Part shown: positions 1 to 64,000 of the stretch, one piece after another
How the letters are laid out: each line of letters opens with the position of its first letter
Position numbering within the stretch: the first letter of the stretch is position 1
Origin: Celeribacter sp. HF31
Lineage (GTDB): Bacteria; Pseudomonadota; Alphaproteobacteria; Rhodobacterales; Rhodobacteraceae
Assembly: GCF_011806455.1 (NCBI RefSeq)
Contig: NZ_JAATOT010000001.1
Coordinates: 434,001-498,000, forward strand
Length of the DNA: 64,000 bases
Direction of reading: 5' to 3'
Position numbers and translations under genes: made by a program
The notes under the pieces: generated by a model
What the model was told of the DNA's origin: nothing
Seen by the model: only the letters and a program-made list of their open reading frames with translations
Database searches by the model: none

Positions 1-459
1 CTCTGCGGCTTCCTTGCGGATTGCGTCAAAGTCGTCGCCCAAGACCTCAGTGGCCGGGATCACCGGCACGTCGGCTTCGATGGCCACCTTGCGCGCGGAG
101 GCCTTGTCGCCCAGCTGGCGCATGGTCTTGGCTTTCGGACCGATGAAGGTGATGCCCGCCGCCGTACAGGCATCGACGAAATCGGGGTTTTCAGAGAGGA
201 GGCCGTAGCCCGGGTGGATCGCATCTGCGCCCGACAGTTTGGCAACGCGGATGATCTCTTCGATGGAGAGATAGGCCGCCACCGGCCCCATGCCCTCGCC
301 GATCTTATAGGCTTCATCCGCCTTGAAGCGGTGCAGCGACAGCTTGTCCTCTTCGGCATAGATCGCGACGGTGCGTTTCCCCATCTCGTTGGCGGCACGC
401 ATCACGCGGATCGCAATTTCGCCCCGGTTCGCGATCAGGACTTTCTGGAAATCGGCCAT
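1..459 (-). CDS. pyc: Pyruvate carboxylase, N-terminal part (cut by window edge)
   Basis: Biotin-dependent enzyme that carboxylates pyruvate to oxaloacetate (anaplerosis, cytosol). Only the first 153 codons are inside the window; the frame is open at base 1. The start is ATG at 459-457 with a good AAGAGGGGAAG ribosome site just upstream. The visible part is the biotin carboxylase N-terminal domain: ANRGEIAIRV near residue 10, then a stretch reading AYLSIEEIIRVAKLSGADA and HPGYGLLSENPDF. The spacing and wording of this stretch resemble pyruvate carboxylases more than the short acetyl- or propionyl-CoA carboxylase alpha subunits, but only the missing C-terminal transcarboxylase and biotinyl domains would settle it. 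It is transcribed leftward and separated from the next gene by 250 bp. Confidence 0.85.
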   Translation of the reverse strand, partial: MADFQKVLIANRGEIAIRVMRAANEMGKRTVAIYAEEDKLSLHRFKADEAYKIGEGMGPVAAYLSIEEIIRVAKLSGADAIHPGYGLLSENPDFVDACTAAGITFIGPKAKTMRQLGDKASARKVAIEADVPVIPATEVLGDDFDAIRKEAAE

Positions 460-504
460 GGCAAGCTTCCCCTCTTGCTGTTTTTCACATCAGGTTAGTG
501 ATTT

Positions 505-515
505 CTGCACTGCAG
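505..515. promoter_or_regulatory. Small palindrome upstream of pyc
   Basis: CTGCA-C-TGCAG, perfect 5-bp arms about 46 bp upstream of the pyc start, inside the longer near-palindrome ATTTCTGCACTGCAGTAAAT. Two further TTGCA cores follow at 610-623. Position and symmetry suit a regulator site for pyc. No binding protein is assigned; this is inference only. Confidence 0.25.
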
Positions 516-641
516 TAAATCCCTTTAGCGCGCCACATGTGGGGCTGGCAGAAGATTTGCGACGTCAGGCTGCGATTTTTGATGTGATGGGGGCGGGAAA
601 TGGCCGGGTTTGCAATTTTTGCAGAAAAAAATGGGGGATTA

Positions 642-675
642 GCAAAGGCCCGGGCGGTGGAGGCCGGGCCTTTGC
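642..675 (-). terminator. Hairpin at the 3' end of the efflux gene
   Basis: Perfect 12-bp stem GCAAAGGCCCGG / CCGGGCCTTTGC (642-653 with 664-675) with a 10-base loop, placed 35 bp past the stop codon of the leftward efflux gene. No long T-run follows the stem, so termination strength is uncertain. Confidence 0.55.
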
Positions 676-709
676 AAAGCGGTTTCGCAGGAATCAGAGG
701 GGCAGAATG

Positions 710-2260
710 TCAGCTTTCGCGCGACCGGAGCGGGATTTCGCGCAAGAACACGGCCAAGACCAAACCGACCAGCGCAAGGGCGGCGGCGATCCAGTAGACC
801 GGATGCAGGGCGACGGAAATCGTCTGGCCAATCAGATCGCGCGTGGCCTCGGGAAGCTGCGCCAACATCTGAGGCCCAAGTTCGGCGACATTGGCCAATC
901 CACCCGCCGGACCATCGACCGAGGCTTCGACATTGGCCTCGGTCATCATGGTCGCCATCCGGCTGGCAAAGAGGGCGCCAAAGAGCGCGACGGCGATGGA
1001 GCCGCCGACCTGACGGAACATCAATCCCGCCGCTGTGGCGGTGCCGATCTGTTCGCGCGGCACAGCGTTTTGCACGGCGGTGGTCACCACCGGGAAAATA
1101 CAGCCCATGCCCGCGCCAAGTCCCGTCAAAGACAGCCAGAGCGACCAGGAGTGCATGTCCGGCGACAGCCGTGTGAGCGAGACAAGTGCCACCGTGGCCA
1201 GGCTCAGCCCGATCACCGGCAAAAGGCGATAGCGCCCGGTGCGGCTCATATATTGGCCGGAGAGGGTCGAGGCGATGAGGATGCCGAAGGTCATCGGAAT
1301 GAGTTGCAGCCCGGATTGCGTCGCGGTCGCGCCCTTCGCCATTTGCAGAAACACCGGGATGAAGGTCAGCGCCCCGAACATCAGCGCGCCGGTGACGAAA
1401 GAGATCGCCGAGGTGATGGTGAAGACATTCATCTTGAACAGGCCGATCGGCAGGATCGGCTCGGAGGCCTTTTGCTCGATCGCGACAAACCCGAGGGTTG
1501 AGATGAGAAACAGCGCCATGAGCGACAGGCCGATGGGGGAGGTGAGGCCGAATTCCTTGCCGCCCAGAGCGGTCAAAAGCACGATGGACGACAGCGACAG
1601 CGTGAGTGCGACGGCGCCCGCGTAGTCTACTTTGTGCTGCACGCGACGCCCCAAGGGTTTGAAGCCAAAAACAAACCCCGCGAGAGCCAGCGCGCCGAAG
1701 GGCAGGTTGATGTAGAAAATCCAGTGCCAGGACAGCGTGTCGACGAACCAGCCACCTAACAGAGGCCCGGCGACAGAAGAGACGCCGAAAACGCCCGCAA
1801 AGACGCCCTGAATCTTGCCACGTTCCTTGGGCGGGATCACGTCGCCGATGATCGACAGCGCCAAAACGAAGAGCCCGCCACCGCCAAGCCCCTGAAGTGC
1901 GCGGGCGGCGATGAGAAAGCCCATCGAATTTGCCAGACCGCATAGAATGGAGCCGGTCAGGAACAGAGTCACCGAAAAGATCACCACATTGCGCCGCCCG
2001 TAAAGATCGCCGAGCTTGCCATAAAGCGGCGCGACCACGGTGGAGGCGAGGATATAGGCGGTGACCACCCAGGACAGATGCTCCAACCCGCCGAGATCGG
2101 CGACGATGGTGGGAAGCGCGGTGGAGACGATGGTCTGATCGAGCGCGGCCAAAAGCATGAGCACGGCGACGGAGCCGATCACCAGTCGGACGGAGGTGTG
2201 CTCTTTGGGACGCTCGGATGTGGCCTCATCGGGCCGAGGGGATATGTGCGTGTGCGGCAT
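710..2260 (-). CDS. DHA2-family (14-TM) multidrug efflux MFS transporter
   Basis: Inner-membrane proton-coupled drug exporter of the EmrB/QacA (DHA2) type, 516 residues, the normal length for this group. Visible signatures: LDQTIVSTALPTI in TM1 (around residue 40), the motif A loop GKLGDLYGRR (about 80), a glycine-rich ARALQGLGGGG segment and motif C-like GPLLGGWFVD (about 165). About fourteen hydrophobic segments can be traced and no periplasmic adaptor is encoded nearby. The ATG at 2260 has GGAG five bases upstream. It is divergent from a MarR regulator across a 178 bp gap full of inverted repeats, so local repression by that MarR protein is the simple model. The substrate is not predictable from sequence. 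Confidence 0.92.
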   Translation of the reverse strand: MPHTHISPRPDEATSERPKEHTSVRLVIGSVAVLMLLAALDQTIVSTALPTIVADLGGLEHLSWVVTAYILASTVVAPLYGKLGDLYGRRNVVIFSVTLFLTGSILCGLANSMGFLIAARALQGLGGGGLFVLALSIIGDVIPPKERGKIQGVFAGVFGVSSVAGPLLGGWFVDTLSWHWIFYINLPFGALALAGFVFGFKPLGRRVQHKVDYAGAVALTLSLSSIVLLTALGGKEFGLTSPIGLSLMALFLISTLGFVAIEQKASEPILPIGLFKMNVFTITSAISFVTGALMFGALTFIPVFLQMAKGATATQSGLQLIPMTFGILIASTLSGQYMSRTGRYRLLPVIGLSLATVALVSLTRLSPDMHSWSLWLSLTGLGAGMGCIFPVVTTAVQNAVPREQIGTATAAGLMFRQVGGSIAVALFGALFASRMATMMTEANVEASVDGPAGGLANVAELGPQMLAQLPEATRDLIGQTISVALHPVYWIAAALALVGLVLAVFLREIPLRSRES

Positions 2261-2347
2261 GGGAACTCCTTTCGCCCGTCCGTGTTGTCATCACGTCGTT
2301 GTCATTCCGGCGGGCGTGTGCCTCACGAGGGTGAGGCCTTTGCGGTC

Positions 2348-2376
2348 AGATAGCGCTAAATGCAGGTATGTGTCAA
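2348..2376 (-). promoter_or_regulatory. Candidate sigma-70-type promoter of the efflux gene
   Basis: On the minus strand TTGACA (2376-2371) is followed after 17 bases by CTATCT (2353-2348), about 88 bp ahead of the efflux start codon. The -35 box is perfect and lies within the inverted repeats described for the MarR operator, so a repressor bound there would block it. Confidence 0.45.
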
Positions 2377-2418
2377 CAGCACATAAATGTGACTGTCATG
2401 TAATTGACATTGACACAT
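2367..2418. promoter_or_regulatory. Inverted repeats, probable MarR operator
   Basis: Three overlapping symmetric elements in the marR-efflux gap: TATGTG-N7-CACATA (2367-2385), TGTCATGTAATTGACA (2394-2409, TGTCA/TGACA arms) and ATGTGTCAA at 2368-2376 mirrored by TTGACACAT at 2410-2418. MarR dimers bind palindromes of this size in divergent promoters and are often autoregulated. The assignment to this MarR protein is by position. Confidence 0.5.
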
Positions 2419-2438
2419 ATTCATGCGACCCCATCGCC

Positions 2439-3068
2439 ATGACCCAAGATCACACTCCCGATATGACGCCTTCTCCAGAGAGCACCCTCGTAAAGCGCCC
2501 GGCAAAACGCCCGGCTGACCCGCGCGTGCACGCCGGCGTGCCTGAGTTTCTGACCGGGGAGGGATTTTCCGACCCGGCGGTCACGGCTTTGCTCGATCTC
2601 GACCTGTCGCTGTTTCAATGGCGACGCATGGCGGAGAAGGGCGAGTTCAAAGGCAAGGTGATCGCGGGCATGTCTGAGGCGCTGGAACCCGCGCTGTTGC
2701 AGGGGCTTTTGTCCGTGGCGCAAATCTCCGCCGGTCTCGGGCGCGACCGGCCCGAGCCGCCGACCATTGGTATGGTCGCAGAGGTCATGTCCGTCGACCC
2801 CTCGCGCGCCTCACGCATTGTCTCCGAACTGGTTTCGCGCGGCTATGTGGCGCGTCAGGCGGTGCAGGAAGACGCGCGCAAATCCGTTCTGGTCATGACG
2901 CCGAAATCGAAAACCCTTTTGGGCGAGTTCACCCTGTCGAAATGGCGCATCATGGCGCAGGTCTTCGCGGGGTGGTCCGGCGAAGACATTTCCGACTTCT
3001 CACGCCTCTTTGCGCGCTATGTGTCTGGGCTGGTTGAGGCGGTCTCTGAGTCTTCCGAGAAACCCTAA
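2439..3068 (+). CDS. MarR-family winged-helix regulator
   Basis: Predicted DNA-binding repressor, 209 residues from the ATG at 2439; the reading frame is open further upstream but the earlier codons lie in the promoter region. Residues 1-35 are a charged, proline-rich tail. The core from about 45 to 200 is a MarR fold with a recognition region reading VMSVDPSRASRIVSELVSRGYVARQ and a wing with VQEDARKSVLVMT, where the arginine and aspartate are typical of MarR wings. It is divergent from the DHA2 efflux gene, the classical arrangement for a pump whose substrate relieves repression. The inducer is unknown. Confidence 0.88.
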   Translation: MTQDHTPDMTPSPESTLVKRPAKRPADPRVHAGVPEFLTGEGFSDPAVTALLDLDLSLFQWRRMAEKGEFKGKVIAGMSEALEPALLQGLLSVAQISAGLGRDRPEPPTIGMVAEVMSVDPSRASRIVSELVSRGYVARQAVQEDARKSVLVMTPKSKTLLGEFTLSKWRIMAQVFAGWSGEDISDFSRLFARYVSGLVEAVSESSEKP

Positions 3069-3139
3069 CCCGGCATCTTTCTGCGCAACGCGCGTGAGAA
3101 CAATAGAAGAACGCACTTTTCCTCGGCGCGGCTCTTCTG

Positions 3140-3153
3140 TATCCTGCTCCCCA
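3140..3153 (+). promoter_or_regulatory. Possible -10 box giving a leaderless uvrD transcript
   Basis: TATCCT at 3140-3145 ends seven bases before the uvrD ATG, and no purine-rich ribosome site lies between. If it is a true -10 box, transcription would begin at or next to the start codon. The -35 region is poor (CTTTTC at 17-bp spacing), so this is tentative. Confidence 0.3.
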
Positions 3154-5654
3154 TGAGCAGTTTCAATGAAGACGACGCCTTCGAGGCGGCGGTGCAGCCC
3201 CAACGTCCCTCCCTCTCCCAACTCGCGATGCAAGGCGCACGCGAGGCCGCCTTTGGTGCGCCCGACACATCGTATCTCGACACGCTGAACGACGCACAGC
3301 GCGAGGCGGTGGAGACGCTCGACGGGCCTGTCCTGATGCTCGCAGGGGCGGGGACGGGGAAGACCAAGGCGCTCACCGCGCGGATTGCGCATCTCTTGAA
3401 CACCGGCCGCGCGCAGCCGCGTGAAATCCTTGCCGTGACCTTCACCAACAAGGCCGCGCGGGAGATGAAGGGACGTGTCGCCGGGCTGATGGGGATGGAG
3501 CTTGAGGGCATGCCCTGGCTCGGCACGTTCCACTCGGTCTGCGTCAAACTCCTGCGTCGCCACGCCGAACTTGTCGGGCTCAAGTCGAACTTTACCATTC
3601 TGGACACGGACGACTCGATCCGGCTCTTGAAACAGCTGATCTCAGCGGCGGGCATCGACGAGAAACGCTGGCCCGCGCGTCAGCTCTCCGGCATGATCGA
3701 CAATTGGAAAAACCGCGCCCTCACGCCCTCTGCTGTCTCTGGCGGAGAGGGCAGTGAATTCAATGGCATGGGCGTCAAACTTTATGCGCAGTATCAAGAG
3801 CGTTTGGCGACACTGAACGCCGTCGATTTCGGCGATCTTCTGTTGCATATGGTGGTGATTTTCCAGAAACACCCGGACCTCTTGGAGCAATATCAGCGCT
3901 GGTTCAAATACATCCTCGTGGACGAGTATCAGGACACCAACGTCGCGCAATATCTCTGGCTGCGGCTCCTCGCGGGCGGGCATAAGAACATCTGTTGCGT
4001 TGGAGATGACGACCAGTCGATCTACGGCTGGCGCGGCGCCGAAGTGGGCAACATCCTGCGGTTCGAAAAGGATTTTCCCGGCGCCAAAGTTGTGCGCCTT
4101 GAGCAGAATTACCGCTCCACGCCACATATCCTCGCCGCCGCCTCGTCGGTGATCGCGGGCAACCGGGATCGTCTGGGCAAGGAGCTTTGGACCTCTGAAA
4201 CCGACGGCGAATTGGTGCGCCTTATCGGCCATTGGGATGGCGAAGAAGAGGCGCGTTGGGTCGGCGAAGAGATCGAGGCGCTGCATGGCGGAACGCGGAG
4301 CCGCCTGCGCAAATATTCCCTCGACGACATTGCCATTCTGGTGCGCGCCTCGCATCAAATGCGCGCTTTCGAGGATCGGTTCCTCTCCATCGGGCTGCCG
4401 TATCGCGTGATCGGCGGGCCACGGTTTTACGAGCGGATGGAGATCCGCGATGCCATGGCCTATTTCCGCATCGTCACCCAGCCTGAGGACGATCTGGCGT
4501 TCGAGCGCATCATCAACACGCCGAAACGCGGGGTGGGCGATAAGGCACTGCAAGAGATCCAGATGTGTGCCCGCCGCCATGGCGTGCCGCTTTTGGAGGC
4601 GGCGGGGATTGCCGTGGAAGAGGGGCTTTTGAAGGGCAAGGCCAAGTCGAGTGTCGCGCAACTTGTGGCCGACATCGAGCGGTGGTCGTCGCTGAACGTC
4701 CAACAGATTCGCTACGGCGTCGAGGACGAAGATGCGCTGGTGGAAGACGTCGCCTATGACCCCGCCGAGATCGGCCATATCGAATTGGCCGAGAAAATTC
4801 TCGACGAATCTGGCTACACCGCCATGTGGCAGAACGACAAAACACCTGAGGCGCCGGGGCGGCTCGAGAACCTCAAGGAACTCGTCAAAGCCCTGGAACA
4901 ATTCGACAATCTCGCAGGCTTTCTCGAACATGTCGCGCTGATCATGGACAATGACAGCGGCGAAGACGGCGAGAAGGTCACCATCATGACGCTGCACGGC
5001 GCCAAGGGGCTTGAGTTCCCGGTCGTCTTCCTGCCCGGCTGGGAAGAGGGGCTGTTCCCGTCGCAGCGCTCGATGGATGAAAACGGCACCAAGGGGCTCG
5101 AGGAAGAGCGCCGTCTGGCCTATGTCGGCATCACCCGCGCCGAGGAGCTTTGCACAATTTCCTTTGCCGCCAACCGCCGGGTCTACGGTCAATGGCAATC
5201 GCAGCTCGCCTCGCGTTTCATTGATGAACTGCCGGTCGATCACGTCGACATCCTGACGCCCAACGGCCTTTACGGCGCGCAGGGTGGCATGGGGGGCAAC
5301 ATGGGGGGACGTGATGGGGGACGTGATCGGGCGCTTGACGATTATGCCCAGACCTCCGCCACTCGCTTTAACGAGCGCGCGTCCAAGGCCGATGTTTACA
5401 ATTCGCCGGGCTGGAAACGGATGCAGGAACGCACCCAGAGGGCCGGCACGCCGCGTGCGCCCGTCACGCTCGATATGAAAGCCAGCGCGTCCTTTACGTT
5501 GGGCGACCGGGTGTTCCACAAGAAATTCGGCTATGGCGAAGTGATGGAAATCGAGGGCGAAAACCTCACTGTGGAATTCGACCACTCGGGCACGAAAAAG
5601 CTCAAGGCAGGGTTCGTGATGCCCGCCGACCAAGCGGGCGACGTGCCATTCTGA
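3153..5654 (+). CDS. uvrD: UvrD/PcrA-type superfamily 1A DNA helicase
   Basis: ATP-dependent 3'-5' helicase of nucleotide excision and mismatch repair, 833 residues. Motifs in order: Q motif LNDAQREAV (45-53), Walker A AGAGTGKT (64-71), Walker B DEYQDTN (about 257), motif III GDDDQSIYGWRGA (about 286), motif IV/V region with TLHGAKGLEF and motif VI VGITRAEEL (about 657). A glycine/arginine-rich linker near 710-725 leads to a C-terminal KOW/Tudor-like end (VFHKKFGYGEVMEIEG), the segment that contacts RNA polymerase in PcrA and UvrD. Residues 1-40 are an extra, probably disordered N-terminus. UvrD versus PcrA cannot be separated by sequence alone. No Shine-Dalgarno site precedes the ATG. Confidence 0.93.
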   Translation: MSSFNEDDAFEAAVQPQRPSLSQLAMQGAREAAFGAPDTSYLDTLNDAQREAVETLDGPVLMLAGAGTGKTKALTARIAHLLNTGRAQPREILAVTFTNKAAREMKGRVAGLMGMELEGMPWLGTFHSVCVKLLRRHAELVGLKSNFTILDTDDSIRLLKQLISAAGIDEKRWPARQLSGMIDNWKNRALTPSAVSGGEGSEFNGMGVKLYAQYQERLATLNAVDFGDLLLHMVVIFQKHPDLLEQYQRWFKYILVDEYQDTNVAQYLWLRLLAGGHKNICCVGDDDQSIYGWRGAEVGNILRFEKDFPGAKVVRLEQNYRSTPHILAAASSVIAGNRDRLGKELWTSETDGELVRLIGHWDGEEEARWVGEEIEALHGGTRSRLRKYSLDDIAILVRASHQMRAFEDRFLSIGLPYRVIGGPRFYERMEIRDAMAYFRIVTQPEDDLAFERIINTPKRGVGDKALQEIQMCARRHGVPLLEAAGIAVEEGLLKGKAKSSVAQLVADIERWSSLNVQQIRYGVEDEDALVEDVAYDPAEIGHIELAEKILDESGYTAMWQNDKTPEAPGRLENLKELVKALEQFDNLAGFLEHVALIMDNDSGEDGEKVTIMTLHGAKGLEFPVVFLPGWEEGLFPSQRSMDENGTKGLEEERRLAYVGITRAEELCTISFAANRRVYGQWQSQLASRFIDELPVDHVDILTPNGLYGAQGGMGGNMGGRDGGRDRALDDYAQTSATRFNERASKADVYNSPGWKRMQERTQRAGTPRAPVTLDMKASASFTLGDRVFHKKFGYGEVMEIEGENLTVEFDHSGTKKLKAGFVMPADQAGDVPF

Positions 5655-5735
5655 CTCAGAATCAGTGGGTTTTTACGGGCAATTAAGGAGTTTCGGATAG
5701 GCTCAGGCCTGATTTAAACCCTGAGATATGTCCCG

Positions 5736-6893
5736 ATGCCCCTGAGAATCGAAGCCATCGACAGCCAGTTCGCGGCCGCGACCGGATCAAATGTGAATTC
5801 GGGGCCGGGGACCTCACAATTCGACTATCCGCCGACCTCGACCAATGGTTTGATCATCGAATCCCAGCCGGGCGATGACAGCCCCTATATCTTTTCGCCG
5901 GGCGACACCTATACGCTGACCTTCTCCGGTCAGGGCGGCGACACGATTGAAAACGCCACGGTGGTGCGCTCCGACTATATCGATATGAATGGCGATACGG
6001 GCTATGCCGTGGTGTTCGAGGGTTACGACAGCAACGGCGATCTGACGCAGGTCGTCTGGACGCCGGAATTCGATCTCGAAAGCTGGTATTGGGACAATTT
6101 CAGCGGCGGGCAAACGCCGGGCTTCTACAACACCGACCAATCCGCAGCGACCACCTATCAGGCCGTGTGTTTCGAGGCTTCTATGCTGATTGAAACGCCC
6201 GACGGGTCCCGTGCCGTCGCTGATCTGAAGCCGGGCGATCCGGTGGTGACCCTTGATCACGGGGTGCAACCGATCCGCTGGATGGCATCGCGGCAAGTGC
6301 GCGGATGGGGTCGGCATGCGCCGGTGATCTTTGCGCCCGGCAGTTTTGACAATCCGGAGCCTGTGGTGCTGAGCCAGCAACACCGCATCCTGCTCGACCT
6401 GCCGACCGAGGGGATGCATCCGGCGGGGCGCCAGCTTTTGGTCCCGGCGGTGTCCTTTGTCGATGGGCGAAACGTCCGAGTGCGGCCGCGCGATGAGATC
6501 ACTTATGTGCATCTCTTGCTCGAAGATCACGGTCTGGTTTCCTGCCACGGGATCGCCTGTGAAAGCCTTTATCTGGGGCAGGTGGCGCGCGATGTCTTGG
6601 GGGTGATGGACGGCTATACCCCTGGCGGAATTGCTACGGGCTCGATCGAGAGCTTCCTCGACCTTTTTGCGGGGCACAGGGCGCAGCAACCCGCGCGCCC
6701 CTTCCTCTCCCCGCGTGAAGGTCAGGCTTTGCTGCACCGTCTGGCCGGACTGCCGGAGCGCAAACCCGCCATGCTCATGAAACGTGGGCGCCAACATCAG
6801 CGGGACTATCGCCTCGACCCGACGAAGTATCCCGGCGCGCCCGGCTTGCGCGGCCTGCCGGCCTTTGAGCGCATACTTGAGCTCGCGGCCTGA
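5736..6893 (+). CDS. Hint-domain protein with unrecognised N-terminal domain
   Basis: 385 residues. The first 140 are rich in Gly, Asp, Ser and aromatic residues and look like a secreted beta-sheet domain (SPGDTYTLTFSGQGGD, DMNGDTGYAVVFEGYDSNGD), with no obvious RTX nonapeptides. A Hint (hedgehog/intein-type, Hint_2) domain follows: Cys145 in VCFEASMLIETPDG, the block RAVADLKPGDPVVTLDHG, then LSQQHRILL near 213. Hint domains can self-cleave at the leading Cys; here no sequence after the domain resembles a C-extein. There is no Sec signal, so type I or other export is possible but unproven. The C-terminal 100 residues are basic (MLMKRGRQHQRDYRLDP). A second Hint protein is encoded at 24655-25848. 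Function unknown. Confidence 0.8.
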   Translation: MPLRIEAIDSQFAAATGSNVNSGPGTSQFDYPPTSTNGLIIESQPGDDSPYIFSPGDTYTLTFSGQGGDTIENATVVRSDYIDMNGDTGYAVVFEGYDSNGDLTQVVWTPEFDLESWYWDNFSGGQTPGFYNTDQSAATTYQAVCFEASMLIETPDGSRAVADLKPGDPVVTLDHGVQPIRWMASRQVRGWGRHAPVIFAPGSFDNPEPVVLSQQHRILLDLPTEGMHPAGRQLLVPAVSFVDGRNVRVRPRDEITYVHLLLEDHGLVSCHGIACESLYLGQVARDVLGVMDGYTPGGIATGSIESFLDLFAGHRAQQPARPFLSPREGQALLHRLAGLPERKPAMLMKRGRQHQRDYRLDPTKYPGAPGLRGLPAFERILELAA

Positions 6894-6953
6894 GTATCCG
6901 GCCTGAGCGCCAGCTCCGCCTTTCCCTCTGAACTCTGCTAAAGACCTCTGCCC

Positions 6954-6980
6954 AAAACGCCGCATCTCCGGCGCGTTTTC
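6954..6980 (+). terminator. Intrinsic terminator of the Hint gene
   Basis: AAAACGCCG / CGGCG-C-GTTTT hairpin (6954-6962 with 6969-6979), 61 bp past the stop codon of the Hint gene. It immediately precedes the oppositely directed end of the ccsR array, so the two transcripts converge here. Confidence 0.6.
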
Positions 6981-6999
6981 GCATGTCTGAACAAAAAAA

Positions 7000-7072
7000 C
7001 ACCCGCGTCCAGGGAGGAGGAGAGGACGCGGGTGCTCTTGCATCGGACCACGAGGGAGGAGGAGTGGGTCCG
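7000..7072 (-). ncRNA. CcsR-type small RNA, fourth pair of hairpins, with terminator
   Basis: Two hairpins carrying UCCUCCUCC(C) loops on the minus strand. The distal one has a perfect 11-bp stem (7000-7010 with 7024-7034) followed by seven T residues (minus strand of 6993-6999), so it is also the rho-independent terminator of the whole locus. The other stem is CGGACC/GGTCCG plus AC/GT with one bulge (7044-7051 with 7064-7072). The spacer inside the pair is 9 bases. The family assignment to R. sphaeroides CcsR (conserved CCUCCUCCC motif, stress-induced) rests on the motif, the two-hairpin unit and the position behind a DUF1127 gene. Confidence 0.82.
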
Positions 7073-7086
7073 TATAAGAAAGAAAT

Positions 7087-7159
7087 GCGGCGGTGTCAGG
7101 GAGGAGGAAGACACCGCCGCCTTCAGTCACGATCCCTCAGGGAGGAGGAAGAGAGATCG
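7087..7159 (-). ncRNA. CcsR-type small RNA, third pair of hairpins
   Basis: Hairpin GCGGCGGTGTC / GACACCGCCGC (7087-7097 with 7110-7120, perfect 11 bp) and hairpin CGATCCCTC / GAGAGATCG (7130-7138 with 7151-7159, one mismatch). Both enclose the same 12-base loop, UUCCUCCUCCCU on the RNA strand. They are 9 bases apart and separated from the neighbouring pairs by 14 and 29 bases, which suggests one processed unit. Confidence 0.82.
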
Positions 7160-7188
7160 CATCTCTGGGGCGAGGCCCCGTTATTGGT

Positions 7189-7258
7189 GCGACGATGCCA
7201 GGGAGGAGGAAGCATCGTCGCTCTGGTCTTCAAGGTCCCAGGGAGGAGGAGAGGGACC
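7189..7258 (-). ncRNA. CcsR-type small RNA, second pair of hairpins
   Basis: Hairpin GCGACGATGC / GCATCGTCGC (7189-7198 with 7212-7221, perfect 10 bp) and hairpin GGTCCC / GGGACC (7234-7239 with 7253-7258). The loops again read CCUCCUCCC on the RNA strand. The intra-pair spacer is 12 bases. Stem sequences share nothing with the other pairs, so only the loop is under sequence constraint. Confidence 0.82.
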
Positions 7259-7277
7259 CCGAATTCCGGTATCTGGT

Positions 7278-7345
7278 GCGGCAGCGCCAGGGAGGAGGAG
7301 AGGCGCCGCCGCAGGTATCAGGGCCTCAGGGAGGAGGAGGAGGCC
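7278..7345 (-). ncRNA. CcsR-type small RNA, first pair of hairpins
   Basis: Closest pair to the ccaF1 stop codon. Hairpin GCGGCAGCGCC / GGCGCCGCCGC (7278-7288 with 7302-7312, a single A-C mismatch) and hairpin GGCCTC / GAGGCC (7322-7327 with 7340-7345), 9 bases apart, with the constant CCUCCUCCC loop. It begins 13 bases after the ccaF1 coding region, so co-transcription and processing from the ccaF1 3' UTR is expected, as known for R. sphaeroides. Confidence 0.82.
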
Positions 7346-7358
7346 GTGATGAGAATTC

Positions 7359-7574
7359 TTATTTGCCGTATGCGGCCTCGTGGGCCACGGCGTTGATGGA
7401 TGCGCGGGACATGCCCAGATCGCGCAGGTCGCGGTCGCTCAGGCCGGAGAGTTCCAGCATCGTCTCGCGATAAACGCGGTAACGGGCAACACGTTCCCCG
7501 AGTGCTTTGAACAGCCCGCCGAAGAGACCGGAGGAAGCCGTTGCGGCGCTGTTGATGTCGTTTGCGTAAGCCAT
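7359..7574 (-). CDS. ccaF1: DUF1127 small protein, CcaF1-like
   Basis: 71 residues. The C-terminal half is a DUF1127 domain (YRETMLELSGLSDRDLRDLG, then MSRASINAVAHEAAYGK) after an N-terminus rich in Ala, Gly and Ser. DUF1127 proteins are small arginine-rich RNA-binding or regulatory proteins. In R. sphaeroides the CcaF1 protein is encoded directly ahead of four CcsR RNAs, affects their maturation, and is induced with them through RpoHI/RpoHII. The same gene order, and as I recall the same length (71 aa), is seen here. The start ATG at 7574 has only a weak purine stretch (AAGGTTAAAG) upstream. The role in this organism is inferred from the family and context. Confidence 0.85.
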   Translation of the reverse strand: MAYANDINSAATASSGLFGGLFKALGERVARYRVYRETMLELSGLSDRDLRDLGMSRASINAVAHEAAYGK

Positions 7575-7965
7575 GTGACTTTAACCTTAGATATGCGTTC
7601 GGACCGATGTCCGCAGGATGCGCCGCCGCTCGGTCCCTTCGGGCTTCTGCCGGTCTTCGAGTGAACCACCTGGAGTGAACCGTGAGGTCTTTCGAAGCAA
7701 ACCGCTTTGGTGCGGTCGAAGGTGCCTGCCTTGGCTGCTGTTGAACCTAATATTGTGGAATTGCTGCGTTTGCACAATCCACCCAATCGGCATTGCCGCT
7801 ATGCAGAATATGCATGAGTGGTCCTGACCTATTTTTCACAGTGCCTATTCTCTATGCATTCGGTCACGGGTATCGGTGGATTGAGCGCTGGAAATAGGTC
7901 AGTAAACCCCCTATTTCGTAGGGAAAGCCGACCAAACCGCCGACCAAATTGAAAGAGGGGACCCT
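7575..7965. other. Divergent regulatory region between ccaF1 and mrp
   Basis: 391 bp with no credible gene. On the ccaF1 side a minus-strand promoter candidate lies at 7749-7777. On the mrp side the inverted repeat TGACCTATTT (7825-7834) / AAATAGGTCA (7892-7901) has perfect 10-bp arms 57 bases apart, and further CCTATT copies occur at about 7844 and 7911. The repeats could be regulator half-sites or form a long-range stem. Confidence 0.5.
7749..7777 (-). promoter_or_regulatory. Candidate promoter of ccaF1-ccsR
   Basis: On the minus strand TTGTGC (7777-7772) and AATATT (7754-7749) are separated by 17 bases, about 175 bp ahead of ccaF1. TTG-type -35 boxes fit both housekeeping and RpoH sigma factors of this group. 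The heat-shock assignment comes from the R. sphaeroides precedent, not from a clear consensus here. Confidence 0.3.
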
Positions 7966-9057
7966 ATGTCCGTCACGCAAGACCAAATCATGGCAGAACT
8001 GCGCAAAGTGGCGCTGCCCGGGGGCTCGAATCTGGTGGAATCCGACCTCGTGCGCGCTCTGACGCTACGTCACGGCGAGGTCAGTTTCGTGATTGAAGCG
8101 CCGGATGCCGCCACCGCACAGGCCTGGGGACAGGTCGAATCGCAGGCCAAAGCCCTGCTCGAAGCGCTCGATGGGGTGGAAAAAGTCTCCATCGTCATGA
8201 CGGCTCACGGCCCCTCTTCGCCGAAGCCGGCGCCCGCCGCCGGAAGCGAGCCGCCGAGTCTCAAGATCGGCCGTCATCCGACCCCGCAGCAGGGCAAACA
8301 AGGCGTGCCGGGCGTCAAACACATCATCGCCATTGCCTCCGGCAAGGGCGGCGTGGGTAAATCCACCGTCTCCGCCAACCTCGCCGTGGCGCTGGCGCGT
8401 CAGGGGCGCAAGGTCGGCCTGTTGGATGCCGACATCTACGGCCCGTCGCAGCCGCGCATGATGGGAATCAACAAACGCCCCGCCTCGCCGGATGGCCAGA
8501 CCATCGAGCCGCTGCACGCTCATGGCGTCACGCTGATGTCCATCGGTTTCATGATCCCGGACGGCGAAGCGGTCGTCTGGCGCGGGCCGATGTTGATGGG
8601 CGCGATGCAGCAGATGTTGGGGCAGGTGGCCTGGGGCGAGCTGGATGTGCTTTTGATCGACATGCCGCCGGGCACCGGCGATGTGCAGCTCACGCTGGGG
8701 CAAAAGACCGAACTCACCGGCGCGCTGGTGGTCTCGACGCCGCAGGACGTGGCGCTGATCGATGCGCGGCGCGGTATTTCGATGTTCGAAAAGCTGAAGG
8801 TGCCGGTGCTGGGCCTGATTGAGAACATGTCCACCTATGTCTGTCCGAACTGCGGCCATGAAGATCATATCTTCGGCCATGGCGGTGTCGCGCAGGAGGC
8901 GGACAAACTTGGCGTGCCGCTTTTGGCGGAGCTGCCGCTGGCGATCGAGGCGCGGGTTGCGGGGGACGAAGGCACGCCGGTTGCGGCGGGCGATTGGCCA
9001 TTGGCCGCGCCCTATATGGCGCTCGCCGAGCGGCTGGTGAAAATCGGCGTAGCCTAA
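7966..9057 (+). CDS. mrp: Mrp/ApbC/NBP35 family Fe-S cluster carrier ATPase
   Basis: Cytosolic P-loop ATPase that carries or transfers [4Fe-4S] clusters, 363 residues. An N-terminal MIP18/DUF59 domain (about 1-85) is followed by a proline/alanine linker. The deviant Walker A GKGGVGKST is at about 126-134, the switch region reads DMPPGTGD near 231, and the cluster-binding CxxC is CPNC at 293-296. These are the defining features of the family. It is monocistronic by context, with a clear terminator 48 bp after the stop. The start ATG has a GAGGGGACCCT stretch upstream. Confidence 0.93.
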   Translation: MSVTQDQIMAELRKVALPGGSNLVESDLVRALTLRHGEVSFVIEAPDAATAQAWGQVESQAKALLEALDGVEKVSIVMTAHGPSSPKPAPAAGSEPPSLKIGRHPTPQQGKQGVPGVKHIIAIASGKGGVGKSTVSANLAVALARQGRKVGLLDADIYGPSQPRMMGINKRPASPDGQTIEPLHAHGVTLMSIGFMIPDGEAVVWRGPMLMGAMQQMLGQVAWGELDVLLIDMPPGTGDVQLTLGQKTELTGALVVSTPQDVALIDARRGISMFEKLKVPVLGLIENMSTYVCPNCGHEDHIFGHGGVAQEADKLGVPLLAELPLAIEARVAGDEGTPVAAGDWPLAAPYMALAERLVKIGVA

Positions 9058-9104
9058 GCCTCGCCCCTGACGCGCTCCTAAATCCTAGGTTTCAAAAGAG
9101 ATTT

Positions 9105-9138
9105 AGCGCCCCTCCTGTGTGGGGGCGCTTTGCATTTC
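9105..9138 (+). terminator. Intrinsic terminator of mrp
   Basis: AGCGCCCC / GGGGCGCT stem (9105-9112 with 9122-9129), nine-base loop, then TTTGCATTT. Confidence 0.7.
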
Positions 9139-9304
9139 ACTCTGCACGAATTTGCCAATTGGGCCCTTTGGGTCTATACTTAACGGGCTGAAAAGCATCT
9201 TGCCACGATGTGGAACACTGCTGCGCATCGCTTACCTGCGATGCGTTTTGCCGAAAGGATATCGACGGGCCGGCAAGCCCGCTAAAATTCCCCGAAAGGA
9301 CGAC

Positions 9305-9721
9305 ATGTTTACCAAAATTATGGTCCCTGTGGACCTCGCTCATGTGGATAAGCTGACCCGCGCGCTGGACGCGGCCGCTGATCTCGCATTGCATTACAGT
9401 GCCTCCGTCACCTATGTCGGTGTCACCGCCGAAACCCCGGGCTCCTTGGGGCATAACCCGCATGAATATGCAGAACGTCTGGCGCAATTCGCGCAAGACC
9501 AGGGCAAACGCCACGGCTTCGCGGTCGAAACCCGTGCTGTGGTCAGTCACGATCCGGCCGTCGATCTCGAAAAATCTCTGGCCAAAGCGGTCAAGGAGGC
9601 GGGCGCCGATCTGGTCGTCATGGCCACCCATGTCCCGAATGTCGCAGATCATTTCTGGCCGTCGCATGGCGGCAAGCTTGCCAGCCACACCGACGCCTCG
9701 GTCTTTCTCGTGCGCGGCTGA
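9305..9721 (+). CDS. Universal stress protein, UspA family
   Basis: 138 residues, a single Usp domain. It begins MFTKIMVPVDLAHVDKL, the usual first strand with the nucleotide-contacting Asp. The end carries ADLVVMATHVPN and HTDASVFLVRG, where G-x(2)-S/T-type phosphate contacts normally sit; the canonical G-2x-G-9x-G-S pattern is only partly kept (GGKLASHTDAS), so ATP binding is uncertain. The start at 9305 is preferred over upstream in-frame codons because GAAAGGACGAC lies directly ahead of it and the family begins at this point. It stands alone between two terminators, with the BCCT transporter downstream. Confidence 0.87.
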   Translation: MFTKIMVPVDLAHVDKLTRALDAAADLALHYSASVTYVGVTAETPGSLGHNPHEYAERLAQFAQDQGKRHGFAVETRAVVSHDPAVDLEKSLAKAVKEAGADLVVMATHVPNVADHFWPSHGGKLASHTDASVFLVRG

Positions 9722-9744
9722 TCCGGCCTGACGCCGATTTTATC

Positions 9745-9772
9745 CCCCTCTGCGCGCGCTGTCTCAGAGGGG
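9745..9772 (+). terminator. Hairpin after the universal stress gene
   Basis: CCCCTCTG / CAGAGGGG, perfect 8-bp stem with a 12-base loop, 23 bp after the stop codon. Only a short T-tract follows, so it may be a weak terminator or a transcript-stabilising hairpin. Confidence 0.4.
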
Positions 9773-9809
9773 AGGGCGTTTCACATTCAAATCTCTAAGG
9801 AGTATTCAT

Positions 9810-11423
9810 ATGAGCGATGACGGCATTCCCGCCCCAGAGGGCGACGCCGCTTTGATCGAGACCGATTACGAAATCGGTCAGGACAATATCACCACAAGCG
9901 TCGGGCCGGTGGGCCTCGATATTCATAACCCCGTTTTCCTGATTTCCGGGCTCTCCATCCTGATCTTCGTCCTCGTGACGCTGGCCTTTCAAGAACAGGC
10001 CGGGACGATTTTCACCCATCTGCGCGATTGGCTGACCTCGACCTTCGATTGGTTCTTCCTGTTGGCGGGCAATATTTTCGTGCTGTTCTGCTTTTTCCTG
10101 ATCCTGTCGCCTTACGGCAAGGTGCGGATCGGCGGCATGGAGGCCACGCCCGACTATTCTTATAGCGGCTGGTTCGCGATGCTCTTTGCGGCGGGCATGG
10201 GCATTGGCTTGATGTTCTATGGCGTCTCCGAGCCGATTTCGCATTTCACCTCCTCCTTCGCCGACACCGCAGGCACGCCCGAAAGCTGGGCGCCGCTGGC
10301 CGGCGCGCCGGGCGATGTCGAGGCTGCGCGTCGTCTGGGCATGGCGGCGACGATTTTCCATTGGGCCTTGCACCCATGGGCGATTTACGCGGTCGTGGCG
10401 CTCTCTCTGGCGTTGTTCTCCTTTAACAAGGGGCTGCCCCTGACAGTGCGCTCGGTGTTCTACCCGATCTTTGGGGAACGCATCTGGGGCTGGCCGGGCC
10501 ACATCATCGACATTCTTGCGGTCTTCGCGACGCTCTTCGGGTTGGCGACCTCGCTGGGTTTCGGTGCGGAACAGGCCAATGCGGGGCTCAATCACCTCTT
10601 CGGCATTCCGGTCAACGATGTCTCAAAAGTCATCCTGATCGCCATCATCACCGGCTTTGCGCTTTTGTCCGTCGTGGCGGGGCTCGATGCAGGGGTCAAA
10701 CGCCTGTCCGAGATCAACATGGCGCTGGCGGCGCTGCTGTTGATTTTCGTGATCGTTGTCGGCCCGACCATGGCGATCCTGACCGGGTTCTTTGCCAATC
10801 TGAAGGCTTACGTGGTCGATCTTCCCGCGCTGTCCAATCCGTTCGGGCGCACGGATGACAATTTCCGCCAAGGCTGGACGGCCTTCTATTGGGCCTGGTG
10901 GATTTCCTGGTCGCCGTTTGTGGGCATGTTCATTGCGCGGGTGTCGCGGGGGCGGACCGTGCGGGAGTTCCTGATTGCCGTGCTGATCGTGCCGATGCTG
11001 GTTTCTGTTCTCTGGATGACGGCCTTCGGCGGTACCGCGATCAGCCAGATCGTCAATGACGGCTACACGGCGGTGACCGATGCGGCGCTTGAGTTGAAAC
11101 TCTTCGCCATGTTGGAGGCTCTGCCCCTCAAAAGCATCACCTCCTTTATCGCGATCATTCTGGTCATCGTGTTCTTTGTGACCTCGTCGGACTCCGGCTC
11201 TCTGGTGATCGACACGATCACGGCGGGTGGCAAGGTCGACGCGCCGGTGCCGCAACGCGTGTTCTGGGCGGGCTTCGAAGGCCTCGTCGCGATTGCGCTT
11301 TTGCTGGGCGGTGGCCTCGGTGCGCTTCAGGCGATGGCGGTTTCGACCGGCTTTCCCTTCACCATCGTGCTGTTGTTGGCGTGCTACGCCACATGGCGCG
11401 GCCTGCAAGCCGAGCCGCGGTAA
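9810..11423 (+). CDS. BCCT-family betaine/choline/carnitine transporter
   Basis: Inner-membrane secondary transporter for quaternary ammonium or sulfonium osmolytes, 537 residues with about twelve membrane spans. Diagnostic segments: GMGIGLMFYGVSEP (about 129-142, the TM3 glycine-rich stretch with the Gly-x-Gly pattern used by Na+-coupled members), WAWWISWSPFVGMF (about 360, aromatic substrate box) and ISRG-like VSRGRTVREF. The C-terminus is short, ending soon after the last span, so the long osmosensing tail of BetP-like proteins is missing. AAGGAG precedes the ATG at 9810. Choline, betaine and DMSP are all plausible for a marine-type Rhodobacterales; the sequence does not decide. Confidence 0.92.
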   Translation: MSDDGIPAPEGDAALIETDYEIGQDNITTSVGPVGLDIHNPVFLISGLSILIFVLVTLAFQEQAGTIFTHLRDWLTSTFDWFFLLAGNIFVLFCFFLILSPYGKVRIGGMEATPDYSYSGWFAMLFAAGMGIGLMFYGVSEPISHFTSSFADTAGTPESWAPLAGAPGDVEAARRLGMAATIFHWALHPWAIYAVVALSLALFSFNKGLPLTVRSVFYPIFGERIWGWPGHIIDILAVFATLFGLATSLGFGAEQANAGLNHLFGIPVNDVSKVILIAIITGFALLSVVAGLDAGVKRLSEINMALAALLLIFVIVVGPTMAILTGFFANLKAYVVDLPALSNPFGRTDDNFRQGWTAFYWAWWISWSPFVGMFIARVSRGRTVREFLIAVLIVPMLVSVLWMTAFGGTAISQIVNDGYTAVTDAALELKLFAMLEALPLKSITSFIAIILVIVFFVTSSDSGSLVIDTITAGGKVDAPVPQRVFWAGFEGLVAIALLLGGGLGALQAMAVSTGFPFTIVLLLACYATWRGLQAEPR

Positions 11424-11446
11424 CCGCCATTTGCATCCACGCATTT

Positions 11447-11470
11447 AAAGGGGCCTTCGGGCCCCTTTTT
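11447..11470 (+). terminator. Intrinsic terminator of the BCCT gene
   Basis: Perfect 9-bp stem AAAGGGGCC / GGCCCCTTT closed by a TTCG tetraloop (11447-11455, 11460-11468) and running into a T-tract, 23 bp after the stop codon. Confidence 0.92.
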
Positions 11471-11490
11471 CATGGCGATATTTCGCGTCA

Positions 11491-11557
11491 TGGGATGTCA
11501 TGGAGCTCGTCGCCCCTCATCCATGGGACTTCATGGGAATTCTGGGAATTCATGGGC
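11491..11557 (+). promoter_or_regulatory. TGGGN direct-repeat array, probable MraZ operator
   Basis: TGGGA (11491), TGGAG (11501), then TGGGA (11524), TGGGA (11534), TGGGA (11543) and TGGGC (11553), spaced 10, 9 and 10 bases apart in the second group. E. coli MraZ binds direct TGGGN repeats with five-base spacers, the same phasing. The unusual point is the distance of about 550 bp from mraZ. Confidence 0.65.
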
Positions 11558-11594
11558 ATCTGCCAGTGGAGCGAATCACTTTCACACACAATCC

Positions 11595-11603
11595 TGTGGA
11601 TAA
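11595..11603 (-). promoter_or_regulatory. Perfect DnaA box (TTATCCACA)
   Basis: TGTGGATAA on the plus strand is the exact complement of the DnaA consensus TTATCCACA. It lies 38 bp after the TGGGN array. As a single box it does not mark an origin; DnaA control of the dcw promoter is possible but a chance match cannot be excluded. Confidence 0.4.
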
Positions 11604-11755
11604 CTTGGTGGATTGCTTGCGGGATTGGAGAGAGCTGTGGGGTGTCTCTCGATTTTCCAGGGAGATCGTCCGGTCTTTTGGGGATACTAAATATGGTTGA
11701 GTGAGGTCTAAATATATCTACATATGCTCTCATTTTCGTGAGGACGTCCCTCTAG

Positions 11756-11772
11756 CCCTTGAGTGTCAAGGG
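11756..11772. promoter_or_regulatory. 17-bp palindrome in the mraZ upstream region
   Basis: CCCTTGA-GTG-TCAAGGG, perfect 7-bp arms around a 3-base centre. It could be a dimeric-regulator site; a hairpin is less likely because of the tight loop. No regulator is assigned. Confidence 0.35.
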
Positions 11773-11817
11773 TCTGTGGAGCAAGATATGGTGCCTGTGG
11801 AGAAAAAATCCATTGAT

Positions 11818-11832
11818 TACCATGAATTCCCA
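11818..11832 (-). promoter_or_regulatory. Second, reverse-oriented TGGGN pair
   Basis: On the minus strand TGGGA (11832-11828) and TGGTA (11822-11818) are again 10 bases apart, flanking ATTCA as in the main array. It may be an auxiliary MraZ contact. Confidence 0.35.
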
Positions 11833-12019
11833 TAGCATAGTGAGTTCATCCGGTGAGGTGGAGATGAGCGGCGCATTCAAGACCGCGAAAAAAGACCCAT
11901 AAGTCAGGTTCATACAGGCATCCATTCTCTCCAGAACAAAGAGATCCGGCGCGCGAGCGAGCAGACATCCCCCCAGGTGGCGCGCGCAGTCCGGACAACC
12001 CGTTGATCGGGACGAGGGC

Positions 12020-12053
12020 GGCGGATTGAGCAGTGGCAGCAGCTCATTCCGCC
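12020..12053 (+). other. Stem-loop in the mraZ leader
   Basis: GGCGGA-T-TGAGC pairs with GCTCA-T-TCCGCC around a 10-base loop (12020-12031 with 12042-12053; one T-T mismatch). A second small GC stem, GCCCC / GGGGC, lies just before the mraZ ribosome site. No known RNA family recognised. Confidence 0.45.
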
Positions 12054-12109
12054 GTTTCGCTTAAAAGCCCCCGGAGTTTCGGGGCAGGGACAGGATAAGG
12101 AGCGCCCCG

Positions 12110-12610
12110 GTGGTCGGGATGTTTATCGGCGAACACACCTTTAAGGTGGACGGAAAGGGACGCGTGTCGATCCCCGCCGATTTTCGTCGTGAACTCGAAC
12201 TAGGTGATCCTCTGGCCGCCGAGACCGGCCGTCCCCGCATGGTCATCGTCTACGGCCACGACAAACAGAAACAGCTGATCGTTCACACCTATGAGGGCTA
12301 CCGCGCCTTGGCCGCCGACATCGCGCGCCTGCCGCGGGGTTCGGAAAAGCGCAAGATCATGGAGCGCATGATCCTCAACCGCGCGCGCCCGACCGAGGTG
12401 GACAACGATGGCCGTCTGGTCCTGCCGCAGCCGTTGCGCGACAAGATCGACCTCGATGGTGTGGCCTATTTCGCCGGCATGGGCGAGACTTTCGAGATTT
12501 GGAAGCCGGAGACGCACGAGGCTGTGGATGCCGCGATCTCCGACAAATGGCTGGAAGAGCAGGGCGAGGATTTCGATCCGCTGAGCCTCTTGGACGATCT
12601 GGAGGTCTGA
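12110..12610 (+). CDS. mraZ: MraZ transcriptional regulator, first gene of the dcw cluster
   Basis: DNA-binding protein that represses its own dcw promoter in E. coli; forms rings of dimers. 166 residues with two SpoVT-AbrB half-domains: [23 protein letters not shown] at the start and a second around 91-134 with [17 protein letters not shown]. The start is taken as GTG at 12110, because AAGGAG ends seven bases upstream; the ATG at 12119 is too far from that site but would match the family start MFIGEH equally well. It is followed after one base by rsmH. Confidence 0.93.
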
Positions 12611-12611
12611 G

Positions 12612-13601
12612 ATGGCCTCGGATGACAAAAAACCCCACATCCCGGTCCTGCTGAACCCGCTTCTGCGGGAATGCGCCCCCATCACGGGCCGTTGGCTCGA
12701 TGGCACCTTTGGCGCGGGCGGCTATACAAAAGGCCTGATCGCAGAGGGCGCAGATCACGTCACCGGCGTCGATCGCGATCCGCTGGCGCATGAGATGGCT
12801 GCCGCTTGGATCAACGAGCCTCCCTATAAAGGCAAGATTTCCCTCGTGCTCGGCACCTTCGGTGAGATGGATCAATATGCCTCGGACCTCGATGGCGTGG
12901 TGCTCGATCTCGGCGTCTCCTCGATGCAGCTCGATCTGGCCGAGCGTGGCTTTTCCTTCATGAAGGACGGCCCGCTCGACATGCGCATGTCGCAGGATGG
13001 CATGTCTGCCGCAGATTTCGTCAACACGGCGGATGAGGCAGAGATCGCCGCGGTGCTGTTTCACTACGGCGAGGAAAAACAGTCGCGCAAAATCGCCCGG
13101 GCCATCGTCAAGGACCGCGTCGAAAAGGCACCGTTCACCACGACTTTGCAACTGGCGAGCCTGATCGAGCGCCTGCTGCCGCGCAAGAAACCGGGGCAAA
13201 GCCATCCGGCGACCCGCACCTTTCAGGCGATCCGCATCGCGGTGAACGACGAATTCGGTCAGCTCATTGAGGGGCTCGAAGCCGCCGAGCGCGCGCTCAA
13301 ACCCGGCGGTCAACTGGCGGTCGTGAGCTTTCATTCGCTCGAAGATCGCGTGGTCAAACGTTTTTTCCAAGCGAGGGCCTCGACGGGGGGTGGCGGGTCG
13401 CGCTATGCTCCCGAACAAGAGGTGAAAACACCCGGTTTCGAGCAGCTCTCCAAAGCCATCGGTCCCGATGCGGACGAGCTAGACGTGAACCCGCGCGCGC
13501 GGTCTGCGCGGTTGCGGGTCGGTCGGCGGACCAACGCGCCTTTCGAGGCGGTGGACCGGGCGTCCATGGGGTTGCCGAAACCAGTTCTGAGGCGGGATTA
13601 A
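12612..13601 (+). CDS. rsmH: 16S rRNA m4C1402 methyltransferase RsmH (MraW)
   Basis: SAM-dependent N4-methylation of cytosine 1402 in the 16S rRNA P-site, 329 residues, usual length. It begins with [15 protein letters not shown], the family's HxPVL opening, then the SAM loop [13 protein letters not shown] (about 30), the acidic GVDRDPLA (about 53) and [10 protein letters not shown] (about 100). Near the end are [14 protein letters not shown] (about 236) and [12 protein letters not shown]. The stop is two bases before ftsL. Part of the mraZ-led transcription unit. Confidence 0.96.
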
Positions 13602-13603
13602 CG

Positions 13604-13975
13604 ATGCGTGGGTTCTATACTATTGTTGCAAGTCTGGTGGTTATGGGGTTGGGCTTTTGGGCCTACCAGGAAAACTATGCCACCCAGCGCGTGCTCAAAC
13701 AGGTCAGCCATCTGCAACGCGAGATCGGTCATCAGCGCGAAGAGCTGGCCGTGTTGAAAGCCGAATGGGCCTATCTCAACCGCCCGGATCGCCTGCGTGA
13801 TCTGGCCGAAATCAACTTTGACCGTCTGGGTCTTTTGCCGTTTCAACCCGAACAATTCGGTCGCGTCGATCAGGTGGCTTTCCCGCAGGAAGAAGACCTG
13901 ATCCTGGAGTTGACCGAGACCTATGATGTGGTGGGGTCGCTGGGGGCGATTGACGCCGGAGAAGGTGAAGAATGA
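13604..13975 (+). CDS. ftsL: Cell division protein FtsL
   Basis: Bitopic divisome protein, 123 residues: one membrane span (about 6-22, VASLVVMGLGFWAY), then a periplasmic coiled coil (LKQVSHLQREIGHQREELAVLKAEWAYL in parts) with the short conserved NRPDRLRDLAEINFDRLGL stretch. This protein bridges FtsQ/FtsB with FtsW/FtsI. Sequence conservation is low in this family, so position between rsmH and ftsI is the stronger evidence. The last codons overlap the ftsI start as ATGA. Confidence 0.9.
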   Translation: MRGFYTIVASLVVMGLGFWAYQENYATQRVLKQVSHLQREIGHQREELAVLKAEWAYLNRPDRLRDLAEINFDRLGLLPFQPEQFGRVDQVAFPQEEDLILELTETYDVVGSLGAIDAGEGEE

Positions 13976-15774
13976 CGATCCGCACGCCGCTCCGCCCGCT
14001 CATCCGCGTGTTGCAAGCCCGGCAAAAGGGCGAAAACCCCGACGCCATCGAACGCGAAAACCTGCGCCTGCGTCACGAGGAAATGCGCGACCGCTCCCGC
14101 CTTCGGGCCGAGGGGCGGCTTTTGGTCTTGGGCCTGTGTTTCGTCTCGGCCTTTGTTGTTGTCGGTGCCCGCATGGGGCAGGTGTCGGCCACTGTGCCCG
14201 AAGAGCCGCGCGCCGAGGCCTCCGGCACGCCCATTTTGGCACAGCGCGCCGACATCGTGGACCGCAACGGCCGCATTCTGGCCACGAACCGCGTGACCAA
14301 TTCGCTCTACGCCCAGCCGCAGGAAATGATCGACCCGATCCATGCCGCCGAGGAACTGGTGCGGATTTTCCCCGATCTCGACCGCGAGCGCCTGATCCGC
14401 GACTTCACCGGCACGCGTAAGTTCCTCTGGATCAAGAAAAAGATCGCCCCCGAACAACAGCAGGCCGTGCATGACATCGGTGAGCCGGGTCTGTTGTTTG
14501 GTCCGCGCGAAGAGCGTTTGTACCCCAATGGCATGCTGGCCGCTCATGTTTTGGGCGGGACCAAATTTGGTCGCGAAGGTGTGATGAGCGCCGAGATTGT
14601 CGGCCAGTCCGGCATCGAAAAAGAGATGGACGCCTATCTGCGCGACCCGGCCAATGGCGACAAGCCGCTGCAACTTTCGATCGACATGACGGTGCAGACC
14701 ACCATTCGCGAGGTGCTTTACGGCGGCATGCGGATGCTGAACGCCAAGGGCGCCGCCGCCGTGATGATGGATGCCAACACCGGCGAGATCATTTCGCTTG
14801 TGTCGCTGCCGGATTTCGACCCGAACTCGCGTCCGAAGTTTTTCGAAGGCAAGGACCCAAGCAACAATCCGCGTTTCAACCGCGCGGTGCAGGGCGTCTA
14901 TGAGCTTGGCTCGACCTTCAAGATTTTCGCCGCCGCGCAGGCGATGGAATTGGGGCTGGCCGGTCCCGACACGTTGATCCCGGCCACCCCGCCGTTTCGC
15001 TGGGGCAAGTTCTCCATCGGTGAATTCGAAGGCCACAACTACGGCCCGAACCTTAGCCTGACGGGCATGATCGTCAAATCCTCGAACGTCGCCACCGCCC
15101 ATATCGCGCAACAGATCGGTGTGGAGCGTCAACAGGCCTTCTTGAAATCCTTGGGCTTTTTCGAACCTGTGCCGGTGGAACTCTCTGAGGCACCGTCTGG
15201 CAAGCCGCTGTTGCCGCCGCATTGGTCGGAGCTTTCGACTCTGACCATCGGCTATGGCCACGGGCTGTCGGCCTCGCCCTTGCATCTGGCGACCGCTTAC
15301 GCTTCGCTCCTGAATGGCGGCACGCAGGTCACGCCGACGCTGATCAAACGCGATGGCTTCGTGCCCAAAGGTCCGCGTGTGGTGCGCGAAGAGGTCTCGC
15401 GTGCGGCGCGTTCTATGCTGCGCCAAGTGGTTTCAAGCCCCGAAGGCACCGCGTCCTTCGCCGAAGTCCCGGGCTATCACGTCGGCGGCAAGACCGGCAC
15501 GGCAGACAAGCCGCGCCCGCAAGGCGGCTATTACGAGGACAAGACCATCAACACCTTTGCCTCGATTTTCCCGGCGGAAGACCCGAAATATGTGCTGATC
15601 GTGACCATGGACGAGGCGGTGGAAACCTCTGGCCCGAAACCGCGTCGCACAGCCGGCTGGACCGCCGTTCCGGTCGCCGGCGAGGTGATCCGCCGCACGG
15701 CGCCGCTTTTGGGATTACGTCCCGAGATTGAATCCCCCTCCCAAGCTGCGGTAACACTGACCGCGACGCATTGA
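13972..15774 (+). CDS. ftsI: Septal peptidoglycan transpeptidase FtsI (PBP3)
   Basis: Class B penicillin-binding protein that cross-links peptidoglycan at the septum, 600 residues. Cytoplasmic basic tail (1-45), one membrane span (about 46-66), dimerisation/pedestal region from 80, then the transpeptidase domain with all three active-site motifs: SxxK as S314-TFK, SSN at 370-372 and KTGT at 507-510. The ATG overlaps the ftsL stop and the TGA is followed 27 bases later by the murE start. Target of beta-lactams by family knowledge. Confidence 0.97.
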   Translation: MTIRTPLRPLIRVLQARQKGENPDAIERENLRLRHEEMRDRSRLRAEGRLLVLGLCFVSAFVVVGARMGQVSATVPEEPRAEASGTPILAQRADIVDRNGRILATNRVTNSLYAQPQEMIDPIHAAEELVRIFPDLDRERLIRDFTGTRKFLWIKKKIAPEQQQAVHDIGEPGLLFGPREERLYPNGMLAAHVLGGTKFGREGVMSAEIVGQSGIEKEMDAYLRDPANGDKPLQLSIDMTVQTTIREVLYGGMRMLNAKGAAAVMMDANTGEIISLVSLPDFDPNSRPKFFEGKDPSNNPRFNRAVQGVYELGSTFKIFAAAQAMELGLAGPDTLIPATPPFRWGKFSIGEFEGHNYGPNLSLTGMIVKSSNVATAHIAQQIGVERQQAFLKSLGFFEPVPVELSEAPSGKPLLPPHWSELSTLTIGYGHGLSASPLHLATAYASLLNGGTQVTPTLIKRDGFVPKGPRVVREEVSRAARSMLRQVVSSPEGTASFAEVPGYHVGGKTGTADKPRPQGGYYEDKTINTFASIFPAEDPKYVLIVTMDEAVETSGPKPRRTAGWTAVPVAGEVIRRTAPLLGLRPEIESPSQAAVTLTATH

Positions 15775-15800
15775 ACGACGAGCAAACGGAGAGCGCGGTC

Positions 15801-17273
15801 ATGATGAAATCTCTATCGGAGCTGGGATTGACCGCGCAAAGCGGCGGAGAGACCCAAATCACCGGGCTTTCCGTCGACAGCCGTCGGGTTGAACCGGGCC
15901 ACTTGTTTGCGGCACTGCCGGGCGCGCATGCCCATGGCGCCTCTTTCGTGCCGATGGCGCTCACCATGGGTGCGAAAGCCATTCTGACCGACCCCGAGGG
16001 CGCGCGCATGGCCGCCGATGCGATTGCCGAACACCGCCCGTCCGTGGTGGTGGTCGAAGACCCGCGTCAGGCGCTGGCCTATGCCGCCGCGCTGTTTTAT
16101 GGCGCGCAGCCCGATGTCATGGTCGCCGTCACCGGCACCAATGGCAAAACCTCGGTCGCGAGTTTCACGCGCCAGATTTGGCAGCTTCTGGGTGTGCCCG
16201 CGATCAACATCGGCACCACCGGCGTCGAGGGCGATTGGCAGGCGCCAAGCCCGCACACCACGCCGGAGCCGATCACGTTGCACGGCATGTTGTCAGAGGC
16301 TGCGCATGCGGGCGTGTCCCACGGCGCGATGGAAGCCTCTTCGCATGGGCTGGCGCAACGGCGTCTCGACGGGGTCGAACTGACCGCCGCCGCCTTCACC
16401 AATTTCACCCAGGATCATTTGGATTATCACGCCACGTTTGAGGCCTATTTCGCCGCCAAGGCCGGGCTCTTCACCCGCGTGTTGCCCGAGGACGGCGTGG
16501 CCGTCATCAACATCGACGATGCCAAAGGCATGGAACTCGAAGGCCTCTGCGCCGAACGTGGCATCGACGTGATGCGCGTGGGGCGCTCGGATGCGTCCGA
16601 CCTGCGCATTGTCGGCCAACGGTTCGACGCGACGGGTCAGGACCTGCGCATTGATTTCGTGGGCAATATCTACCAGATCCGCCTCGATCTGATCGGCGGG
16701 TTTCAGGCCGAAAATGTCATGGTCGCAGCCGGTCTCGTGATGGCCTCAGGGGCCGATCCCGAAGAGGTGTTTTCCTGCCTGCCGAAACTGACCGGCGTGC
16801 GTGGACGGATGCAACATGCCGCGACGCGTGACAATGGCGCGGCGGTGTTCGTGGACTACGCCCATACCCCCGATGCCGTCGCCACCGCGATCAAGGCGCT
16901 GCGCCCGCATGTCATGGGCCGCATCATCGCCATCGTCGGCGCAGGCGGCGATCGGGATAAAACCAAACGCCCGCTGATGGGCAAGGCTGCGGCGGAAAAC
17001 GCCGATCTGGTGATCGTGACCGACGACAATCCACGCTCGGAAGACCCCGCGTCGATCCGGGCCGAGGTTCTCGCCGGTGCGCCCGACGCCATTGAGGTCG
17101 GAGACCGCGCCGAGGCGATCCTGCGCGGCGTCGATGCGCTGCAACCGGGCGATGCTTTGTTGATCTGCGGCAAGGGGCATGAGAGCGGCCAGGTGATTGG
17201 CGACGACATCTTTCCGTTTGACGATGTGGAACAGGCCTCCATGGCGGTCTCTGCGCTGGATGGAGCGCTGTGA
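15801..17273 (+). CDS. murE: MurE, UDP-MurNAc-tripeptide synthetase (meso-DAP adding)
   Basis: Adds the third stem-peptide residue to UDP-MurNAc-L-Ala-D-Glu, ATP-dependent, cytosol. 490 residues from ATG 15801, chosen because GGAGAG lies nine bases upstream; a TTG start at 15771 overlapping the ftsI stop would add ten residues unlike the family. Three Mur domains: N-terminal (SVDSRRVEPGHLF), central with P-loop TGTNGKT (111-117), and C-terminal with DNPR at 409-412. DNPR is the meso-diaminopimelate signature, in contrast to the lysine enzymes. The stop overlaps murF as TGATG. Confidence 0.96.
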   Translation: MMKSLSELGLTAQSGGETQITGLSVDSRRVEPGHLFAALPGAHAHGASFVPMALTMGAKAILTDPEGARMAADAIAEHRPSVVVVEDPRQALAYAAALFYGAQPDVMVAVTGTNGKTSVASFTRQIWQLLGVPAINIGTTGVEGDWQAPSPHTTPEPITLHGMLSEAAHAGVSHGAMEASSHGLAQRRLDGVELTAAAFTNFTQDHLDYHATFEAYFAAKAGLFTRVLPEDGVAVINIDDAKGMELEGLCAERGIDVMRVGRSDASDLRIVGQRFDATGQDLRIDFVGNIYQIRLDLIGGFQAENVMVAAGLVMASGADPEEVFSCLPKLTGVRGRMQHAATRDNGAAVFVDYAHTPDAVATAIKALRPHVMGRIIAIVGAGGDRDKTKRPLMGKAAAENADLVIVTDDNPRSEDPASIRAEVLAGAPDAIEVGDRAEAILRGVDALQPGDALLICGKGHESGQVIGDDIFPFDDVEQASMAVSALDGAL

Positions 17274-18682
17274 TGAGTTCTGTGAGGCTCTGGACCTCGG
17301 AAGAGGCGGCACATGCGACGGGCGGCCGGGCGACGACATCCTTCGAGATCACCGGCGTTTCCATTGACACGCGCACGATCCAGCCGGGCGATCTGTTCGT
17401 CGCTTTGAAAGACATCCGCGACGGGCACGATTTCGTGGCGCAGGCCTTGGAGAAAGGCGCCGCCGCCGCTTTGGTGTCGCGCATTCCCGAGGGCGTGGCC
17501 GAAGATGCTCCGCTGTTGATCGTGGACGATGTGCTGCCCGCTTTGGAGCGCCTTGGTGCAGCCGCGCGCACCCGCGTCGAGGGCAAAGTCATCGGCGTCA
17601 CCGGCTCGGTGGGCAAGACCTCAACCAAGGAAATGCTGCGCGCGATCCTCTCTGAGCAGGGCAAGACCCATGCCGCAGAGGCCAGCTACAACAACCATTG
17701 GGGCGTGCCCTTGACGCTCGCCCGCATGCCGAAAGACACGGACTTCGCCGTCATCGAGATCGGCATGAACCACCCCGGCGAGATCGCGCCTTTGGCCCAA
17801 CTCGCGCGTCCTGACGTGGCGATGATCACGACGGTCGCGCCCGCGCACATGGCCGCTTTTGAAAGCTTAGAGGGCATCGCGCGCGAAAAAGCCGATATTT
17901 TCAAAGGGCTTGTGCCGGGCGGTGTGGCAGTCTTCAACGGTGATCTCGATGTGAATGACATTCTGGCGAGCGCCTGGGATGGCAACACCATCCGCTTTGG
18001 CGAAGACGAAACCTGCGCCGCACGGCTCATGTCTGTGGAATTGGACGACGGGTCGACGCGGGGCGTGGCTGTGATCGACACGGATCACGTCGATTTCACG
18101 CTCTCAACCGCCGGACGCCATTTTGCCGCCAATGCGGTGGGCTGTCTGGCCGTCGCCTATGCTTTGGGGGCGGATGTGGGAAAAGCCGCGCAGGACCTCA
18201 CGCTTTGGGCGCCGCCCGAGGGGCGTGGTGCGCGCGAAACCATCACTTTGCCTGTCGGCGCGCCGGTCGAGCTGATCGACGATGCCTTCAACGCCAACCC
18301 GACGTCCATGGCCGCCGCTCTTGAGGTGCTGGCCAAGGCCCAGCCGCATGACACAGGCCGCCGGATCGCCATTCTGGGCGATATGTTGGAGCTGGGCGAA
18401 AAGGAAAACGCGATCCATGAGGGGCTCGCGGCCCTGCCGTGGTTTGCCACCGTCGATGCGGTGCATTGTGTCGGACCTTTGATGCGCGCGCTCTACGATG
18501 TCTTGCCCGAGGGGCGGCGCGGCGAATGGTTCGAGACGGCGAAAGAGGCGATTCCGGCGCTGTCGGCGCTGATCGGGCCGGGCGATGTGGTGCTTGTGAA
18601 AGGCTCCAAAGGATCGAAAGTCAGCCTTCTGGTTGACGCGCTGCGGGAATTGGGACAAGAGCCGCAGCACTCTAACGCATAA
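17273..18682 (+). CDS. murF: MurF, UDP-MurNAc-tripeptide D-Ala-D-Ala ligase
   Basis: Adds D-Ala-D-Ala to complete the UDP-MurNAc-pentapeptide. 469 residues from the ATG at 17273, which overlaps the murE stop; a GTG one codon earlier is possible. N-terminal ITGVSIDTRTIQPGDLF, P-loop TGSVGKTSTKEM (110-121), HWGVPLTLARMP and, in the C-terminal domain, DDAFNANPTSM and ILGDMLELG, all typical of MurF. A 24-base tandem repeat straddles its stop codon. Confidence 0.96.
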   Translation: MSSVRLWTSEEAAHATGGRATTSFEITGVSIDTRTIQPGDLFVALKDIRDGHDFVAQALEKGAAAALVSRIPEGVAEDAPLLIVDDVLPALERLGAAARTRVEGKVIGVTGSVGKTSTKEMLRAILSEQGKTHAAEASYNNHWGVPLTLARMPKDTDFAVIEIGMNHPGEIAPLAQLARPDVAMITTVAPAHMAAFESLEGIAREKADIFKGLVPGGVAVFNGDLDVNDILASAWDGNTIRFGEDETCAARLMSVELDDGSTRGVAVIDTDHVDFTLSTAGRHFAANAVGCLAVAYALGADVGKAAQDLTLWAPPEGRGARETITLPVGAPVELIDDAFNANPTSMAAALEVLAKAQPHDTGRRIAILGDMLELGEKENAIHEGLAALPWFATVDAVHCVGPLMRALYDVLPEGRRGEWFETAKEAIPALSALIGPGDVVLVKGSKGSKVSLLVDALRELGQEPQHSNA

Positions 18683-18708
18683 GTGCCGCAGCACGCTGGC
18701 GCATAAGT
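18661..18708 (+). repeat. Two tandem 24-bp units across the murF stop codon
   Basis: Units 18661-18684 and 18685-18708 match at 21 of 24 positions (GCCGCAGCAC-NCTNNC-GCATAAGT). The first contains the murF TAA, so the duplication adds only noncoding sequence. A third partial copy (GCGGCGG) follows. Confidence 0.75.
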
Positions 18709-18778
18709 GCGGCGGTACAGGAAAAAATGCGTGCTATCGCACAGGATGAAGCACGGTGACGAAAGGTAAGTTGAGCGC

Positions 18779-19861
18779 ATGTTGTATTGGATTTCGGGCC
18801 TCTCCGATGGCGGGGATTTTTTCAACCTGTTTCGCTACATCACCATGCGCTCGGGCGGAGCGTTTTTCACCGCGCTGATCTTCGCGATGATCTTTGGCCG
18901 TCCGCTGATCGACATGTTGCGTCGTCGTCAGGGCAAGGGACAGCCGATCCGCGATGACGGCCCCGAAACCCATTTCGCCAAGGCCGGCACACCTACGATG
19001 GGGGGGTTGCTGATCCTGACGGCTTTGTTGGTCTCGACGCTGCTCTGGGCGCGGCTCGACAATCCTTACGTCTGGATCGTGATGTTCGTGACCTTTGGCT
19101 ACGGGTTGATCGGCTTTGCCGACGACTACGCCAAAGTGTCGAAATCCAACACCAAGGGCGTGTCGAGCAAGGTGCGGCTTTTGCTGGGCTTCGTGATTGC
19201 GCTGATCGCCTCTGTCTGGTCCTCCATGGTGCACCCGGAGGAGTTGCAATTCCAGCTGGCGCTGCCGGTGTTTAAGGATTTGCTCATCAATCTGTGGTGG
19301 TTTTTCATTCCCTTCGCGATGATTGTCATCGTGGGCGCCGCCAATGCGGTGAACCTCACCGATGGTCTCGATGGTCTGGCGATCATGCCGGTGATGATCG
19401 CCGCCGGAACGCTGGGCGCCATCGCCTATGTCGTGGGCCGTGTCGACTTTACCGACTATCTCGGCCTGCATTACGTGCCTGGCACCGGCGAAATCCTTGT
19501 CTTCACCGCCGCTTTGATCGGTGGTGGCCTGGGCTTTCTGTGGTTCAACGCGCCGCCTGCCGCCGTGTTCATGGGCGACACCGGGTCTTTGGCCTTGGGC
19601 GGCTCTTTGGGGGCGATTGCAGTGGCCACCAAACACGAGATCGTTCTGGCTATTGTCGGCGGTTTGTTCGTGGTCGAGGCCCTGTCCGTGATCATCCAGG
19701 TGCTCTATTTCAAACGCACCGGCAAACGCGTCTTCCTGATGGCGCCGATCCATCACCATTACGAGAAAAAAGGCTGGTCCGAGCCGACCATCGTGATCCG
19801 GTTCTGGATCATCTCTCTGGTGCTTGCGCTCATCGGTCTGGCGACGCTGAAACTGCGGTGA
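18779..19861 (+). CDS. mraY: MraY, phospho-MurNAc-pentapeptide translocase
   Basis: Integral membrane enzyme transferring phospho-MurNAc-pentapeptide to undecaprenyl phosphate, forming lipid I. 360 residues, ten membrane spans. Catalytic and conserved loops visible: [33 protein letters not shown] (DD pair), [24 protein letters not shown] and [13 protein letters not shown], matching the family order. A 96 bp gap separates it from murF, so it may have extra promoter input. An intrinsic terminator follows immediately. Confidence 0.97.
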
Positions 19862-19868
19862 ATTGAGA

Positions 19869-19891
19869 GGGGGCCAAGGCCCCCTTTTTTT
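19869..19891 (+). terminator. Intrinsic terminator between mraY and murD
   Basis: GGGGGC / GCCCCC stem (19869-19874 with 19879-19884), four-base loop CAAG, then seven T residues. It lies eight bases past the mraY stop and 31 bp ahead of murD, inside the dcw cluster. Confidence 0.85.
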
Positions 19892-19921
19892 GAGTATTTG
19901 GACAGCAAAGGAGCGAGCGTG

Positions 19922-21319
19922 ATGATCCCTGTGCTTGGATACGTTGGTCAAAAAGTGGCTGTGTTGGGTCTTGGGCGGTCCGGTCTTGCGACCGCGCGCG
20001 CGTTGGAAGCCGGGGGCGCAGAAGCGCTGTGTTGGGACGATTCCGTCGAGGCGCGGGAGCGGGCGGAAGCCGAGGGGTTTACCATTCACGATCTGCACAA
20101 AGCGGGCGCTTTCGACGGCGTGGCCTGTCTCGTCGTCTCGCCCGGCATTCCGCATCTCTACCCGGAGCCGAACAAGGTGATCGCGCTGGCCTGGGACGCA
20201 GGCGTGCCGGTCGACAACGATATCGGGCTATTCTTTCGCTCGCTGGGGCAGGGCGATTGGATGGAGCATGACACGCCGCCGCGGGTCATTGCGGTGACCG
20301 GGTCGAACGGCAAATCGACCACCTCCGCGCTGATCCATCATATTTTCGAGGAAAACAGCACGCCGTGCCAGTTGGCGGGCAACATCGGGCGCGGGGTGCT
20401 GGACATTGAGCCGCCCGAGGAGGGCGAGGTGATCGTGCTGGAATTGTCCTCCTATCAGACCGATCTGGCCCGCGCTTTGACGCCCGATGTGGCGGTGTTT
20501 ACCAATCTCTCGCCGGATCATCTCGACCGTCACGGCGGCATGGGCGGCTATTTCGCGGCCAAGCGGCGGCTGTTTGCCGAGGGAGGGCCGGATCGCGCCG
20601 TGATCGGTGTGGACGAAAAAGAAGGCCGCTATCTGGCGAACCAATTGGTGGAAAGCCCGGACGATTTGCGGCTCATCCGCGTGTCGTCGGGGCAAAAACT
20701 CGGCGGTCCCGGGTGGAACGTCTTTGCCCGCAAAGGCTTCCTGTCCGAGTACCGTAAGGGCAAGCAAACCGCCTCGATCGATCTGCGCGATATGGACGGG
20801 TTGCCCGGCGCGCACAACCATCAGAACGCCTGCGCTGCCTATGCCGCCGCTCGCGCGTTGAACCTGTCACCGAAAAGCATCGAAGCCGCTTTGCGCAGCT
20901 TCAAAGGCCTGCCGCATCGCTCGCAACTTGTGCGTGAGCTGAACGGCGTGCGCTATGTGAACGACAGCAAGGCGACCAATGTCGACGCTGCCGCCAAGGC
21001 GCTTCAGGCCTTTCCCCGCATTCGCTGGATCGCGGGCGGGCTGGGCAAGGATGGCGGGGTCGAGGATTTGAAACCCTTCCTCGGTTCGGTGTCGAAAGCC
21101 TATCTCATCGGCTTTTCCGCCCGCGATTTCGCGTTGCAGATCGGCGATACGCCTTACGAGATTTGCGAGACGATGGATGTTGCCGTCGCCAAAGCCGCAC
21201 ATGAGGCGGAGGAGGGCGAGACCGTGCTTTTGGCGCCTGCCGCCGCGTCCTTTGACCAGTTCCCGAATTTCGAGAAACGTGGCGAGGCCTTCGCAGCAGA
21301 GGTCGAAAAGCTGAGTTAA
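19922..21319 (+). CDS. murD: MurD, UDP-MurNAc-L-alanine:D-glutamate ligase
   Basis: Adds D-glutamate to UDP-MurNAc-L-Ala. 465 residues from the ATG at 19922, eight bases after AAAGGAG; in-frame TTG and GTG codons upstream are less likely. N-terminal Rossmann-like domain ([17 protein letters not shown]), P-loop TGSNGKST (about 125-132), LELSSYQTD and [12 protein letters not shown]-type [14 protein letters not shown] in the central domain, and [12 protein letters not shown] plus [11 protein letters not shown] in the C-terminal domain. Its TAA shares the palindrome TTAA with the stop of the convergent topoisomerase gene. Confidence 0.96.
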
Positions 21320-22314
21320 CGTCCGAGAAACGCCAGCAATCGGGTCTCTGCGGCCGACAGTCCGCGCACCGCTTTGACGCTCACGTCCGGCAGGTCGTCC
21401 ACCTCGGTCAGTGCGATGACATCGGGGTGGATGTAGCTGTTGCGCGCCACGGTCGGGGTGTTTTTCAACCGCTGGGCGGCGGCCTCGGACAGGCCTTTGA
21501 TCGTCGTGACGCCGGCCTCGCGCGCCTCGAACGCCGCCAGCGTTCCGGCCCAGGTGCGAAAGGTTTTCGCGCTGAACCCCGCCTCCGTGTGATCGGCGAT
21601 ATAGCTGTTGAGCTGATCCGATCCGACATGATGCACCGTGCCCGCGTCATCGAGCCAGGTGATCAGCTCTGCGCCGGGCAGATCGCGCGCGGCGTCCAAA
21701 GTCTTGAGCAGCTTGCGATCCGTGATCCGCCGCCGCACCTTTTGACCGCCCTTGGCCACATAGGACAGTTGCAGGCCCGACGCCGTGAGTTTGAGATGTT
21801 TGCGCCGCAAAGTGAGCGCGCCGTAAGAGCCATTCTCGGCGGCATATTCGGCATTGCCGATCCTGAGTCCGAGTTTGTCGATCAACAACACGGCGGCGGC
21901 AAGCGCAAAGGCGCGGTCGCCGGGGTCTTCGGCCAGATCGCGGGTCACGCGACGGCGCAGTCGGGGCAGGGCTTTGCCAAAATCGGCCAACCCATCGAAT
22001 TTGATCTGCGCGCGCGCCGCAGACCAGTCGGGGTGATAGCGATATTGCTTGCGGGCGCGGGCGTCAAAGCCGGTGGCCTGCAAATGGCCGTTGTCTTTCG
22101 GGCTGATCCAGACGTCGGTGTAGGCGGGCGGCACGGCCAAGGCCTCGCAACGGGCACGCAGCGGTCCATGCGCCAAAGTGGTGCCGTCCGGTCCGCGATA
22201 GGTAAAGCCCCGCCCGCAGCGCAGACGGGCAATGCCAGGCGCGCTGTCGGGGTAGAACACCAGACCTTGCGGGATCTCTGCACCGAGGCTTTCTTTTTCC
22301 AGATCGCGCGGCAT
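21316..22314 (-). CDS. DNA topoisomerase IB (poxvirus/eukaryote-like)
   Basis: Relaxes supercoils through a 3'-phosphotyrosyl intermediate. 332 residues from the ATG at 22314 with GGAG eight bases ahead; a TTG at 22350 would extend it by twelve residues. Visible family features: [31 protein letters not shown], the start of the N-terminal domain (in pieces), [19 protein letters not shown] with the first catalytic Arg, an [12 protein letters not shown] loop with a basic residue, and the catalytic Tyr294 in ARNSYIHP. Bacterial IB enzymes are accessory and patchily distributed. It is the first of six genes that break the murD-ftsW order. Confidence 0.92.
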
Positions 22315-22374
22315 CCCCTGTGCTCCCAGATGTTGACGATGTGAAGCCAACGCGGGACGGGCCGCCGGGGTTCC

Positions 22375-23751
22375 TCAGATCCAGCCCAGAAGCACCCACC
22401 AGAGGTAATCGAGCGGGATGAAGACCAGGAACGTCAGCGCCGACATCGAGAGCGTCATCTTCATCAGGTGGCGCGTGCTCTCGCCCGCAAGCCCCATGGC
22501 GACGATGAGCGGCCCGACCTGGTAGGGGAAGATCACGGTGGAAAACCCGATGACCTGGGTCATCAACACGGCTTCGAGTGAGAACCCTGTGGCCTGCGAC
22601 AATTCTTCTGCCAGCGGCGTCAACACGGCGGGAACGCCCGGCATGGTGGTGAACACAGACGTCAGCGCGCCCAGTGTCGACAGAGAGAAGAAGTTGAGGA
22701 AATCGTGGCCCTGCGCGAGCGGCAGGACGCCGACCACTTGATGCGCAATGATCGTCCCGAGGCCCGAACTGTTGACCACCGCGCCCAGAGCCAGAGCGCC
22801 GGAGACAAAGAGCAACATGCCGAAATCGACCGCGCCTTTGAACACCGGCGGCGGCACAAGACCCAGACGCGGCACCAGCAAGACGAGCGTGGTCGCAAGG
22901 CCGACCCAGGCGGCGTTGATATGGTGCAGCTGATCGGTGGCCCAGAACCCGATGGTGACCAGAAGGATCGCCATCAGGATCATCTGTTTGCGCGAGGACG
23001 CGGGGGTGTCTTGGCTCACCTCGACCTGGACCGGCGCGACTTTGGCCGGGAAGAAATACAGCGTCAACAGCACCAGCGCGATGGATTTGACCACGCCCAG
23101 CACCGGGTAATGCAGCAAGAGGTAGTCGGCGTAGGAAAACTCCATGCCAAAGACCTTGTCGGCCATGCCCGAGAGAATGATGTTTGGAATATTCGACGGC
23201 AGGATCGCAAAGCTGGGCATATTGGTGCCGAAGGCGATGATCACGGCGACGCCGATCCGACCTTTCGAGCCCTTCTCAAGCCCCAGCATATCGGAGAGCG
23301 CCATGCCCACCGGCACCAAAACGGCGGAGCGACCCAAGGACGAAGGCATGACAAAGCCCAAAGCCATGCCGATCACCATGAGGCCCCCGATCAGCATCGG
23401 ATAGCTTTTCGACAGATGCGGGCGGGCGACTTCGCCGATCTTGGCGCCAAGCCCGGAATGCGTGATCGCAGCCCCGATGACAAAGCCCGCGATGATCAGC
23501 CACATCGCGGTGGAGGTGAAGCCGGAGAACACCACATCGGGCGCGGCCAGACCGGGCAAGAGAAGCGCGGTGAAAAAGAACAGGGACGCCAGATAGCCGG
23601 GCACGAGGCCCGTCGCCCAAAGCCCTAAAGTGACCAGCACGATGCCAAAGATCAGCGCCTGGTTGGCGGCGAAAATGCCGGGAACGGTGAGGGCGATCAC
23701 GAGGGCGATCAGGGTGATGACCGCAAGGACGGCTTCTCTGAAATAAGTCAT
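22375..23751 (-). CDS. SLC13/DASS-type carboxylate permease
   Basis: Predicted inner-membrane transporter of dicarboxylates or related anions, 458 residues from ATG 23751 (GGAG ahead); the frame opens further upstream but that part is low-complexity Pro/Ser. Around eleven to twelve hydrophobic segments. Two repeat-like halves with short signatures: a GFVMPSSLGRSAVLVPVG segment and the SN/ILPSNIPN motif in the first half, and TMPGVPAVLTPLAEEL near a second re-entrant loop. SNIPN and TMPG correspond to the substrate/sodium-binding SNT-type loops, though the exact SNT is replaced. Divergent from an AraC regulator, its likely controller. Substrate unknown. Confidence 0.85.
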   Translation of the reverse strand: MTYFREAVLAVITLIALVIALTVPGIFAANQALIFGIVLVTLGLWATGLVPGYLASLFFFTALLLPGLAAPDVVFSGFTSTAMWLIIAGFVIGAAITHSGLGAKIGEVARPHLSKSYPMLIGGLMVIGMALGFVMPSSLGRSAVLVPVGMALSDMLGLEKGSKGRIGVAVIIAFGTNMPSFAILPSNIPNIILSGMADKVFGMEFSYADYLLLHYPVLGVVKSIALVLLTLYFFPAKVAPVQVEVSQDTPASSRKQMILMAILLVTIGFWATDQLHHINAAWVGLATTLVLLVPRLGLVPPPVFKGAVDFGMLLFVSGALALGAVVNSSGLGTIIAHQVVGVLPLAQGHDFLNFFSLSTLGALTSVFTTMPGVPAVLTPLAEELSQATGFSLEAVLMTQVIGFSTVIFPYQVGPLIVAMGLAGESTRHLMKMTLSMSALTFLVFIPLDYLWWVLLGWI

Positions 23752-23827
23752 GTATACTCCTGCGCTTGGGGAGGGGGAGTGGGCGCTGGCGGGTGGCGGG
23801 CGCGTGTTGCGAAAAGATGTAGAAAAA

Positions 23828-23853
23828 ATGTCGGAAATGCGGTAGAGCGACAT
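23828..23853. promoter_or_regulatory. Inverted repeat between the permease and araC-type gene
   Basis: ATGTCG (23828-23833) and CGACAT (23848-23853) with a 14-base spacer, ending two bases before the regulator start codon. Placement would allow autoregulation. Inference from symmetry only. Confidence 0.3.
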
Positions 23854-23854
23854 T

Positions 23855-24652
23855 ATGCCAAATCATGTCGAATACCTGCCAAACCCGGACGCGCCGCCCA
23901 CGGGCATCGGGTTTGACCTCACGCCCGGTCGTCCCGTCATCGCCCGGCGAGAAGAGTTTCGCGGGGGCTATGCGGTGGAGCCGCACAGCCATCCGCGCGC
24001 GCAATTGGCTATGTGTTACAACGGGGTGATGCGCCTTCAGGCCGGCGAAGATGTCTGGATCATCCCGCACAAACACGCGATCTGGATTCCGCCTGATGTC
24101 GAACATCAGCTCAGCACACAGGGCCCGGTTCTGACCCATCACCTTTATGTCGCGCCACTTTACGTGTCCCGCGCGAGCCTGCCGCAGAAGATGACGGTGC
24201 TGCGCACCTCGCCTCTGTTGCGCGGGGTCGTGGAGCGCATGGTCGAGGGCGGATTGGCAAAGCCCGAGGTGCGGCGGCTGGCCTGGGTGGCCTTAGACGA
24301 GATCGGACGGCTGAGACCCGCTGCGATGCATTTGCCCGGTGGGCGCGATCCGCGTCTTGTCGCGGCGATGGGGATATTTTTACGTCACCCGGAAGAGCGG
24401 CGGGGCTTGGCGGAGATCGCCCATGAGGTTGGGACCTCGGAGCGCACCTTGGCGCGGCTGTTCGTGACGGAAACCGGTAAGAGTTTTCGCGACTGGCGTG
24501 CGCGGCGGCGGATTTTATTCGCGCTCGAACGGCTGGAGCAGGGCGAAAGCAGCACCGATCTGGCGGCACATCTGGGCTATTCCAGCCCTTCGGCCTTCAT
24601 CGCCGCCTTCAAACGCGATCTGGGCGCGCCACCCTCGGCGTTTCGGGGATAG
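23855..24652 (+). CDS. AraC-family regulator with cupin sensor domain
   Basis: 265 residues. An N-terminal AraC-type cupin (about 25-110: EPHSHPRAQLAM and WIIPHKHAIWIPPDVEHQL, with the His pattern of the fold) is followed by a C-terminal double helix-turn-helix (170-265) containing LAEIAHEVGTSERTLARLF and the second-helix stretch AAHLGYSSPSAFIAAFKRDLG. This is the AraC/XylS signature. Divergent from the SLC13 permease with a 103 bp gap, so control of that transporter is the most economical guess. No ribosome site is obvious; the start follows the cupin boundary. Confidence 0.9.
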   Translation: MPNHVEYLPNPDAPPTGIGFDLTPGRPVIARREEFRGGYAVEPHSHPRAQLAMCYNGVMRLQAGEDVWIIPHKHAIWIPPDVEHQLSTQGPVLTHHLYVAPLYVSRASLPQKMTVLRTSPLLRGVVERMVEGGLAKPEVRRLAWVALDEIGRLRPAAMHLPGGRDPRLVAAMGIFLRHPEERRGLAEIAHEVGTSERTLARLFVTETGKSFRDWRARRRILFALERLEQGESSTDLAAHLGYSSPSAFIAAFKRDLGAPPSAFRG

Positions 24653-24654
24653 CC

Positions 24655-25848
24655 TTACGCGGCGGGGCTCAGCGCTGGTTCGGGCAGCCGCACGATCCGG
24701 CGCACGGGCTCCTGCGACAGATGGCGCAGGGCGGGCGGCAGGGGCGAGAGGCTTTGGCTATGGGCGGTGATCAAAAGGCTCTCCGCCCAGGCACCATTTG
24801 CCAGTACCAGTTCATGCCGGTCGAAGACCAGATGACAATACTGCGCGAGACGACAGGATGGGCGCGCGCTCACCCCCGGCCAGGACAAAAGCTTGCGTGC
24901 GGCAATAATATGGTCGGGCGCCTGCTGCGGCAGCGCAATGCGATGTTGCGGCGAGACGATCAACTCGCGCACGGGCACGCCGGGGCCAAGAGCGCCGGGG
25001 CGAATGCGGATCGGCTGCATCTTATGCGGGCCTGTGCCAAAGCGATACGTGCGCGTGCGCATCAGACGCAGCGATTGCAAACCATGATCATAGGTCCGCA
25101 CAAGATCGCCGGGGCGCAGGGCCTCGACCGGGCGGGGGCCATGCTCGGTGTCGATCATGGTGCCCTTGAGAAAACAGATCGTGCCGGATTGAAAGGAAAA
25201 GTCGGAGGCGGATTGGCTGTTGTAATTCAACCACTTGACTTGCGTGACCGAGCCATCCGGGAAAGAAATCAGCGTGCCATAATTGCCATCGTCGCTCAGG
25301 TAAGGTTGAAGGTCGGCATAGGAATTGATGCCCGGGTAGTCGATCAAAAGGATGTCGCCATCGGCGGCGGAGTAATCCTCGATCGTGTCGAAGCCGCTGC
25401 CATCGGCGATGATAAAGGTGTCGGCGCCCTCGTGCCCGTAGAGCGTGTCATTGCCCGCGCCACCCCGAAGCGTGTCGCCGCCAGTCCCGCCGTAGAGGAG
25501 GTCATCGCCATCGCCCCCCAGGAGCGTGTCATTGCCGTCGTCGCCATAGAGCGTGTCGTTGTCAGCGCCACCATCGATATAATCGTTGCCATCATTGCCA
25601 AAGAGCGTGTCCTGACCGGCCTCGCCATAGATTCTATCGTCTCCACCATCGCCCTGAACCGTGTCTGCCCCGTCTCCGGCATAGATCGTATCGCCGCCGT
25701 CGGCAGAGTTCAGGCCATCGTTGCCGAGAATCTGATCGTCGCCCGCGCCACCATAGATGGTATCCGAGCCTTCGCCGCCTTTAATGGCGTCGTTCTCGGT
25801 GGTGCCTTCTATGGTGTCGTCGCCACTGGTGCCGTCGATCTGTGCCAT
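24655..25848 (-). CDS. RTX calcium-binding repeat protein with C-terminal Hint domain
   Basis: 397 residues from ATG 25848; a TTG at 25884 preceded by GGGAAAGG would add twelve residues and may be the real start. Residues 5-160 are RTX nonapeptides (GGxGxDxUx: [30 protein letters not shown], and many more), which fold into a calcium-filled beta-roll. A short spacer follows, then a Hint_2 domain led by Cys225 in [12 protein letters not shown], with [17 protein letters not shown] and [10 protein letters not shown]. The protein ends in a proline/serine-rich tail. RTX proteins are usually exported by type I systems; no transporter gene lies nearby. Whether the Hint domain cleaves is untested. Confidence 0.87.
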
Positions 25849-25996
25849 GGTTTTGAGCCGTTGTTTTGCCGTCAGGGTAAACAACTTGCCTTTCCCAATG
25901 GTGAATTGGCGAGATGTGTTTGTCGAAAGACTGTCTCTTAGGTGCTTGACCGAACGGCAAATTCACGCCTCACTTCGAAAGAAACAGAGAGCGGGG

Positions 25997-26797
25997 ATGC
26001 GAATGCTACAGGGGATCATGATTGCGCCGCCCATCTTATCTGCCCTGATCGTGGTGCTCTGCGTTGTGGCCCTGTGCCTTGGCGCCTATGGGATGACACG
26101 TCGGGTTCTGGGGCGCGGGGCGGATGCCGAGCGACGGGAGCTGGCGGGGTCGGTGATCTTTCGGGTCAGCGCGCTGCATGGTCTCGTCTTGGCGCTGGTC
26201 TTTGCTCAGGAGGTGGTGAACCTGCGCGATGTCTCGACGGTGTCCTCGCGGGAGGCGGCTTTGGTTGGCGATGTGTTCTACGATCTCAAGCGCTATGATG
26301 CGGCGCAAACCCTGCCGATCCGGGAAAGTCTCGCGCTCTATACCCGCCATGTTCTGGAGACCGAATGGGGCCTTTTGGCCGATGAGAACCAGTTGCACGA
26401 CCAGGCCTGGGCGGAATGGGAGGCGACCTATGAGGCGATCCTCGATCTGACGCCCGAGACGTTGCGACAGGAGAGTCTGCGCGCGATGATGCTTGATGGC
26501 ATTCGCGATGTGTCGATGCTTCGGCTCGAGCGGGAAGAGGCCGCGCGCGCGGGCGTCAATCCCTTGTTCCTTACGGCGGCCATCGTGGGGGTGATCCTGA
26601 CCGCGGCGGCCTATTTTACCTTTGAGCCTTCGCGTCTGAACCTGTTGCTCCTGACGATTTTCTCGTCTTACACCGGGCTCATCATCTTTTTCATCATCGC
26701 CTTCGCCAACCCCTATCACGCACCGGGCAAGGCGGCGCCGGTGAGTTTTGAATTGCTTTATCAGGGCGAAGTGCGAGAGCTGGCAGGCGGCGGGTAA
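25997..26797 (+). CDS. DUF4239-like membrane protein
   Basis: 266 residues from ATG 25997; ATGs at 26003 and 26018 (AGGGG four bases ahead of the latter) are alternatives. Topology: one long hydrophobic segment near the N-terminus (ILSALIVVLCVVALCLGAYG), a second short one (VSALHGLVLALVFAQEV), a soluble helical region of about 110 residues, and two closely spaced C-terminal spans (LTAAIVGVILTAAAYF, LLLLTIFSSYTGLIIFF). This layout and the acidic middle match DUF4239, a bestrophin-like family of unknown role. The stop codon abuts that of the convergent lactate dehydrogenase with no bases between. Confidence 0.65.
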   Translation: MRMLQGIMIAPPILSALIVVLCVVALCLGAYGMTRRVLGRGADAERRELAGSVIFRVSALHGLVLALVFAQEVVNLRDVSTVSSREAALVGDVFYDLKRYDAAQTLPIRESLALYTRHVLETEWGLLADENQLHDQAWAEWEATYEAILDLTPETLRQESLRAMMLDGIRDVSMLRLEREEAARAGVNPLFLTAAIVGVILTAAAYFTFEPSRLNLLLLTIFSSYTGLIIFFIIAFANPYHAPGKAAPVSFELLYQGEVRELAGGG

Positions 26798-27790
<993 letters not shown>

Positions 27791-27952
27791 TTAACGATCA
27801 ATGATGTCGGACAATAAGGCGGATCAATTCGCGTTTTGGCATGTCTTGACAGAGATGTCGGCAAATCCCTGCCTTTATGGCGTTTCATCGCTCTGAGGCC
27901 ACAATCTGTAGTGGCGCAGAGCCGGAAAAGCCGCTATTCTGAACAAATCAGA

Positions 27953-27966
27953 CCCGGAAAACCGGG
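27953..27966 (+). other. Leader hairpin ahead of ftsW
   Basis: CCCGG-AAAA-CCGGG preceded by AAATCAGA, 32 bp before the ftsW start. The same AAATCAGACCC prefix and a near-identical hairpin lie ahead of ddl, and a related one lies ahead of ftsZ. Confidence 0.5.
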
Positions 27967-27998
27967 CGTAAAATGATAACGAGGCAGTAGGCGGTATC

Positions 27999-29168
27999 AT
28001 GACAGAGATGGTGTATGGCTCGGCGCCGATGCGCGTGGGAGAGCCGATCTTGCCGCGTTGGTGGCGGACAATCGACAAATGGACGCTGTCCTGCGTCTTT
28101 ATTCTTTTTGGTGTCGGGCTTTTGTTGGGGCTCGCGGCCTCGCCGCCTCTGGCCGAAAAGAACGGGTTCACGGACCTGTTCCACTACGTCAAACGTCAGG
28201 CGTTTTTTGGCTCCGTCGGGCTGATGGTGATGATCGGCATCACCATGATGGACCCGGCGCGTGTGCGCCGTTTCGCCGTCGTGGGTTTTGTCCTTGCGCT
28301 GATCTCTCTGTTTCTTTTGCCTGCTTTCGGTACGGACTTTGGCAAGGGCGCGACGCGCTGGTTCTCTTTGGGCTTTGCCTCTGTCCAGCCCTCTGAGTTC
28401 CTGAAACCCGCCTTCGTCATCACCTCCGCTTGGCTCATGGCCGCCGGTCTTGAAATCGGTGGGCCTCCGGGGCGGATGTATTCTTTCCTGATCACTTCGC
28501 TTGTGGTGATCCTTCTGGCGCTGCAACCGGATTTCGGGCAGGCCTCTCTCATCCTCTTTGCCTGGGGTGTGATGTATTTCGTCGCCGGTGCGCCGCTGAC
28601 GCTGTTGGTCGGTATCGCGGGGCTCGTCGTTCTGGGCGGCACCTTCGCCTATAACAACTCCGAACACTTCGCGCGCCGCATCGACGGGTTCCTGAACCCG
28701 ACAATCGATCCCACGACCCAGATCGGTTACGCCACCAACGCCATCCGCGAGGGCGGCTTCTTTGGCGTCGGCGTGGGCGAGGGGACCGTGAAATGGTCGC
28801 TGCCCGATGCGCATACCGATTTCATCATTGCGGTTGCTGCCGAAGAATACGGGCTGATCCTCGTGCTCGTGATCATTGCGCTTTACGCGACCATCACCGT
28901 GCGCTCGCTCTGGCGCTTGCTCAAGGAACGCGACCCCTTCATCCGCCTTGCGGGCACCGGGCTCGCCTGTGCGTTTGGCATTCAGGCGTTCATCAACATG
29001 GGCGTCGCCGTGCGGCTTTTGCCCGCCAAAGGCATGACGCTGCCGTTTGTGTCCTATGGCGGCTCGTCCCTGATCGCTTCCGGCATTGCACTTGGTGCGC
29101 TTCTGGCCTTTACCCGCACCCGTCCGCAGGGCGAGATCGGTGACATCCTGATCCGTCGCGGCCGCTAA
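27999..29168 (+). CDS. ftsW: FtsW, SEDS-family septal peptidoglycan glycosyltransferase
   Basis: Polytopic divisome enzyme that polymerises lipid II together with FtsI. 389 residues, about ten spans. Conserved pieces: GATRWFSLGFASVQPSEFLKP (in parts; the ARRW-QPSE block), the large periplasmic loop with QIGYATNAIREGGFFGVGVGEG and LPDAHTDFIIAVAAEEYG carrying the catalytic-type Asp, and FINMGVAVRLLPAKGMTLPFVSYGGSS. The opposite orientation of the preceding gene means ftsW needs its own promoter in the 268 bp gap. It is followed 21 bases later by murG. Confidence 0.96.
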   Translation: MTEMVYGSAPMRVGEPILPRWWRTIDKWTLSCVFILFGVGLLLGLAASPPLAEKNGFTDLFHYVKRQAFFGSVGLMVMIGITMMDPARVRRFAVVGFVLALISLFLLPAFGTDFGKGATRWFSLGFASVQPSEFLKPAFVITSAWLMAAGLEIGGPPGRMYSFLITSLVVILLALQPDFGQASLILFAWGVMYFVAGAPLTLLVGIAGLVVLGGTFAYNNSEHFARRIDGFLNPTIDPTTQIGYATNAIREGGFFGVGVGEGTVKWSLPDAHTDFIIAVAAEEYGLILVLVIIALYATITVRSLWRLLKERDPFIRLAGTGLACAFGIQAFINMGVAVRLLPAKGMTLPFVSYGGSSLIASGIALGALLAFTRTRPQGEIGDILIRRGR

Positions 29169-29189
29169 ACGATATAAAAGAGGTTCCAA

Positions 29190-30287
29190 ATGACCCAAGC
29201 CCCCCTTCTTGTCATCGCCGCCGGCGGCACCGGCGGACATATGTTCCCGGCGCAGTCCCTGGCCGAGGTGATGCTGGCGCGGGGCTGGCGGGTGAAACTG
29301 TCGACCGATGCCCGTGGCGCGCGTTACACCGGCGCCTTCCCGCAGGGGGTGGAGATCGAGGTCATGCCCTCCGCCACCTTCGCGCGCGGTGGATTGGCGG
29401 CGAAAGCGATGGTTCTGCCGCGCATCATGGGCGGCGTGTTCAAAGCCATGTCGAATTTCATGCGCGACAAGCCCGCCGTGGTGGTGGGCTTTGGCGGCTA
29501 CCCGGCGATCCCGGCGGTGGCGGCGGCGACGCTGATGAAGCTGCCCCGGATGATCCACGAACAGAACGGCATTCTGGGGCGGGTCAATCAGGTCTTTGCC
29601 AAACGCGTCGATAAGGTCGCCTGCGGCACCTGGCCGACCAAACTGCCCGAAGGCGTCGAGGGCGTCTACACCGGCAATCCGGTGCGCGGCGCCATTCTTG
29701 AAAAATACGCGGCACCTTACATTGCGCCCGGTGACTACCCGATGGAAATTCTGGTGATGGGCGGCTCGCAAGGCGCGCGCATCCTCTCCGACGTGGTGCC
29801 CGAAGCCATCGCGCGGCTGCCGGAGCGGATGCTCGCCAATCTGCGCATCAGCCAACAGGCCCGCGCCGAGGACCTCGACCGCGTGACCGAATTCTACCAG
29901 GCGCGCGGCATTCAGGCCGATGTTCAAACCTTTATCCACGACGTGCCGAAACGGATGAGCGAGAGCCAGTTGGTGATCACCCGCTCGGGCGCGTCCTCTG
30001 TGGCGGATGTGTCCGTGATCGGACGCCCTGCGATCTTCATCCCCTTCGCGGCGGCCACCGCCGATCACCAGACCGCGAATGCCCGCGGGCTTGTGGAGGC
30101 CGATGCGGCGATCATGATCCCCGAAAGCCAGCTGACGCCCGAGAGCCTCGCCGAGCAGATCGAAAACGTTCTGAGCCACCCCGACGGCGCTTTGATGATG
30201 GCGCAGGCGGCGCTGTCGGTGTCGAAACCGCAAGCGGCCGAAGAATTGGCGGCACTGGTCGAAGATCTGGCTTTCAAGACAAAATAA
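29190..30287 (+). CDS. murG: MurG, UDP-GlcNAc:lipid I GlcNAc transferase
   Basis: Peripheral inner-membrane glycosyltransferase making lipid II. 365 residues, GT-B fold. Glycine-rich loop [15 protein letters not shown] (11-25), [31 protein letters not shown] and the C-terminal donor-binding [21 protein letters not shown] with ADHQTANA, all typical. AGAGG precedes the ATG by eight bases. Between ftsW and murC in the same direction. Confidence 0.97.
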
Positions 30288-30328
30288 CGATGCTCTTTCA
30301 GGGCACGACAGACGAGTGAGACGATAAG

Positions 30329-31732
30329 ATGAACGCGAGCGTAACCAAACTCCCCACCGAAATGGGCCCGATCCACTTTGTCGGCATTGGCGGCATCGGC
30401 ATGTCCGGCATTGCCGAGGTGCTGTTGAACCATGGCTATCGGGTGCAGGGGTCGGATTTGAAGGCCTCGAAAATCACCGATCGTCTGAAAGAACTGGGCG
30501 CGGTGATCTATGAGGGCCAACGCGCAGAAAACCTCGAAGACGCGGAGGTCGTGGTGATCTCCAGCGCCATCAAACCCGGCAACCCGGAACTGGACGCCGC
30601 GCGTCTCAAGGGCCTGCCGGTGGTGCGTCGCGCGGAGATGCTCGCGGAACTCATGCGTCTCAAATCCAACGTTGCCGTCGCGGGCACGCATGGCAAGACC
30701 ACGACCACGACGCTGGTCGCCGAACTTCTGGTCGCGGGCGGCATCGACCCGACGGTGATCAATGGCGGTATCATCCACGCTTATGGCTCGAACGCCCGGA
30801 TGGGGCAGGGCGACTGGATGGTCGTCGAGGCCGATGAGAGCGACGGGACCTTCAACCGTCTGCCCGCCACCATCGCCATCGTCACCAATATCGACCCGGA
30901 GCATATGGAGCATTGGGGCACCATCGAGAAGCTGCGCGAAGGCTTCTACGATTTCGTCTCCGGCATTCCGTTTTACGGCCTTGCGGTGTGTTGCACCGAT
31001 CACCCGGAGGTGCAGAGCCTTGTGGGCAAGATCACCGACCGCCGTGTCGTCACCTATGGTTTCAACGCCCAGGCCGATGTCCGCGCCGTCAATTTGACCT
31101 ACAAAAAAGGCGTGGCGCAGTTCGACATCGTTCTGGCCGCCGAGGATATGGTGATCGAGGGCTGTACCCTGCCGATGCCGGGCGATCACAACGTGTCCAA
31201 TGCCTTGGCCGCTGTTGCCGTCTCGCGTCATCTCGGCATGAAGGCCGAAGAGATCAAACAGGCGCTTGCGGCCTTCGGCGGGGTGAACCGTCGCTTTACC
31301 CGCGTGGGCGAAGTGAACGGCGTGACGATCATTGACGATTACGGCCACCACCCGGTTGAAATCGCCGCCGTGCTGAAAGCCGCGCGTCAGGCCTCCGAAG
31401 GCCGCGTCATTGCCGTGCATCAGCCGCACCGCTATTCGCGTCTGCACAGCCTGTTCGACGACTTCTGTACCTGTTTCAACGAGGCCGATGTCGTCGGCAT
31501 CGCCGAGGTTTACGCCGCAGGCGAGGAGCCGATCGAAGGCGCGTCGCGCGACGATCTTGTCGCCGGTCTTATCCGTCACGGCCACCGCCATGCCCGCGCT
31601 GTGACCTCCGAGGACGATCTGGTCCGTCTTGTGCGCGAACAGACCCGCGAGGGCGATATGGTCGTCTGTCTGGGTGCAGGGACGATTTCCGCCTGGGCGC
31701 ATAACCTGCCGGAGCGGCTCTCCAAGGGCTGA
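30329..31732 (+). CDS. murC: MurC, UDP-MurNAc:L-alanine ligase
   Basis: First amino-acid ligase of the stem peptide, 467 residues. Opening [17 protein letters not shown] with its Rossmann loop, P-loop [11 protein letters not shown] (about 118-128), EADESDGTF, the MurC-type [12 protein letters not shown], and in the third domain [15 protein letters not shown] and VHQPHRYSR. Same-strand neighbours are murG upstream (41 bp) and an APC permease downstream (89 bp). Confidence 0.97.
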
Positions 31733-31821
31733 GGCTCAAAAGCGGACCTCTGCTTTGTTCTGACGCAGAGACAGAGGTGTGGCTCCGGGATACTCTTATC
31801 GCACCTTCTCTGGAGACCGCC

Positions 31822-33009
31822 ATGTCCGACCATCTCAAACGCCGCATCGGCCCCGGATTGCTCACCGCTTATGGCGTGGGCGTCATGGTCGGTGCGGGGA
31901 TTTACGTCCTCGTCGGCACGGTCGCGGCACAGGCCGGAATTTACGCGCCCTTGGCCTTTTTGCTCGCCGGTCTGATTGCCGCGCCCTCAGCACTTTCCTA
32001 CGCCGAATTGTCCACCCGCATCCCCGAAGCGGCGGGCGAGGCCGCCTATGTCGAGGCGGGTTCGGGCTCGCGCGCTCTGGGGCTCATCGTCGGGCTTGCC
32101 ATCGTTGCGGGTGGCACCCTGTCGTCCGCCGCCGTTTTGCGCGGGGGCGCGGGTTATCTCACTGCGTTCGTTGACATTCCTTTCAATCTCGCCGTGATCG
32201 GATTGGGCCTGATACTGGTCTGTGTCGCCATCGTCGGCGTGCTCGAAAGCCTCGCCATGGCGGCTCTTTTCACCGTGATCGAAGTCATCGGTCTTATGCT
32301 TGTCGTCTGGGCCGGTTGGCAGGCGCCGGTGTCGCCAGATTTCACTGCCCCCGCCGCGCCTTATCTGCCCGGCATCGGCGTGGCCGCGACGCTGGCGTTT
32401 TTCGCCTTCATCGGCTTTGAGGACATCGTCAACATGGCCGAAGAGGTGAAACACCCCGAGCGCAGCCTGCCCATCGCCATCATCGGCTCCCTGATCATCA
32501 CCACGCTGCTCTACGCGGGCGTCACGGTGACCGCCGTGCGCGCCGTCCCGCTCGAAGACCTCGCCGCCTCTGAGCGCCCCTTGGCGCTGGTCTATGAGGC
32601 GGGTGGCGGGCATGTCGTCGTGCTCTCCGCCATTGCCGTCACCGCCGCCTTGAACGGGGTTCTGGCGCAGGTCGTCATGGCCGCGCGGGTGCTCTTTGGC
32701 CTTGGCAAGCGCGGCGGGCCTCTTGGGGTGCTCCGCCACACCCATCCGCGCTTTGGCACGCCGGTTCTGGCCACCCTGTTGATCGGCGTGGTGGTGATCG
32801 GGGCGGCGCTTGTGCTGCCGGTTTCCGATCTGGCGGGTGTGACCTCGACCATCTTGCTCGTGGTCTTCACACTGGTGAACGGATCGCTCATCTTGCTGAA
32901 ACGCAAGGCCCCCAAAGCGCCCTTCCGCGTGGCCGCTTGGGTGCCCGTGGTTGGCCTGGTCTTTGCGCTTCTGGCCCTGGTCGCTTTTGCCTTCGGAGCC
33001 GTCTCGTGA
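31822..33009 (+). CDS. APC-superfamily amino acid permease
   Basis: Inner-membrane amino acid or amine transporter, 395 residues from ATG 31822 (GGAG seven bases upstream); about twelve spans. TM1 carries the APC loop GVGVMVGAGIYVLVG, followed by AELSTRIPEAAGEAAYVE and, in TM6, FFAFIGFEDIVNMAEEVKHPERSLP, a very recognisable APC stretch. Substrate not determinable. Its presence inside the dcw region has no known functional link to cell wall synthesis. Its stop overlaps the next start as GTGA, so the three small genes that follow may be co-transcribed. Confidence 0.9.
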   Translation: MSDHLKRRIGPGLLTAYGVGVMVGAGIYVLVGTVAAQAGIYAPLAFLLAGLIAAPSALSYAELSTRIPEAAGEAAYVEAGSGSRALGLIVGLAIVAGGTLSSAAVLRGGAGYLTAFVDIPFNLAVIGLGLILVCVAIVGVLESLAMAALFTVIEVIGLMLVVWAGWQAPVSPDFTAPAAPYLPGIGVAATLAFFAFIGFEDIVNMAEEVKHPERSLPIAIIGSLIITTLLYAGVTVTAVRAVPLEDLAASERPLALVYEAGGGHVVVLSAIAVTAALNGVLAQVVMAARVLFGLGKRGGPLGVLRHTHPRFGTPVLATLLIGVVVIGAALVLPVSDLAGVTSTILLVVFTLVNGSLILLKRKAPKAPFRVAAWVPVVGLVFALLALVAFAFGAVS

Positions 33010-33269
33010 ACGGTCTTGTCGAGGTCGTCGACAACCCCCTGATAGCGCTCGCATTATGGGCGCTTGCCACCATGGCGCTTGCTCCGTTACCCTTGCGATA
33101 CCAGATTCTCCCCGGATCGGCGCTTTTGCTCGTGCTGCCCGTGGTGCTCATCTGGACCGGGCTGACCTATGGGGTCTGGCCGGTGTTGATCGGTTTAGCT
33201 GCTGCCGTGTCTTTGTTTCGAAAGCCGCTCAAGGTGCTGTGGAGGCGTCTTGTGCGGGGAATCAAATAG
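33006..33269 (+). CDS. Small membrane protein of the murC-murB interval
   Basis: 87 residues from GTG 33006, overlapping the permease stop. Three hydrophobic segments (PLIALALWALATMALAPL, PGSALLLVLPVVLIW, VWPVLIGLAAAVSLF) and a basic end (RKPLKVLWRRLVRG). The last 35 residues follow the same pattern as the next protein (G-x-W, AA-x-VS, R-x-P, R-x-VR), so the two are probably ancient paralogues. Members sit between murC and murB in Rhodobacterales. Function unknown. Confidence 0.65.
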   Translation: MNGLVEVVDNPLIALALWALATMALAPLPLRYQILPGSALLLVLPVVLIWTGLTYGVWPVLIGLAAAVSLFRKPLKVLWRRLVRGIK

Positions 33270-33281
33270 GAAGTGGCCGCT

Positions 33282-33542
33282 ATGACCCTGTCCCTCACAC
33301 TGGCCTGTTTCTGGGCCGTGCTCGCCAATGTGATCGCGATGTTCCCGTCGCGCCGCCACCATTGGCCCGCAGCCTATGTGCTGATCGCGCTGGGGGTGCC
33401 GCTTTTGGGATTTGTCACCTATGAGAACGGGCCTTGGGTGGGGCTTGTGGTGTTTGCCGCAGGCGTGTCGATCCTGCGCTGGCCTGTGGTTTACTTAGGC
33501 CGTTGGGTGCGGCGAACCCTGACGCGCGGCCCGGCGGAATAG
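33282..33542 (+). CDS. DUF2484-family small membrane protein
   Basis: 86 residues from ATG 33282, eight bases after AGGAAG; a GTG at 33273 is the alternative. Three predicted spans (SLTLACFWAVLANVIAMF, AAYVLIALGVPLLGFVTY, GLVVFAAGVSILRWPVVY) with an RRHHWPAAY loop and a basic tail. DUF2484 genes are confined largely to Rhodobacterales and sit next to murB, as here (with one extra gene between). Role unknown; a link to envelope assembly is suggested only by this stable neighbourhood. Confidence 0.75.
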   Translation: MTLSLTLACFWAVLANVIAMFPSRRHHWPAAYVLIALGVPLLGFVTYENGPWVGLVVFAAGVSILRWPVVYLGRWVRRTLTRGPAE

Positions 33543-33619
33543 GGCAAATCCGCTGTTCCGGTTTGCGGGGGAAGCCGTTAAGATTTGTGTCAGATTGATG
33601 CGATTGGGGCGGGCCGGAT

Positions 33620-35218
33620 TTGGATATTTCTGAGATTAAGGACGAAAAGACGCTTGAGGCGTGGTTGCAGGGGCGTCCTCGTGAGGATGCGGTTGCGGTT
33701 GCTGCGCGGGCGGCGCTGCGGGTGTTGCCGGTTTATTGGCAGTGGAGCCTGTCAGAGAATGCGCGCAAACGTGATTTGACTGCTATACATGTTCTGCGCT
33801 CCGTCTTGATTTCAGGGGTTGCAGTGGTGTCTCTAACTCCTGAAATCGAAGCCTCTGCTAGCTATGCCTCTTATTTTGCGGATGCAGCCAGTTATGCCAC
33901 CGAAGCCGCCGCTGATGCTTCCGCTTATTCAGCCGAAGCTGCTGTCTATTCCGTAGTTCGTGCTATCGAAACCGCCGCCTATGCCGCTGAATCCGCCGGC
34001 TACGCTGCTGAAGCCGCTGCCGAAGTCGCCGAGTCTGCCGAAGAGGCTCGTGCGATTGTTTGGCGGTCGATACGGATGGATTGCGCCGCCCTGGAAAAGG
34101 GAGAAGATATTTTCACCTTTCCGCTGTGGAGTGGAAAGGTGCCTTTTGAGAGATTTTGGCTGGATATAGAACAAGCGCTCACACACTCGAAGAATGCACC
34201 TGAAACATGGAGATTTTGGCTCGATTGGTACGCCGCCATGCTCGACCCGATCAAGAACCCGCCTGATTGGGGGCTTTACGCGCAGGTCGCCCTAATCGAA
34301 GATGAAGCCTGGGATTATGGCCCGGAAGCGATTGCAGAGCGGATTGAAAAGATTGAAGGGGCGCGTCAGTCGAAGCAGGACACAAGAAGTGTGGCGCGTG
34401 AGGAGGCGCAACTTCTGCTTAAGCAAGTCGAACGACTCGAGAGAGTTGTTCCAGCGCTTTCTAATGAAATAGCAGCACTCCGAGAGCATTTCGAGCAAGT
34501 TAAAGATCAGGCGAAAAGCATTGATCAAAATCACTCGAAAGCAAGTAAAACAGCTGAAACGATACTTGCGCACACTGCGAATGCAATAGCGCAAAGCGAA
34601 GCCACAGTTGAGCAACGCTTCGAGGAGCTTCAAGCCGAATATGAGGCCAAATTTCAGGCGTCTCTTGATACGTTTAACGCCGCCAACCGGATCAAGGCGC
34701 CAGTTGAGCTGTGGTCTGAAAAGGAACGTGAGCACGAAGAACAACGGGACAATGCATTTGGAGGTTTCGTCTTAGGGCTTTTTGTCATTGCGATCGCAGT
34801 AGGTTGGGTCGGTTACACGCTTTTGAACCCAAGTGAAAACTTGATTTTGGCGCTATCACCTGTGGGTTGTGACCTTATTAAGCACCCCGAGCTGTGCAAA
34901 GGCTTCAGTTTCCGTGGTATGATCTTGTCAGGTTCCGTGCTGACGCTTTTGACGCTCGCGCTCTGGTTCACCCGCATTCAGATGAAGCAATATCTCTCAG
35001 AGCGCCATTTGGTTTTGGACGCGCGAGAGCGCCGCGCTTTCGCCCAAACTTATATCGGACTGATTGAGGAAGGAGATACCAGCAAAGAGGCCCAAGAACA
35101 GCGCGCCTTGGTCTATGCTGCACTGTTCCGGCCGAGTTCTGACGGTATCATCAAAGACGAAGGTGGGATTGATCCGTCGCTCACGGCGGCGCTGAGTAAA
35201 TTGCTGGCGGGGAAGTAA
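33620..35218 (+). CDS. Alanine-rich coiled-coil membrane protein with DUF6161-like C-terminus
   Basis: 532 residues, start TTG at 33620 (the frame is closed by TGA at 33596, and no ATG or GTG is available nearby). Domains as read: residues 1-65 globular (LEAWLQGRPREDAVAVAARA, LTAIHVLRSVLISGVA); 75-150 an alanine repeat with a YAAEAA-like period and tyrosines; 150-250 Trp-rich (WRFWLDWYAAMLDP, WDYGPEAIAERIEKIEG); 265-375 coiled coil; two membrane spans (about 390-410 and 440-455); and a C-terminus reading LSERHLVLDARERRAFAQTY that fits DUF6161. Base composition is visibly AT-richer than in the flanking mur genes, notably 34380-34700, suggesting acquisition. Function unknown. Confidence 0.6.
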   Translation: MDISEIKDEKTLEAWLQGRPREDAVAVAARAALRVLPVYWQWSLSENARKRDLTAIHVLRSVLISGVAVVSLTPEIEASASYASYFADAASYATEAAADASAYSAEAAVYSVVRAIETAAYAAESAGYAAEAAAEVAESAEEARAIVWRSIRMDCAALEKGEDIFTFPLWSGKVPFERFWLDIEQALTHSKNAPETWRFWLDWYAAMLDPIKNPPDWGLYAQVALIEDEAWDYGPEAIAERIEKIEGARQSKQDTRSVAREEAQLLLKQVERLERVVPALSNEIAALREHFEQVKDQAKSIDQNHSKASKTAETILAHTANAIAQSEATVEQRFEELQAEYEAKFQASLDTFNAANRIKAPVELWSEKEREHEEQRDNAFGGFVLGLFVIAIAVGWVGYTLLNPSENLILALSPVGCDLIKHPELCKGFSFRGMILSGSVLTLLTLALWFTRIQMKQYLSERHLVLDARERRAFAQTYIGLIEEGDTSKEAQEQRALVYAALFRPSSDGIIKDEGGIDPSLTAALSKLLAGK

Positions 35219-35278
35219 CCCTTCCCCCCATCCCCCAATCTGCTATGACGCGCTAAACCCGATGCAAGAGAGCCGTAC

Positions 35279-36250
35279 ATGACCCAGACCTACCCCACGC
35301 CCCGAGGCAAGCTGACCGAGAACCGGGCTTTGGCCGATCTCACGTGGTTGCGTGTCGGCGGGCCGGCGGATGCGCTGTTTCAGCCTGCGGACCTTGAGGA
35401 TTTGCAGAGCTTTCTTGCGGATCTCGACCCCTCCGTTGCCGTCTTCCCGATGGGCGTCGGCTCGAACCTGATCGTGCGCGATGGCGGCATTCGCGCCGTG
35501 GTGATCCGCATGGGGCGGGGGTTTAATGGCATTGAGATCGAGGGCAATCGGGTGACCGCGGGTGTTGCCATGCTCGACGCCCATGTGGCGCGCAAGGCGG
35601 CGCAGGCCGGGTTGGATCTGACCTTCCTGCGCACCATTCCGGGCGCCATCGGGGGCGCTGTGCGGATGAATGCCGGGTGCTACGGGTCCTATGTGGCTGA
35701 TCATTTCGTCTCCGCCAAGGCCGTGACGCGCGCTGGCGAACTGGTGACACTCACCGCCCAGGATTTGAAGTTTCAATACCGCCAGACCGACCTGCCCGAC
35801 GGCTATGTGATCGTCGAGGCCACCTTTGAGGCCGAACGCGGCGATCCTGCCGAGCTTGAGGCGCGCATGGCCGATCAGCTCGCCCGCCGCGATGCCTCCC
35901 AGCCGACCAAGGAACGCAGTGCGGGCTCGACGTTTCGCAACCCGGCGGGGTTCTCCTCGACGGGCAAGGCCGACGATGTGCACGATCTCAAGGCCTGGAA
36001 AGTCATTGATGACGCGGGGCTTCGGGGCTTTTCCATCGGCGGCGCGCAGATGAGCGAGATGCATTCCAACTTCATGATCAACATGGGTGAGGCCACCGCG
36101 CATGATCTCGAACTTTTGGGCGAGACGGTGCGAAAAAAAGTATTTCAAAACGCCGGTCTCGCGTTACAGTGGGAAATTAAGCGCATCGGCGAATTTTCTG
36201 GCGATCCGATCCCGGATGGCCTTGCCGAAGCACAAATTTCCGAGGCATAA
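35279..36250 (+). CDS. murB: MurB, UDP-N-acetylenolpyruvoylglucosamine reductase
   Basis: FAD- and NADPH-dependent reduction giving UDP-MurNAc, 323 residues, type with the shorter C-terminal domain. FAD contacts [11 protein letters not shown] and [13 protein letters not shown]; the middle carries GIPG-like [21 protein letters not shown]; the proton-donor Ser is in [13 protein letters not shown] (about 222). A probable own promoter region is the short gap after the DUF6161-type gene. It is followed by 149 bp with two small hairpins before ddl. Confidence 0.96.
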
Positions 36251-36280
36251 GTGCCTTACGCGCTCTGAGCAGGGCGTGTT

Positions 36281-36323
36281 TTCCCGAAAGGGAATAAATC
36301 AGACCCCGAAACGGGGCGATTTT
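36281..36323 (+). other. Two small hairpins between murB and ddl
   Basis: TTCCC-GAAA-GGGAA (36281-36294) and CCCCG-AAA-CGGGG (36304-36316) followed by CGATTTTTC. The second may act as a weak terminator. Its prefix AAATCAGACCC (36296-36306) is identical to the one before ftsW. Confidence 0.5.
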
Positions 36324-36399
36324 TCAAAGGGTCGCACAAGATGACCCAATGTGTCACGGGTCGCGAAAAGACGATCCTGTAAATTTGAGGCGAGTGGAC

Positions 36400-37311
36400 A
36401 TGTCGAGCAGGCAGTCCCCGAAAGTCGCGGTCCTCAAAGGCGGTCCCTCTGCTGAACGCGAGGTGTCTTTGTCTTCCGGTCGCGAATGCGCAGAGGCGCT
36501 TCGGGGTGAAGGATTCGAAGTGGTTGAGATCGACGCAGGCGAAGACCTGTGCGCGCAGCTGGCGACGGTCGCGCCCGATGTCGTGTTCAACGCGCTGCAT
36601 GGCCGCTTTGGCGAAGACGGCTGTGTGCAAGGCTTGCTCGAATGGATGCGCCTTCCCTACACCCACTCCGGCGTGCTCTCCTCTGCTTTGGCTATGGATA
36701 AGGAGAAGACCAAAGAGGTCTACCGTGCCGCGGGCCTTCCCATCGTGCCCTCCAAACTGGCGTCCCGCTTTGAGGTCGAGGCCGGTCATGTGATGGCGCC
36801 GCCCTATGTGGTGAAACCTTATAACGAAGGGTCTTCCGTAGGCGTCTATCTGGTCCATGAGGGCGCCAACGCCCCGCGTCTGGCCGAAGAAATGCCGCCG
36901 GTCGTGATGGTCGAACAATATGCGCCGGGGCGTGAGCTGACGTGCTCTGTGATGGGCGACAAACCGCTCTGCGTCACCGATATTCTCACCGACGGCTGGT
37001 ATGACTACGAGGCGAAATATGCCGAGGGCGGCTCGCGCCATGTCTGCCCCGCTGACATCCCCGAAGAGATCACGAAAGCCTGTCAGGATTACGCGCTCAA
37101 GGCGCATCAGGCGCTTGGCTGTCGCGGTGTGTCGCGGACGGATTTCCGTTGGGATGAGGCGAAGGGGCTGGACGGTCTGGTGCTGTTGGAAACCAACACC
37201 CAGCCGGGCATGACGCCGACCTCGCTCTCGCCGGAACAGGCGCAAAAGAGCGGCATCACGTTTGGCCAGTTCTGCAAATGGATGGTGGAGGACGCCTCAT
37301 GCGACCGATAG
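36400..37311 (+). CDS. ddl: D-alanine--D-alanine ligase
   Basis: ATP-grasp ligase making D-Ala-D-Ala, 303 residues from ATG 36400 (GAGG nine bases upstream). The family opening [20 protein letters not shown] is intact, followed by [28 protein letters not shown], the ATP-grasp lysine in [16 protein letters not shown] and the metal ligands in [15 protein letters not shown]. The DdlB-type position in the dcw cluster is conserved. Its 3' end overlaps ftsQ by 13 bases. Confidence 0.96.
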
Positions 37312-38291
37312 ATCCCACAGAATTTGCAAAAGGTCCGACACTTGGCGGCTCCGCCCGCGTGTCCGAGGCCGTGGCCCGCGCCATTCGCGCACGTCGTGGT
37401 CAGGGCGGCGAAACGGAGGGTGCGCCGCAGCGTCCGCGCGATCCGGCACCCTCACGCGCGGCCTACCGGATGAACCGCCTTTGGCTCACGCCGTCGTTTC
37501 GCTTTTTCCTCCGCCGGATCGCGCCGGTCGCGGCCGTGGCCGCCTGTGTCGCTTTGTGGTTCGCACCGCAAGACAACCGCGAGGCCTTCATGGGCCAGGT
37601 CATGGCGATCAAGGCCGAAGTGCAGAACCGCCCGGAATTCATGGTCAAACTCATGGCCATCGACGGTGCGTCGGGCGAGCTGTCCGAAGACATCCGCGAA
37701 GTCATGGCGCAGGATTTTCCGGTCTCTTCCTTTGATCTCGACCTGCCAGGATTGCTGGAACAGGTCGAGAGCCTGGATGCGGTCGAAAGCGCCGGGCTGC
37801 ACGTTCGTGCGGGCGGCATCTTGCAGGTGGACATCGTCGAGCGCACCCCCGCCGTGGTCTGGCGCTCCGATTTGGGCCTCGAGATGCTGGACGCCGAGGG
37901 GCACCGCGTTGCTGCCTTGGACAGCCGTCTGGATCGTCCCGACCTGCCGCTGATTGCGGGCGAGGGCGCGGATCGTGCCGTGCCCGAAGCCATGGCGATC
38001 CTCAAAGCCGCCGGTCCCCTGACCCCGCGTCTGCGCGGGCTGGTGCGGGTGGGCGAGCGGCGCTGGAACCTCGTTTTGGACCGCGATCAGGTGATCCTTT
38101 TGCCGGAGGTCAAGCCGCTGGGCGCGCTGGCGCAGGTGGTGGCGCTGGATCAGGCCAAAGACCTTTTGGGACGTGATGTGGCCGCTGTTGACATGCGCCG
38201 TCCGACCCGACCGACCGTGCGACTGACCGAGGCCGCACAAGACGAATTGAAACGCCTGCGGGGCGTCGAACTTGGAGTGTCTTATCGATGA
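37299..38291 (+). CDS. ftsQ: Cell division protein FtsQ
   Basis: Bitopic divisome scaffold, 330 residues from ATG 37299 (GGAG eight bases ahead). A long basic cytoplasmic region (1-70, rich in Arg and Pro) precedes one span (about 73-90, [14 protein letters not shown]). The periplasmic part begins with a POTRA domain ([19 protein letters not shown], then [19 protein letters not shown] and [13 protein letters not shown]) and continues as the beta domain that binds FtsB/FtsL. The stop overlaps ftsA as ATGA. Confidence 0.94.
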
Positions 38292-39619
38292 CCGATTTGT
38301 ACGAAGCCCAACGGGCGATGCGGAACATGCGCAAAGCCGCCCTGCAACGCGGTGTGATTGCCATTCTCGATGTGGGCAGCTCGAAAATCGCCTGTCTGGT
38401 GCTGCGCTTTGACGGCGAACGTTTCATGGGCGGCGATGGGGTGGGGGCCTTGGCCGGTCAATCGTCCTTCCGCGTCATCGGGGCCGCCACAACGCGGTCG
38501 CGCGGGGTGCGGTTCGGCGAGATCGACGCCATGGCCGAAACCGAACGCGCCATCCGCACCGCCGTTCAGGCCGCGCAGAAGATGGCCCAGACCCGTGTGG
38601 ATCACGTCATCGCCTGTTTCTCTGGTGGCAACCCGCGCTCCTATGGCATCGCGGGGCAGGTCGAGGTCGAATATGACACCGTGTCGGAACAGGATGTCGC
38701 CCGCGTGCTCGCCTCCTCCGATGTGCCGGATTACGGCAACCACCGCGATGTGCTGCACGCCCAGCCGGTGAACTTTCAGCTCGATCACCGCTCCGGCCTC
38801 AAGGACCCGCGCGGTCAGATCGGACAGAACCTCGCCGTCGACATGCATATGCTCACGGTGGACACCGCCACGATCCAGAACCTTCTCTATTGTATCAAGC
38901 GCTGTGACCTCGAAGTCGCGGGGCTGGCCTCCGGCGCGTATGTGTCGGGCATTTCCGCCCTTGTGGAAGACGAACAGGAGTTGGGCGCGGCCTGTATCGA
39001 CATGGGCGGCGGTGCGACCGATGTGTCGATCTTCATGAAGAAACACATGATCTATGCCGACAGCGTGCGCATGGGGGGCGATCACGTGACCTCTGACATC
39101 GCGATGGGGTTGCAAATCCCGCTGGCCACCGCCGAGCGGATCAAGACCTTTTACGGCGGCATTGTCGCCACCGGCATGGACGACCGCGAGATGATCGAGG
39201 TCGGCAGCGATTGCGGCGATTGGGAGAAAGACCGTCGCACGGTGAGCCGCGCCGAGTTGATCGGCATCATCCGGCCCCGCGTCGAGGAGATTCTCGAAGG
39301 GGTGCGCGAATGTCTGGATGCCGCAGGGTTTGAACATATGCCCAGCCAGCAGATCGTGCTGACGGGGGGCGCCTCGCAAATTCCGGGGCTCGATAGTCTG
39401 GCGCCGAAAATCCTCGGCCAGAATGTCCGCATCGGACGGCCCTTGCGTGTGCAAGGCCTGCCGCAGGCGGCCACGGGCGCGGCCTTTGCCTCCGCCGTCG
39501 GCTTGTGCCTCTTCGCGGCCAATCCGCAGGACGAATGGTGGGACTTTGAGATTCCGGCGGAACGCTACCCAGCGCGGTCTCTGAAACGCGCTGTGCGCTG
39601 GTTCAAAGACAATTGGTAA
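38288..39619 (+). CDS. ftsA: Cell division protein FtsA
   Basis: Actin-like ATPase that tethers FtsZ to the membrane, 443 residues. Phosphate-1 loop AILDVGSSKIACLVLR (about 25), the 1C-type insert region around 90-160, CIDMGGGATDVSIFMKK (phosphate 2) and LTGGASQIPGLDSLAPKILG (adenosine motif). The C-terminal amphipathic membrane-targeting helix is seen as SLKRAVRWFKDNW. Preceding overlap with ftsQ argues for co-translation. ftsZ follows after a 415 bp gap. Confidence 0.96.
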   Translation: MTDLYEAQRAMRNMRKAALQRGVIAILDVGSSKIACLVLRFDGERFMGGDGVGALAGQSSFRVIGAATTRSRGVRFGEIDAMAETERAIRTAVQAAQKMAQTRVDHVIACFSGGNPRSYGIAGQVEVEYDTVSEQDVARVLASSDVPDYGNHRDVLHAQPVNFQLDHRSGLKDPRGQIGQNLAVDMHMLTVDTATIQNLLYCIKRCDLEVAGLASGAYVSGISALVEDEQELGAACIDMGGGATDVSIFMKKHMIYADSVRMGGDHVTSDIAMGLQIPLATAERIKTFYGGIVATGMDDREMIEVGSDCGDWEKDRRTVSRAELIGIIRPRVEEILEGVRECLDAAGFEHMPSQQIVLTGGASQIPGLDSLAPKILGQNVRIGRPLRVQGLPQAATGAAFASAVGLCLFAANPQDEWWDFEIPAERYPARSLKRAVRWFKDNW

Positions 39620-40034
39620 GCGGTTGCAGCCCCTATTGCAGCGCGTGCGGGGGCTGTGATAGACACTACATATAGGCAGAAGCCCCGGGAAACGGGGCGG
39701 ATAGACATAAGGCACATGAGCAGTGCCCGGACATGACAGCGATGCTTTGCGGCATTTCAGCCTCTTTTTCAAAGGGCGAGGCAGTCGCATCTTTCCGTAT
39801 GTCTGTCTGATAGACCGCTAAATCTGGTCCCATGCGCAAAATCCCGCCGAAAATCGCGGCATTATACCCCATATTTTGTGGCAATTCCGTGTTTTTGGGA
39901 TGACGACTCGTGCGAAACCCCATAAGATTTAGCGTGAATAGGTAAAGTTTGCCCCGATTCAGGGGCGGGGACATCGGGCGGTTTGGGCAGAATGTGCAAG
40001 CGCCCCGGCACGAGAGAAAGCAGGCGGTACACTC
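39620..40034 (+). other. Intergenic region between ftsA and ftsZ
   Basis: 415 bp without a gene. It contains a CAGCCCC / GGGGCTG stem (39627-39633 with 39650-39656), a tight hairpin GCCCCG-GGAAA-CGGGGC (39682-39698) similar to those before ftsW and ddl, and GCCCC-GATTCA-GGGGC at about 39951-39966, whose loop includes a GATTC site (CcrM-type GANTC). The length suggests that ftsZ has its own promoter, but no clear -35/-10 pair stands out. Confidence 0.55.
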
Positions 40035-41714
40035 ATGGCTTTGAATCTGACGATGCCCGAGCGGGACGAGTTGAAACCCAAGATTACGGTCTTCGGCGTC
40101 GGCGGCGCGGGCGGCAACGCGGTGAACAACATGATCGAAAAGGCGCTTGAGGGCGTCGAATTCGTCGTGGCGAACACCGACGCGCAGGCGCTGCAACACG
40201 CCAAGGCACAGGCCCGCATCCAGATGGGTCTCAAAGTCACCGAAGGTCTGGGCGCAGGCGCACGTCCCTCCGTGGGCGCCGCCGCAGCCGAGGAAAGCAT
40301 CGAGGCCATCGTCGACCAACTGGCCGGCGCGCATATGTGCTTCATCACCGCCGGTATGGGCGGCGGCACCGGCACGGGCGCGGCCCCGATCATCGCGCAG
40401 GCCGCGCGTGAGCTGGGCGTTCTGACCGTCGGCGTTGTGACCAAGCCGTTCCAATTCGAAGGCGCAAAACGTATGCGTCAGGCCGACGAAGGCGTCGAGC
40501 AGCTTCAGAAAATGGTCGACACGCTGATCGTGATCCCGAACCAGAACCTGTTCCGCCTCGCCAACGAGAAAACCACCTTTACCGAGGCCTTCTCCATGGC
40601 CGATGACGTGCTGTACCAAGGCGTCAAAGGCATCTCTGACCTGATGGTGCGTCCGGGTCTCATCAACCTCGACTTTGCCGATGTGCGTTCCGTGATGGAC
40701 GAAATGGGCAAGGCGATGATGGGCACCGGCGAGGCCACCGGCGAAGATCGCGCCGTGCAAGCCGCCGAGAAAGCCATCGCCAACCCGCTTCTGGACGAGA
40801 TTTCGCTCAAAGGCGCGAAAGGCGTGTTGATCAACATCACCGGCGGGCACGACCTGACGCTGTTCGAACTGGACGAGGCTGCGAACCGCATCCGCGAAGA
40901 GGTCGACCCGGAAGCCAACATCATCGTCGGCTCGACGCTCGACAACGACATGGACGGCGCGATGCGTGTGTCCGTCGTCGCCACCGGCATCGACGCCACC
41001 GTGGTCGCCGAAGTGCCTGTGCCGCGTCGCCGTCTGGCCGAGCCGCTGCAAACCCCGGATGTGGTGGAAGAAAAGCTTGAACAAGCCGCTCCTGCTGCTG
41101 TGGCTGCTGCTGCCGCTGTCGAGGCCGCGTCCTACGAAGAGCCGGCCCAGCCGACCCTCGATGTCTTCGATCCGCAGGCGACACAGGCCCGCTCCGAAGC
41201 GCGTCGCGAGGCGCCCGATGAGAGCTTCCGCGCGCTGGACGACGATCTGCCGCCGCCGGCTTATCAGCCGCGTCCGCAGCCCGCGCCGCAACCGGCCATG
41301 CACGAACCGCAAGCCGACGCTTTCGTCGCGCCCCGCGCGCCCGCTCCGGGCACGCCGTCGCCCGAAGCCATGGCCCGTCTGCAAGCCGCCGTTTCCAAAC
41401 AGCCGCGCGCTGACGTGCGTCACGAGCAACAGCAGCCGCGTTACGCCCAACCGACAGCTCAGCCCGCCGGGGAAGCCAAACCGGCCCGTTTCGGCATCAA
41501 CTCCCTGATCGGTCGTATGACCGGCCACGGTGGTGAAGAAGAAGCGCGCCAAGCCGCTCCGACCGCGCCCGCACCGCAACCGCAGCAGGCCCGTTTCGGC
41601 GCCCAGCCGCAGGTGCGTCCGCAGGTCCATCAGGCCTATGACGAAGATCAGGACCCGAACCCGGAAAACGACAAGATCGAAATCCCGGCCTTCCTGCGTC
41701 GTCAGGCGAACTGA
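40035..41714 (+). CDS. ftsZ: Cell division GTPase FtsZ
   Basis: Tubulin-like GTPase forming the Z-ring, 559 residues. The GTPase core spans about 1-320: [18 protein letters not shown] at the start, the tubulin signature [12 protein letters not shown] (about 108-119), [11 protein letters not shown] and the T7 synergy loop region [16 protein letters not shown] disordered Pro/Gln/Ala linker of about 220 residues follows, much longer than in E. coli but usual in alphaproteobacteria. The protein ends with the conserved C-terminal peptide [14 protein letters not shown] that binds FtsA. A strong terminator follows. Confidence 0.98.
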
Positions 41715-41720
41715 CATAGA

Positions 41721-41770
41721 TCTGTGATTGGGGCTTTGAAGTCCGCATGACCTTAGGTCACAATCACAGA
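41721..41770 (+). other. Long inverted repeat after ftsZ
   Basis: TCTGTGATTG (41721-41730) and CAATCACAGA (41761-41770), perfect 10-bp arms starting six bases after the ftsZ stop, with GACCT-T-AGGTC inside. Placed ahead of the terminator, it may protect the ftsZ mRNA 3' end or bind a regulator. Confidence 0.5.
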
Positions 41771-41783
41771 TATTACAGACCCT

Positions 41784-41815
41784 AAAAGGCCGCCTTCGGG
41801 CGGTCTTTTTTATTT
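41784..41815 (+). terminator. Intrinsic terminator of ftsZ
   Basis: AAAAGGCCGCC / GGCGGTCTTTT stem (11 pairs with one G-T) closed by a TTCG tetraloop and followed by a T-tract, 69 bp after the ftsZ stop. Confidence 0.93.
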
Positions 41816-42006
41816 TAAAACAAATGCTTGCTGCGTTGCGGCAAGGCTTTGCGCGGTTTTTTGCCTCCGCACAGAGAGAGATGTTTCAATCCGTTACAAA
41901 GATTGAGTTGAGCTGGGGCGGGGGGAATGGTTATTTCCATATCAACCAAGCCCGGAGTGTATTCGGGCAGAGGTGAACAGACAGTTAAAAGCACAAACAG
42001 TAAAAC

Positions 42007-42948
42007 ATGAGGCACAAAGTGCAGAGCACAGTCGCAAAAGAAATCCGGTTTGACGGGGTGGGTCTCCACTCCGGGACGCCCGTGTGCCTTGTGCTTTCGC
42101 CTGCACCTTCGGGGCAAGGCATCGTCTTTGTGCGCTCAGATCTCGCCGAAGACGCGAACGCCCGCATTCCCGCGCGTTGGGATGCCGTTGTGCCCTCGCA
42201 GCTGTGTACGCTCATCCGCAACGAAGACGGCGTCGAGCTGTCGACCATCGAACATATCATGGCGGCGCTTGCGGGCTGTGGCGTGACCAATGTCACCGTC
42301 TCCGTCGATGGCCCGGAAGTGCCGATCCTCGATGGCTCTGCCGCGCCCTTCGTCGATGGCATCCTGGCCGTCGGTCTCGTGCGTCAGGACGGTCCGGCGC
42401 GGGCGCTCAAAATCCTGAAACCTGTCGAAGTTGAGACCGAGAATGCCACCGCGCGTCTCGAACCTTCTGAGGCGATGGAGATCGAATTCCACATCGATTT
42501 CGCGGATCGTGCGATCGGCGTGCAGGACAAACATCTCGTGATGGCCAATGGCGCCTTCGTCCGTGAACTGTCGAACTGTCGCACTTTCTGCCGTCAGGCC
42601 GAGGTCGATTTGATGCAGGCCAATGGTCTGGCTCTGGGGGGTGTGGCCGGTGAGAATGCCGTCGTTTTTGATGACGACAAGGTCAACGGCGGGCCTTCCG
42701 GTCTGCGCCACGACGACGAGCCGGTGCGTCACAAGATGCTCGATGCTCTGGGCGATCTCTACCTTGCGGGTGCGCCGATTCTGGGCCGCTACGTCGGTCA
42801 GAAATCCGGCCATGCGGTGACCAATGCGCTCTTGCGCAAGCTCTTTGCCACGCCGGGCGCCTGGGCTTTTGTCACGGTGGACGCGAAAACCGCGAAACGC
42901 CTGCCGGGCGCCGGTGTCAGCCGCGCCGATCTGGCCTTTTGCGCCTGA
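42007..42948 (+). CDS. lpxC: LpxC, UDP-3-O-acyl-GlcNAc deacetylase
   Basis: Zn-dependent committed step of lipid A synthesis, 313 residues. It begins QSTVAKEIRFDGVGLHSGTPV, the normal family opening. Zinc ligands: the His of STIEHIMAALAG (about 80) and the two metal residues in RHKMLDALGDLYLAG; FRQ-like catalytic segments follow in the second domain. The ATG at 42007 has no clear ribosome site; GTG 42019 would start the protein at VQSTV and is preceded by a GAGG-containing stretch. The ftsZ terminator upstream implies its own promoter. Confidence 0.96.
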   Translation: MRHKVQSTVAKEIRFDGVGLHSGTPVCLVLSPAPSGQGIVFVRSDLAEDANARIPARWDAVVPSQLCTLIRNEDGVELSTIEHIMAALAGCGVTNVTVSVDGPEVPILDGSAAPFVDGILAVGLVRQDGPARALKILKPVEVETENATARLEPSEAMEIEFHIDFADRAIGVQDKHLVMANGAFVRELSNCRTFCRQAEVDLMQANGLALGGVAGENAVVFDDDKVNGGPSGLRHDDEPVRHKMLDALGDLYLAGAPILGRYVGQKSGHAVTNALLRKLFATPGAWAFVTVDAKTAKRLPGAGVSRADLAFCA

Positions 42949-43087
42949 TCTTTCGGCTCATCTTTTGGCTCGGGCGAGCAACAGGACAACCCCACATTCC
43001 AGCGCATTTTACGACGTGACGATCACGTGACGACTTTTCCCGTCTAAAGGCGTTTTGCCTCGGATTTTTCTGTGCTAGGAGTGTGGG

Positions 43088-43109
43088 CACGCCCCCAAGG
43101 AGGGGCGTG
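43088..43109 (+). other. Hairpin in the bamD leader
   Basis: CACGCCCC-CAAGGA-GGGGCGTG, perfect 8-bp stem, 25 bp ahead of the bamD start. The loop holds an AAGGA sequence resembling a ribosome site. A leader regulatory role is possible; no known family. Confidence 0.45.
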
Positions 43110-43134
43110 TGGAACGGTGAGGGTAGGGCCTTTC

Positions 43135-43971
43135 ATGACGGCACGAAAAACAGGTCATTTCGCAGTAGTGCTCGGATTTTCCATGGCTTTTTTGACAGCC
43201 TGTGGAGACAACGGTCCGACGCGCGATTTGGAAGGCTACCCGGCAGAAGAGATCTACGCCCGCGCGGAATATGAGATCACGCAAAAGGATTTCGGCGACG
43301 CCGCGCAGTATTTTGGCGAGGTCGAGCGCCTCTACCCCTATTCCGACTGGGCGAAACGCGCGCTGATCATGCAGGCCTTCTCCTATCACCGCGACAAGGA
43401 TTACGAGAACGCCCGCGTTGCTGCGCAGCGCTTTCTCGATTTCTACCCCGCCGACGAAGATGCCGCCTATGCGCAATACCTTCTGGCGCTCTCCTATTAC
43501 GACCAGATCGACGATGTGGGCCGGGACCAGGGCCTGACCTTCCAGGCGTTGCAAGCGCTCCGTGTCGTGATCGAGCGCTATCCTGACACCGAGTATGCGC
43601 GCTCCGCGATTCTGAAATTCGATCTGGCCTTCGATCACCTTGCTGGCAAGGAGATGGAGATCGGGCGCTACTACCTGAAGCACAAGCATTACACCGCCGC
43701 GGCCAATCGGTTCCGTGTCGTGGTGGAGCAATTCCAGACCACGCAACACACCGCTGAGGCGCTGCATCGTCTGGTCGAAAGCTATCTGGCGCTGGGTTTC
43801 GTCGAAGAGGCGCAGACTGCGGGTGCGATCCTCGGTCACAACTACCAGTCGTCGGAATGGTATCAGGACAGCTACAAATTGCTCACGGGGCAGGGGCTTG
43901 AGCCGAAGGCCTTTGAAAACAACTGGCTTGGCGCGATCTATCGTCAGATGATCCGCGGCGAATGGCTCTGA
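43135..43971 (+). CDS. bamD: BamD (ComL), outer-membrane protein assembly lipoprotein
   Basis: Essential TPR lipoprotein of the BAM complex, 278 residues from ATG 43135. The signal peptide ends in the lipobox FLTAC (about 17-21), so the mature protein would begin with lipidated Cys and sit on the inner leaflet of the outer membrane. TPR-like helical repeats follow: YARAEYEITQKDFGDAAQYF, SYHRDKDYENARVAAQRFL, YYLKHKHYTAAANRFRVVVE and EALHRLVESYLALG. Downstream in-frame start codons are excluded by the signal peptide. recN follows 13 bases later. Confidence 0.95.
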   Translation: MTARKTGHFAVVLGFSMAFLTACGDNGPTRDLEGYPAEEIYARAEYEITQKDFGDAAQYFGEVERLYPYSDWAKRALIMQAFSYHRDKDYENARVAAQRFLDFYPADEDAAYAQYLLALSYYDQIDDVGRDQGLTFQALQALRVVIERYPDTEYARSAILKFDLAFDHLAGKEMEIGRYYLKHKHYTAAANRFRVVVEQFQTTQHTAEALHRLVESYLALGFVEEAQTAGAILGHNYQSSEWYQDSYKLLTGQGLEPKAFENNWLGAIYRQMIRGEWL

Positions 43972-43984
43972 GGCTCACACAAAA

Positions 43985-45637
43985 ATGCTGAGAAGTCTCG
44001 ACATCCGGGACATGTTGATCATCGACCGGCTGGAGCTTGAGTTTCAGCCGGGTCTCAACGTTTTGACCGGCGAGACCGGCGCGGGCAAATCCATCCTTCT
44101 TGACAGTCTCGGCTTTGTTCTGGGCTGGCGCGGGCGTGCCGATCTGGTGCGCGCGGGGGCCGCGCAGGGCGAGGTGACGGCCGTGTTCGACCTGCCCAAA
44201 GGCCATGACGCCGAAGAGGTCCTGACCGAGCTGGGCATGGACACCGACGATGGCGAGCTGATCCTGCGGCGGGTGAACACGGCGGATGGGCGCAAGACCG
44301 CTTGGGTCAATGACCGGCGGGTCTCGGGCGATGTCCTGCGGCGCCTGTCGGAGGTTCTGGTCGAGCTGCATGGTCAGCATGATGATCGCGGCCTGTTGAA
44401 CCCGCGCGGACATCGCGTTTTACTCGACACTTTTGGCGGGGTTGAGTCGCTCTTGGCCACGACCCGGAGTGCGTGGAAAACGCTGGCTGCGGCGCGCAAA
44501 GCACTGGCTTTGGCCGAAGCCGAACAGGCCGCGTTGAAAGAGGAAGAGGACTTCCTGCGCCACGCCGTGGGCGAGTTCGACGCGCTGGCGCCGGAGCCGG
44601 GCGAAGAGGCCAAATTGGACGCCGAACGTCGCCTCATGCAATCGGCGGAAAAGATCGCCGCAGATGTCGCCAAGGCGCATCAGGCGCTCTCCTACGATGG
44701 TGGTGAGGGCATGTTGTCGGATGCGCTCAAGTGGCTCGAAGGGGCTGCGGAAAAGGCCGATGGGCGGCTTGATAGCGCGATCGAGGCGCTTGGGCGGGCG
44801 CTCAATGAATTGGCTGAGGCGCAATCCGATGTCGAAGAGTGCATCGAGTCCTTGCGCTTCAATCCGCATGATCTGGAAGTGCTCGAAGAGCGGCTCTTTG
44901 CGATCAGAGGCTTGGCGCGCAAGCACAATGTTCTGGCCGATGAGCTGCCGGTCTTGGGCGAAGAATTCCGCAGCAAACTCGCCGCGCTTGATAGCGGTGC
45001 GGGCGATCTGGCCGCGCTGGCCAAATCTGTGACACAGGCGGAAAGCGCCTATGACGCGGCTGCGAAAGCTCTGACCGAGGCCCGCCAAAAAGCCGCGTCA
45101 GAACTCGACGCGCTCATGGCCCGCGAATTGGCGCCCCTGAAAATGGAGCGCGCGGTGTTTGCGACCGAAATCACCCAAGGGGAGCCGGGCGCCGAGGGTC
45201 GCGACGAGGTGTCTTTCACCGTTGCCACCAACCCGGGCGCGCCCTCTGGGCCTCTGGGCAAGATCGCCTCCGGTGGCGAGCTGTCGCGCTTTCTCTTGGC
45301 GCTCAAGGTCTGTCTGACCCGCGACCAGACCGGTGTGACGATGATTTTCGACGAGATCGACCGTGGCGTCGGCGGCGCCACCGCCGATGCGGTCGGGCGA
45401 CGGCTCAAGGCGCTCTCCGACGAAGGCCAAGTGCTGGTCGTGACCCACAGCCCGCAGGTGGCGGCACTTGGCGGCCATCATTGGCGCGTGTCGAAACGGG
45501 TTGAGGGGGGCGTGACACTCTCTGAGGTGACGCCGCTGGACGCGGGTGCGCGAGTCGATGAATTGGCGCGGATGCTGTCAGGCGACACGATCTCTGATGC
45601 CGCGCGAGAGGCGGCAAGGTCGCTTTTGGCGGGCTAA
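43985..45637 (+). CDS. recN: DNA repair protein RecN
   Basis: SMC-like ATPase of recombinational repair, 550 residues. Walker A GETGAGKS (about 30-37) after MLRSLDIRDMLIIDRLELEFQ-type start, hinge-less coiled-coil arms (150-360, e.g. ARKALALAEAEQAALKEEED), signature ASGGELSRFLLALK and Walker B MIFDEIDRGVGG. The short gap after bamD suggests co-transcription, the usual arrangement in alphaproteobacteria. A hairpin terminator with T-tract follows within 110 bp. Confidence 0.96.
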   Translation: MLRSLDIRDMLIIDRLELEFQPGLNVLTGETGAGKSILLDSLGFVLGWRGRADLVRAGAAQGEVTAVFDLPKGHDAEEVLTELGMDTDDGELILRRVNTADGRKTAWVNDRRVSGDVLRRLSEVLVELHGQHDDRGLLNPRGHRVLLDTFGGVESLLATTRSAWKTLAAARKALALAEAEQAALKEEEDFLRHAVGEFDALAPEPGEEAKLDAERRLMQSAEKIAADVAKAHQALSYDGGEGMLSDALKWLEGAAEKADGRLDSAIEALGRALNELAEAQSDVEECIESLRFNPHDLEVLEERLFAIRGLARKHNVLADELPVLGEEFRSKLAALDSGAGDLAALAKSVTQAESAYDAAAKALTEARQKAASELDALMARELAPLKMERAVFATEITQGEPGAEGRDEVSFTVATNPGAPSGPLGKIASGGELSRFLLALKVCLTRDQTGVTMIFDEIDRGVGGATADAVGRRLKALSDEGQVLVVTHSPQVAALGGHHWRVSKRVEGGVTLSEVTPLDAGARVDELARMLSGDTISDAAREAARSLLAG

Positions 45638-45713
45638 ATCAGAGGCTTAACTGCCTTAATCAATCTGTAGCAGATCTCTTTTATACTGGTGCCCGTGAAG
45701 GGTAGCGAGTTTT

Positions 45714-45744
45714 GGGCGCGGAGTTTTCCGCGCCCGTTTTCTTT
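45714..45744 (+). terminator. Intrinsic terminator of recN
   Basis: Perfect 9-bp stem GGGCGCGGA / TCCGCGCCC (45714-45722 with 45727-45735), GTTT loop, then GTTTTCTTT. Confidence 0.85.
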
Positions 45745-45755
45745 CAGCGTCCGGT

Positions 45756-45870
45756 TAAAGCGTTTTTCAAAAAACTTGAGGCACTCAATTTTTGAAAAAC
45801 GCAGCAAGATCAATTCAGTGTCGCAACGTTTTTCGCTCAATCTGATTCAGATTAAACGAAAAACGCTTTA
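45756..45870 (-). repeat. Two-hairpin interspersed repeat, copy A (115 bp)
   Basis: The minus strand of this copy is the same as copy B (49116-49229) apart from one extra T. Outer ends TAAAGCGTTTTTC / GAAAAACGCTTTA are perfect inverted repeats; inside are two separate stem-loops joined by about 22 bases. The last three bases on the plus strand (TTA) are the stop codon of the leftward D-lactate dehydrogenase gene. It sits between the convergent recN and dld genes. The tiny reading frame it produces (MSEKRC...) is an artefact of the repeat. Confidence 0.92.
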
Positions 45871-47232
45871 GGGCACCATTTTGCCGGGATTGAGGATATT
45901 TGTCGGGTCCATCGCCGCTTTGATCTGGCCCATGATCCCCCATGCGGCGCCATGTTCCTCCGGCATCAGCCCCTTTTTGCCCATGCCGATGCCATGCTCG
46001 CCCGTAATCGTCCCGCCCAGTTTCAGCGCCCGTTCGGCCATCAGATGTGCCAGACGTTTGCCCTCTTTGATCTCCGCCGCGTCATTCGGGTCGACCAACA
46101 GGATCGCGTGGAAATTGCCGTCGCCGACATGGCCCAAAATCGGCCCTTTTAGGGGAGAGGCCGCGATGTCGGCGCGGGTTTCTTCGACCGCTTGGGCCAG
46201 TTTCGAGATCGGCACACAGATGTCGGTGACCACCGCCTTCGCGCCTTGGCGCAGTGCCAGACAGGCCCAATAGGCATGGTGGCGCATGGTCCAGAGCGCG
46301 GTGCGATCTTCGGCCTTTGCGGCCCATTGGAAATCCGAGCCGCCAAAATCATGCACGATCTCGCCAAAGGTTTCGACCTGTTCGGCGACGGTGGCCTCGG
46401 AGCCGTGGAATTCGACGAAAAGATGCGGTTTCAGTGGGAAATCGGCGCCGGAGTATTTATTGACGGCCTCTACGCTTTCGGCATCCAAAAACTCAATCCG
46501 CGCCATCGGCAGACCCATCTGGATCGTCGCGATCACGGCCTCGACGGCAGGGGTGATGTCGTCAAAGGAACAGACGGCGGCGGAGATCGCCTCCGGCTGA
46601 CCATGGAGCCGCACGGTCATTTCGGTGATCAACCCAAGCGTGCCCTCGGAGCCCACGAAAAGCGAGGTCAGATCATAGCCCGCCGAGGATTTCCGCGCCC
46701 GGCTTCCGGTGTGAATAATGGTCCCGTCGGCCAGAACGACTTCGAGCCCGATGACATTCTCTTTCATCGTGCCGTATCGCACCGCCGTCGTGCCGGACGC
46801 TCGCGTCATGGCCATACCGCCGAGCGAGGCATTGGCGCCCGGATCGACCGGGAACATCAGACCGGTGCTGCGCAGCTCGACATTCAACGCCTCGCGGGTG
46901 ATGCCGGGCTGAACCACGGCGTCCATATCGGCGTCATTGACCCGCAGCACCCGGTTCATGCGGTTGAAATCCACCACCAGACCGCCGCAGATCGCCAGCG
47001 TCTGCCCTTCCAAAGAGGTGCCGGCGCCAAAGGCCGTCACAGGCACACCATGGGCGTGGCAAATTTTCATGATCTCGGAGACTTCCGCGGTGGTTTCCGG
47101 GTAGGCGACCGCCTCGGGTGGCGTGTGCGGGAACCAGGTCTCAGACAGGCCATGCTGATCGAGTTCGGACTTGGATCGGGTGAGCCGACCCTCTAGAACA
47201 TTGGAAAGCGCGGCATATGCTGTGTCAATCAT
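45868..47232 (-). CDS. FAD-linked D-lactate dehydrogenase (DLD/GlcD family)
   Basis: 454 residues. FAD-binding PCMH domain: YPETTAEVSEIMKICHAHGVPVTAFGAG, then GTSLEGQTL, NRMNRVLRV, MFPVDPGANASLGGMAMTRASG and SSAGYDLTSLFVGSEGTLG. The C-terminal FAD-oxidase domain ends with HVGDGNFHAILLVDP and GGTITGEHGIGMGKKGLM. These fit quinone- or cytochrome-linked D-2-hydroxyacid dehydrogenases; D-lactate is the likeliest substrate because of the closeness to the Dld1 group, though glycolate or 2-hydroxyglutarate cannot be excluded. No GlcE/GlcF partners are adjacent. Its stop codon is supplied by the repeat copy A. Confidence 0.87.
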   Translation of the reverse strand: MIDTAYAALSNVLEGRLTRSKSELDQHGLSETWFPHTPPEAVAYPETTAEVSEIMKICHAHGVPVTAFGAGTSLEGQTLAICGGLVVDFNRMNRVLRVNDADMDAVVQPGITREALNVELRSTGLMFPVDPGANASLGGMAMTRASGTTAVRYGTMKENVIGLEVVLADGTIIHTGSRARKSSAGYDLTSLFVGSEGTLGLITEMTVRLHGQPEAISAAVCSFDDITPAVEAVIATIQMGLPMARIEFLDAESVEAVNKYSGADFPLKPHLFVEFHGSEATVAEQVETFGEIVHDFGGSDFQWAAKAEDRTALWTMRHHAYWACLALRQGAKAVVTDICVPISKLAQAVEETRADIAASPLKGPILGHVGDGNFHAILLVDPNDAAEIKEGKRLAHLMAERALKLGGTITGEHGIGMGKKGLMPEEHGAAWGIMGQIKAAMDPTNILNPGKMVP

Positions 47233-47385
47233 GGGGACTCACTTGTCTGTTAAGGCCCGGCGACCATAAAGGAGGCGGGCAGTCAGGGAAAGCGGATGCG
47301 CATGTCTGGGCGGTTTTGAGCGACTGTCGCTGCGTCAGAGGGTACGGGGCGAGAACGACGATAAAAGCGAGGGCGGGGGAAACAG

Positions 47386-49071
47386 ATGGCCGAGGACAAA
47401 ACGGCATATCCGGCGAAAGCGTTTCAGGACATCCGCGAGGGTCTGATCGAGGCGCTCGACCTGATGCGCCGTCGTGGGCCGAGCCAGATCCAGTTCTGGT
47501 TCATTGCGCTGTTGATCGGGATCGCCTCGGGCTTTGCCGCGCTGTCGTTTCGCAAGGCGATCGATTATCTGCAGGGCCTGTTTTACGGCACCCATGACCT
47601 GCGCCACCTGCACAGTTTCGCAAGCGAGCTGCCTTGGTTCTGGGTGCTGCTTTTGCCGGTCTTCGGCGGGCTTTTGGTCGGCATCGTGTTGAACTGGTTC
47701 ACGCCGGACGGCCGCGTGCGCTCGGTCGCCGATGTGATCGAGGGCGCCGCGATGAACGAGGGCCGGGTGGAGAAACGTGCGGGCCTTGCCTCCGCGCTGG
47801 CCTCTCTCATCACGCTTTCCACGGGCGGCTCTTCGGGGCGCGAAGGGCCCGTGGTGCACTTAGCGGGGGTGATCTCGACATGGGTGTCGAACCGGCTGCA
47901 TGCCGATGGCATCACCGGGCGGGATCTCTTGGGCTGTGCCGTGGCCGCCGCTGTCTCGGCCTCATTTAACGCGCCCATCGCGGGCGCCTTGTTCGCGCTC
48001 GAAGTGGTGCTCCGTCATTTCGCCGTCCACGCCTTTGCCCCGATTGCCATCGCCTCTGTGGCGGGCACGGTGATCAACCGGATGGAATTCGGCGGTGTGA
48101 CCGAATTCACGCTGGCCGCCGAGGGTGCCCTGACGTTCTACGTGGAATTGCCGGCCTTTTTGCTTCTTGGGCTTTTGTGCGGGTTGGTCGCCGTCCTGAT
48201 GATGCGGACGATTTTCATGGCGGATGATTTTGGCAGCTGGGTGCAGGAAAAGCTGCACCTGCCGCCAGTGCTCAGACCCGCCTTCGCCGGGCTCCTGCTG
48301 GGCCTGATCGCCATCCAATTCCCACATATCATCGGGGTCGGCTATGAGACGACCTCTTATGCGCTCACCGGACAGCTGCTGTTGTGGCAGGCGGTGATCT
48401 ACACAGTGATCAAGGTCATCGCCGTCTCCATCACCATGGCGGGCCGCATGGGCGGGGGCGTGTTTTCGCCGGCGCTGATGGTCGGGTCGCTGACGGGGCT
48501 GTCTTTCGGCCTCGTGGCGACGGCGATCTTTCCGACCGTCTCCGGCACTGCGACGCTTTATGCGCTTGCGGGGATGGGGGCGGTGGCGGCGGCCGTTCTG
48601 GGCGCGCCGATTTCCACCACCTTGATCGTCTTTGAACTCACTGGCGACTGGCAGACGGGATTGGCGGTGATGGTCACCGTCTCCTTGTCCACCGCTTTGG
48701 CGTCGCGTCTGGTGGATCGCTCGTTCTTCCTCACCCTTTTGGAGCGCCGCAACGTGCATCTGGCGGCGGGGCCTCAGGCCTATCTCTTGGCCACCGTCCG
48801 GGTGCATCAATGCTACCGCAAACCCGACGCCCCGCGGGCGGCCTCCGAGGAGGCCTGTCGCGAGCTGATCGGGCAGGGGATTTACCTCTCGCCCAATGCC
48901 ACGCTGGAAAAGGCCATGCCTTTGTTTGAGAAGAACAATCTGATCTTTATCCCGGTGGTGACCCTGCGCGAGGACACCGGCGCCGAGCTGCATGGCGCGT
49001 TGTTTCAAGTCGACGCGTTGCGGGTGTTTTCGCGTAAACTGGCGGAAACGGCGGCGGAAGAGCATTCGTAA
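47386..49071 (+). CDS. ClC-family chloride channel/antiporter
   Basis: Inner-membrane Cl-/H+ exchanger or fluoride/chloride channel, 561 residues. Selectivity-filter motifs are complete: GSSGREGPVVHL (with the gating Glu), SASFNAPIAGALFALEV and GGGVFSPALMVGSLTG. The proton-side glutamate of exchangers is plausible in the linking helices but I could not fix its position. The last 110 residues are soluble, with one CBS-like unit (ATLEKAMPLFEKNNLIFIPV) rather than a clear pair. GGGGGAAACAG lies ahead of the ATG. A terminator follows five bases after the stop. Confidence 0.92.
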   Translation: MAEDKTAYPAKAFQDIREGLIEALDLMRRRGPSQIQFWFIALLIGIASGFAALSFRKAIDYLQGLFYGTHDLRHLHSFASELPWFWVLLLPVFGGLLVGIVLNWFTPDGRVRSVADVIEGAAMNEGRVEKRAGLASALASLITLSTGGSSGREGPVVHLAGVISTWVSNRLHADGITGRDLLGCAVAAAVSASFNAPIAGALFALEVVLRHFAVHAFAPIAIASVAGTVINRMEFGGVTEFTLAAEGALTFYVELPAFLLLGLLCGLVAVLMMRTIFMADDFGSWVQEKLHLPPVLRPAFAGLLLGLIAIQFPHIIGVGYETTSYALTGQLLLWQAVIYTVIKVIAVSITMAGRMGGGVFSPALMVGSLTGLSFGLVATAIFPTVSGTATLYALAGMGAVAAAVLGAPISTTLIVFELTGDWQTGLAVMVTVSLSTALASRLVDRSFFLTLLERRNVHLAAGPQAYLLATVRVHQCYRKPDAPRAASEEACRELIGQGIYLSPNATLEKAMPLFEKNNLIFIPVVTLREDTGAELHGALFQVDALRVFSRKLAETAAEEHS

Positions 49072-49075
49072 ACGC

Positions 49076-49110
49076 AAAACGCGGGACAGATCTGCCCCGC
49101 GTTTTCATGA
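49076..49110 (+). terminator. Intrinsic terminator of the ClC gene
   Basis: Perfect 10-bp stem AAAACGCGGG / CCCGCGTTTT (49076-49085 with 49096-49105), 10-base loop; the 3' arm supplies the T-run. Confidence 0.8.
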
Positions 49111-49115
49111 GTATT

Positions 49116-49229
49116 TAAAGCGTTTTTCGTTTAATCTGAATCAGATTGAGCGAAAAACGTTGCGACACTGAATTGATCTTGCTGCGTTTTTCAAAAATTG
49201 AGTGCCTCAAGTTTTTGAAAAACGCTTTA
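49116..49229 (+). repeat. Two-hairpin interspersed repeat, copy B (114 bp)
   Basis: Opposite orientation to copy A and identical to it except for one T in the second hairpin (five instead of six). First stem CGTTTTTCG...CGAAAAACG with loop arms AATCTGA/TCAGATT; second stem GCGTTTTTCAAAAA...TTTTTGAAAAACGC with TGAG/CTCA. It lies between the convergent ClC and DUF427 genes, 15 bp from the latter. Confidence 0.92.
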
Positions 49230-49243
49230 GACCAAGAAAAAGT

Positions 49244-49585
49244 TCAGAGCTGCTCGACAGCGGCCTTTTGGGCGTAGAAGGCGATGTAGCCTTTGACCTC
49301 TGCGGCCACGTCATTGGGCTCTTCATAGCTCCAGGCGGCGTTTTCGATCACCACGGATTTGGTGTGAATGTCGAAATGCTTGGCCGTGCCTTTGAACGGA
49401 CAGGCCGCGACGGTGTCGGTTTCCTCCAAAAACGCCATGGCAAGGTCTTCGCGCGGGAAATAGATCACCGGCGGGTAATCACCCTCGGTCAACTCCAGCG
49501 CATTGGCGGTTTCGCCCAGAACGGCCCCGCCCGCGCGCACCACCCATTTGCCCGCAGCGGGGCGAATTTTGATGTGATCTCCCAT
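49244..49585 (-). CDS. DUF427 domain protein
   Basis: 113 residues, a single DUF427 beta-fold (HIKIRPAAGKWVVRAGGAVL at the start, PPVIYFPREDLAMAFLEE, TVAACPFKGTAKHFDI, AAWSYEEP). The Cys-Pro-Phe-Lys-Gly stretch and the WSYEEP turn are the most conserved parts of this widespread family of unknown activity. AAGGACGAC sits directly ahead of the ATG. Single gene, convergent with ClC across repeat copy B. Confidence 0.88.
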   Translation of the reverse strand: MGDHIKIRPAAGKWVVRAGGAVLGETANALELTEGDYPPVIYFPREDLAMAFLEETDTVAACPFKGTAKHFDIHTKSVVIENAAWSYEEPNDVAAEVKGYIAFYAQKAAVEQL

Positions 49586-49753
49586 GTCGTCGTCCTTTTT
49601 ATTTGTGTTGCGCGCAGCTTAGACCCATTGACCGCAAACATGAAGCCAGACGGGCCTGAAAACGTCCCGTCAAAACGTCGTATAAAGGGTCGCCACAACG
49701 CGCTTTTGTCGGTTTCGACAAGGTTCTATCAGGCTTTGCATGTCAGGTATATG

Positions 49754-51535
49754 TCAGACAGGTGCAACCGCTTGCCGCAGCCAGGTTTTGGCATGTTTGG
49801 AGACACGATCCTTGAGCTTATCCCAGACCTCTTCGTGATAGGCGTTGATCCAATCCTGTTCCCAGGGAGCCAGCTCGTCGGCGAGGATCAAAGTGCGGTC
49901 GATCGGCACCCAGGTGAGCGTCTCGAAACTCAGCATCTCGCGGGGATCGGCGCCGGTCAGCTCAGGCCCCTCCTGCACCACGATCAGGTTTTCGATGCGG
50001 ATGCCGTAAGCGCCTTCGCGGTAATAGCCCGGCTCGTTCGACAGGATCATGCCCTCTTCGAGCGGCAACATCGAGAGCCGGGAAATCCGTTGCGGGCCCT
50101 CGTGAACTGACAGGTAAGCGCCGACACCATGGCCTGTGCCGTGGTCATAATCGCGCCCCATCCGCCACAGTGGCGCACGCGCCAGCGCATCGAGGTGCCC
50201 GCCCGCCACGCCACGCGGAAAGCGCGCTGTGGAGATTGCGATCATGCCCTGCAACACGGCGGTGAAAGCGGCGCGTTCCTCCGCGCCCGGATCGCCCAAA
50301 GCGACGGTGCGGGTGATGTCGGTGGTGCCGTCTTGATACTGCGCGCCGCTGTCGATCAGCAAAAGCTCACCTTCTTTCAGCGCGCGGTTCGTGTCGTCGG
50401 TCACCCTGTAATGCACGATGGCGCCATTGGGACCGGAGCCACAGATCGTGTCGAAAGAGATGTCCTTGAGCTGACCCGTGGCGGCACGGAAGGATTCGAG
50501 TTGTTTCACCACTTCGATCTCGGTCAAATCCTCGGGCATCTGTTCGGACAGCCAGCTCAGGAACTCGACCATCGCCGCGCCGTCTCTGAGATGTGCCTCG
50601 CGCGAACCGGCGATTTCCTGGGGCGTTTTGCAGGCCTTCGGCAGAATGCAGGGGTCCGTGCCCTCAACGATTTCGGCGTGTTTCAGCATGGTTTTGACCG
50701 CGAAGGGCGCGCTGCCGGGATCGACCAGCACACGCCCCGTCAGCTCCGCCAAAGCGGCGCCGAAAGCGGCACGCGGCAGGATGGAAATGCGCGGGTCCGG
50801 GCCGAGATGGGTATATTTCGTGGCCTCGTCAAACAGCATCAGCCTCCCGGTCACGGTCAGAATGCCAAAGGCCTGCACCACCGGGTTATGCGCGATGTCA
50901 GAGCCGCGAATGTTCAAGAGCCACGACAGGCTGTCGGGCAGGGTGAGCACCACCGCTTCGGCGCCCTGTGCCGCCACCGCGTCGCCAATTTCCGCGAATT
51001 TCTCCTCTGAGGTTTTCCCCGTAAGCTCAAAGGGTTGGGTTGCCACCGGCTCAGAGGGCCGGGCCGGGCGGTCGCTCCAGATTTTGTTCACCAGATTGCC
51101 CGTGGAGATCAGCTCCTTGCCGCTGCCCGCAAGCATCTGACGCAGGCCCTCGACCTCACGGATCGTGTGCAGCCAGGGATCAAAGCCGATCTTTTCCGCC
51201 GTCTCTCCCAAAAGCCAGCCGCCCAAAGACGTCCCCGGCCAATCGACGTAATCGAAAATCTTCGAATCGCATTGGGCGCGCACCTGAACCGTATACCGCC
51301 CATCGGTGAACACAGCCGCACGGCCCTTGAGCACCACGGCAAACCCCGCCGATCCGGTGAAGCCGGTGAGCCAGGCCAGACGCTCGTCACAAGGGGCGAC
51401 ATATTCGCCCTGATGCGCATCGGCGCGCGGCACGAGAAAGGCGTCGAGCCCGGCCTCACTCATCTCTTGGCGCAGCGCGGTCACACGCGGGGCGGCCTGG
51501 TCTGGGCGAGAGGTCACGTCAAAGCTTTGGAACAT
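49754..51535 (-). CDS. pepP: Xaa-Pro aminopeptidase (M24 family, long form)
   Basis: Removes N-terminal residues preceding proline, Mn-dependent, cytosolic; 593 residues, matching the three-domain eukaryote-like form rather than the 440-residue E. coli enzyme. Two creatinase-like N-terminal domains (first with FLVPRADAHQGEYVAPCDERL) precede the M24 pita-bread domain. Metal ligands: DSGAQYQDGTTDITRTV (two Asp), GTGHGVGAYLSVHEGP (His), GMILSNEPGYY (Glu) and ENLIVVQEG (Glu region). A C-terminal extension SFETLTWVPIDRTLI is typical of this subgroup. Same strand as cobT upstream, 43 bp away. Confidence 0.93.
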   Translation of the reverse strand: MFQSFDVTSRPDQAAPRVTALRQEMSEAGLDAFLVPRADAHQGEYVAPCDERLAWLTGFTGSAGFAVVLKGRAAVFTDGRYTVQVRAQCDSKIFDYVDWPGTSLGGWLLGETAEKIGFDPWLHTIREVEGLRQMLAGSGKELISTGNLVNKIWSDRPARPSEPVATQPFELTGKTSEEKFAEIGDAVAAQGAEAVVLTLPDSLSWLLNIRGSDIAHNPVVQAFGILTVTGRLMLFDEATKYTHLGPDPRISILPRAAFGAALAELTGRVLVDPGSAPFAVKTMLKHAEIVEGTDPCILPKACKTPQEIAGSREAHLRDGAAMVEFLSWLSEQMPEDLTEIEVVKQLESFRAATGQLKDISFDTICGSGPNGAIVHYRVTDDTNRALKEGELLLIDSGAQYQDGTTDITRTVALGDPGAEERAAFTAVLQGMIAISTARFPRGVAGGHLDALARAPLWRMGRDYDHGTGHGVGAYLSVHEGPQRISRLSMLPLEEGMILSNEPGYYREGAYGIRIENLIVVQEGPELTGADPREMLSFETLTWVPIDRTLILADELAPWEQDWINAYHEEVWDKLKDRVSKHAKTWLRQAVAPV

Positions 51536-51578
51536 TTTTCAATGTCCTTCATTGCAGTTTAAAATACTCAAATAGCGC

Positions 51579-53453
51579 TCAAGAGGCGCGGCGCATGCCC
51601 ATCACGCGCGCACGCGCCCGCGGGTCACTGTCGAACAGGGACGCGAGCTGCTCCGTCATCGCACCGGCCAGTTGCTCGGCGTCGGTGATGGTCACGGCGC
51701 GGTCGTAGTACCGCGTCACGTCATGGCCGATGCCGATGGCCAAAAGCTCCACCTGACGGCGTTTTTCGACCATGGCGATCACATCGCGCAGGTGTTTTTC
51801 CAGATAATTCGCGGGGTTGACGGAGAGCGTGCTGTCATCGACCGGCGCGCCGTCGGAGATCACCATAAGGATCTTGCGCGCCTCGGGACGCGCCGTGATC
51901 CGGCGATGCGCCCATTCAAGCGCCTCACCGTCGATGTTTTCCTTGAGCAGGCCTTCTTTCATCATCAGGCCCAGATTGGCCCGCGTCCGACGCATCGGCG
52001 CGTCGGCGGATTTGTAGATGATGTGGCGCAGATCGTTCAAACGGCCCGGCTGTTGCGGACGGCCCTGGCTCAGCCATTCCTCGCGCGACAGCCCGCCTTT
52101 CCACGCCCGCGTGGTAAAGCCCAGGACCTCGACCTTGACGTTGCACCGCTCCAGCGTGCGGGCCAGCACATCGGCACAGATTGCGGCGATGGAGATCGGG
52201 CGTCCGCGCATCGAGCCGGAGTTGTCGAGCAAAAGCGTCACCACAGTGTCGCGGAACTCGGTGTCTTTTTCGACCTTGAAGGACAGCGGCGTCGTCGGGT
52301 TCGCCACCACACGCGCGAGACGCCCCGCGTCCAAAATGCCCTCTTCGAGATCGAACTCCCAGGAGCGGTTCTGTTGCGCCTGAAGACGGCGCTGCAATTT
52401 GTTCGCCAGTCGCGAGACGGCGCCTTTCAGCGGCTCCAACTGCTGGTCGAGATAGGCGCGCAGGCGTTCAAGCTCGGCGGGTTCCGCCAGTTCCTCGGCC
52501 ATGATCTCTTCGTCATGCGCGGAGGTGAAGACCTGATAATTCGGGTCGGCATCCGAGATGGGCGCGGGCTGCGGCGGTTCGACGTCGCTCTCGTCCTGCG
52601 GCAGCTCGACTTCCTCGGAGAACTCATCCTCGGCCATGTCGTCGGAGGACGCGGTGGCCTCCTGCATGTCCTGCTGTTCTTCCTGGGTGTCTTCGGAGCT
52701 GGCCTCGTTTTCGTCCTCCTGCTCCTGCTCTTCACCCTGGCTGTCCGGCTCTTCGTCCTGTTCCTCGGTCTCGGCGGATTGATCCTCTTCCGGGTCAGTC
52801 TGATCCGGGTCCTCGCCCAGCTGATCGCCGTAGCCAAGCTCTTCGATCACGCGGCGGGCGAGGCGGGCAAAGCCCTTTTGATCCTCAAGCAGACTGTCGA
52901 GGTCTTCAAACGTGTCCGTCGTCTGACCTTCGATGAAATCGCGCCACAGATCGAGCACATTGTCCGCACCTGCGGGCAGCGTCCGCCCGGTCGCCTTTTC
53001 GCGGAGATAATAGCCCATCGCCTGCGCCAGCGGCGCGTCTTCGCGTTTGGAAATGCCGTCATAGCCTCGGCGCATGGCCTCATGGCCGATCTTGGCGTCG
53101 ATGTTCTTGCCGGTGCCGGGCATGAAGCGCGCGCCGGCGGCCTCGCAGCGTGCGGTTTCCAGCGCGTTGTAGATGTCATAGGCCATCTGTCCCGGCGGGG
53201 CGTAGCGTTGGAACGTGCTTTGGTCGTGGAATTTATGGCGCAAAGCCAAAGCGTCGGCGGTGCCGCGCGCGATCAGCACCTCATCCTTCGACATCCGGCG
53301 CGACACTTGCGGCAAGCGCACGGTATCACCGGAAATCCCCGAGGGGTCCATCGAATAGGTGACGGTCAAATCGCCATCGTCGGCCAGGACTTTCGTCGCT
53401 TCCGCGAGTGCTTTTTTAAACGGATCGGCCGGGTTGTCTGAGGGCTTGGTCAT
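51579..53453 (-). CDS. cobT: Cobaltochelatase subunit CobT
   Basis: One of three subunits (CobN, CobS, CobT) inserting Co2+ into hydrogenobyrinic acid a,c-diamide in the aerobic B12 pathway. 624 residues. The N-terminal CobT domain ([21 protein letters not shown]) is followed by a very acidic Glu/Asp/Gln stretch (about 215-310, [19 protein letters not shown]), then a von Willebrand A domain with the MIDAS motif [11 protein letters not shown] (about 412). CobT and CobS form an AAA+/VWA chaperone ring that drives CobN. The partner cobS lies 2 kb upstream on the same strand, separated by three unrelated genes; cobN is outside the window. Confidence 0.95.
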
Positions 53454-53610
53454 AGGCTCGTTAAATCATGCGATTTGAGGCCGGGCAAGCGAAAGACAAA
53501 CGAAAGAGCCGTGCAGGGATGCGACCGGGGATACGCTGAAAAAAGCGCCAAGAGTCAAGGACGTCGCAGGGGTGCACAGGCTTTCCAACTCTTGCGCACA
53601 TAATGTCGTC

Positions 53611-53639
53611 TTGAAGCTTTTGTATGTGCGGATTTATTT
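53611..53639 (+). promoter_or_regulatory. Heat-shock-like promoter of the FMN reductase gene
   Basis: TTGAAG (53611-53616, reading CTTGAAG with the preceding C, close to the alphaproteobacterial RpoH -35 box CTTGAA) and TTATTT (53634-53639) at 17-bp spacing. The predicted start near 53646 places the CCUCCUCCC hairpin at the very 5' end of the transcript. Confidence 0.4.
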
Positions 53640-53649
53640 AGGGGCAAGA

Positions 53650-53677
53650 CACATCACCCCCTCCTCCCCGAGATGTG
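53650..53677 (+). other. Hairpin with CCUCCUCCC loop in the FMN reductase leader
   Basis: Stem CACATC / GATGTG (53650-53655 with 53672-53677) around a 16-base loop that includes CCTCCTCCC (53660-53668), the exact motif of the ccsR array. It sits 23 bp ahead of the start codon, close to the AAAAGGAAG ribosome site, which it could pair with. Confidence 0.6.
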
Positions 53678-53699
53678 CGTATGTAAAAGGAAGTCCCTA

Positions 53700-54287
53700 T
53701 GTCCAACCCGAAAATTGCCATCGTTATTGGCTCCACCCGTGATGCCCGTTTTGCCGACAAACCGGCGCAATGGCTCTTTGCAAAAGTGAAAGAGCTCAGC
53801 TCTGATCTGGATTTCGATCTCGTCGATCTGAAAGATTACGAATTGCCGATGTTCAACGAGATGGCCTCGAACCTCTGGATGCCGTCCTCTGACGAAAAAG
53901 CTGTCGCATGGCAGGAAAAAATGGCCGAATATGACGGCTATATCTTCCTGACGCCCGAGTATAACTCCTCGATCCCGGCCTCGTTGAAAAACGCGCTGGA
54001 TCAGGCCGGTAAGGAATGGGTGCGCAAACCTGCCGCCGTTTTCGGTTACGGTGCTGTCGGTGGCGCGCGTGCGGTCGAGCATCTGCGCGCCGTGGTGATC
54101 AACCTGCAAATGGTGCCGGTGCGCTCCGCCGTTTACATCTCCGGCTCCGACTTCTTCAAAGTGTCCCCGCTGGGCGCCAATGCCGAGATGTCCGAGATCG
54201 AAGCGGGCATCCTGCCGTCCGTCGAAGCGATGCTGGGTGATCTGACCTGGTGGACCAAAGCCACGAAAGCGGCACGCGAGGCGTAAG
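53700..54287 (+). CDS. NADPH-dependent FMN reductase, flavodoxin-like
   Basis: 195 residues with the NAD(P)H:FMN/quinone reductase fold. FMN phosphate loop IGSTRDARFADKPAQW (about 10-25), PEYNSSIPASLKNALDQAG (about 88, the canonical P-E-Y-N flavin loop) and FGYGAVGGARAVEHLR (about 118). Family members reduce FMN, quinones or chromate and take part in oxidative-stress defence. The start has AAAAGGAAGTCCC ahead. The leader carries a CCUCCUCCC hairpin and an RpoH-like promoter, hinting at stress control. A strong terminator follows the stop. It is oriented opposite to cobT and cobS. The start codon is at 53699-53700 within line precision. Confidence 0.9.
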
Positions 54288-54326
54288 TCTTTCTAACGAT
54301 GGTATAAACCACGCACATGTAAGGCG

Positions 54327-54356
54327 AAAAGGCCCGTCATTTTGGCGGGCCTTTTT
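54327..54356 (+). terminator. Intrinsic terminator of the FMN reductase gene
   Basis: AAAAGGCCCG / CGGGCCTTTT (54327-54336 with 54346-54355), perfect 10-bp stem with a nine-base loop; the 3' arm provides the T-run. Confidence 0.88.
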
Positions 54357-54370
54357 ACGTGGATCAGGCC

Positions 54371-54802
54371 TCAACCGCCGAGCAGAATCCCGCGACATTG
54401 CCGCATGTTTTCGGCGGCCAGCGCCTTGGCACGGTCCGCCTCGCGCGGGTCGAAAGAAAACCGCGACACGGCCAGCAATTCGCTCTGTGATACATGGCCC
54501 GCGATGCGCAGCTCTTCATAGGCAGGCCCGGACTCTGGTGAAATCAGCGCCGCCAAAAGCTCCTGCATCGCCTCTTTCAATGCATAAAGTTCCCGATCCT
54601 CATGATGCTGAGCCTCCGCCGACAGCCGTCCGGCGCAATAGGCGAATTGCCGGGCCAAAGGGTCGTCGGCGGGCACAGGGGCGGCGCGCAGCGGCGTGGC
54701 AAAAGCGGACATAAGACACAAAAGCGCAGCCGTTTTTCCGATCCAGCCCAAGGGTTTAGAGCGGGTTTGGGAAAGAGACTCTGTGCGTGCGTGTCGTGTC
54801 AT
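54371..54802 (-). CDS. Secreted small protein, paralogue 1
   Basis: 143 residues from ATG 54802 (AAAGG just upstream); an ATG at 54862 is possible. A basic N-terminus and hydrophobic segment KTAALLCLMSAFATPLRAA form a signal peptide with an ARA-type cleavage site. The mature part contains DPLARQFAYCAGRLSAE and, at the end, ENMRQCRGILLGG, so two cysteines could form a disulfide in the periplasm. The same blocks appear in the next protein. I do not recognise the family. Confidence 0.7.
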   Translation of the reverse strand: MTRHARTESLSQTRSKPLGWIGKTAALLCLMSAFATPLRAAPVPADDPLARQFAYCAGRLSAEAQHHEDRELYALKEAMQELLAALISPESGPAYEELRIAGHVSQSELLAVSRFSFDPREADRAKALAAENMRQCRGILLGG

Positions 54803-54896
54803 GGCCTTTGTCTGTCGTGGATTTGTTACATTGAGGCTAGGCGGGATTCGTCTTTCTGGCAAGAGTTTTGTATATACTATGGCTATACCTTTCGGT

Positions 54897-55301
54897 TCAG
54901 CTTAAAATCAGGGCGCGGCACTGCGCGATCTCGACCTCGGCGCGGTGTCTGGCGAGTGCGGCCTCTTCGGGCCGGCTATTGAACCGCATCCCGGTCAGCA
55001 ATTCGCTATGGGCAAACTTGGCAACCAGCCGCAGGTGCAGCACGTTTGGTCCCTCATCAACCGGGCTGACGGCGTCGAGCAACGAGATCATCGCCAGTCG
55101 CTCTCGGGCGATCCGGTCGCTGTCCATTTCGGCAAACATCCAGCTGAATTCCAACTCCGCCGAAAACCGCCCGGCGCAATAGGCAAAGCTGCGCAACAGC
55201 GGGTCCGAAAGAGAGCTGTCCCGGGCCGGGAGGGCCGGGGCGGACTGGGCCGCAGTGAGGCTGATGACCAAAGCGGCGGTTATGACCGAGAGCCAACGCA
55301 T
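54897..55301 (-). CDS. Secreted small protein, paralogue 2
   Basis: 134 residues from ATG 55301 (the frame is open upstream without good signals). Signal peptide MRWLSVITAALVISLTAAQ with cleavage near SAPA. It shares DPLLRSFAYCAGRFSAE, SELLTGMRF and EIAQCRALILS with the preceding gene's protein, aligned over nearly the whole mature length, with both cysteines kept. The tandem pair lies between cobT and cobS. Family and function unknown; periplasmic location is a prediction. Confidence 0.7.
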   Translation of the reverse strand: MRWLSVITAALVISLTAAQSAPALPARDSSLSDPLLRSFAYCAGRFSAELEFSWMFAEMDSDRIARERLAMISLLDAVSPVDEGPNVLHLRLVAKFAHSELLTGMRFNSRPEEAALARHRAEVEIAQCRALILS

Positions 55302-55370
55302 GGTATCAGCGTGGCAGAAATTGGTTTCACGGCGCTTAACCACGGCGCGCGTTGCGCCAATGTCTTGATC

Positions 55371-55402
55371 CCAAAGAAAAAGCGGACCCGAAGGCCCGCT
55401 TT
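55371..55402 (-). terminator. Intrinsic terminator of cobS
   Basis: On the minus strand AAAGCGGGCC-TTCG-GGTCCGCTTT followed by TTCTTT (arms 55402-55393 and 55388-55379, one G-T pair). It starts 22 bp after the cobS stop codon. Confidence 0.88.
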
Positions 55403-55424
55403 CAATCTCGAATTGATAGCGCGT

Positions 55425-56393
55425 TTAGCCCGCCACAGAGGCTGCCGACTCGGGCAGTTCCTCGTCAAAACACCGCTGATAGAATTCAGCCACGGTCTGG
55501 CGCTCCAATTCATCGCATTTGTTCAGGAACGTCAGGCGGAAGGCATAGCCGACATCGCGGAAAATCTCCGCGTTCTGCGCCCAGGTGATCACGGTCCGCG
55601 GGCTCATCACGGTTGAGAGATCGCCGTTCATGAAGGCGGTGCGGGTCAGATCCGCGACGGTCACCATCTGGCTGATCGTCTTGCGGCCTTTTTCCGTGTT
55701 GTAATGCGGCGCCTTCGACAGGACGATATTCGATTCCGCATCGTGGCTCAGATAGTTGAGCGTCGCGACGAGGCTCCAGCGGTCCATCTGTGCCTGGTTG
55801 ATCTGTTGCGTGCCGTGGTACAGGCCCGTCGTGTCGCCCAGACCCACGGTGTTGGCGGTGGCGAAGAGGCGGAAATAGGGGTTCGGCGTGATCACCTCGT
55901 TCTGGTCGAGAAGCGTCAGCTTGCCGTCCGCCTCCAACACGCGCTGGATCACGAACATCACGTCGGCGCGGCCCGCATCATATTCGTCGAACACGATGGC
56001 GCAGGGGTTGCGCAGCGCCCAGGGCAGGATGCCTTCCTGGAACACCGTGATCTGTTTGCCGTCCACGAGCTTGATCGCGTCTTTGCCGATCAGGTCGATC
56101 CGGCTGATGTGGCTGTCGAGGTTCACACGCACCGACGGCCAGTTGAGGCGCGCGGCCACCTGTTCGATGTGGGTGGATTTGCCCGTGCCGTGATAGCCCT
56201 GAACCATCACGCGACGATTGTGGCTAAAACCCGCGAGGATCGCCATCGTGGTGTCCGGGTCGAATTTATAGGTCGGGTCCAGCGCGGGCACACGGTCCGA
56301 GCCTTCGGCAAAGCCTTTCACCGTCATGTCGGTGTCGATGCCGAAAACATCGCGCACGGAAATGGTTTCGGTCGGTTTTGCGCTCGCGTCCAT
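55425..56393 (-). CDS. cobS: Cobaltochelatase subunit CobS
   Basis: AAA+ ATPase subunit of the aerobic cobaltochelatase, 322 residues from ATG 56393, the usual CobS length; the reading frame continues far upstream but that part is not CobS-like. Opening [17 protein letters not shown], Walker [20 protein letters not shown] (about 95), Walker [18 protein letters not shown] (about 165) and sensor-type [17 protein letters not shown]. CobS hexamers pair with CobT to power cobalt insertion. The gap to cobT contains an FMN reductase and two secreted proteins. It ends in a terminator, so cobT is probably expressed separately. Confidence 0.96.
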
Positions 56394-56621
56394 GATCTTG
56401 CCCGTTCTCTTGGAATTCGTCTCACCTGACTTCTTGCCCTGTCGCGCCGTCGGGTGCAAGGGGCAGTGCGCCGCAGAGGCCCGCATTCTCTGAGGGCGCC
56501 CTGTGCAAAGCCTCACGGCCCTGTGATCTGTTGTGATTGTCGCGCGGTGATCTGCCCTTGGATCCGTCCCGTAGCCTTTACAACCTCGACGCTGGGTCGG
56601 GGCATTTAAGGGAGACACCTC

Positions 56622-57182
56622 ATGAAACGCACGATTTTTGCCGCCGCCACCGCGACGCTTCTGGCCACCACCGCATTTGCGGACGATCACATGGCCAAGA
56701 ACCCGATGGTGGGCGGTGCCGAGATGTTCGCCGACAAAAATATCGTCGAAAACGCCGTGAATTCCGCCGACCACACCACGCTTGTGGCCGCCGTTCAGGC
56801 TGCGGGTCTTGTCGAGACGCTGTCGGGCGAGGGGCCGTTCACCGTCTTCGCGCCCTCGAACGAGGCCTTTGCCGCGCTGCCCGAGGGCACGGTCGAGACC
56901 CTCCTTGAGCCTGCAAACAAGGATCAGTTGACCAAAATCCTGACCTGCCACGTGGTCGCCGCTGACGTGATGTCCGAGGCGCTTGTCGGCATGATCGAAG
57001 ACGACGGCGGCGTGCATGACGTGCCGACCGTGGGCGGTTGCACGCTCAAAGCCATGGTCAAAGACGGCATGGTGATGATCGAGGACGAACAGGGCAATGC
57101 TGCCACCGTCACCATCGCCGATGTGGACCAATCGAACGGCGTGATCCATGTGATCGACAAGGTGCTTTTGCCGGCCATGTAA
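56622..57182 (+). CDS. Fasciclin (FAS1) domain secreted protein
   Basis: 186 residues. Signal peptide [20 protein letters not shown], then one FAS1 domain: [39 protein letters not shown] (H1 motif) and [13 protein letters not shown] (H2 motif with the YH-equivalent IH). Two cysteines (in LTCHVVAAD and GGCTLKA) might pair. FAS1 proteins act in adhesion or surface binding; the bacterial single-domain forms have no firm function. GGGAGACACCTC gives a strong ribosome site. A terminator follows 21 bp after the stop. Confidence 0.93.
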
Positions 57183-57203
57183 TCTGTCGCGGTTCATGCG
57201 GAG

Positions 57204-57242
57204 GCGGGGTGTGTGCGATATGCGCGCGCGCCCCGCTTTTTT
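57204..57242 (+). terminator. Intrinsic terminator of the fasciclin gene
   Basis: GCGGGG / CCCCGC outer stem (57204-57209 with 57231-57236), a GC-rich partly paired interior, then six T residues. Confidence 0.75.
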
Positions 57243-57318
57243 ATGCGGTTCGGGTTGGCCTTCTGATCGGTTCGTGCCTAGATACGGTCCAATGTAGTTT
57301 TTCTGTGGGGACAATGAG

Positions 57319-58296
57319 ATGAGCGGTCTTCTGGCGCTTTTGGACGATGTCGCGGGGATCGCGAAAGTGGCGGCGGCCAATGTGGACGATGTCGCGGCAC
57401 AGGCGGCGAAAGCCTCCGCCAAGGCCGCAGGTGCCGTGATTGACGACGCCGCCGTGACGCCGAAATATGTCCATGGCTTTGCCCCCGCGCGCGAATTGCC
57501 CATTGTCGGCAAGATCGCGCTTGGCTCGATCCGCAACAAATTGGTGATCCTTCTGCCGCTGGCGCTCCTCCTGTCGAGCTTTGCGCCTTGGCTGATCATG
57601 CCGCTCTTGATGCTGGGGGGCTCCTATCTTTGCTTCGAGGGCGCCGAGAAAGTCTATCACCTGTTCAAACCCCACGCGCCCCATGCCGATGGTCAGCCCG
57701 CACAGGGCGACCCCACCCATCTCGAAGAGCAAAAGGTCTCCGGCGCGGTGAAAACCGATTTCATCCTCTCCGCCGAGATCATGACGATCATTCTCTCCGC
57801 ACTCGATCCGGGGCTGTCGATCTGGTTCGAGGCGGGCGCATTGGCGCTCGCGGGCATTCTGATCACCGTGGTTGTCTATGGCAGTGTCGCGTTGATCGTC
57901 AAAGCCGATGATTTCGGGCTTTGGCTGGCACGTGTCGGACGGCTCTCGGCCACCCGTACTCTGGGGCGTGGCATTGTGAAATTCATGCCGTTCCTGATGA
58001 AGCTTCTGATGATCGTCGGCACGGCGGCGATGATCTGGGTCGGCGGCTCTATCGTGATCCACGGGCTGCACGAGTTGGGCCTGCACCATCCCTATGAGGA
58101 CATCCACCATATCGCCGAACTGGCGGCGCATGCGCTCAAAGGTGCGGCGGAGTTCGTCACCTGGTTCGTTACCGCCTTCTTCGATGGTATTTTCGGCCTG
58201 ATCTACGGGTTGATCCTGATCCCCATCGTGGCCAAGGTGATCAATCCACTGATCCGTGCCCTGCGTGGCAAAAAAGCAGACGGGGCAGCTCATTGA
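57319..58296 (+). CDS. DUF808 (YedI-like) membrane protein
   Basis: 325 residues. N-terminal amphipathic stretch [20 protein letters not shown] with Ala-rich helices ([19 protein letters not shown]), then [20 protein letters not shown] and [16 protein letters not shown], the segments by which DUF808 is recognised. Four to six membrane spans are likely. E. coli YedI belongs here; the biochemical role is not established. The next gene is convergent, 12 bp away. Confidence 0.88.
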
Positions 58297-58308
58297 GCCT
58301 AATCGGTT

Positions 58309-58851
58309 TTACTCCTGGGCCCGTGGCTTTCTGCGTGCGCCTTGGACGGAGTGCGGTACCGGGCGATTTTGCGACTGCGCCTGTTTTTGGACGTGACAGG
58401 TCAGCCGGGCAAAGATCGCCGTCATGATGCTGCCCGTGACCCAAACCAGTGCGGCTATGGGGTGTGAGACCAACTCCATGGGCACAAGCAAGGTGGCAGA
58501 GGCAAAGGTCAACGGCAAATAGATCAGGCTCAAAAACCTGTCCCCGTAGAACAGCACATTCGCCAGATGTGTCACGGTCAAGGCAAGACCTGCGGCCAAA
58601 AGCGACGTGACGGCAGCCGCCCAGAGCACATTCATCGGGCCAGATGCCCAAAACCTGCGCAGGCGCACGCCGATGACCATAGCCGACAGAACCGCCACCG
58701 AGGTCAGCAGCGATGCGGAATTCAATCCGAATTCTGCGACGAAATGCGGATGGCTCGACAGCAGCATGCAGGTTGTGCTGGTCCACAGAAAGGACAAATG
58801 GAAGGCGATGTTCCACATGCGATATGACATTTTCATGGTTCGACCCTGCAT
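58309..58851 (-). CDS. Predicted membrane protein, unrecognised
   Basis: 180 residues from ATG 58851; an ATG at 58836 is also possible. Four to five hydrophobic segments (IAFHLSFLWTSTTCMLL, LTSVAVLSAMVIGV, VLWAAAVTSLLAAGLALTV, FLSLIYLPLTFASATLL, AALVWVTGSIMTAIFA) and a basic C-terminal tail with QGARRKPRAQE. No conserved motif is known to me. Its high proportion of membrane segments and its compact intergenic borders support it being a real gene. Confidence 0.6.
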   Translation of the reverse strand: MQGRTMKMSYRMWNIAFHLSFLWTSTTCMLLSSHPHFVAEFGLNSASLLTSVAVLSAMVIGVRLRRFWASGPMNVLWAAAVTSLLAAGLALTVTHLANVLFYGDRFLSLIYLPLTFASATLLVPMELVSHPIAALVWVTGSIMTAIFARLTCHVQKQAQSQNRPVPHSVQGARRKPRAQE

Positions 58852-58923
58852 GGCGCCAGATGAAGAGGCCTTATTTTACACGCGCTAAGCTTGCCACCGG
58901 GTTAAATCCGATCCGCGGACACT

Positions 58924-58953
58924 AAAAAAACCGCCCGGTTGGGGGCGGTTTTT
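58924..58953 (-). terminator. Terminator of the J-domain gene (works in both directions)
   Basis: AAAAACCGCCC / GGGCGGTTTTT (58926-58936 with 58943-58953) with six-base loop and A-run/T-run on the two sides; it lies 22 bp past the stop of the leftward J-domain gene. Confidence 0.88.
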
Positions 58954-58975
58954 AAAGGCGATGCGTGCCGATGGA

Positions 58976-59611
58976 TCACTTGAACCAGCGGCTTTCCTTG
59001 AGCTGGTCCCAGGCCCAGACCACCTGTTGCAACTGCTCCTCTTGCGAACGGTCGCCGCCGTTCACGTCGGGGTGCAGCACCTTGATCAGGGCGCGATATT
59101 GTTTCTTGATCTCGGCCTTGGTCCAATGGTCCTTGGCCTCCAGAATCTCGATCGCCTGACGCTCCACCGGCGGCAATTTGCGGGTCGGCGCCGAAGGGTC
59201 CGATTTGCCCGGATTGCGCGTGGCGTTTTCGCCCAGAACCTCATGGGCATCGTCGATGCCGAGGCGTTCCCAGGCGCGCTGTTCGACCGATTTCTTGCCA
59301 AAGGGCTTGGTCGGGCGGTCGCCGGTCTGGGACGATTTATGGGCCGCATCCATCTCGGCCTCGGTCGCATTGGTGAAGAAATTCCACTGCAGATTATATT
59401 CGCGCACATGTTCCTTGCAGAACCATTTGTACTCGTCGAGGTGATCCGGGGAGCGCGGCGCACGATACTGGCCCGCTTCCTCACAGCCCTCCCATTCGCA
59501 TTTGCGTTTGGAGGTTTCGAACGCGCCGGACATGCCTCTGCGGCCGCCGCGTTTGTTCTTTTTCGCGGAAGATACCGACATATCAAAACCGAAGGGGTCT
59601 TTTTTATCCAT
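58976..59611 (-). CDS. J-domain (DnaJ-like) protein
   Basis: 211 residues from ATG 59611 (AGGTTGAGG ahead). The N-terminal half has a CxxxGC...C pattern (CEWEGCEEAGQYRAP and WFCKEHVREYN) that may bind zinc, and a linker. The J-domain is at the C-terminus (about 150-211): AIEILEAKDHWTKAEIKKQY, then LIKVLHPDVNGGDRS with the obligatory HPD. It should stimulate an Hsp70 (DnaK-type) ATPase. A C-terminal J-domain of this sort near cobS and bolA is common in Rhodobacterales. Divergent from bolA. Confidence 0.9.
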   Translation of the reverse strand: MDKKDPFGFDMSVSSAKKNKRGGRRGMSGAFETSKRKCEWEGCEEAGQYRAPRSPDHLDEYKWFCKEHVREYNLQWNFFTNATEAEMDAAHKSSQTGDRPTKPFGKKSVEQRAWERLGIDDAHEVLGENATRNPGKSDPSAPTRKLPPVERQAIEILEAKDHWTKAEIKKQYRALIKVLHPDVNGGDRSQEEQLQQVVWAWDQLKESRWFK

Positions 59612-59680
59612 CTGCCTCAACCTTTTCGACTCGGACGCAAGACTTTAGATGAGAACGACAAAATGGAAAAGGGGCCGATG

Positions 59681-59938
59681 ATGACAATTGCCGATCAAAT
59701 CCGTGAACGTTTGCAAAATGCCTTTGCGCCCAGTGAATTGCTGGTCGTGGATGACAGCGCTGCGCACGCGGGACATGCGGGCACCGAAGGCGCCTCGGGC
59801 GAGACGCATTTCAACGTGCTGATCCGCAGCACAGCCTTCGAAGGCCAGTCCCGGGTCGCGCGCCACCGCATGGTGCACAAAGCCTTAGGCGATCTGGTGC
59901 CCCGCATTCACGCGCTGGCGCTTGATCTGGATGTCTAA
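59681..59938 (+). CDS. bolA: BolA family protein
   Basis: 85 residues from ATG 59681, six bases after AAGGGG; ATGs at 59663 and 59678 are alternatives. BolA fold with ELLVVDDSAAHAGHAG (His-containing loop) and the invariant HFNVLIRSTAFEGQSRVARH, RMVHKALGDL. BolA proteins with monothiol glutaredoxins carry [2Fe-2S] clusters and in E. coli affect cell shape and stress. It is divergent from the J-domain gene and convergent, through repeat copy C, with a DUF4177 gene. Confidence 0.93.
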   Translation: MTIADQIRERLQNAFAPSELLVVDDSAAHAGHAGTEGASGETHFNVLIRSTAFEGQSRVARHRMVHKALGDLVPRIHALALDLDV

Positions 59939-59948
59939 GCGCAGGGCT

Positions 59949-60063
59949 TAAAGCGTTTTTCGTTTAATCTGAATTAGATTGAGCGAAAAACGTTGCCACA
60001 CTGAATTGATATTGCTGCGTTTCTCAAAAAATGAGTGTCTCAAGTTTTTTGAGAAACGCTTTA
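59949..60063 (+). repeat. Two-hairpin interspersed repeat, copy C (115 bp)
   Basis: Same orientation as copy B, with about eight differences from copies A and B. Two of these are compensatory (GTTTTTC to GTTTCTC on one arm, GAAAAAC to GAGAAAC on the other), so the second hairpin is maintained. It starts 11 bp after the bolA stop and its last TTA is the stop codon of the leftward DUF4177 gene, as in copy A. Confidence 0.92.
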
Positions 60064-60489
60064 AGACTCGCGGTCTTCGGCGATTTCCTCGGCCACATCG
60101 GGCGCGACTTTGCGGGCCTCGGCGCCTGCGCCTTTCTCGGGCTTCGCGGGGAAGGGCACGGACGGCGGCGGCGTGTCACGATCTGCGGCCAGCGACTTGC
60201 GCGCAGGTGCGGCCTCGACCACGGCTTCAAGGGTAGACGCCATCTCGGAGGCCTCTCCAAGCTCGCGGCGAAACACCAGAACCGTATGATAGTTCACGGT
60301 TTTCGACGTGATCCCGGCGCGTTCTTCCATCGGCACCAGATCGGCGCGCAGATACTCCCAGCCCTCGCGGCCCTTTTCGTTCAACAGGCTCTGCATCGCC
60401 TGCGCGATCCGGGCTTCGGGCGTTTTCGCGCCCTTGGATTTCTCGCCTTTGCGCGGGGCGGGCAGGGTCAGGTATTCGTAACGGGGCAT
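60061..60489 (-). CDS. DUF4177-type protein 1
   Basis: 142 residues from ATG 60489 (GGAG ten bases ahead). The N-terminal 75 residues are a DUF4177-like fold: RYEYLTLPAPRKGEK, EKGREGWEYLRADLVP and TVLVFRREL. The rest is a low-complexity Ala/Pro/Glu tail, likely disordered. Its stop codon is the end of repeat copy C, so the tail length may have changed on insertion of the repeat. Function unknown. Confidence 0.8.
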   Translation of the reverse strand: MPRYEYLTLPAPRKGEKSKGAKTPEARIAQAMQSLLNEKGREGWEYLRADLVPMEERAGITSKTVNYHTVLVFRRELGEASEMASTLEAVVEAAPARKSLAADRDTPPPSVPFPAKPEKGAGAEARKVAPDVAEEIAEDRES

Positions 60490-60584
60490 TCGAGCGTCTC
60501 CTTGTTGCCCCCGGTGTAGCCGATCTTCTGAGGGGGTCAAGTGCGCAGGAATCACATGCGCATGGAACCGCAAACCTGTCCCGA

Positions 60585-60851
60585 TCAGGGCGTGGCGAAG
60601 GTGCCGTATTCCGGCTTGTCGCCCGCGAAGACTCCAAAGTCGCTTTCGCGGCGGAAAATCAGCACGGCTTGTTTGCCTTCGACGCCGTTCAGGGTGAACT
60701 CGTCCGAGCGCAGATAGGTCCAGCCGTCGCCGGCCATCGCGTTCAAGCGCACGGTGACGGCATCGGCGAGCCGGGCCTGTGGTGTTTGCGCGGCGGAACT
60801 GGCTTCGCCCTCATGGGGGGCGGGAATGGCGATATATTCGTAATGGGACAT
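60585..60851 (-). CDS. DUF4177-type protein 2
   Basis: 88 residues. It matches the first half of the preceding protein: HYEYIAIPAPHEGEA, GDGWTYLRSDEFTL and AVLIFRRES, so the two are tandem duplicates. No tail is present here. The start ATG follows GGAGATCGCC. Function unknown; the W-x-Y/Y-L core typical of DUF4177 is visible. Confidence 0.82.
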   Translation of the reverse strand: MSHYEYIAIPAPHEGEASSAAQTPQARLADAVTVRLNAMAGDGWTYLRSDEFTLNGVEGKQAVLIFRRESDFGVFAGDKPEYGTFATP

Positions 60852-60909
60852 GGCGATCTCCTTCCTGTCATAGCCTTACGCGAGAGGGCTTAACGGAGGA
60901 TTGACGCCA

Positions 60910-61395
60910 TCAGGCGGCCTTGTTCGCCAGAGAAATCGCACGTCCGGCCTGTGCAGGACGGGGCAGAGCAGAATGCGCCTGTTTCAGCGCCGCGAGATTT
61001 TCCGCGATCTCCGGCGGAAAGGGCACGACGCGCGGCCCCGACATGTCGATATGCAGGAGCAATTCCTCGGCAGTCGCTGCGATCCAGCCGTCTTCGTGAT
61101 GGATCTCATGGAACAGCACCATGCGCTTCGCGTCAAAGTCCAAAAGCTGCGTCTGAACCCGCACCCGGTCGCCCAGTTTCAGCTCGCGCTTGTAACAGAT
61201 GTGCACCTCGGCGGTGTAGCTGGTGTGCGCTTGGGTCTTGGCGTAGGTCTCGCCCAGCCCGAGGAGCGGGTACATCTGATCGCCGCCCAAATCCATGATC
61301 ACGGCGTAATAGGCCATATTGATATGGCCGTTGTAATCCACCCAGTCGGGGCGGACATCGATCAGTGTGGAGATATGCGGCGTAGGAAAGGTCAT
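60910..61395 (-). CDS. Hotdog-fold acyl-CoA thioesterase
   Basis: 161 residues, 4HBT-type single hotdog domain. VRPDWVDYNGHINMAYYAVIMD carries the catalytic-site Asp and Asn of this subgroup, followed by YTAEVHICYKRELKLGDRV and VLFHEIHHEDGWIAATAEELLLHID (in parts). The sequence resembles betainyl- or dehydrocarnitine-CoA thioesterase relatives, but the substrate cannot be assigned. Located 46 bp past the gatB terminator hairpin. Confidence 0.87.
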   Translation of the reverse strand: MTFPTPHISTLIDVRPDWVDYNGHINMAYYAVIMDLGGDQMYPLLGLGETYAKTQAHTSYTAEVHICYKRELKLGDRVRVQTQLLDFDAKRMVLFHEIHHEDGWIAATAEELLLHIDMSGPRVVPFPPEIAENLAALKQAHSALPRPAQAGRAISLANKAA

Positions 61396-61412
61396 TCTCT
61401 GCTCCTGACATG

Positions 61413-61439
61413 AAAAAGCCGCCCCAAAAAGGACGGCTT
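61413..61439 (-). terminator. Intrinsic terminator of gatB
   Basis: On the minus strand AAGCCG / CGGCTT (61439-61434 with 61421-61416), a 12-base loop and five T residues, 18 bp past the gatB stop. Confidence 0.7.
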
Positions 61440-61457
61440 GCTCAGTTTGGGCACGGC

Positions 61458-62975
61458 TCAGAGGCCGAGCTTGGATTTGACCAGCGCGTCCACCGCTTTC
61501 GGGTTGGCCTTGCCGCCGGTGGCTTTCATCACCTGACCGACGAACCAGCCCGCGAGTTTCGGGTTGGCTTTGGCTTTCTCGACCTGCGCCGGGTTGGCGG
61601 CGATGATCTCATCCACGGCGGCCTCGATGGCGCCCGTATCGGTCACCTGTTTCATGCCGCGCGCTTCGACGATCTCGGCGGGGTTGCCGCCCTCGGTGTA
61701 GACGATCTCGAAGAGGTCTTTGGCGATCTTGCCGGAGATTGTGTCCGCCTTGATCAGCTTGACGATCTCGCCGAGTTGCTCCGGGCTGACCGGGCTTTCC
61801 GCGATGTCGGTGTCGTCCTTTTTCAGACGGCCGAACAGTTCGTTGATCACCCAGTTGGCCGAGAGCTTGCCGTCTTCGCCGACGGCCACGACTTTCTCGA
61901 AAAAGTCCGCATTCACCGTGTCGGCGGTCAAAACGCCCGCGTCATATTCCGACAGGCCGAAGTCTTTGACGAAACGCGCTTTTTTCTCGTCCGGCAGTTC
62001 CGGCAGGCTTTTCGCGATGTCGTCCACCCACTCTTGTTCGATCTCCAAGGGCAGAAGATCGGGGCAGGGGAAATAGCGGTAGTCGTGTGCTTCCTCTTTT
62101 GAGCGCATGGACCGGGTTTCGTTCTTGGCCGCATCATAGAGGCGGGTTTCCTGATCGACCGTGCCGCCGTCTTCGAGGATGGCGATCTGGCGGCGGGCCT
62201 CATAGTCGATGGCCATCTGGATAAACCGCGTGGAGTTCATGTTCTTGATCTCGCAACGGGTGCCCAAATGCGAGAAATCCTGCGTCTCCTGGTACTTCTC
62301 ATACTGACCCGGACGGCACACGGACACGTTCACGTCGGCGCGCAGGTTGCCGTTCTGCATGTTGCCGTCACAGGTGCCCAGATAGCGCAGGATCTGACGC
62401 AGTTTCAGGACGTAAGCGGCGGCCTCTTCCGGCCCGCGAATGTCGGGGCGCGAGACAATCTCCATCAGCGCCACACCGGTGCGGTTCAAATCGACGAAAG
62501 ACATGGTCGGGTCCATGTCGTGGATCGATTTGCCCGCGTCCTGTTCAAGGTGAATGCGCTCGATCCGCACCTTGCGGGCGATCCCGGGCTCCATATCGAC
62601 CAAAACCTCGCCTTCGCCCACGATCGGATGGTAAAGCTGCGAAATCTGATAGCCCTGCGGCAGGTCCGGGTAGAAATAGTTCTTGCGATCAAAGGCCGAA
62701 AACAGGTTGATGTCCGCCTTGAGACCTAGCCCCGTGCGCACCGCTTGCTCGACGCAATATTCGTTGATCACCGGCAACATGCCCGGCATCGCCGCATCCA
62801 CGAAGGACACGTTCGAGTTCGGCTCATTGCCGAATTGCGTGGAGGCGCCGGAGAACAGCTTGGCCTCGGAGGCGACCTGGGCGTGAATCTCCATCCCGAT
62901 GACGAGTTCCCAATCCTCTTTCGCACCGGCGATGGTCTTCACTTTCGGTGCGGCATATTCGAGATGGTCAAGCAT
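61458..62975 (-). CDS. gatB: Aspartyl/glutamyl-tRNA amidotransferase subunit B
   Basis: With GatA and GatC, converts misacylated Glu-tRNA(Gln) or Asp-tRNA(Asn) to the amidated form. 505 residues from ATG 62975 (GAGG ahead); the frame opens 60 bases further upstream but the family begins here. [24 protein letters not shown] is the GatB signature opening, then [52 protein letters not shown] and [23 protein letters not shown]. The last 150 residues are the helical GatB tail (YqeY-like) that contacts tRNA. gatA and gatC are not in the window. Confidence 0.96.
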
Positions 62976-63061
62976 GATTTGCGGTCCTCGATTGGCGTTT
63001 TCTAGCCTTCTAGGACAGGGCCGCGCGGGGGGCAAGAGGTCAAGCCGCGCAACCTTGCGGC

Positions 63062-64000
63062 TCAGACGGCGTCGGCCTCACGAATTTTGACGCCAGTGGA
63101 GGTGTAATGCACCTGTTTGCCGGTTTCGAGCACGTCCATCCACATGAGGCTCAACATGCCGCGTATGCTGCGCGCGTCCATATTTTCCCAAATCTCAGGC
63201 AGCACATAGAGCAGATCCTCTTTCAAGAGCGCTGGTACATAGGCGTCAATCGCAGTTCTGAGCGGCCCTGTCTCAGTGGTCTCTCTCACGGTCATCAGGC
63301 GATGCGCCATCAGGTTCACGGCCATTTGCGTGCCGGTGTAGGTGACAAAATCCTCGACAGCTTCGATGAACAGCTCGGGGTCGACTTTGGCCTGCGCCTC
63401 TTCGTCATATTCAAGGGCCGTCAAATAGGTCAGCGCATAAGCGCCCTTGCCGAAGAGAGGTTCGGTCTGTGCCGCCAGCGCACGCGCTGTGGCGTCGAGT
63501 TCTGGATAATCGCCGAACCACCGGGGCAAGAGCCGGAGGCCGTGCCGGGTATAAATGCGCGGGTTGGCGGGATCGAGCCGCTGGAGCGTTGTGAATTTGG
63601 CCCGGATTTCCTCTGCGCCATGGGGGCTTCCGATGCAGAGCTCGTAGTCGATATGGGCCAGAAGCGCGCTGTCGTACTCACGGGCGGGAAAGCGATGCAG
63701 GATTCGGTTGGCTTCTGAAAAATGCGCCAGAAACGCCTCGAGATTTTGCGGCTTGATCATGTCAAACGAGATTTCCCCGCGTGCGGCCCAACCGGCGGCG
63801 ACATGCGCCCGCGCGTAAAGCGCGGCCGCGATATAGTCGTCGGGCTGCGCCTCAAACCGGTCCCGATAGGGCTGCACATTGTCGCGCAAAGTGTCGAGGT
63901 TGATATCGAACCCGCCCTCATAGGCGGCGTCCCGCATGACGTCGAAGGGCTGAAACAGGTGATCCAACAAGGTTTGGTTGATCGCGTAGCCGGTCGGCGT
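63062..64000 (-). CDS. Unrecognised helical protein, 5' end outside window
   Basis: At least 312 codons; the frame is still open at base 64000, and the residues before the TTG at 63970 (GYAINQTL) look like coding sequence, so the real start lies beyond the window. The protein is helical and acidic with W/Y-rich turns ([55 protein letters not shown]). A TPR- or DUF4034-like solenoid is possible but I see no decisive motif. Stop is 86 bp from the gatB start on the same strand. Confidence 0.7.

Follow-up and report, generated by a model that had tools for sequence, protein, structure and literature searches.

A ccaF1-CcsR-type array of eight anti-Shine-Dalgarno hairpins in Celeribacter and a candidate LsrB/VtlR-type box shared with a SorY-like sRNA

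On the minus strand of the window (the whole 64-kb stretch of DNA of a marine Celeribacter that was analysed), a DUF1127 gene is followed by eight hairpins with the same anti-Shine-Dalgarno (aSD) loop, and the box found in its promoter recurs between a LysR gene and the SorY-like sRNA beside it. Judged by sequence, the gene and array are a cuckoo/CIN1 (ccaF1-CcsR) locus, a kind that is already known, and the array adds one more case to the stress-RNA clusters described before. By analogy with the control of AbcR, NfeR1 and DUF1127 genes by LsrB/VtlR, we propose that one LysR regulator jointly activates ccaF1-CcsR and SorY. For the locus in the window we consider it likely that a cuckoo/CIN1-type operon is activated by an LsrB/VtlR-type LysR regulator and that its array is cut to four aSD RNAs. 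One transcript from a promoter near 7743 would encode the DUF1127 protein and carry the eight aSD hairpins as its 3′ UTR, which would probably be cut into four two-hairpin RNAs (in R. sphaeroides by RNase E). The identical UCCUCCUCCCU loops would pair with GGAGG-rich ribosome-binding sites and reduce translation of a set of mRNAs, while the stems would only present the loop and drift in paired fashion. We infer that the LysR regulator binds at 7814-7791 and activates the ccaF1-CcsR promoter, and the same regulator, encoded beside sorY, would also activate the SorY-like aSD sRNA.

A pattern search of the 64-kb window detected eight exact copies of TCCTCCTCCCT, all on the minus strand at 7011-7338, and, with one mismatch allowed, no further copy elsewhere; in 100 shuffled sequences the pattern occurred 0.91 times on average and at most five times. 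Every copy forms the loop of a hairpin whose stem has 6–12 bp, in an array at 7345-7000 (minus strand). In the order of transcription these are hairpins 1 (7322-7345) and 2 (7277-7313, 12 bp) in unit 1, hairpins 3 (7229-7263) and 4 (7189-7221) in unit 2, hairpins 5 (7129-7160) and 6 (7087-7120) in unit 3, and hairpins 7 (7044-7072) and 8 (6993-7034, including its T run) in unit 4, identified by motif search and folding and, for hairpins 1 to 7, also by covariation. The folding energy of 7358-6990 was -174.5 kcal/mol, compared with -114.7 ± 5.3 kcal/mol over 200 dinucleotide shuffles (z = -11.4), folding of the opposite strand reached z = -4.5 (100 shuffles), and the eight loop motifs had a mean unpaired probability of 1.0 in the fold of 7358-6990. 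An earlier note, made from the sequence alone, had described eight hairpins with one loop on this strand, the last doubling as a terminator, and both descriptions hold: all eight loops are exact and unpaired, and hairpin 8 runs directly into seven T residues (6999-6993), forming a predicted intrinsic terminator whose stem lengthens to 16 bp if the A/T tail is counted. Its count was right for the hairpins that bear the motif but missed a ninth, small and motif-less hairpin (GGGGC-CTC-GCCCC, 7167-7179, minus strand) which folding predicts in the longest spacer, and its range of 6 to 11 bp for the stems fits most of them but not the 12 bp of hairpin 2. The gaps between successive motifs are 30, 40, 31, 52, 32, 36 and 33 bases, an alternation of short and long with which pairing as four two-hairpin units fits in this array.

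Relatives were gathered by a DUF1127-alignment scan, of which the best 80 of 154 loci were kept; they come from Rhodobacteraceae genera or broader metagenome bins, with Celeribacter nearest. Among these best 80 loci the number of hairpins per locus ranged from 1 to 19 (median 7), with at least two in 75; the count accepts stems of at least 5 bp, 381 of the 567 hairpins having at least 8 bp, and for 4 of the 80 loci a contig end is no more than 1 kb away. Strict pairing of hairpins was rejected as a family rule, with 41 even and 39 odd counts, hence the four pairs proposed earlier agree with the gap alternation in the window but are a local feature given the range of 1 to 19. Motifs stand behind the DUF1127 gene in the window and in all 12 other genus members fetched, one of which (G006) has four motifs only and lies near a contig end, and DUF1127 orthologs of 68–71 aa precede the array in 12 of 12 of these. 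More widely, at least one pair of CCTCCTCCC motifs 20–50 bases apart was present in 217 of 295 family genomes, nearly all of different genera. One genome (G185:C1, from 334949 on) has 25 paired motifs, 13 of them listed by position, with a three-hairpin unit repeated in tandem approximately every 140 bases, hence arrays can grow by tandem duplication.

The gene ahead of the array (7359-7574, minus strand, 71 aa) matches PF06568 with 42.9 bits (E = 3.9e-11), as expected for the DUF1127 (CcaF1-like) gene that had been read there. At gathering level no Rfam family matched in the 64-kb window. The covariance-model search for the CcsR family that the earlier note had suggested gave CcsR1 (RF02791) matches over unit 1 (53.2 bits, 7357-7273), unit 2 (37.1 bits, 7266-7184) and unit 4 (43.7 bits, 7082-6994), all of them under the gathering score of 65.3, the best having E = 5.7e-12 in a 1.1-kb search; ar14 (RF02344) matched over two stretches with 52.7 and 50.4 bits against a gathering score of 58.8. 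In R. sphaeroides, ccaF1 is described as encoding a 71-aa protein with a DUF1127 domain and its 3′ UTR as yielding four CcsR RNAs (PMC10253847, PMC8625941), the anatomy that the earlier note had given; CIN1 is the name in use for DUF1127 genes with CcsR-like RNAs (PMC10253847, PMC8625941), and published accounts address the function of the R. sphaeroides locus (PMC8625941, PMC8307010). The Pfam match, the sub-gathering CcsR1 and ar14 matches and this published anatomy together support the assignment to a ccaF1-ccsR-type locus. Like ccaF1-CcsR1-4, the Celeribacter locus has a 71-aa DUF1127 gene with aSD hairpins on the same strand in its 3′ UTR, a terminator at the 3′ end and room for four two-hairpin units; unlike it, the array scores under the Rfam gathering level (53.2 of 65.3) and the promoter carries an LsrB/VtlR-type box, the R. 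sphaeroides locus being compared here by its published description. A second likeness is to NfeR1/ar14 of Rhizobiales, where CCUCCUCCC occupies every hairpin loop with stems free and an LsrB site TGCA-N6-GCAT lies at approximately the same distance from the start, whereas NfeR1 has three hairpins and its own sRNA promoter (PMC10746234) and the array scores 52.7 bits under the ar14 gathering score of 58.8.

The reading of the loop as an anti-Shine-Dalgarno sequence agrees with relatives that have been tested, as the aSD motifs of NfeR1 and AbcR1/2 are reported to silence mRNAs at the ribosome site (PMC10746234, PMC8844928). Upstream of ATG codons, GGGAGGAGG was found at 7 places in the window genome with none in the reversed control, and at 63 places against 9 in nine genomes, an excess that general Shine-Dalgarno enrichment can produce. 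Four of the 7 places in the window genome lead into open reading frames of at least 129 aa, which are candidates only and by the look of their sequences include a universal stress protein, a class V aminotransferase, a response regulator and a GAF-domain regulator. In the universal-stress-protein-like gene (L267, position 1961, minus strand; G000:C12 near 189968), the ribosome site AGGGAGGAGGA is complementary to the CcsR loop over 11 of 11 bases. A further idea, that weak-looking ribosome sites let ccaF1-like genes avoid silencing themselves, was rejected for want of a clear difference from window open reading frames: loop-complementary runs of at least 5 bases occurred in 7 of 67 ATG-start DUF1127 genes (among the 80) and in 6 of 40 window open reading frames.

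Identical loops on free stems, in copy numbers of 1 to 19 across 80 loci and with 25 paired motifs in one genome, would also suit hairpins that stay uncut and act chiefly as a sponge which titrates a protein or bulk mRNA ribosome sites. We regard this as unlikely, given that the ccaF1 3′ UTR of R. sphaeroides is reported to be cut into the individual RNAs CcsR1-4, with maturation by RNase E (PMC8625941), and the aSD motifs of NfeR1 to silence defined targets redundantly (PMC10746234).

The proposed activation by an LsrB/VtlR-type regulator draws on the promoter. In an alignment of 12 genus members (window included), two blocks upstream of the DUF1127 start are conserved amid diverged sequence, both on the minus strand. 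Box 1 (TGCATATTCTGCATAGCGGCAATG, 7791-7814), a candidate LsrB/VtlR-type site, contains the core TGCA-N6-GCAT as an exact string (7814-7801) and a part similar to the Brucella VtlR motif (7805-7791). Box 2 (GATTGTGCAAACGCAGCAAT, 7760-7779) includes a predicted -35 element TTGTGC (7777-7772) followed by a conserved GCAGCA in the spacer. From the footprint of the 12 genus members, a predicted -10 element CAATATT (7749-7755) was placed by eye 16 or 17 nt after the -35 of box 2, which puts the predicted transcription start near 7743; a conserved TTG of the -35 and an AT-rich -10 upstream of the ccaF1-like gene were likewise judged by eye.

This module recurs across the family. Within 450 nt upstream of the DUF1127 gene, TGCA-N6-GCA[TA] was present in 79 of 80 loci, compared with 3.8 on average and at most 9 in 100 Markov shuffles, and the start-to-start distance between box 1 and box 2 was 34 or 35 nt in 78 of 80. 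In box 2, TTGTGC and GCAG were invariant in 74 of 74 aligned rows, the other 6 of 80 having been dropped for more than 6 mismatches to the reference box or for being short; boxes were chosen by closeness to the genus sequence, so the raw match counts lean upward. A box matrix built without genus members (54 distinct boxes) placed 7814-7791 first among all positions on both strands of the window with 34.4 bits, the next score being 12.2. That runner-up lies at 36587-36610 (plus strand).

Both parts of box 1 have published counterparts. The LsrB site of S. meliloti nfeR1 is given as TGCA-N6-GCAT at -72 to -60 (PMC10746234), and the same string in the window lies at approximately -71 to -58 relative to the predicted start. 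In Brucella, VtlR has the motif CAATGCAGCCATGCA and is described as a positive regulator of AbcR2 and of three DUF1127 genes (PMC12595884). The reverse complement of CAATGCAGCCATGCA occurred within 300 nt upstream in 21 of 80 loci with at most one mismatch (0 of 4000 shuffles) and in 53 of 80 with at most two (5 of 4000). The window's own site agrees with the Brucella 15-mer at 12 of 15 positions, and the window has two further places that fit it equally well or better, so this single site proves nothing by itself and the case rests on conservation in the family. Taken at the level of sequence, the conserved promoter module suggests a regulator of the LsrB/VtlR type.

Six DUF1127 matches were detected in the window genome, of which two fall under the Pfam cut-off and one (L137) is the array's own gene. 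Considered as carriers of the box, the others yielded one paralog only (L136), with a weak form, TGCATTTTGTGCAT, that has 7 mismatches and lies 137 nt ahead of the start. In a genus member, a box with two mismatches was also observed ahead of another DUF1127-like gene of 71 aa (L164, G002:C5:208141).

A search of five genus genomes for the box pattern with up to three mismatches returned 17 to 37 places in each, against 2 to 7 for the reversed control. The zero-mismatch box marked the array promoter in 5 of 5 genomes and one further site in two of them (G003 and G008); in G002 and G010 no second zero-mismatch place was found, and the sorY position was not located in these two. The ortholog of the further site in the window genome has two mismatches, as does one site in coding DNA. 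This further site precedes a SorY-like sRNA directly 3′ of a LysR gene of 305 aa (G000:C9:318475-319389 in the window genome), the sRNA scoring 58–62 bits for SorY in three genus members (gathering 111), with SorX and mmgR also matching below gathering. At the window-genome sorY the distance from box to -35 is 9 nt greater than at ccaF1.

Of 149 family genomes, 145 have exactly one match to the LysR protein (E ≤ 1e-60), and 64 of 115 class genomes contain a match as well (E ≤ 1e-40). Among solved structures the closest is 9HH1, LsrB of A. tumefaciens (245.9 bits, the next 108.8), and the LysR protein is the reciprocal best hit of a trxB-adjacent homolog in a genome of another family (G345; 307.8 bits, the next 128.9). 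The neighbourhood was examined at the best-scoring loci, which came from 31 of 146 family genomes and, for other families of the class, from 28 of 62, and CCTCCCTGT lay within 700 nt 3′ of the LysR gene in 30 of 31 and 20 of 28, respectively. Between gene and motif, the matrix derived from the DUF1127 promoters matched at p ≤ 0.05 in all 30 family loci scored (200 shuffles each; of the 31 fetched, one was without the CCTCCCTGT motif) and exceeded 8 bits in 24 of 30, with 0 of 30 in the coding control, and the family matches sit 106–122 nt before CCTCCCTGT. In the other families 20 of 28 loci were scored, with p ≤ 0.05 in 15 of 20; only 5 of 20 exceeded 8 bits, so the box is weak outside the family and a class-wide box was rejected. 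Of the 31 family loci, 21 have the strict form TGCA-N6-GCA[TA] 3′ of the LysR gene; in the window genome it is absent there, with TGCG instead.

The same loci limit how far the regulator can be named. A TrxB protein motif upstream of the LysR gene was present in 0 of 31 family loci versus 25 of 28 other-class loci, hence the label LsrB/VtlR-type and not LsrB proper; in the window genome an acyltransferase-like open reading frame takes the place of trxB. LsrB of A. tumefaciens is described as having a redox-active cysteine pair, C144/C273 (PMC11975290), whereas the window-genome LysR protein has one cysteine and thus no such pair, the 31 family loci have 0–2 cysteines, and cysteines are absent altogether at 20 of 28 other class loci, so the pair may be no defining feature of the wider family. 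By sequence the protein would resemble LsrB/VtlR in place and site but not in trxB or the cysteine pair. SorX-type Rfam matches adjoin the LysR gene in 9 of 17 other-family loci searched.

Compared with the LsrB/VtlR-AbcR-DUF1127 circuit of Sinorhizobium, Agrobacterium and Brucella, the arrangement is alike in that the LysR regulator adjoins an aSD sRNA and that a similar box precedes both the sRNA and DUF1127 or similar small-protein genes (PMC7486931, PMC8844928, PMC12595884). It differs in that the neighbouring sRNA here is SorY-like, trxB is upstream in 0 of 31, the cysteine pairs are lacking, and the CcsR array forms part of the DUF1127 message.

Against the LysR part of the model stands the published control of the R. 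sphaeroides locus from an RpoHI/RpoHII promoter (PMC10253847, figure legend), where the passages that describe this control mention no LysR input. The CcsR cluster could accordingly be under RpoHI/RpoHII alone, with the upstream boxes belonging to another regulator or being promoter elements of the RpoH holoenzyme. This fits the conserved TTG of the -35, which RpoH promoters require (PMC3441632), and, in the window genome, the RpoH-like CTTGAA-N16-CCTAAAT in the promoter of the SorY-like sRNA, a sequence close to the S. meliloti RpoH1 consensus (PMC8844928). The ccaF1 -35 in the window, however, is TTGTGC and not CTTGAA. Moreover, box 1 spans from 37 nt (its start) to 13 nt (its end) upstream of the -35, a distance to which the usual sigma contacts do not reach; it resembles LsrB/VtlR sites, and a box of this kind, with constant spacing to the sRNA motif, also stands between the LysR gene and the sRNA. 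We therefore find exclusive RpoH control distinctly unlikely, and RpoH and LysR control of ccaF1-CcsR need not exclude each other.

Extending joint LysR activation beyond the genus, we lean, with somewhat more reserve, towards a Rhodobacteraceae-wide arrangement in which one LsrB/VtlR-type LysR regulator commands an aSD-RNA regulon of SorY and the ccaF1-CcsR array. In the open literature searched we found no report of LsrB/VtlR together with CcsR or SorY, nor one for Rhodobacteraceae. The promoter links CcsR and SorY of Rhodobacter, AbcR and NfeR1 of rhizobia, and the VtlR-controlled DUF1127 genes of Brucella. Should this link prove correct, a single regulator and a single type of loop would partly explain how translation is retuned under stress in many Alphaproteobacteria. 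If true, the stress RNAs SorY and CcsR of R. sphaeroides would be one unit, and a circuit of LysR regulator, aSD sRNA and DUF1127 would be ancestral to much of Alphaproteobacteria and could run without the cysteine switch of Rhizobiales, that is, on another signal. It would also contradict the published claim that LsrB occurs in Rhizobiales alone, which is drawn from a tree of 3 LsrB and 9 OxyR proteins (PMC11975290).

How the array itself evolves was examined in an alignment of 11 Celeribacter arrays, namely that of the window, those of 7 among the 12 genus members fetched besides it, and three from relatives; arrays that differ in hairpin number (Pacificibacter type, G006) were left out. The window's eight stems, imposed on the 11 arrays, were paired in 97.2% of cells, and sliding the partner by 1–3 columns lowered pairing to 38–51%; the reference structure comes from one aligned row and is thus somewhat favoured. 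Two-sided changes occurred in 18 of 78 pairs (mean 7.9 in shuffles, none of 500 reaching 18), including 4 of the 12 pairs of hairpin 2, while a measure of further pair types was not raised (38 versus 40.1 shuffled; 449 of 500 as high). The loops were nearly invariant, altered in 4 of 11 rows in hairpin 7, the least conserved, and in 1 of 11 in hairpin 6. Compensatory change in the stems around nearly fixed loops upholds the earlier note's argument for selection on structure. It is highly improbable that the array is a 3′ UTR which mainly protects or times the DUF1127 message, with its loops a by-product of tandem duplication: the repeated three-hairpin unit of G185 makes such growth possible, but orthologs keep their loops while the stems diverge with compensatory changes, so duplication alone is insufficient.

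Further aSD motifs were noted away from these arrays. In a genus member a second two-hairpin aSD unit was detected (L053 2989-3029, plus strand, G012:C19), with no DUF1127-like open reading frame seen just before it. A motif at C12 of the window genome (L055) was rejected as a further hairpin, having a stem of 3 bp only and being the complement of a ribosome site. The window genome also has a lone aSD hairpin of 11 bp with the same loop (L054 1580-1613, plus strand, G000:C9 near 90088), which is present in the near relatives G001 and G007 too; judged by the look of the sequences, it belongs to the 3′ UTR of a phasin-like gene and precedes a terminator, with a phaR-like gene, whose leader contains AAAGGGAGGGGAG, further downstream.
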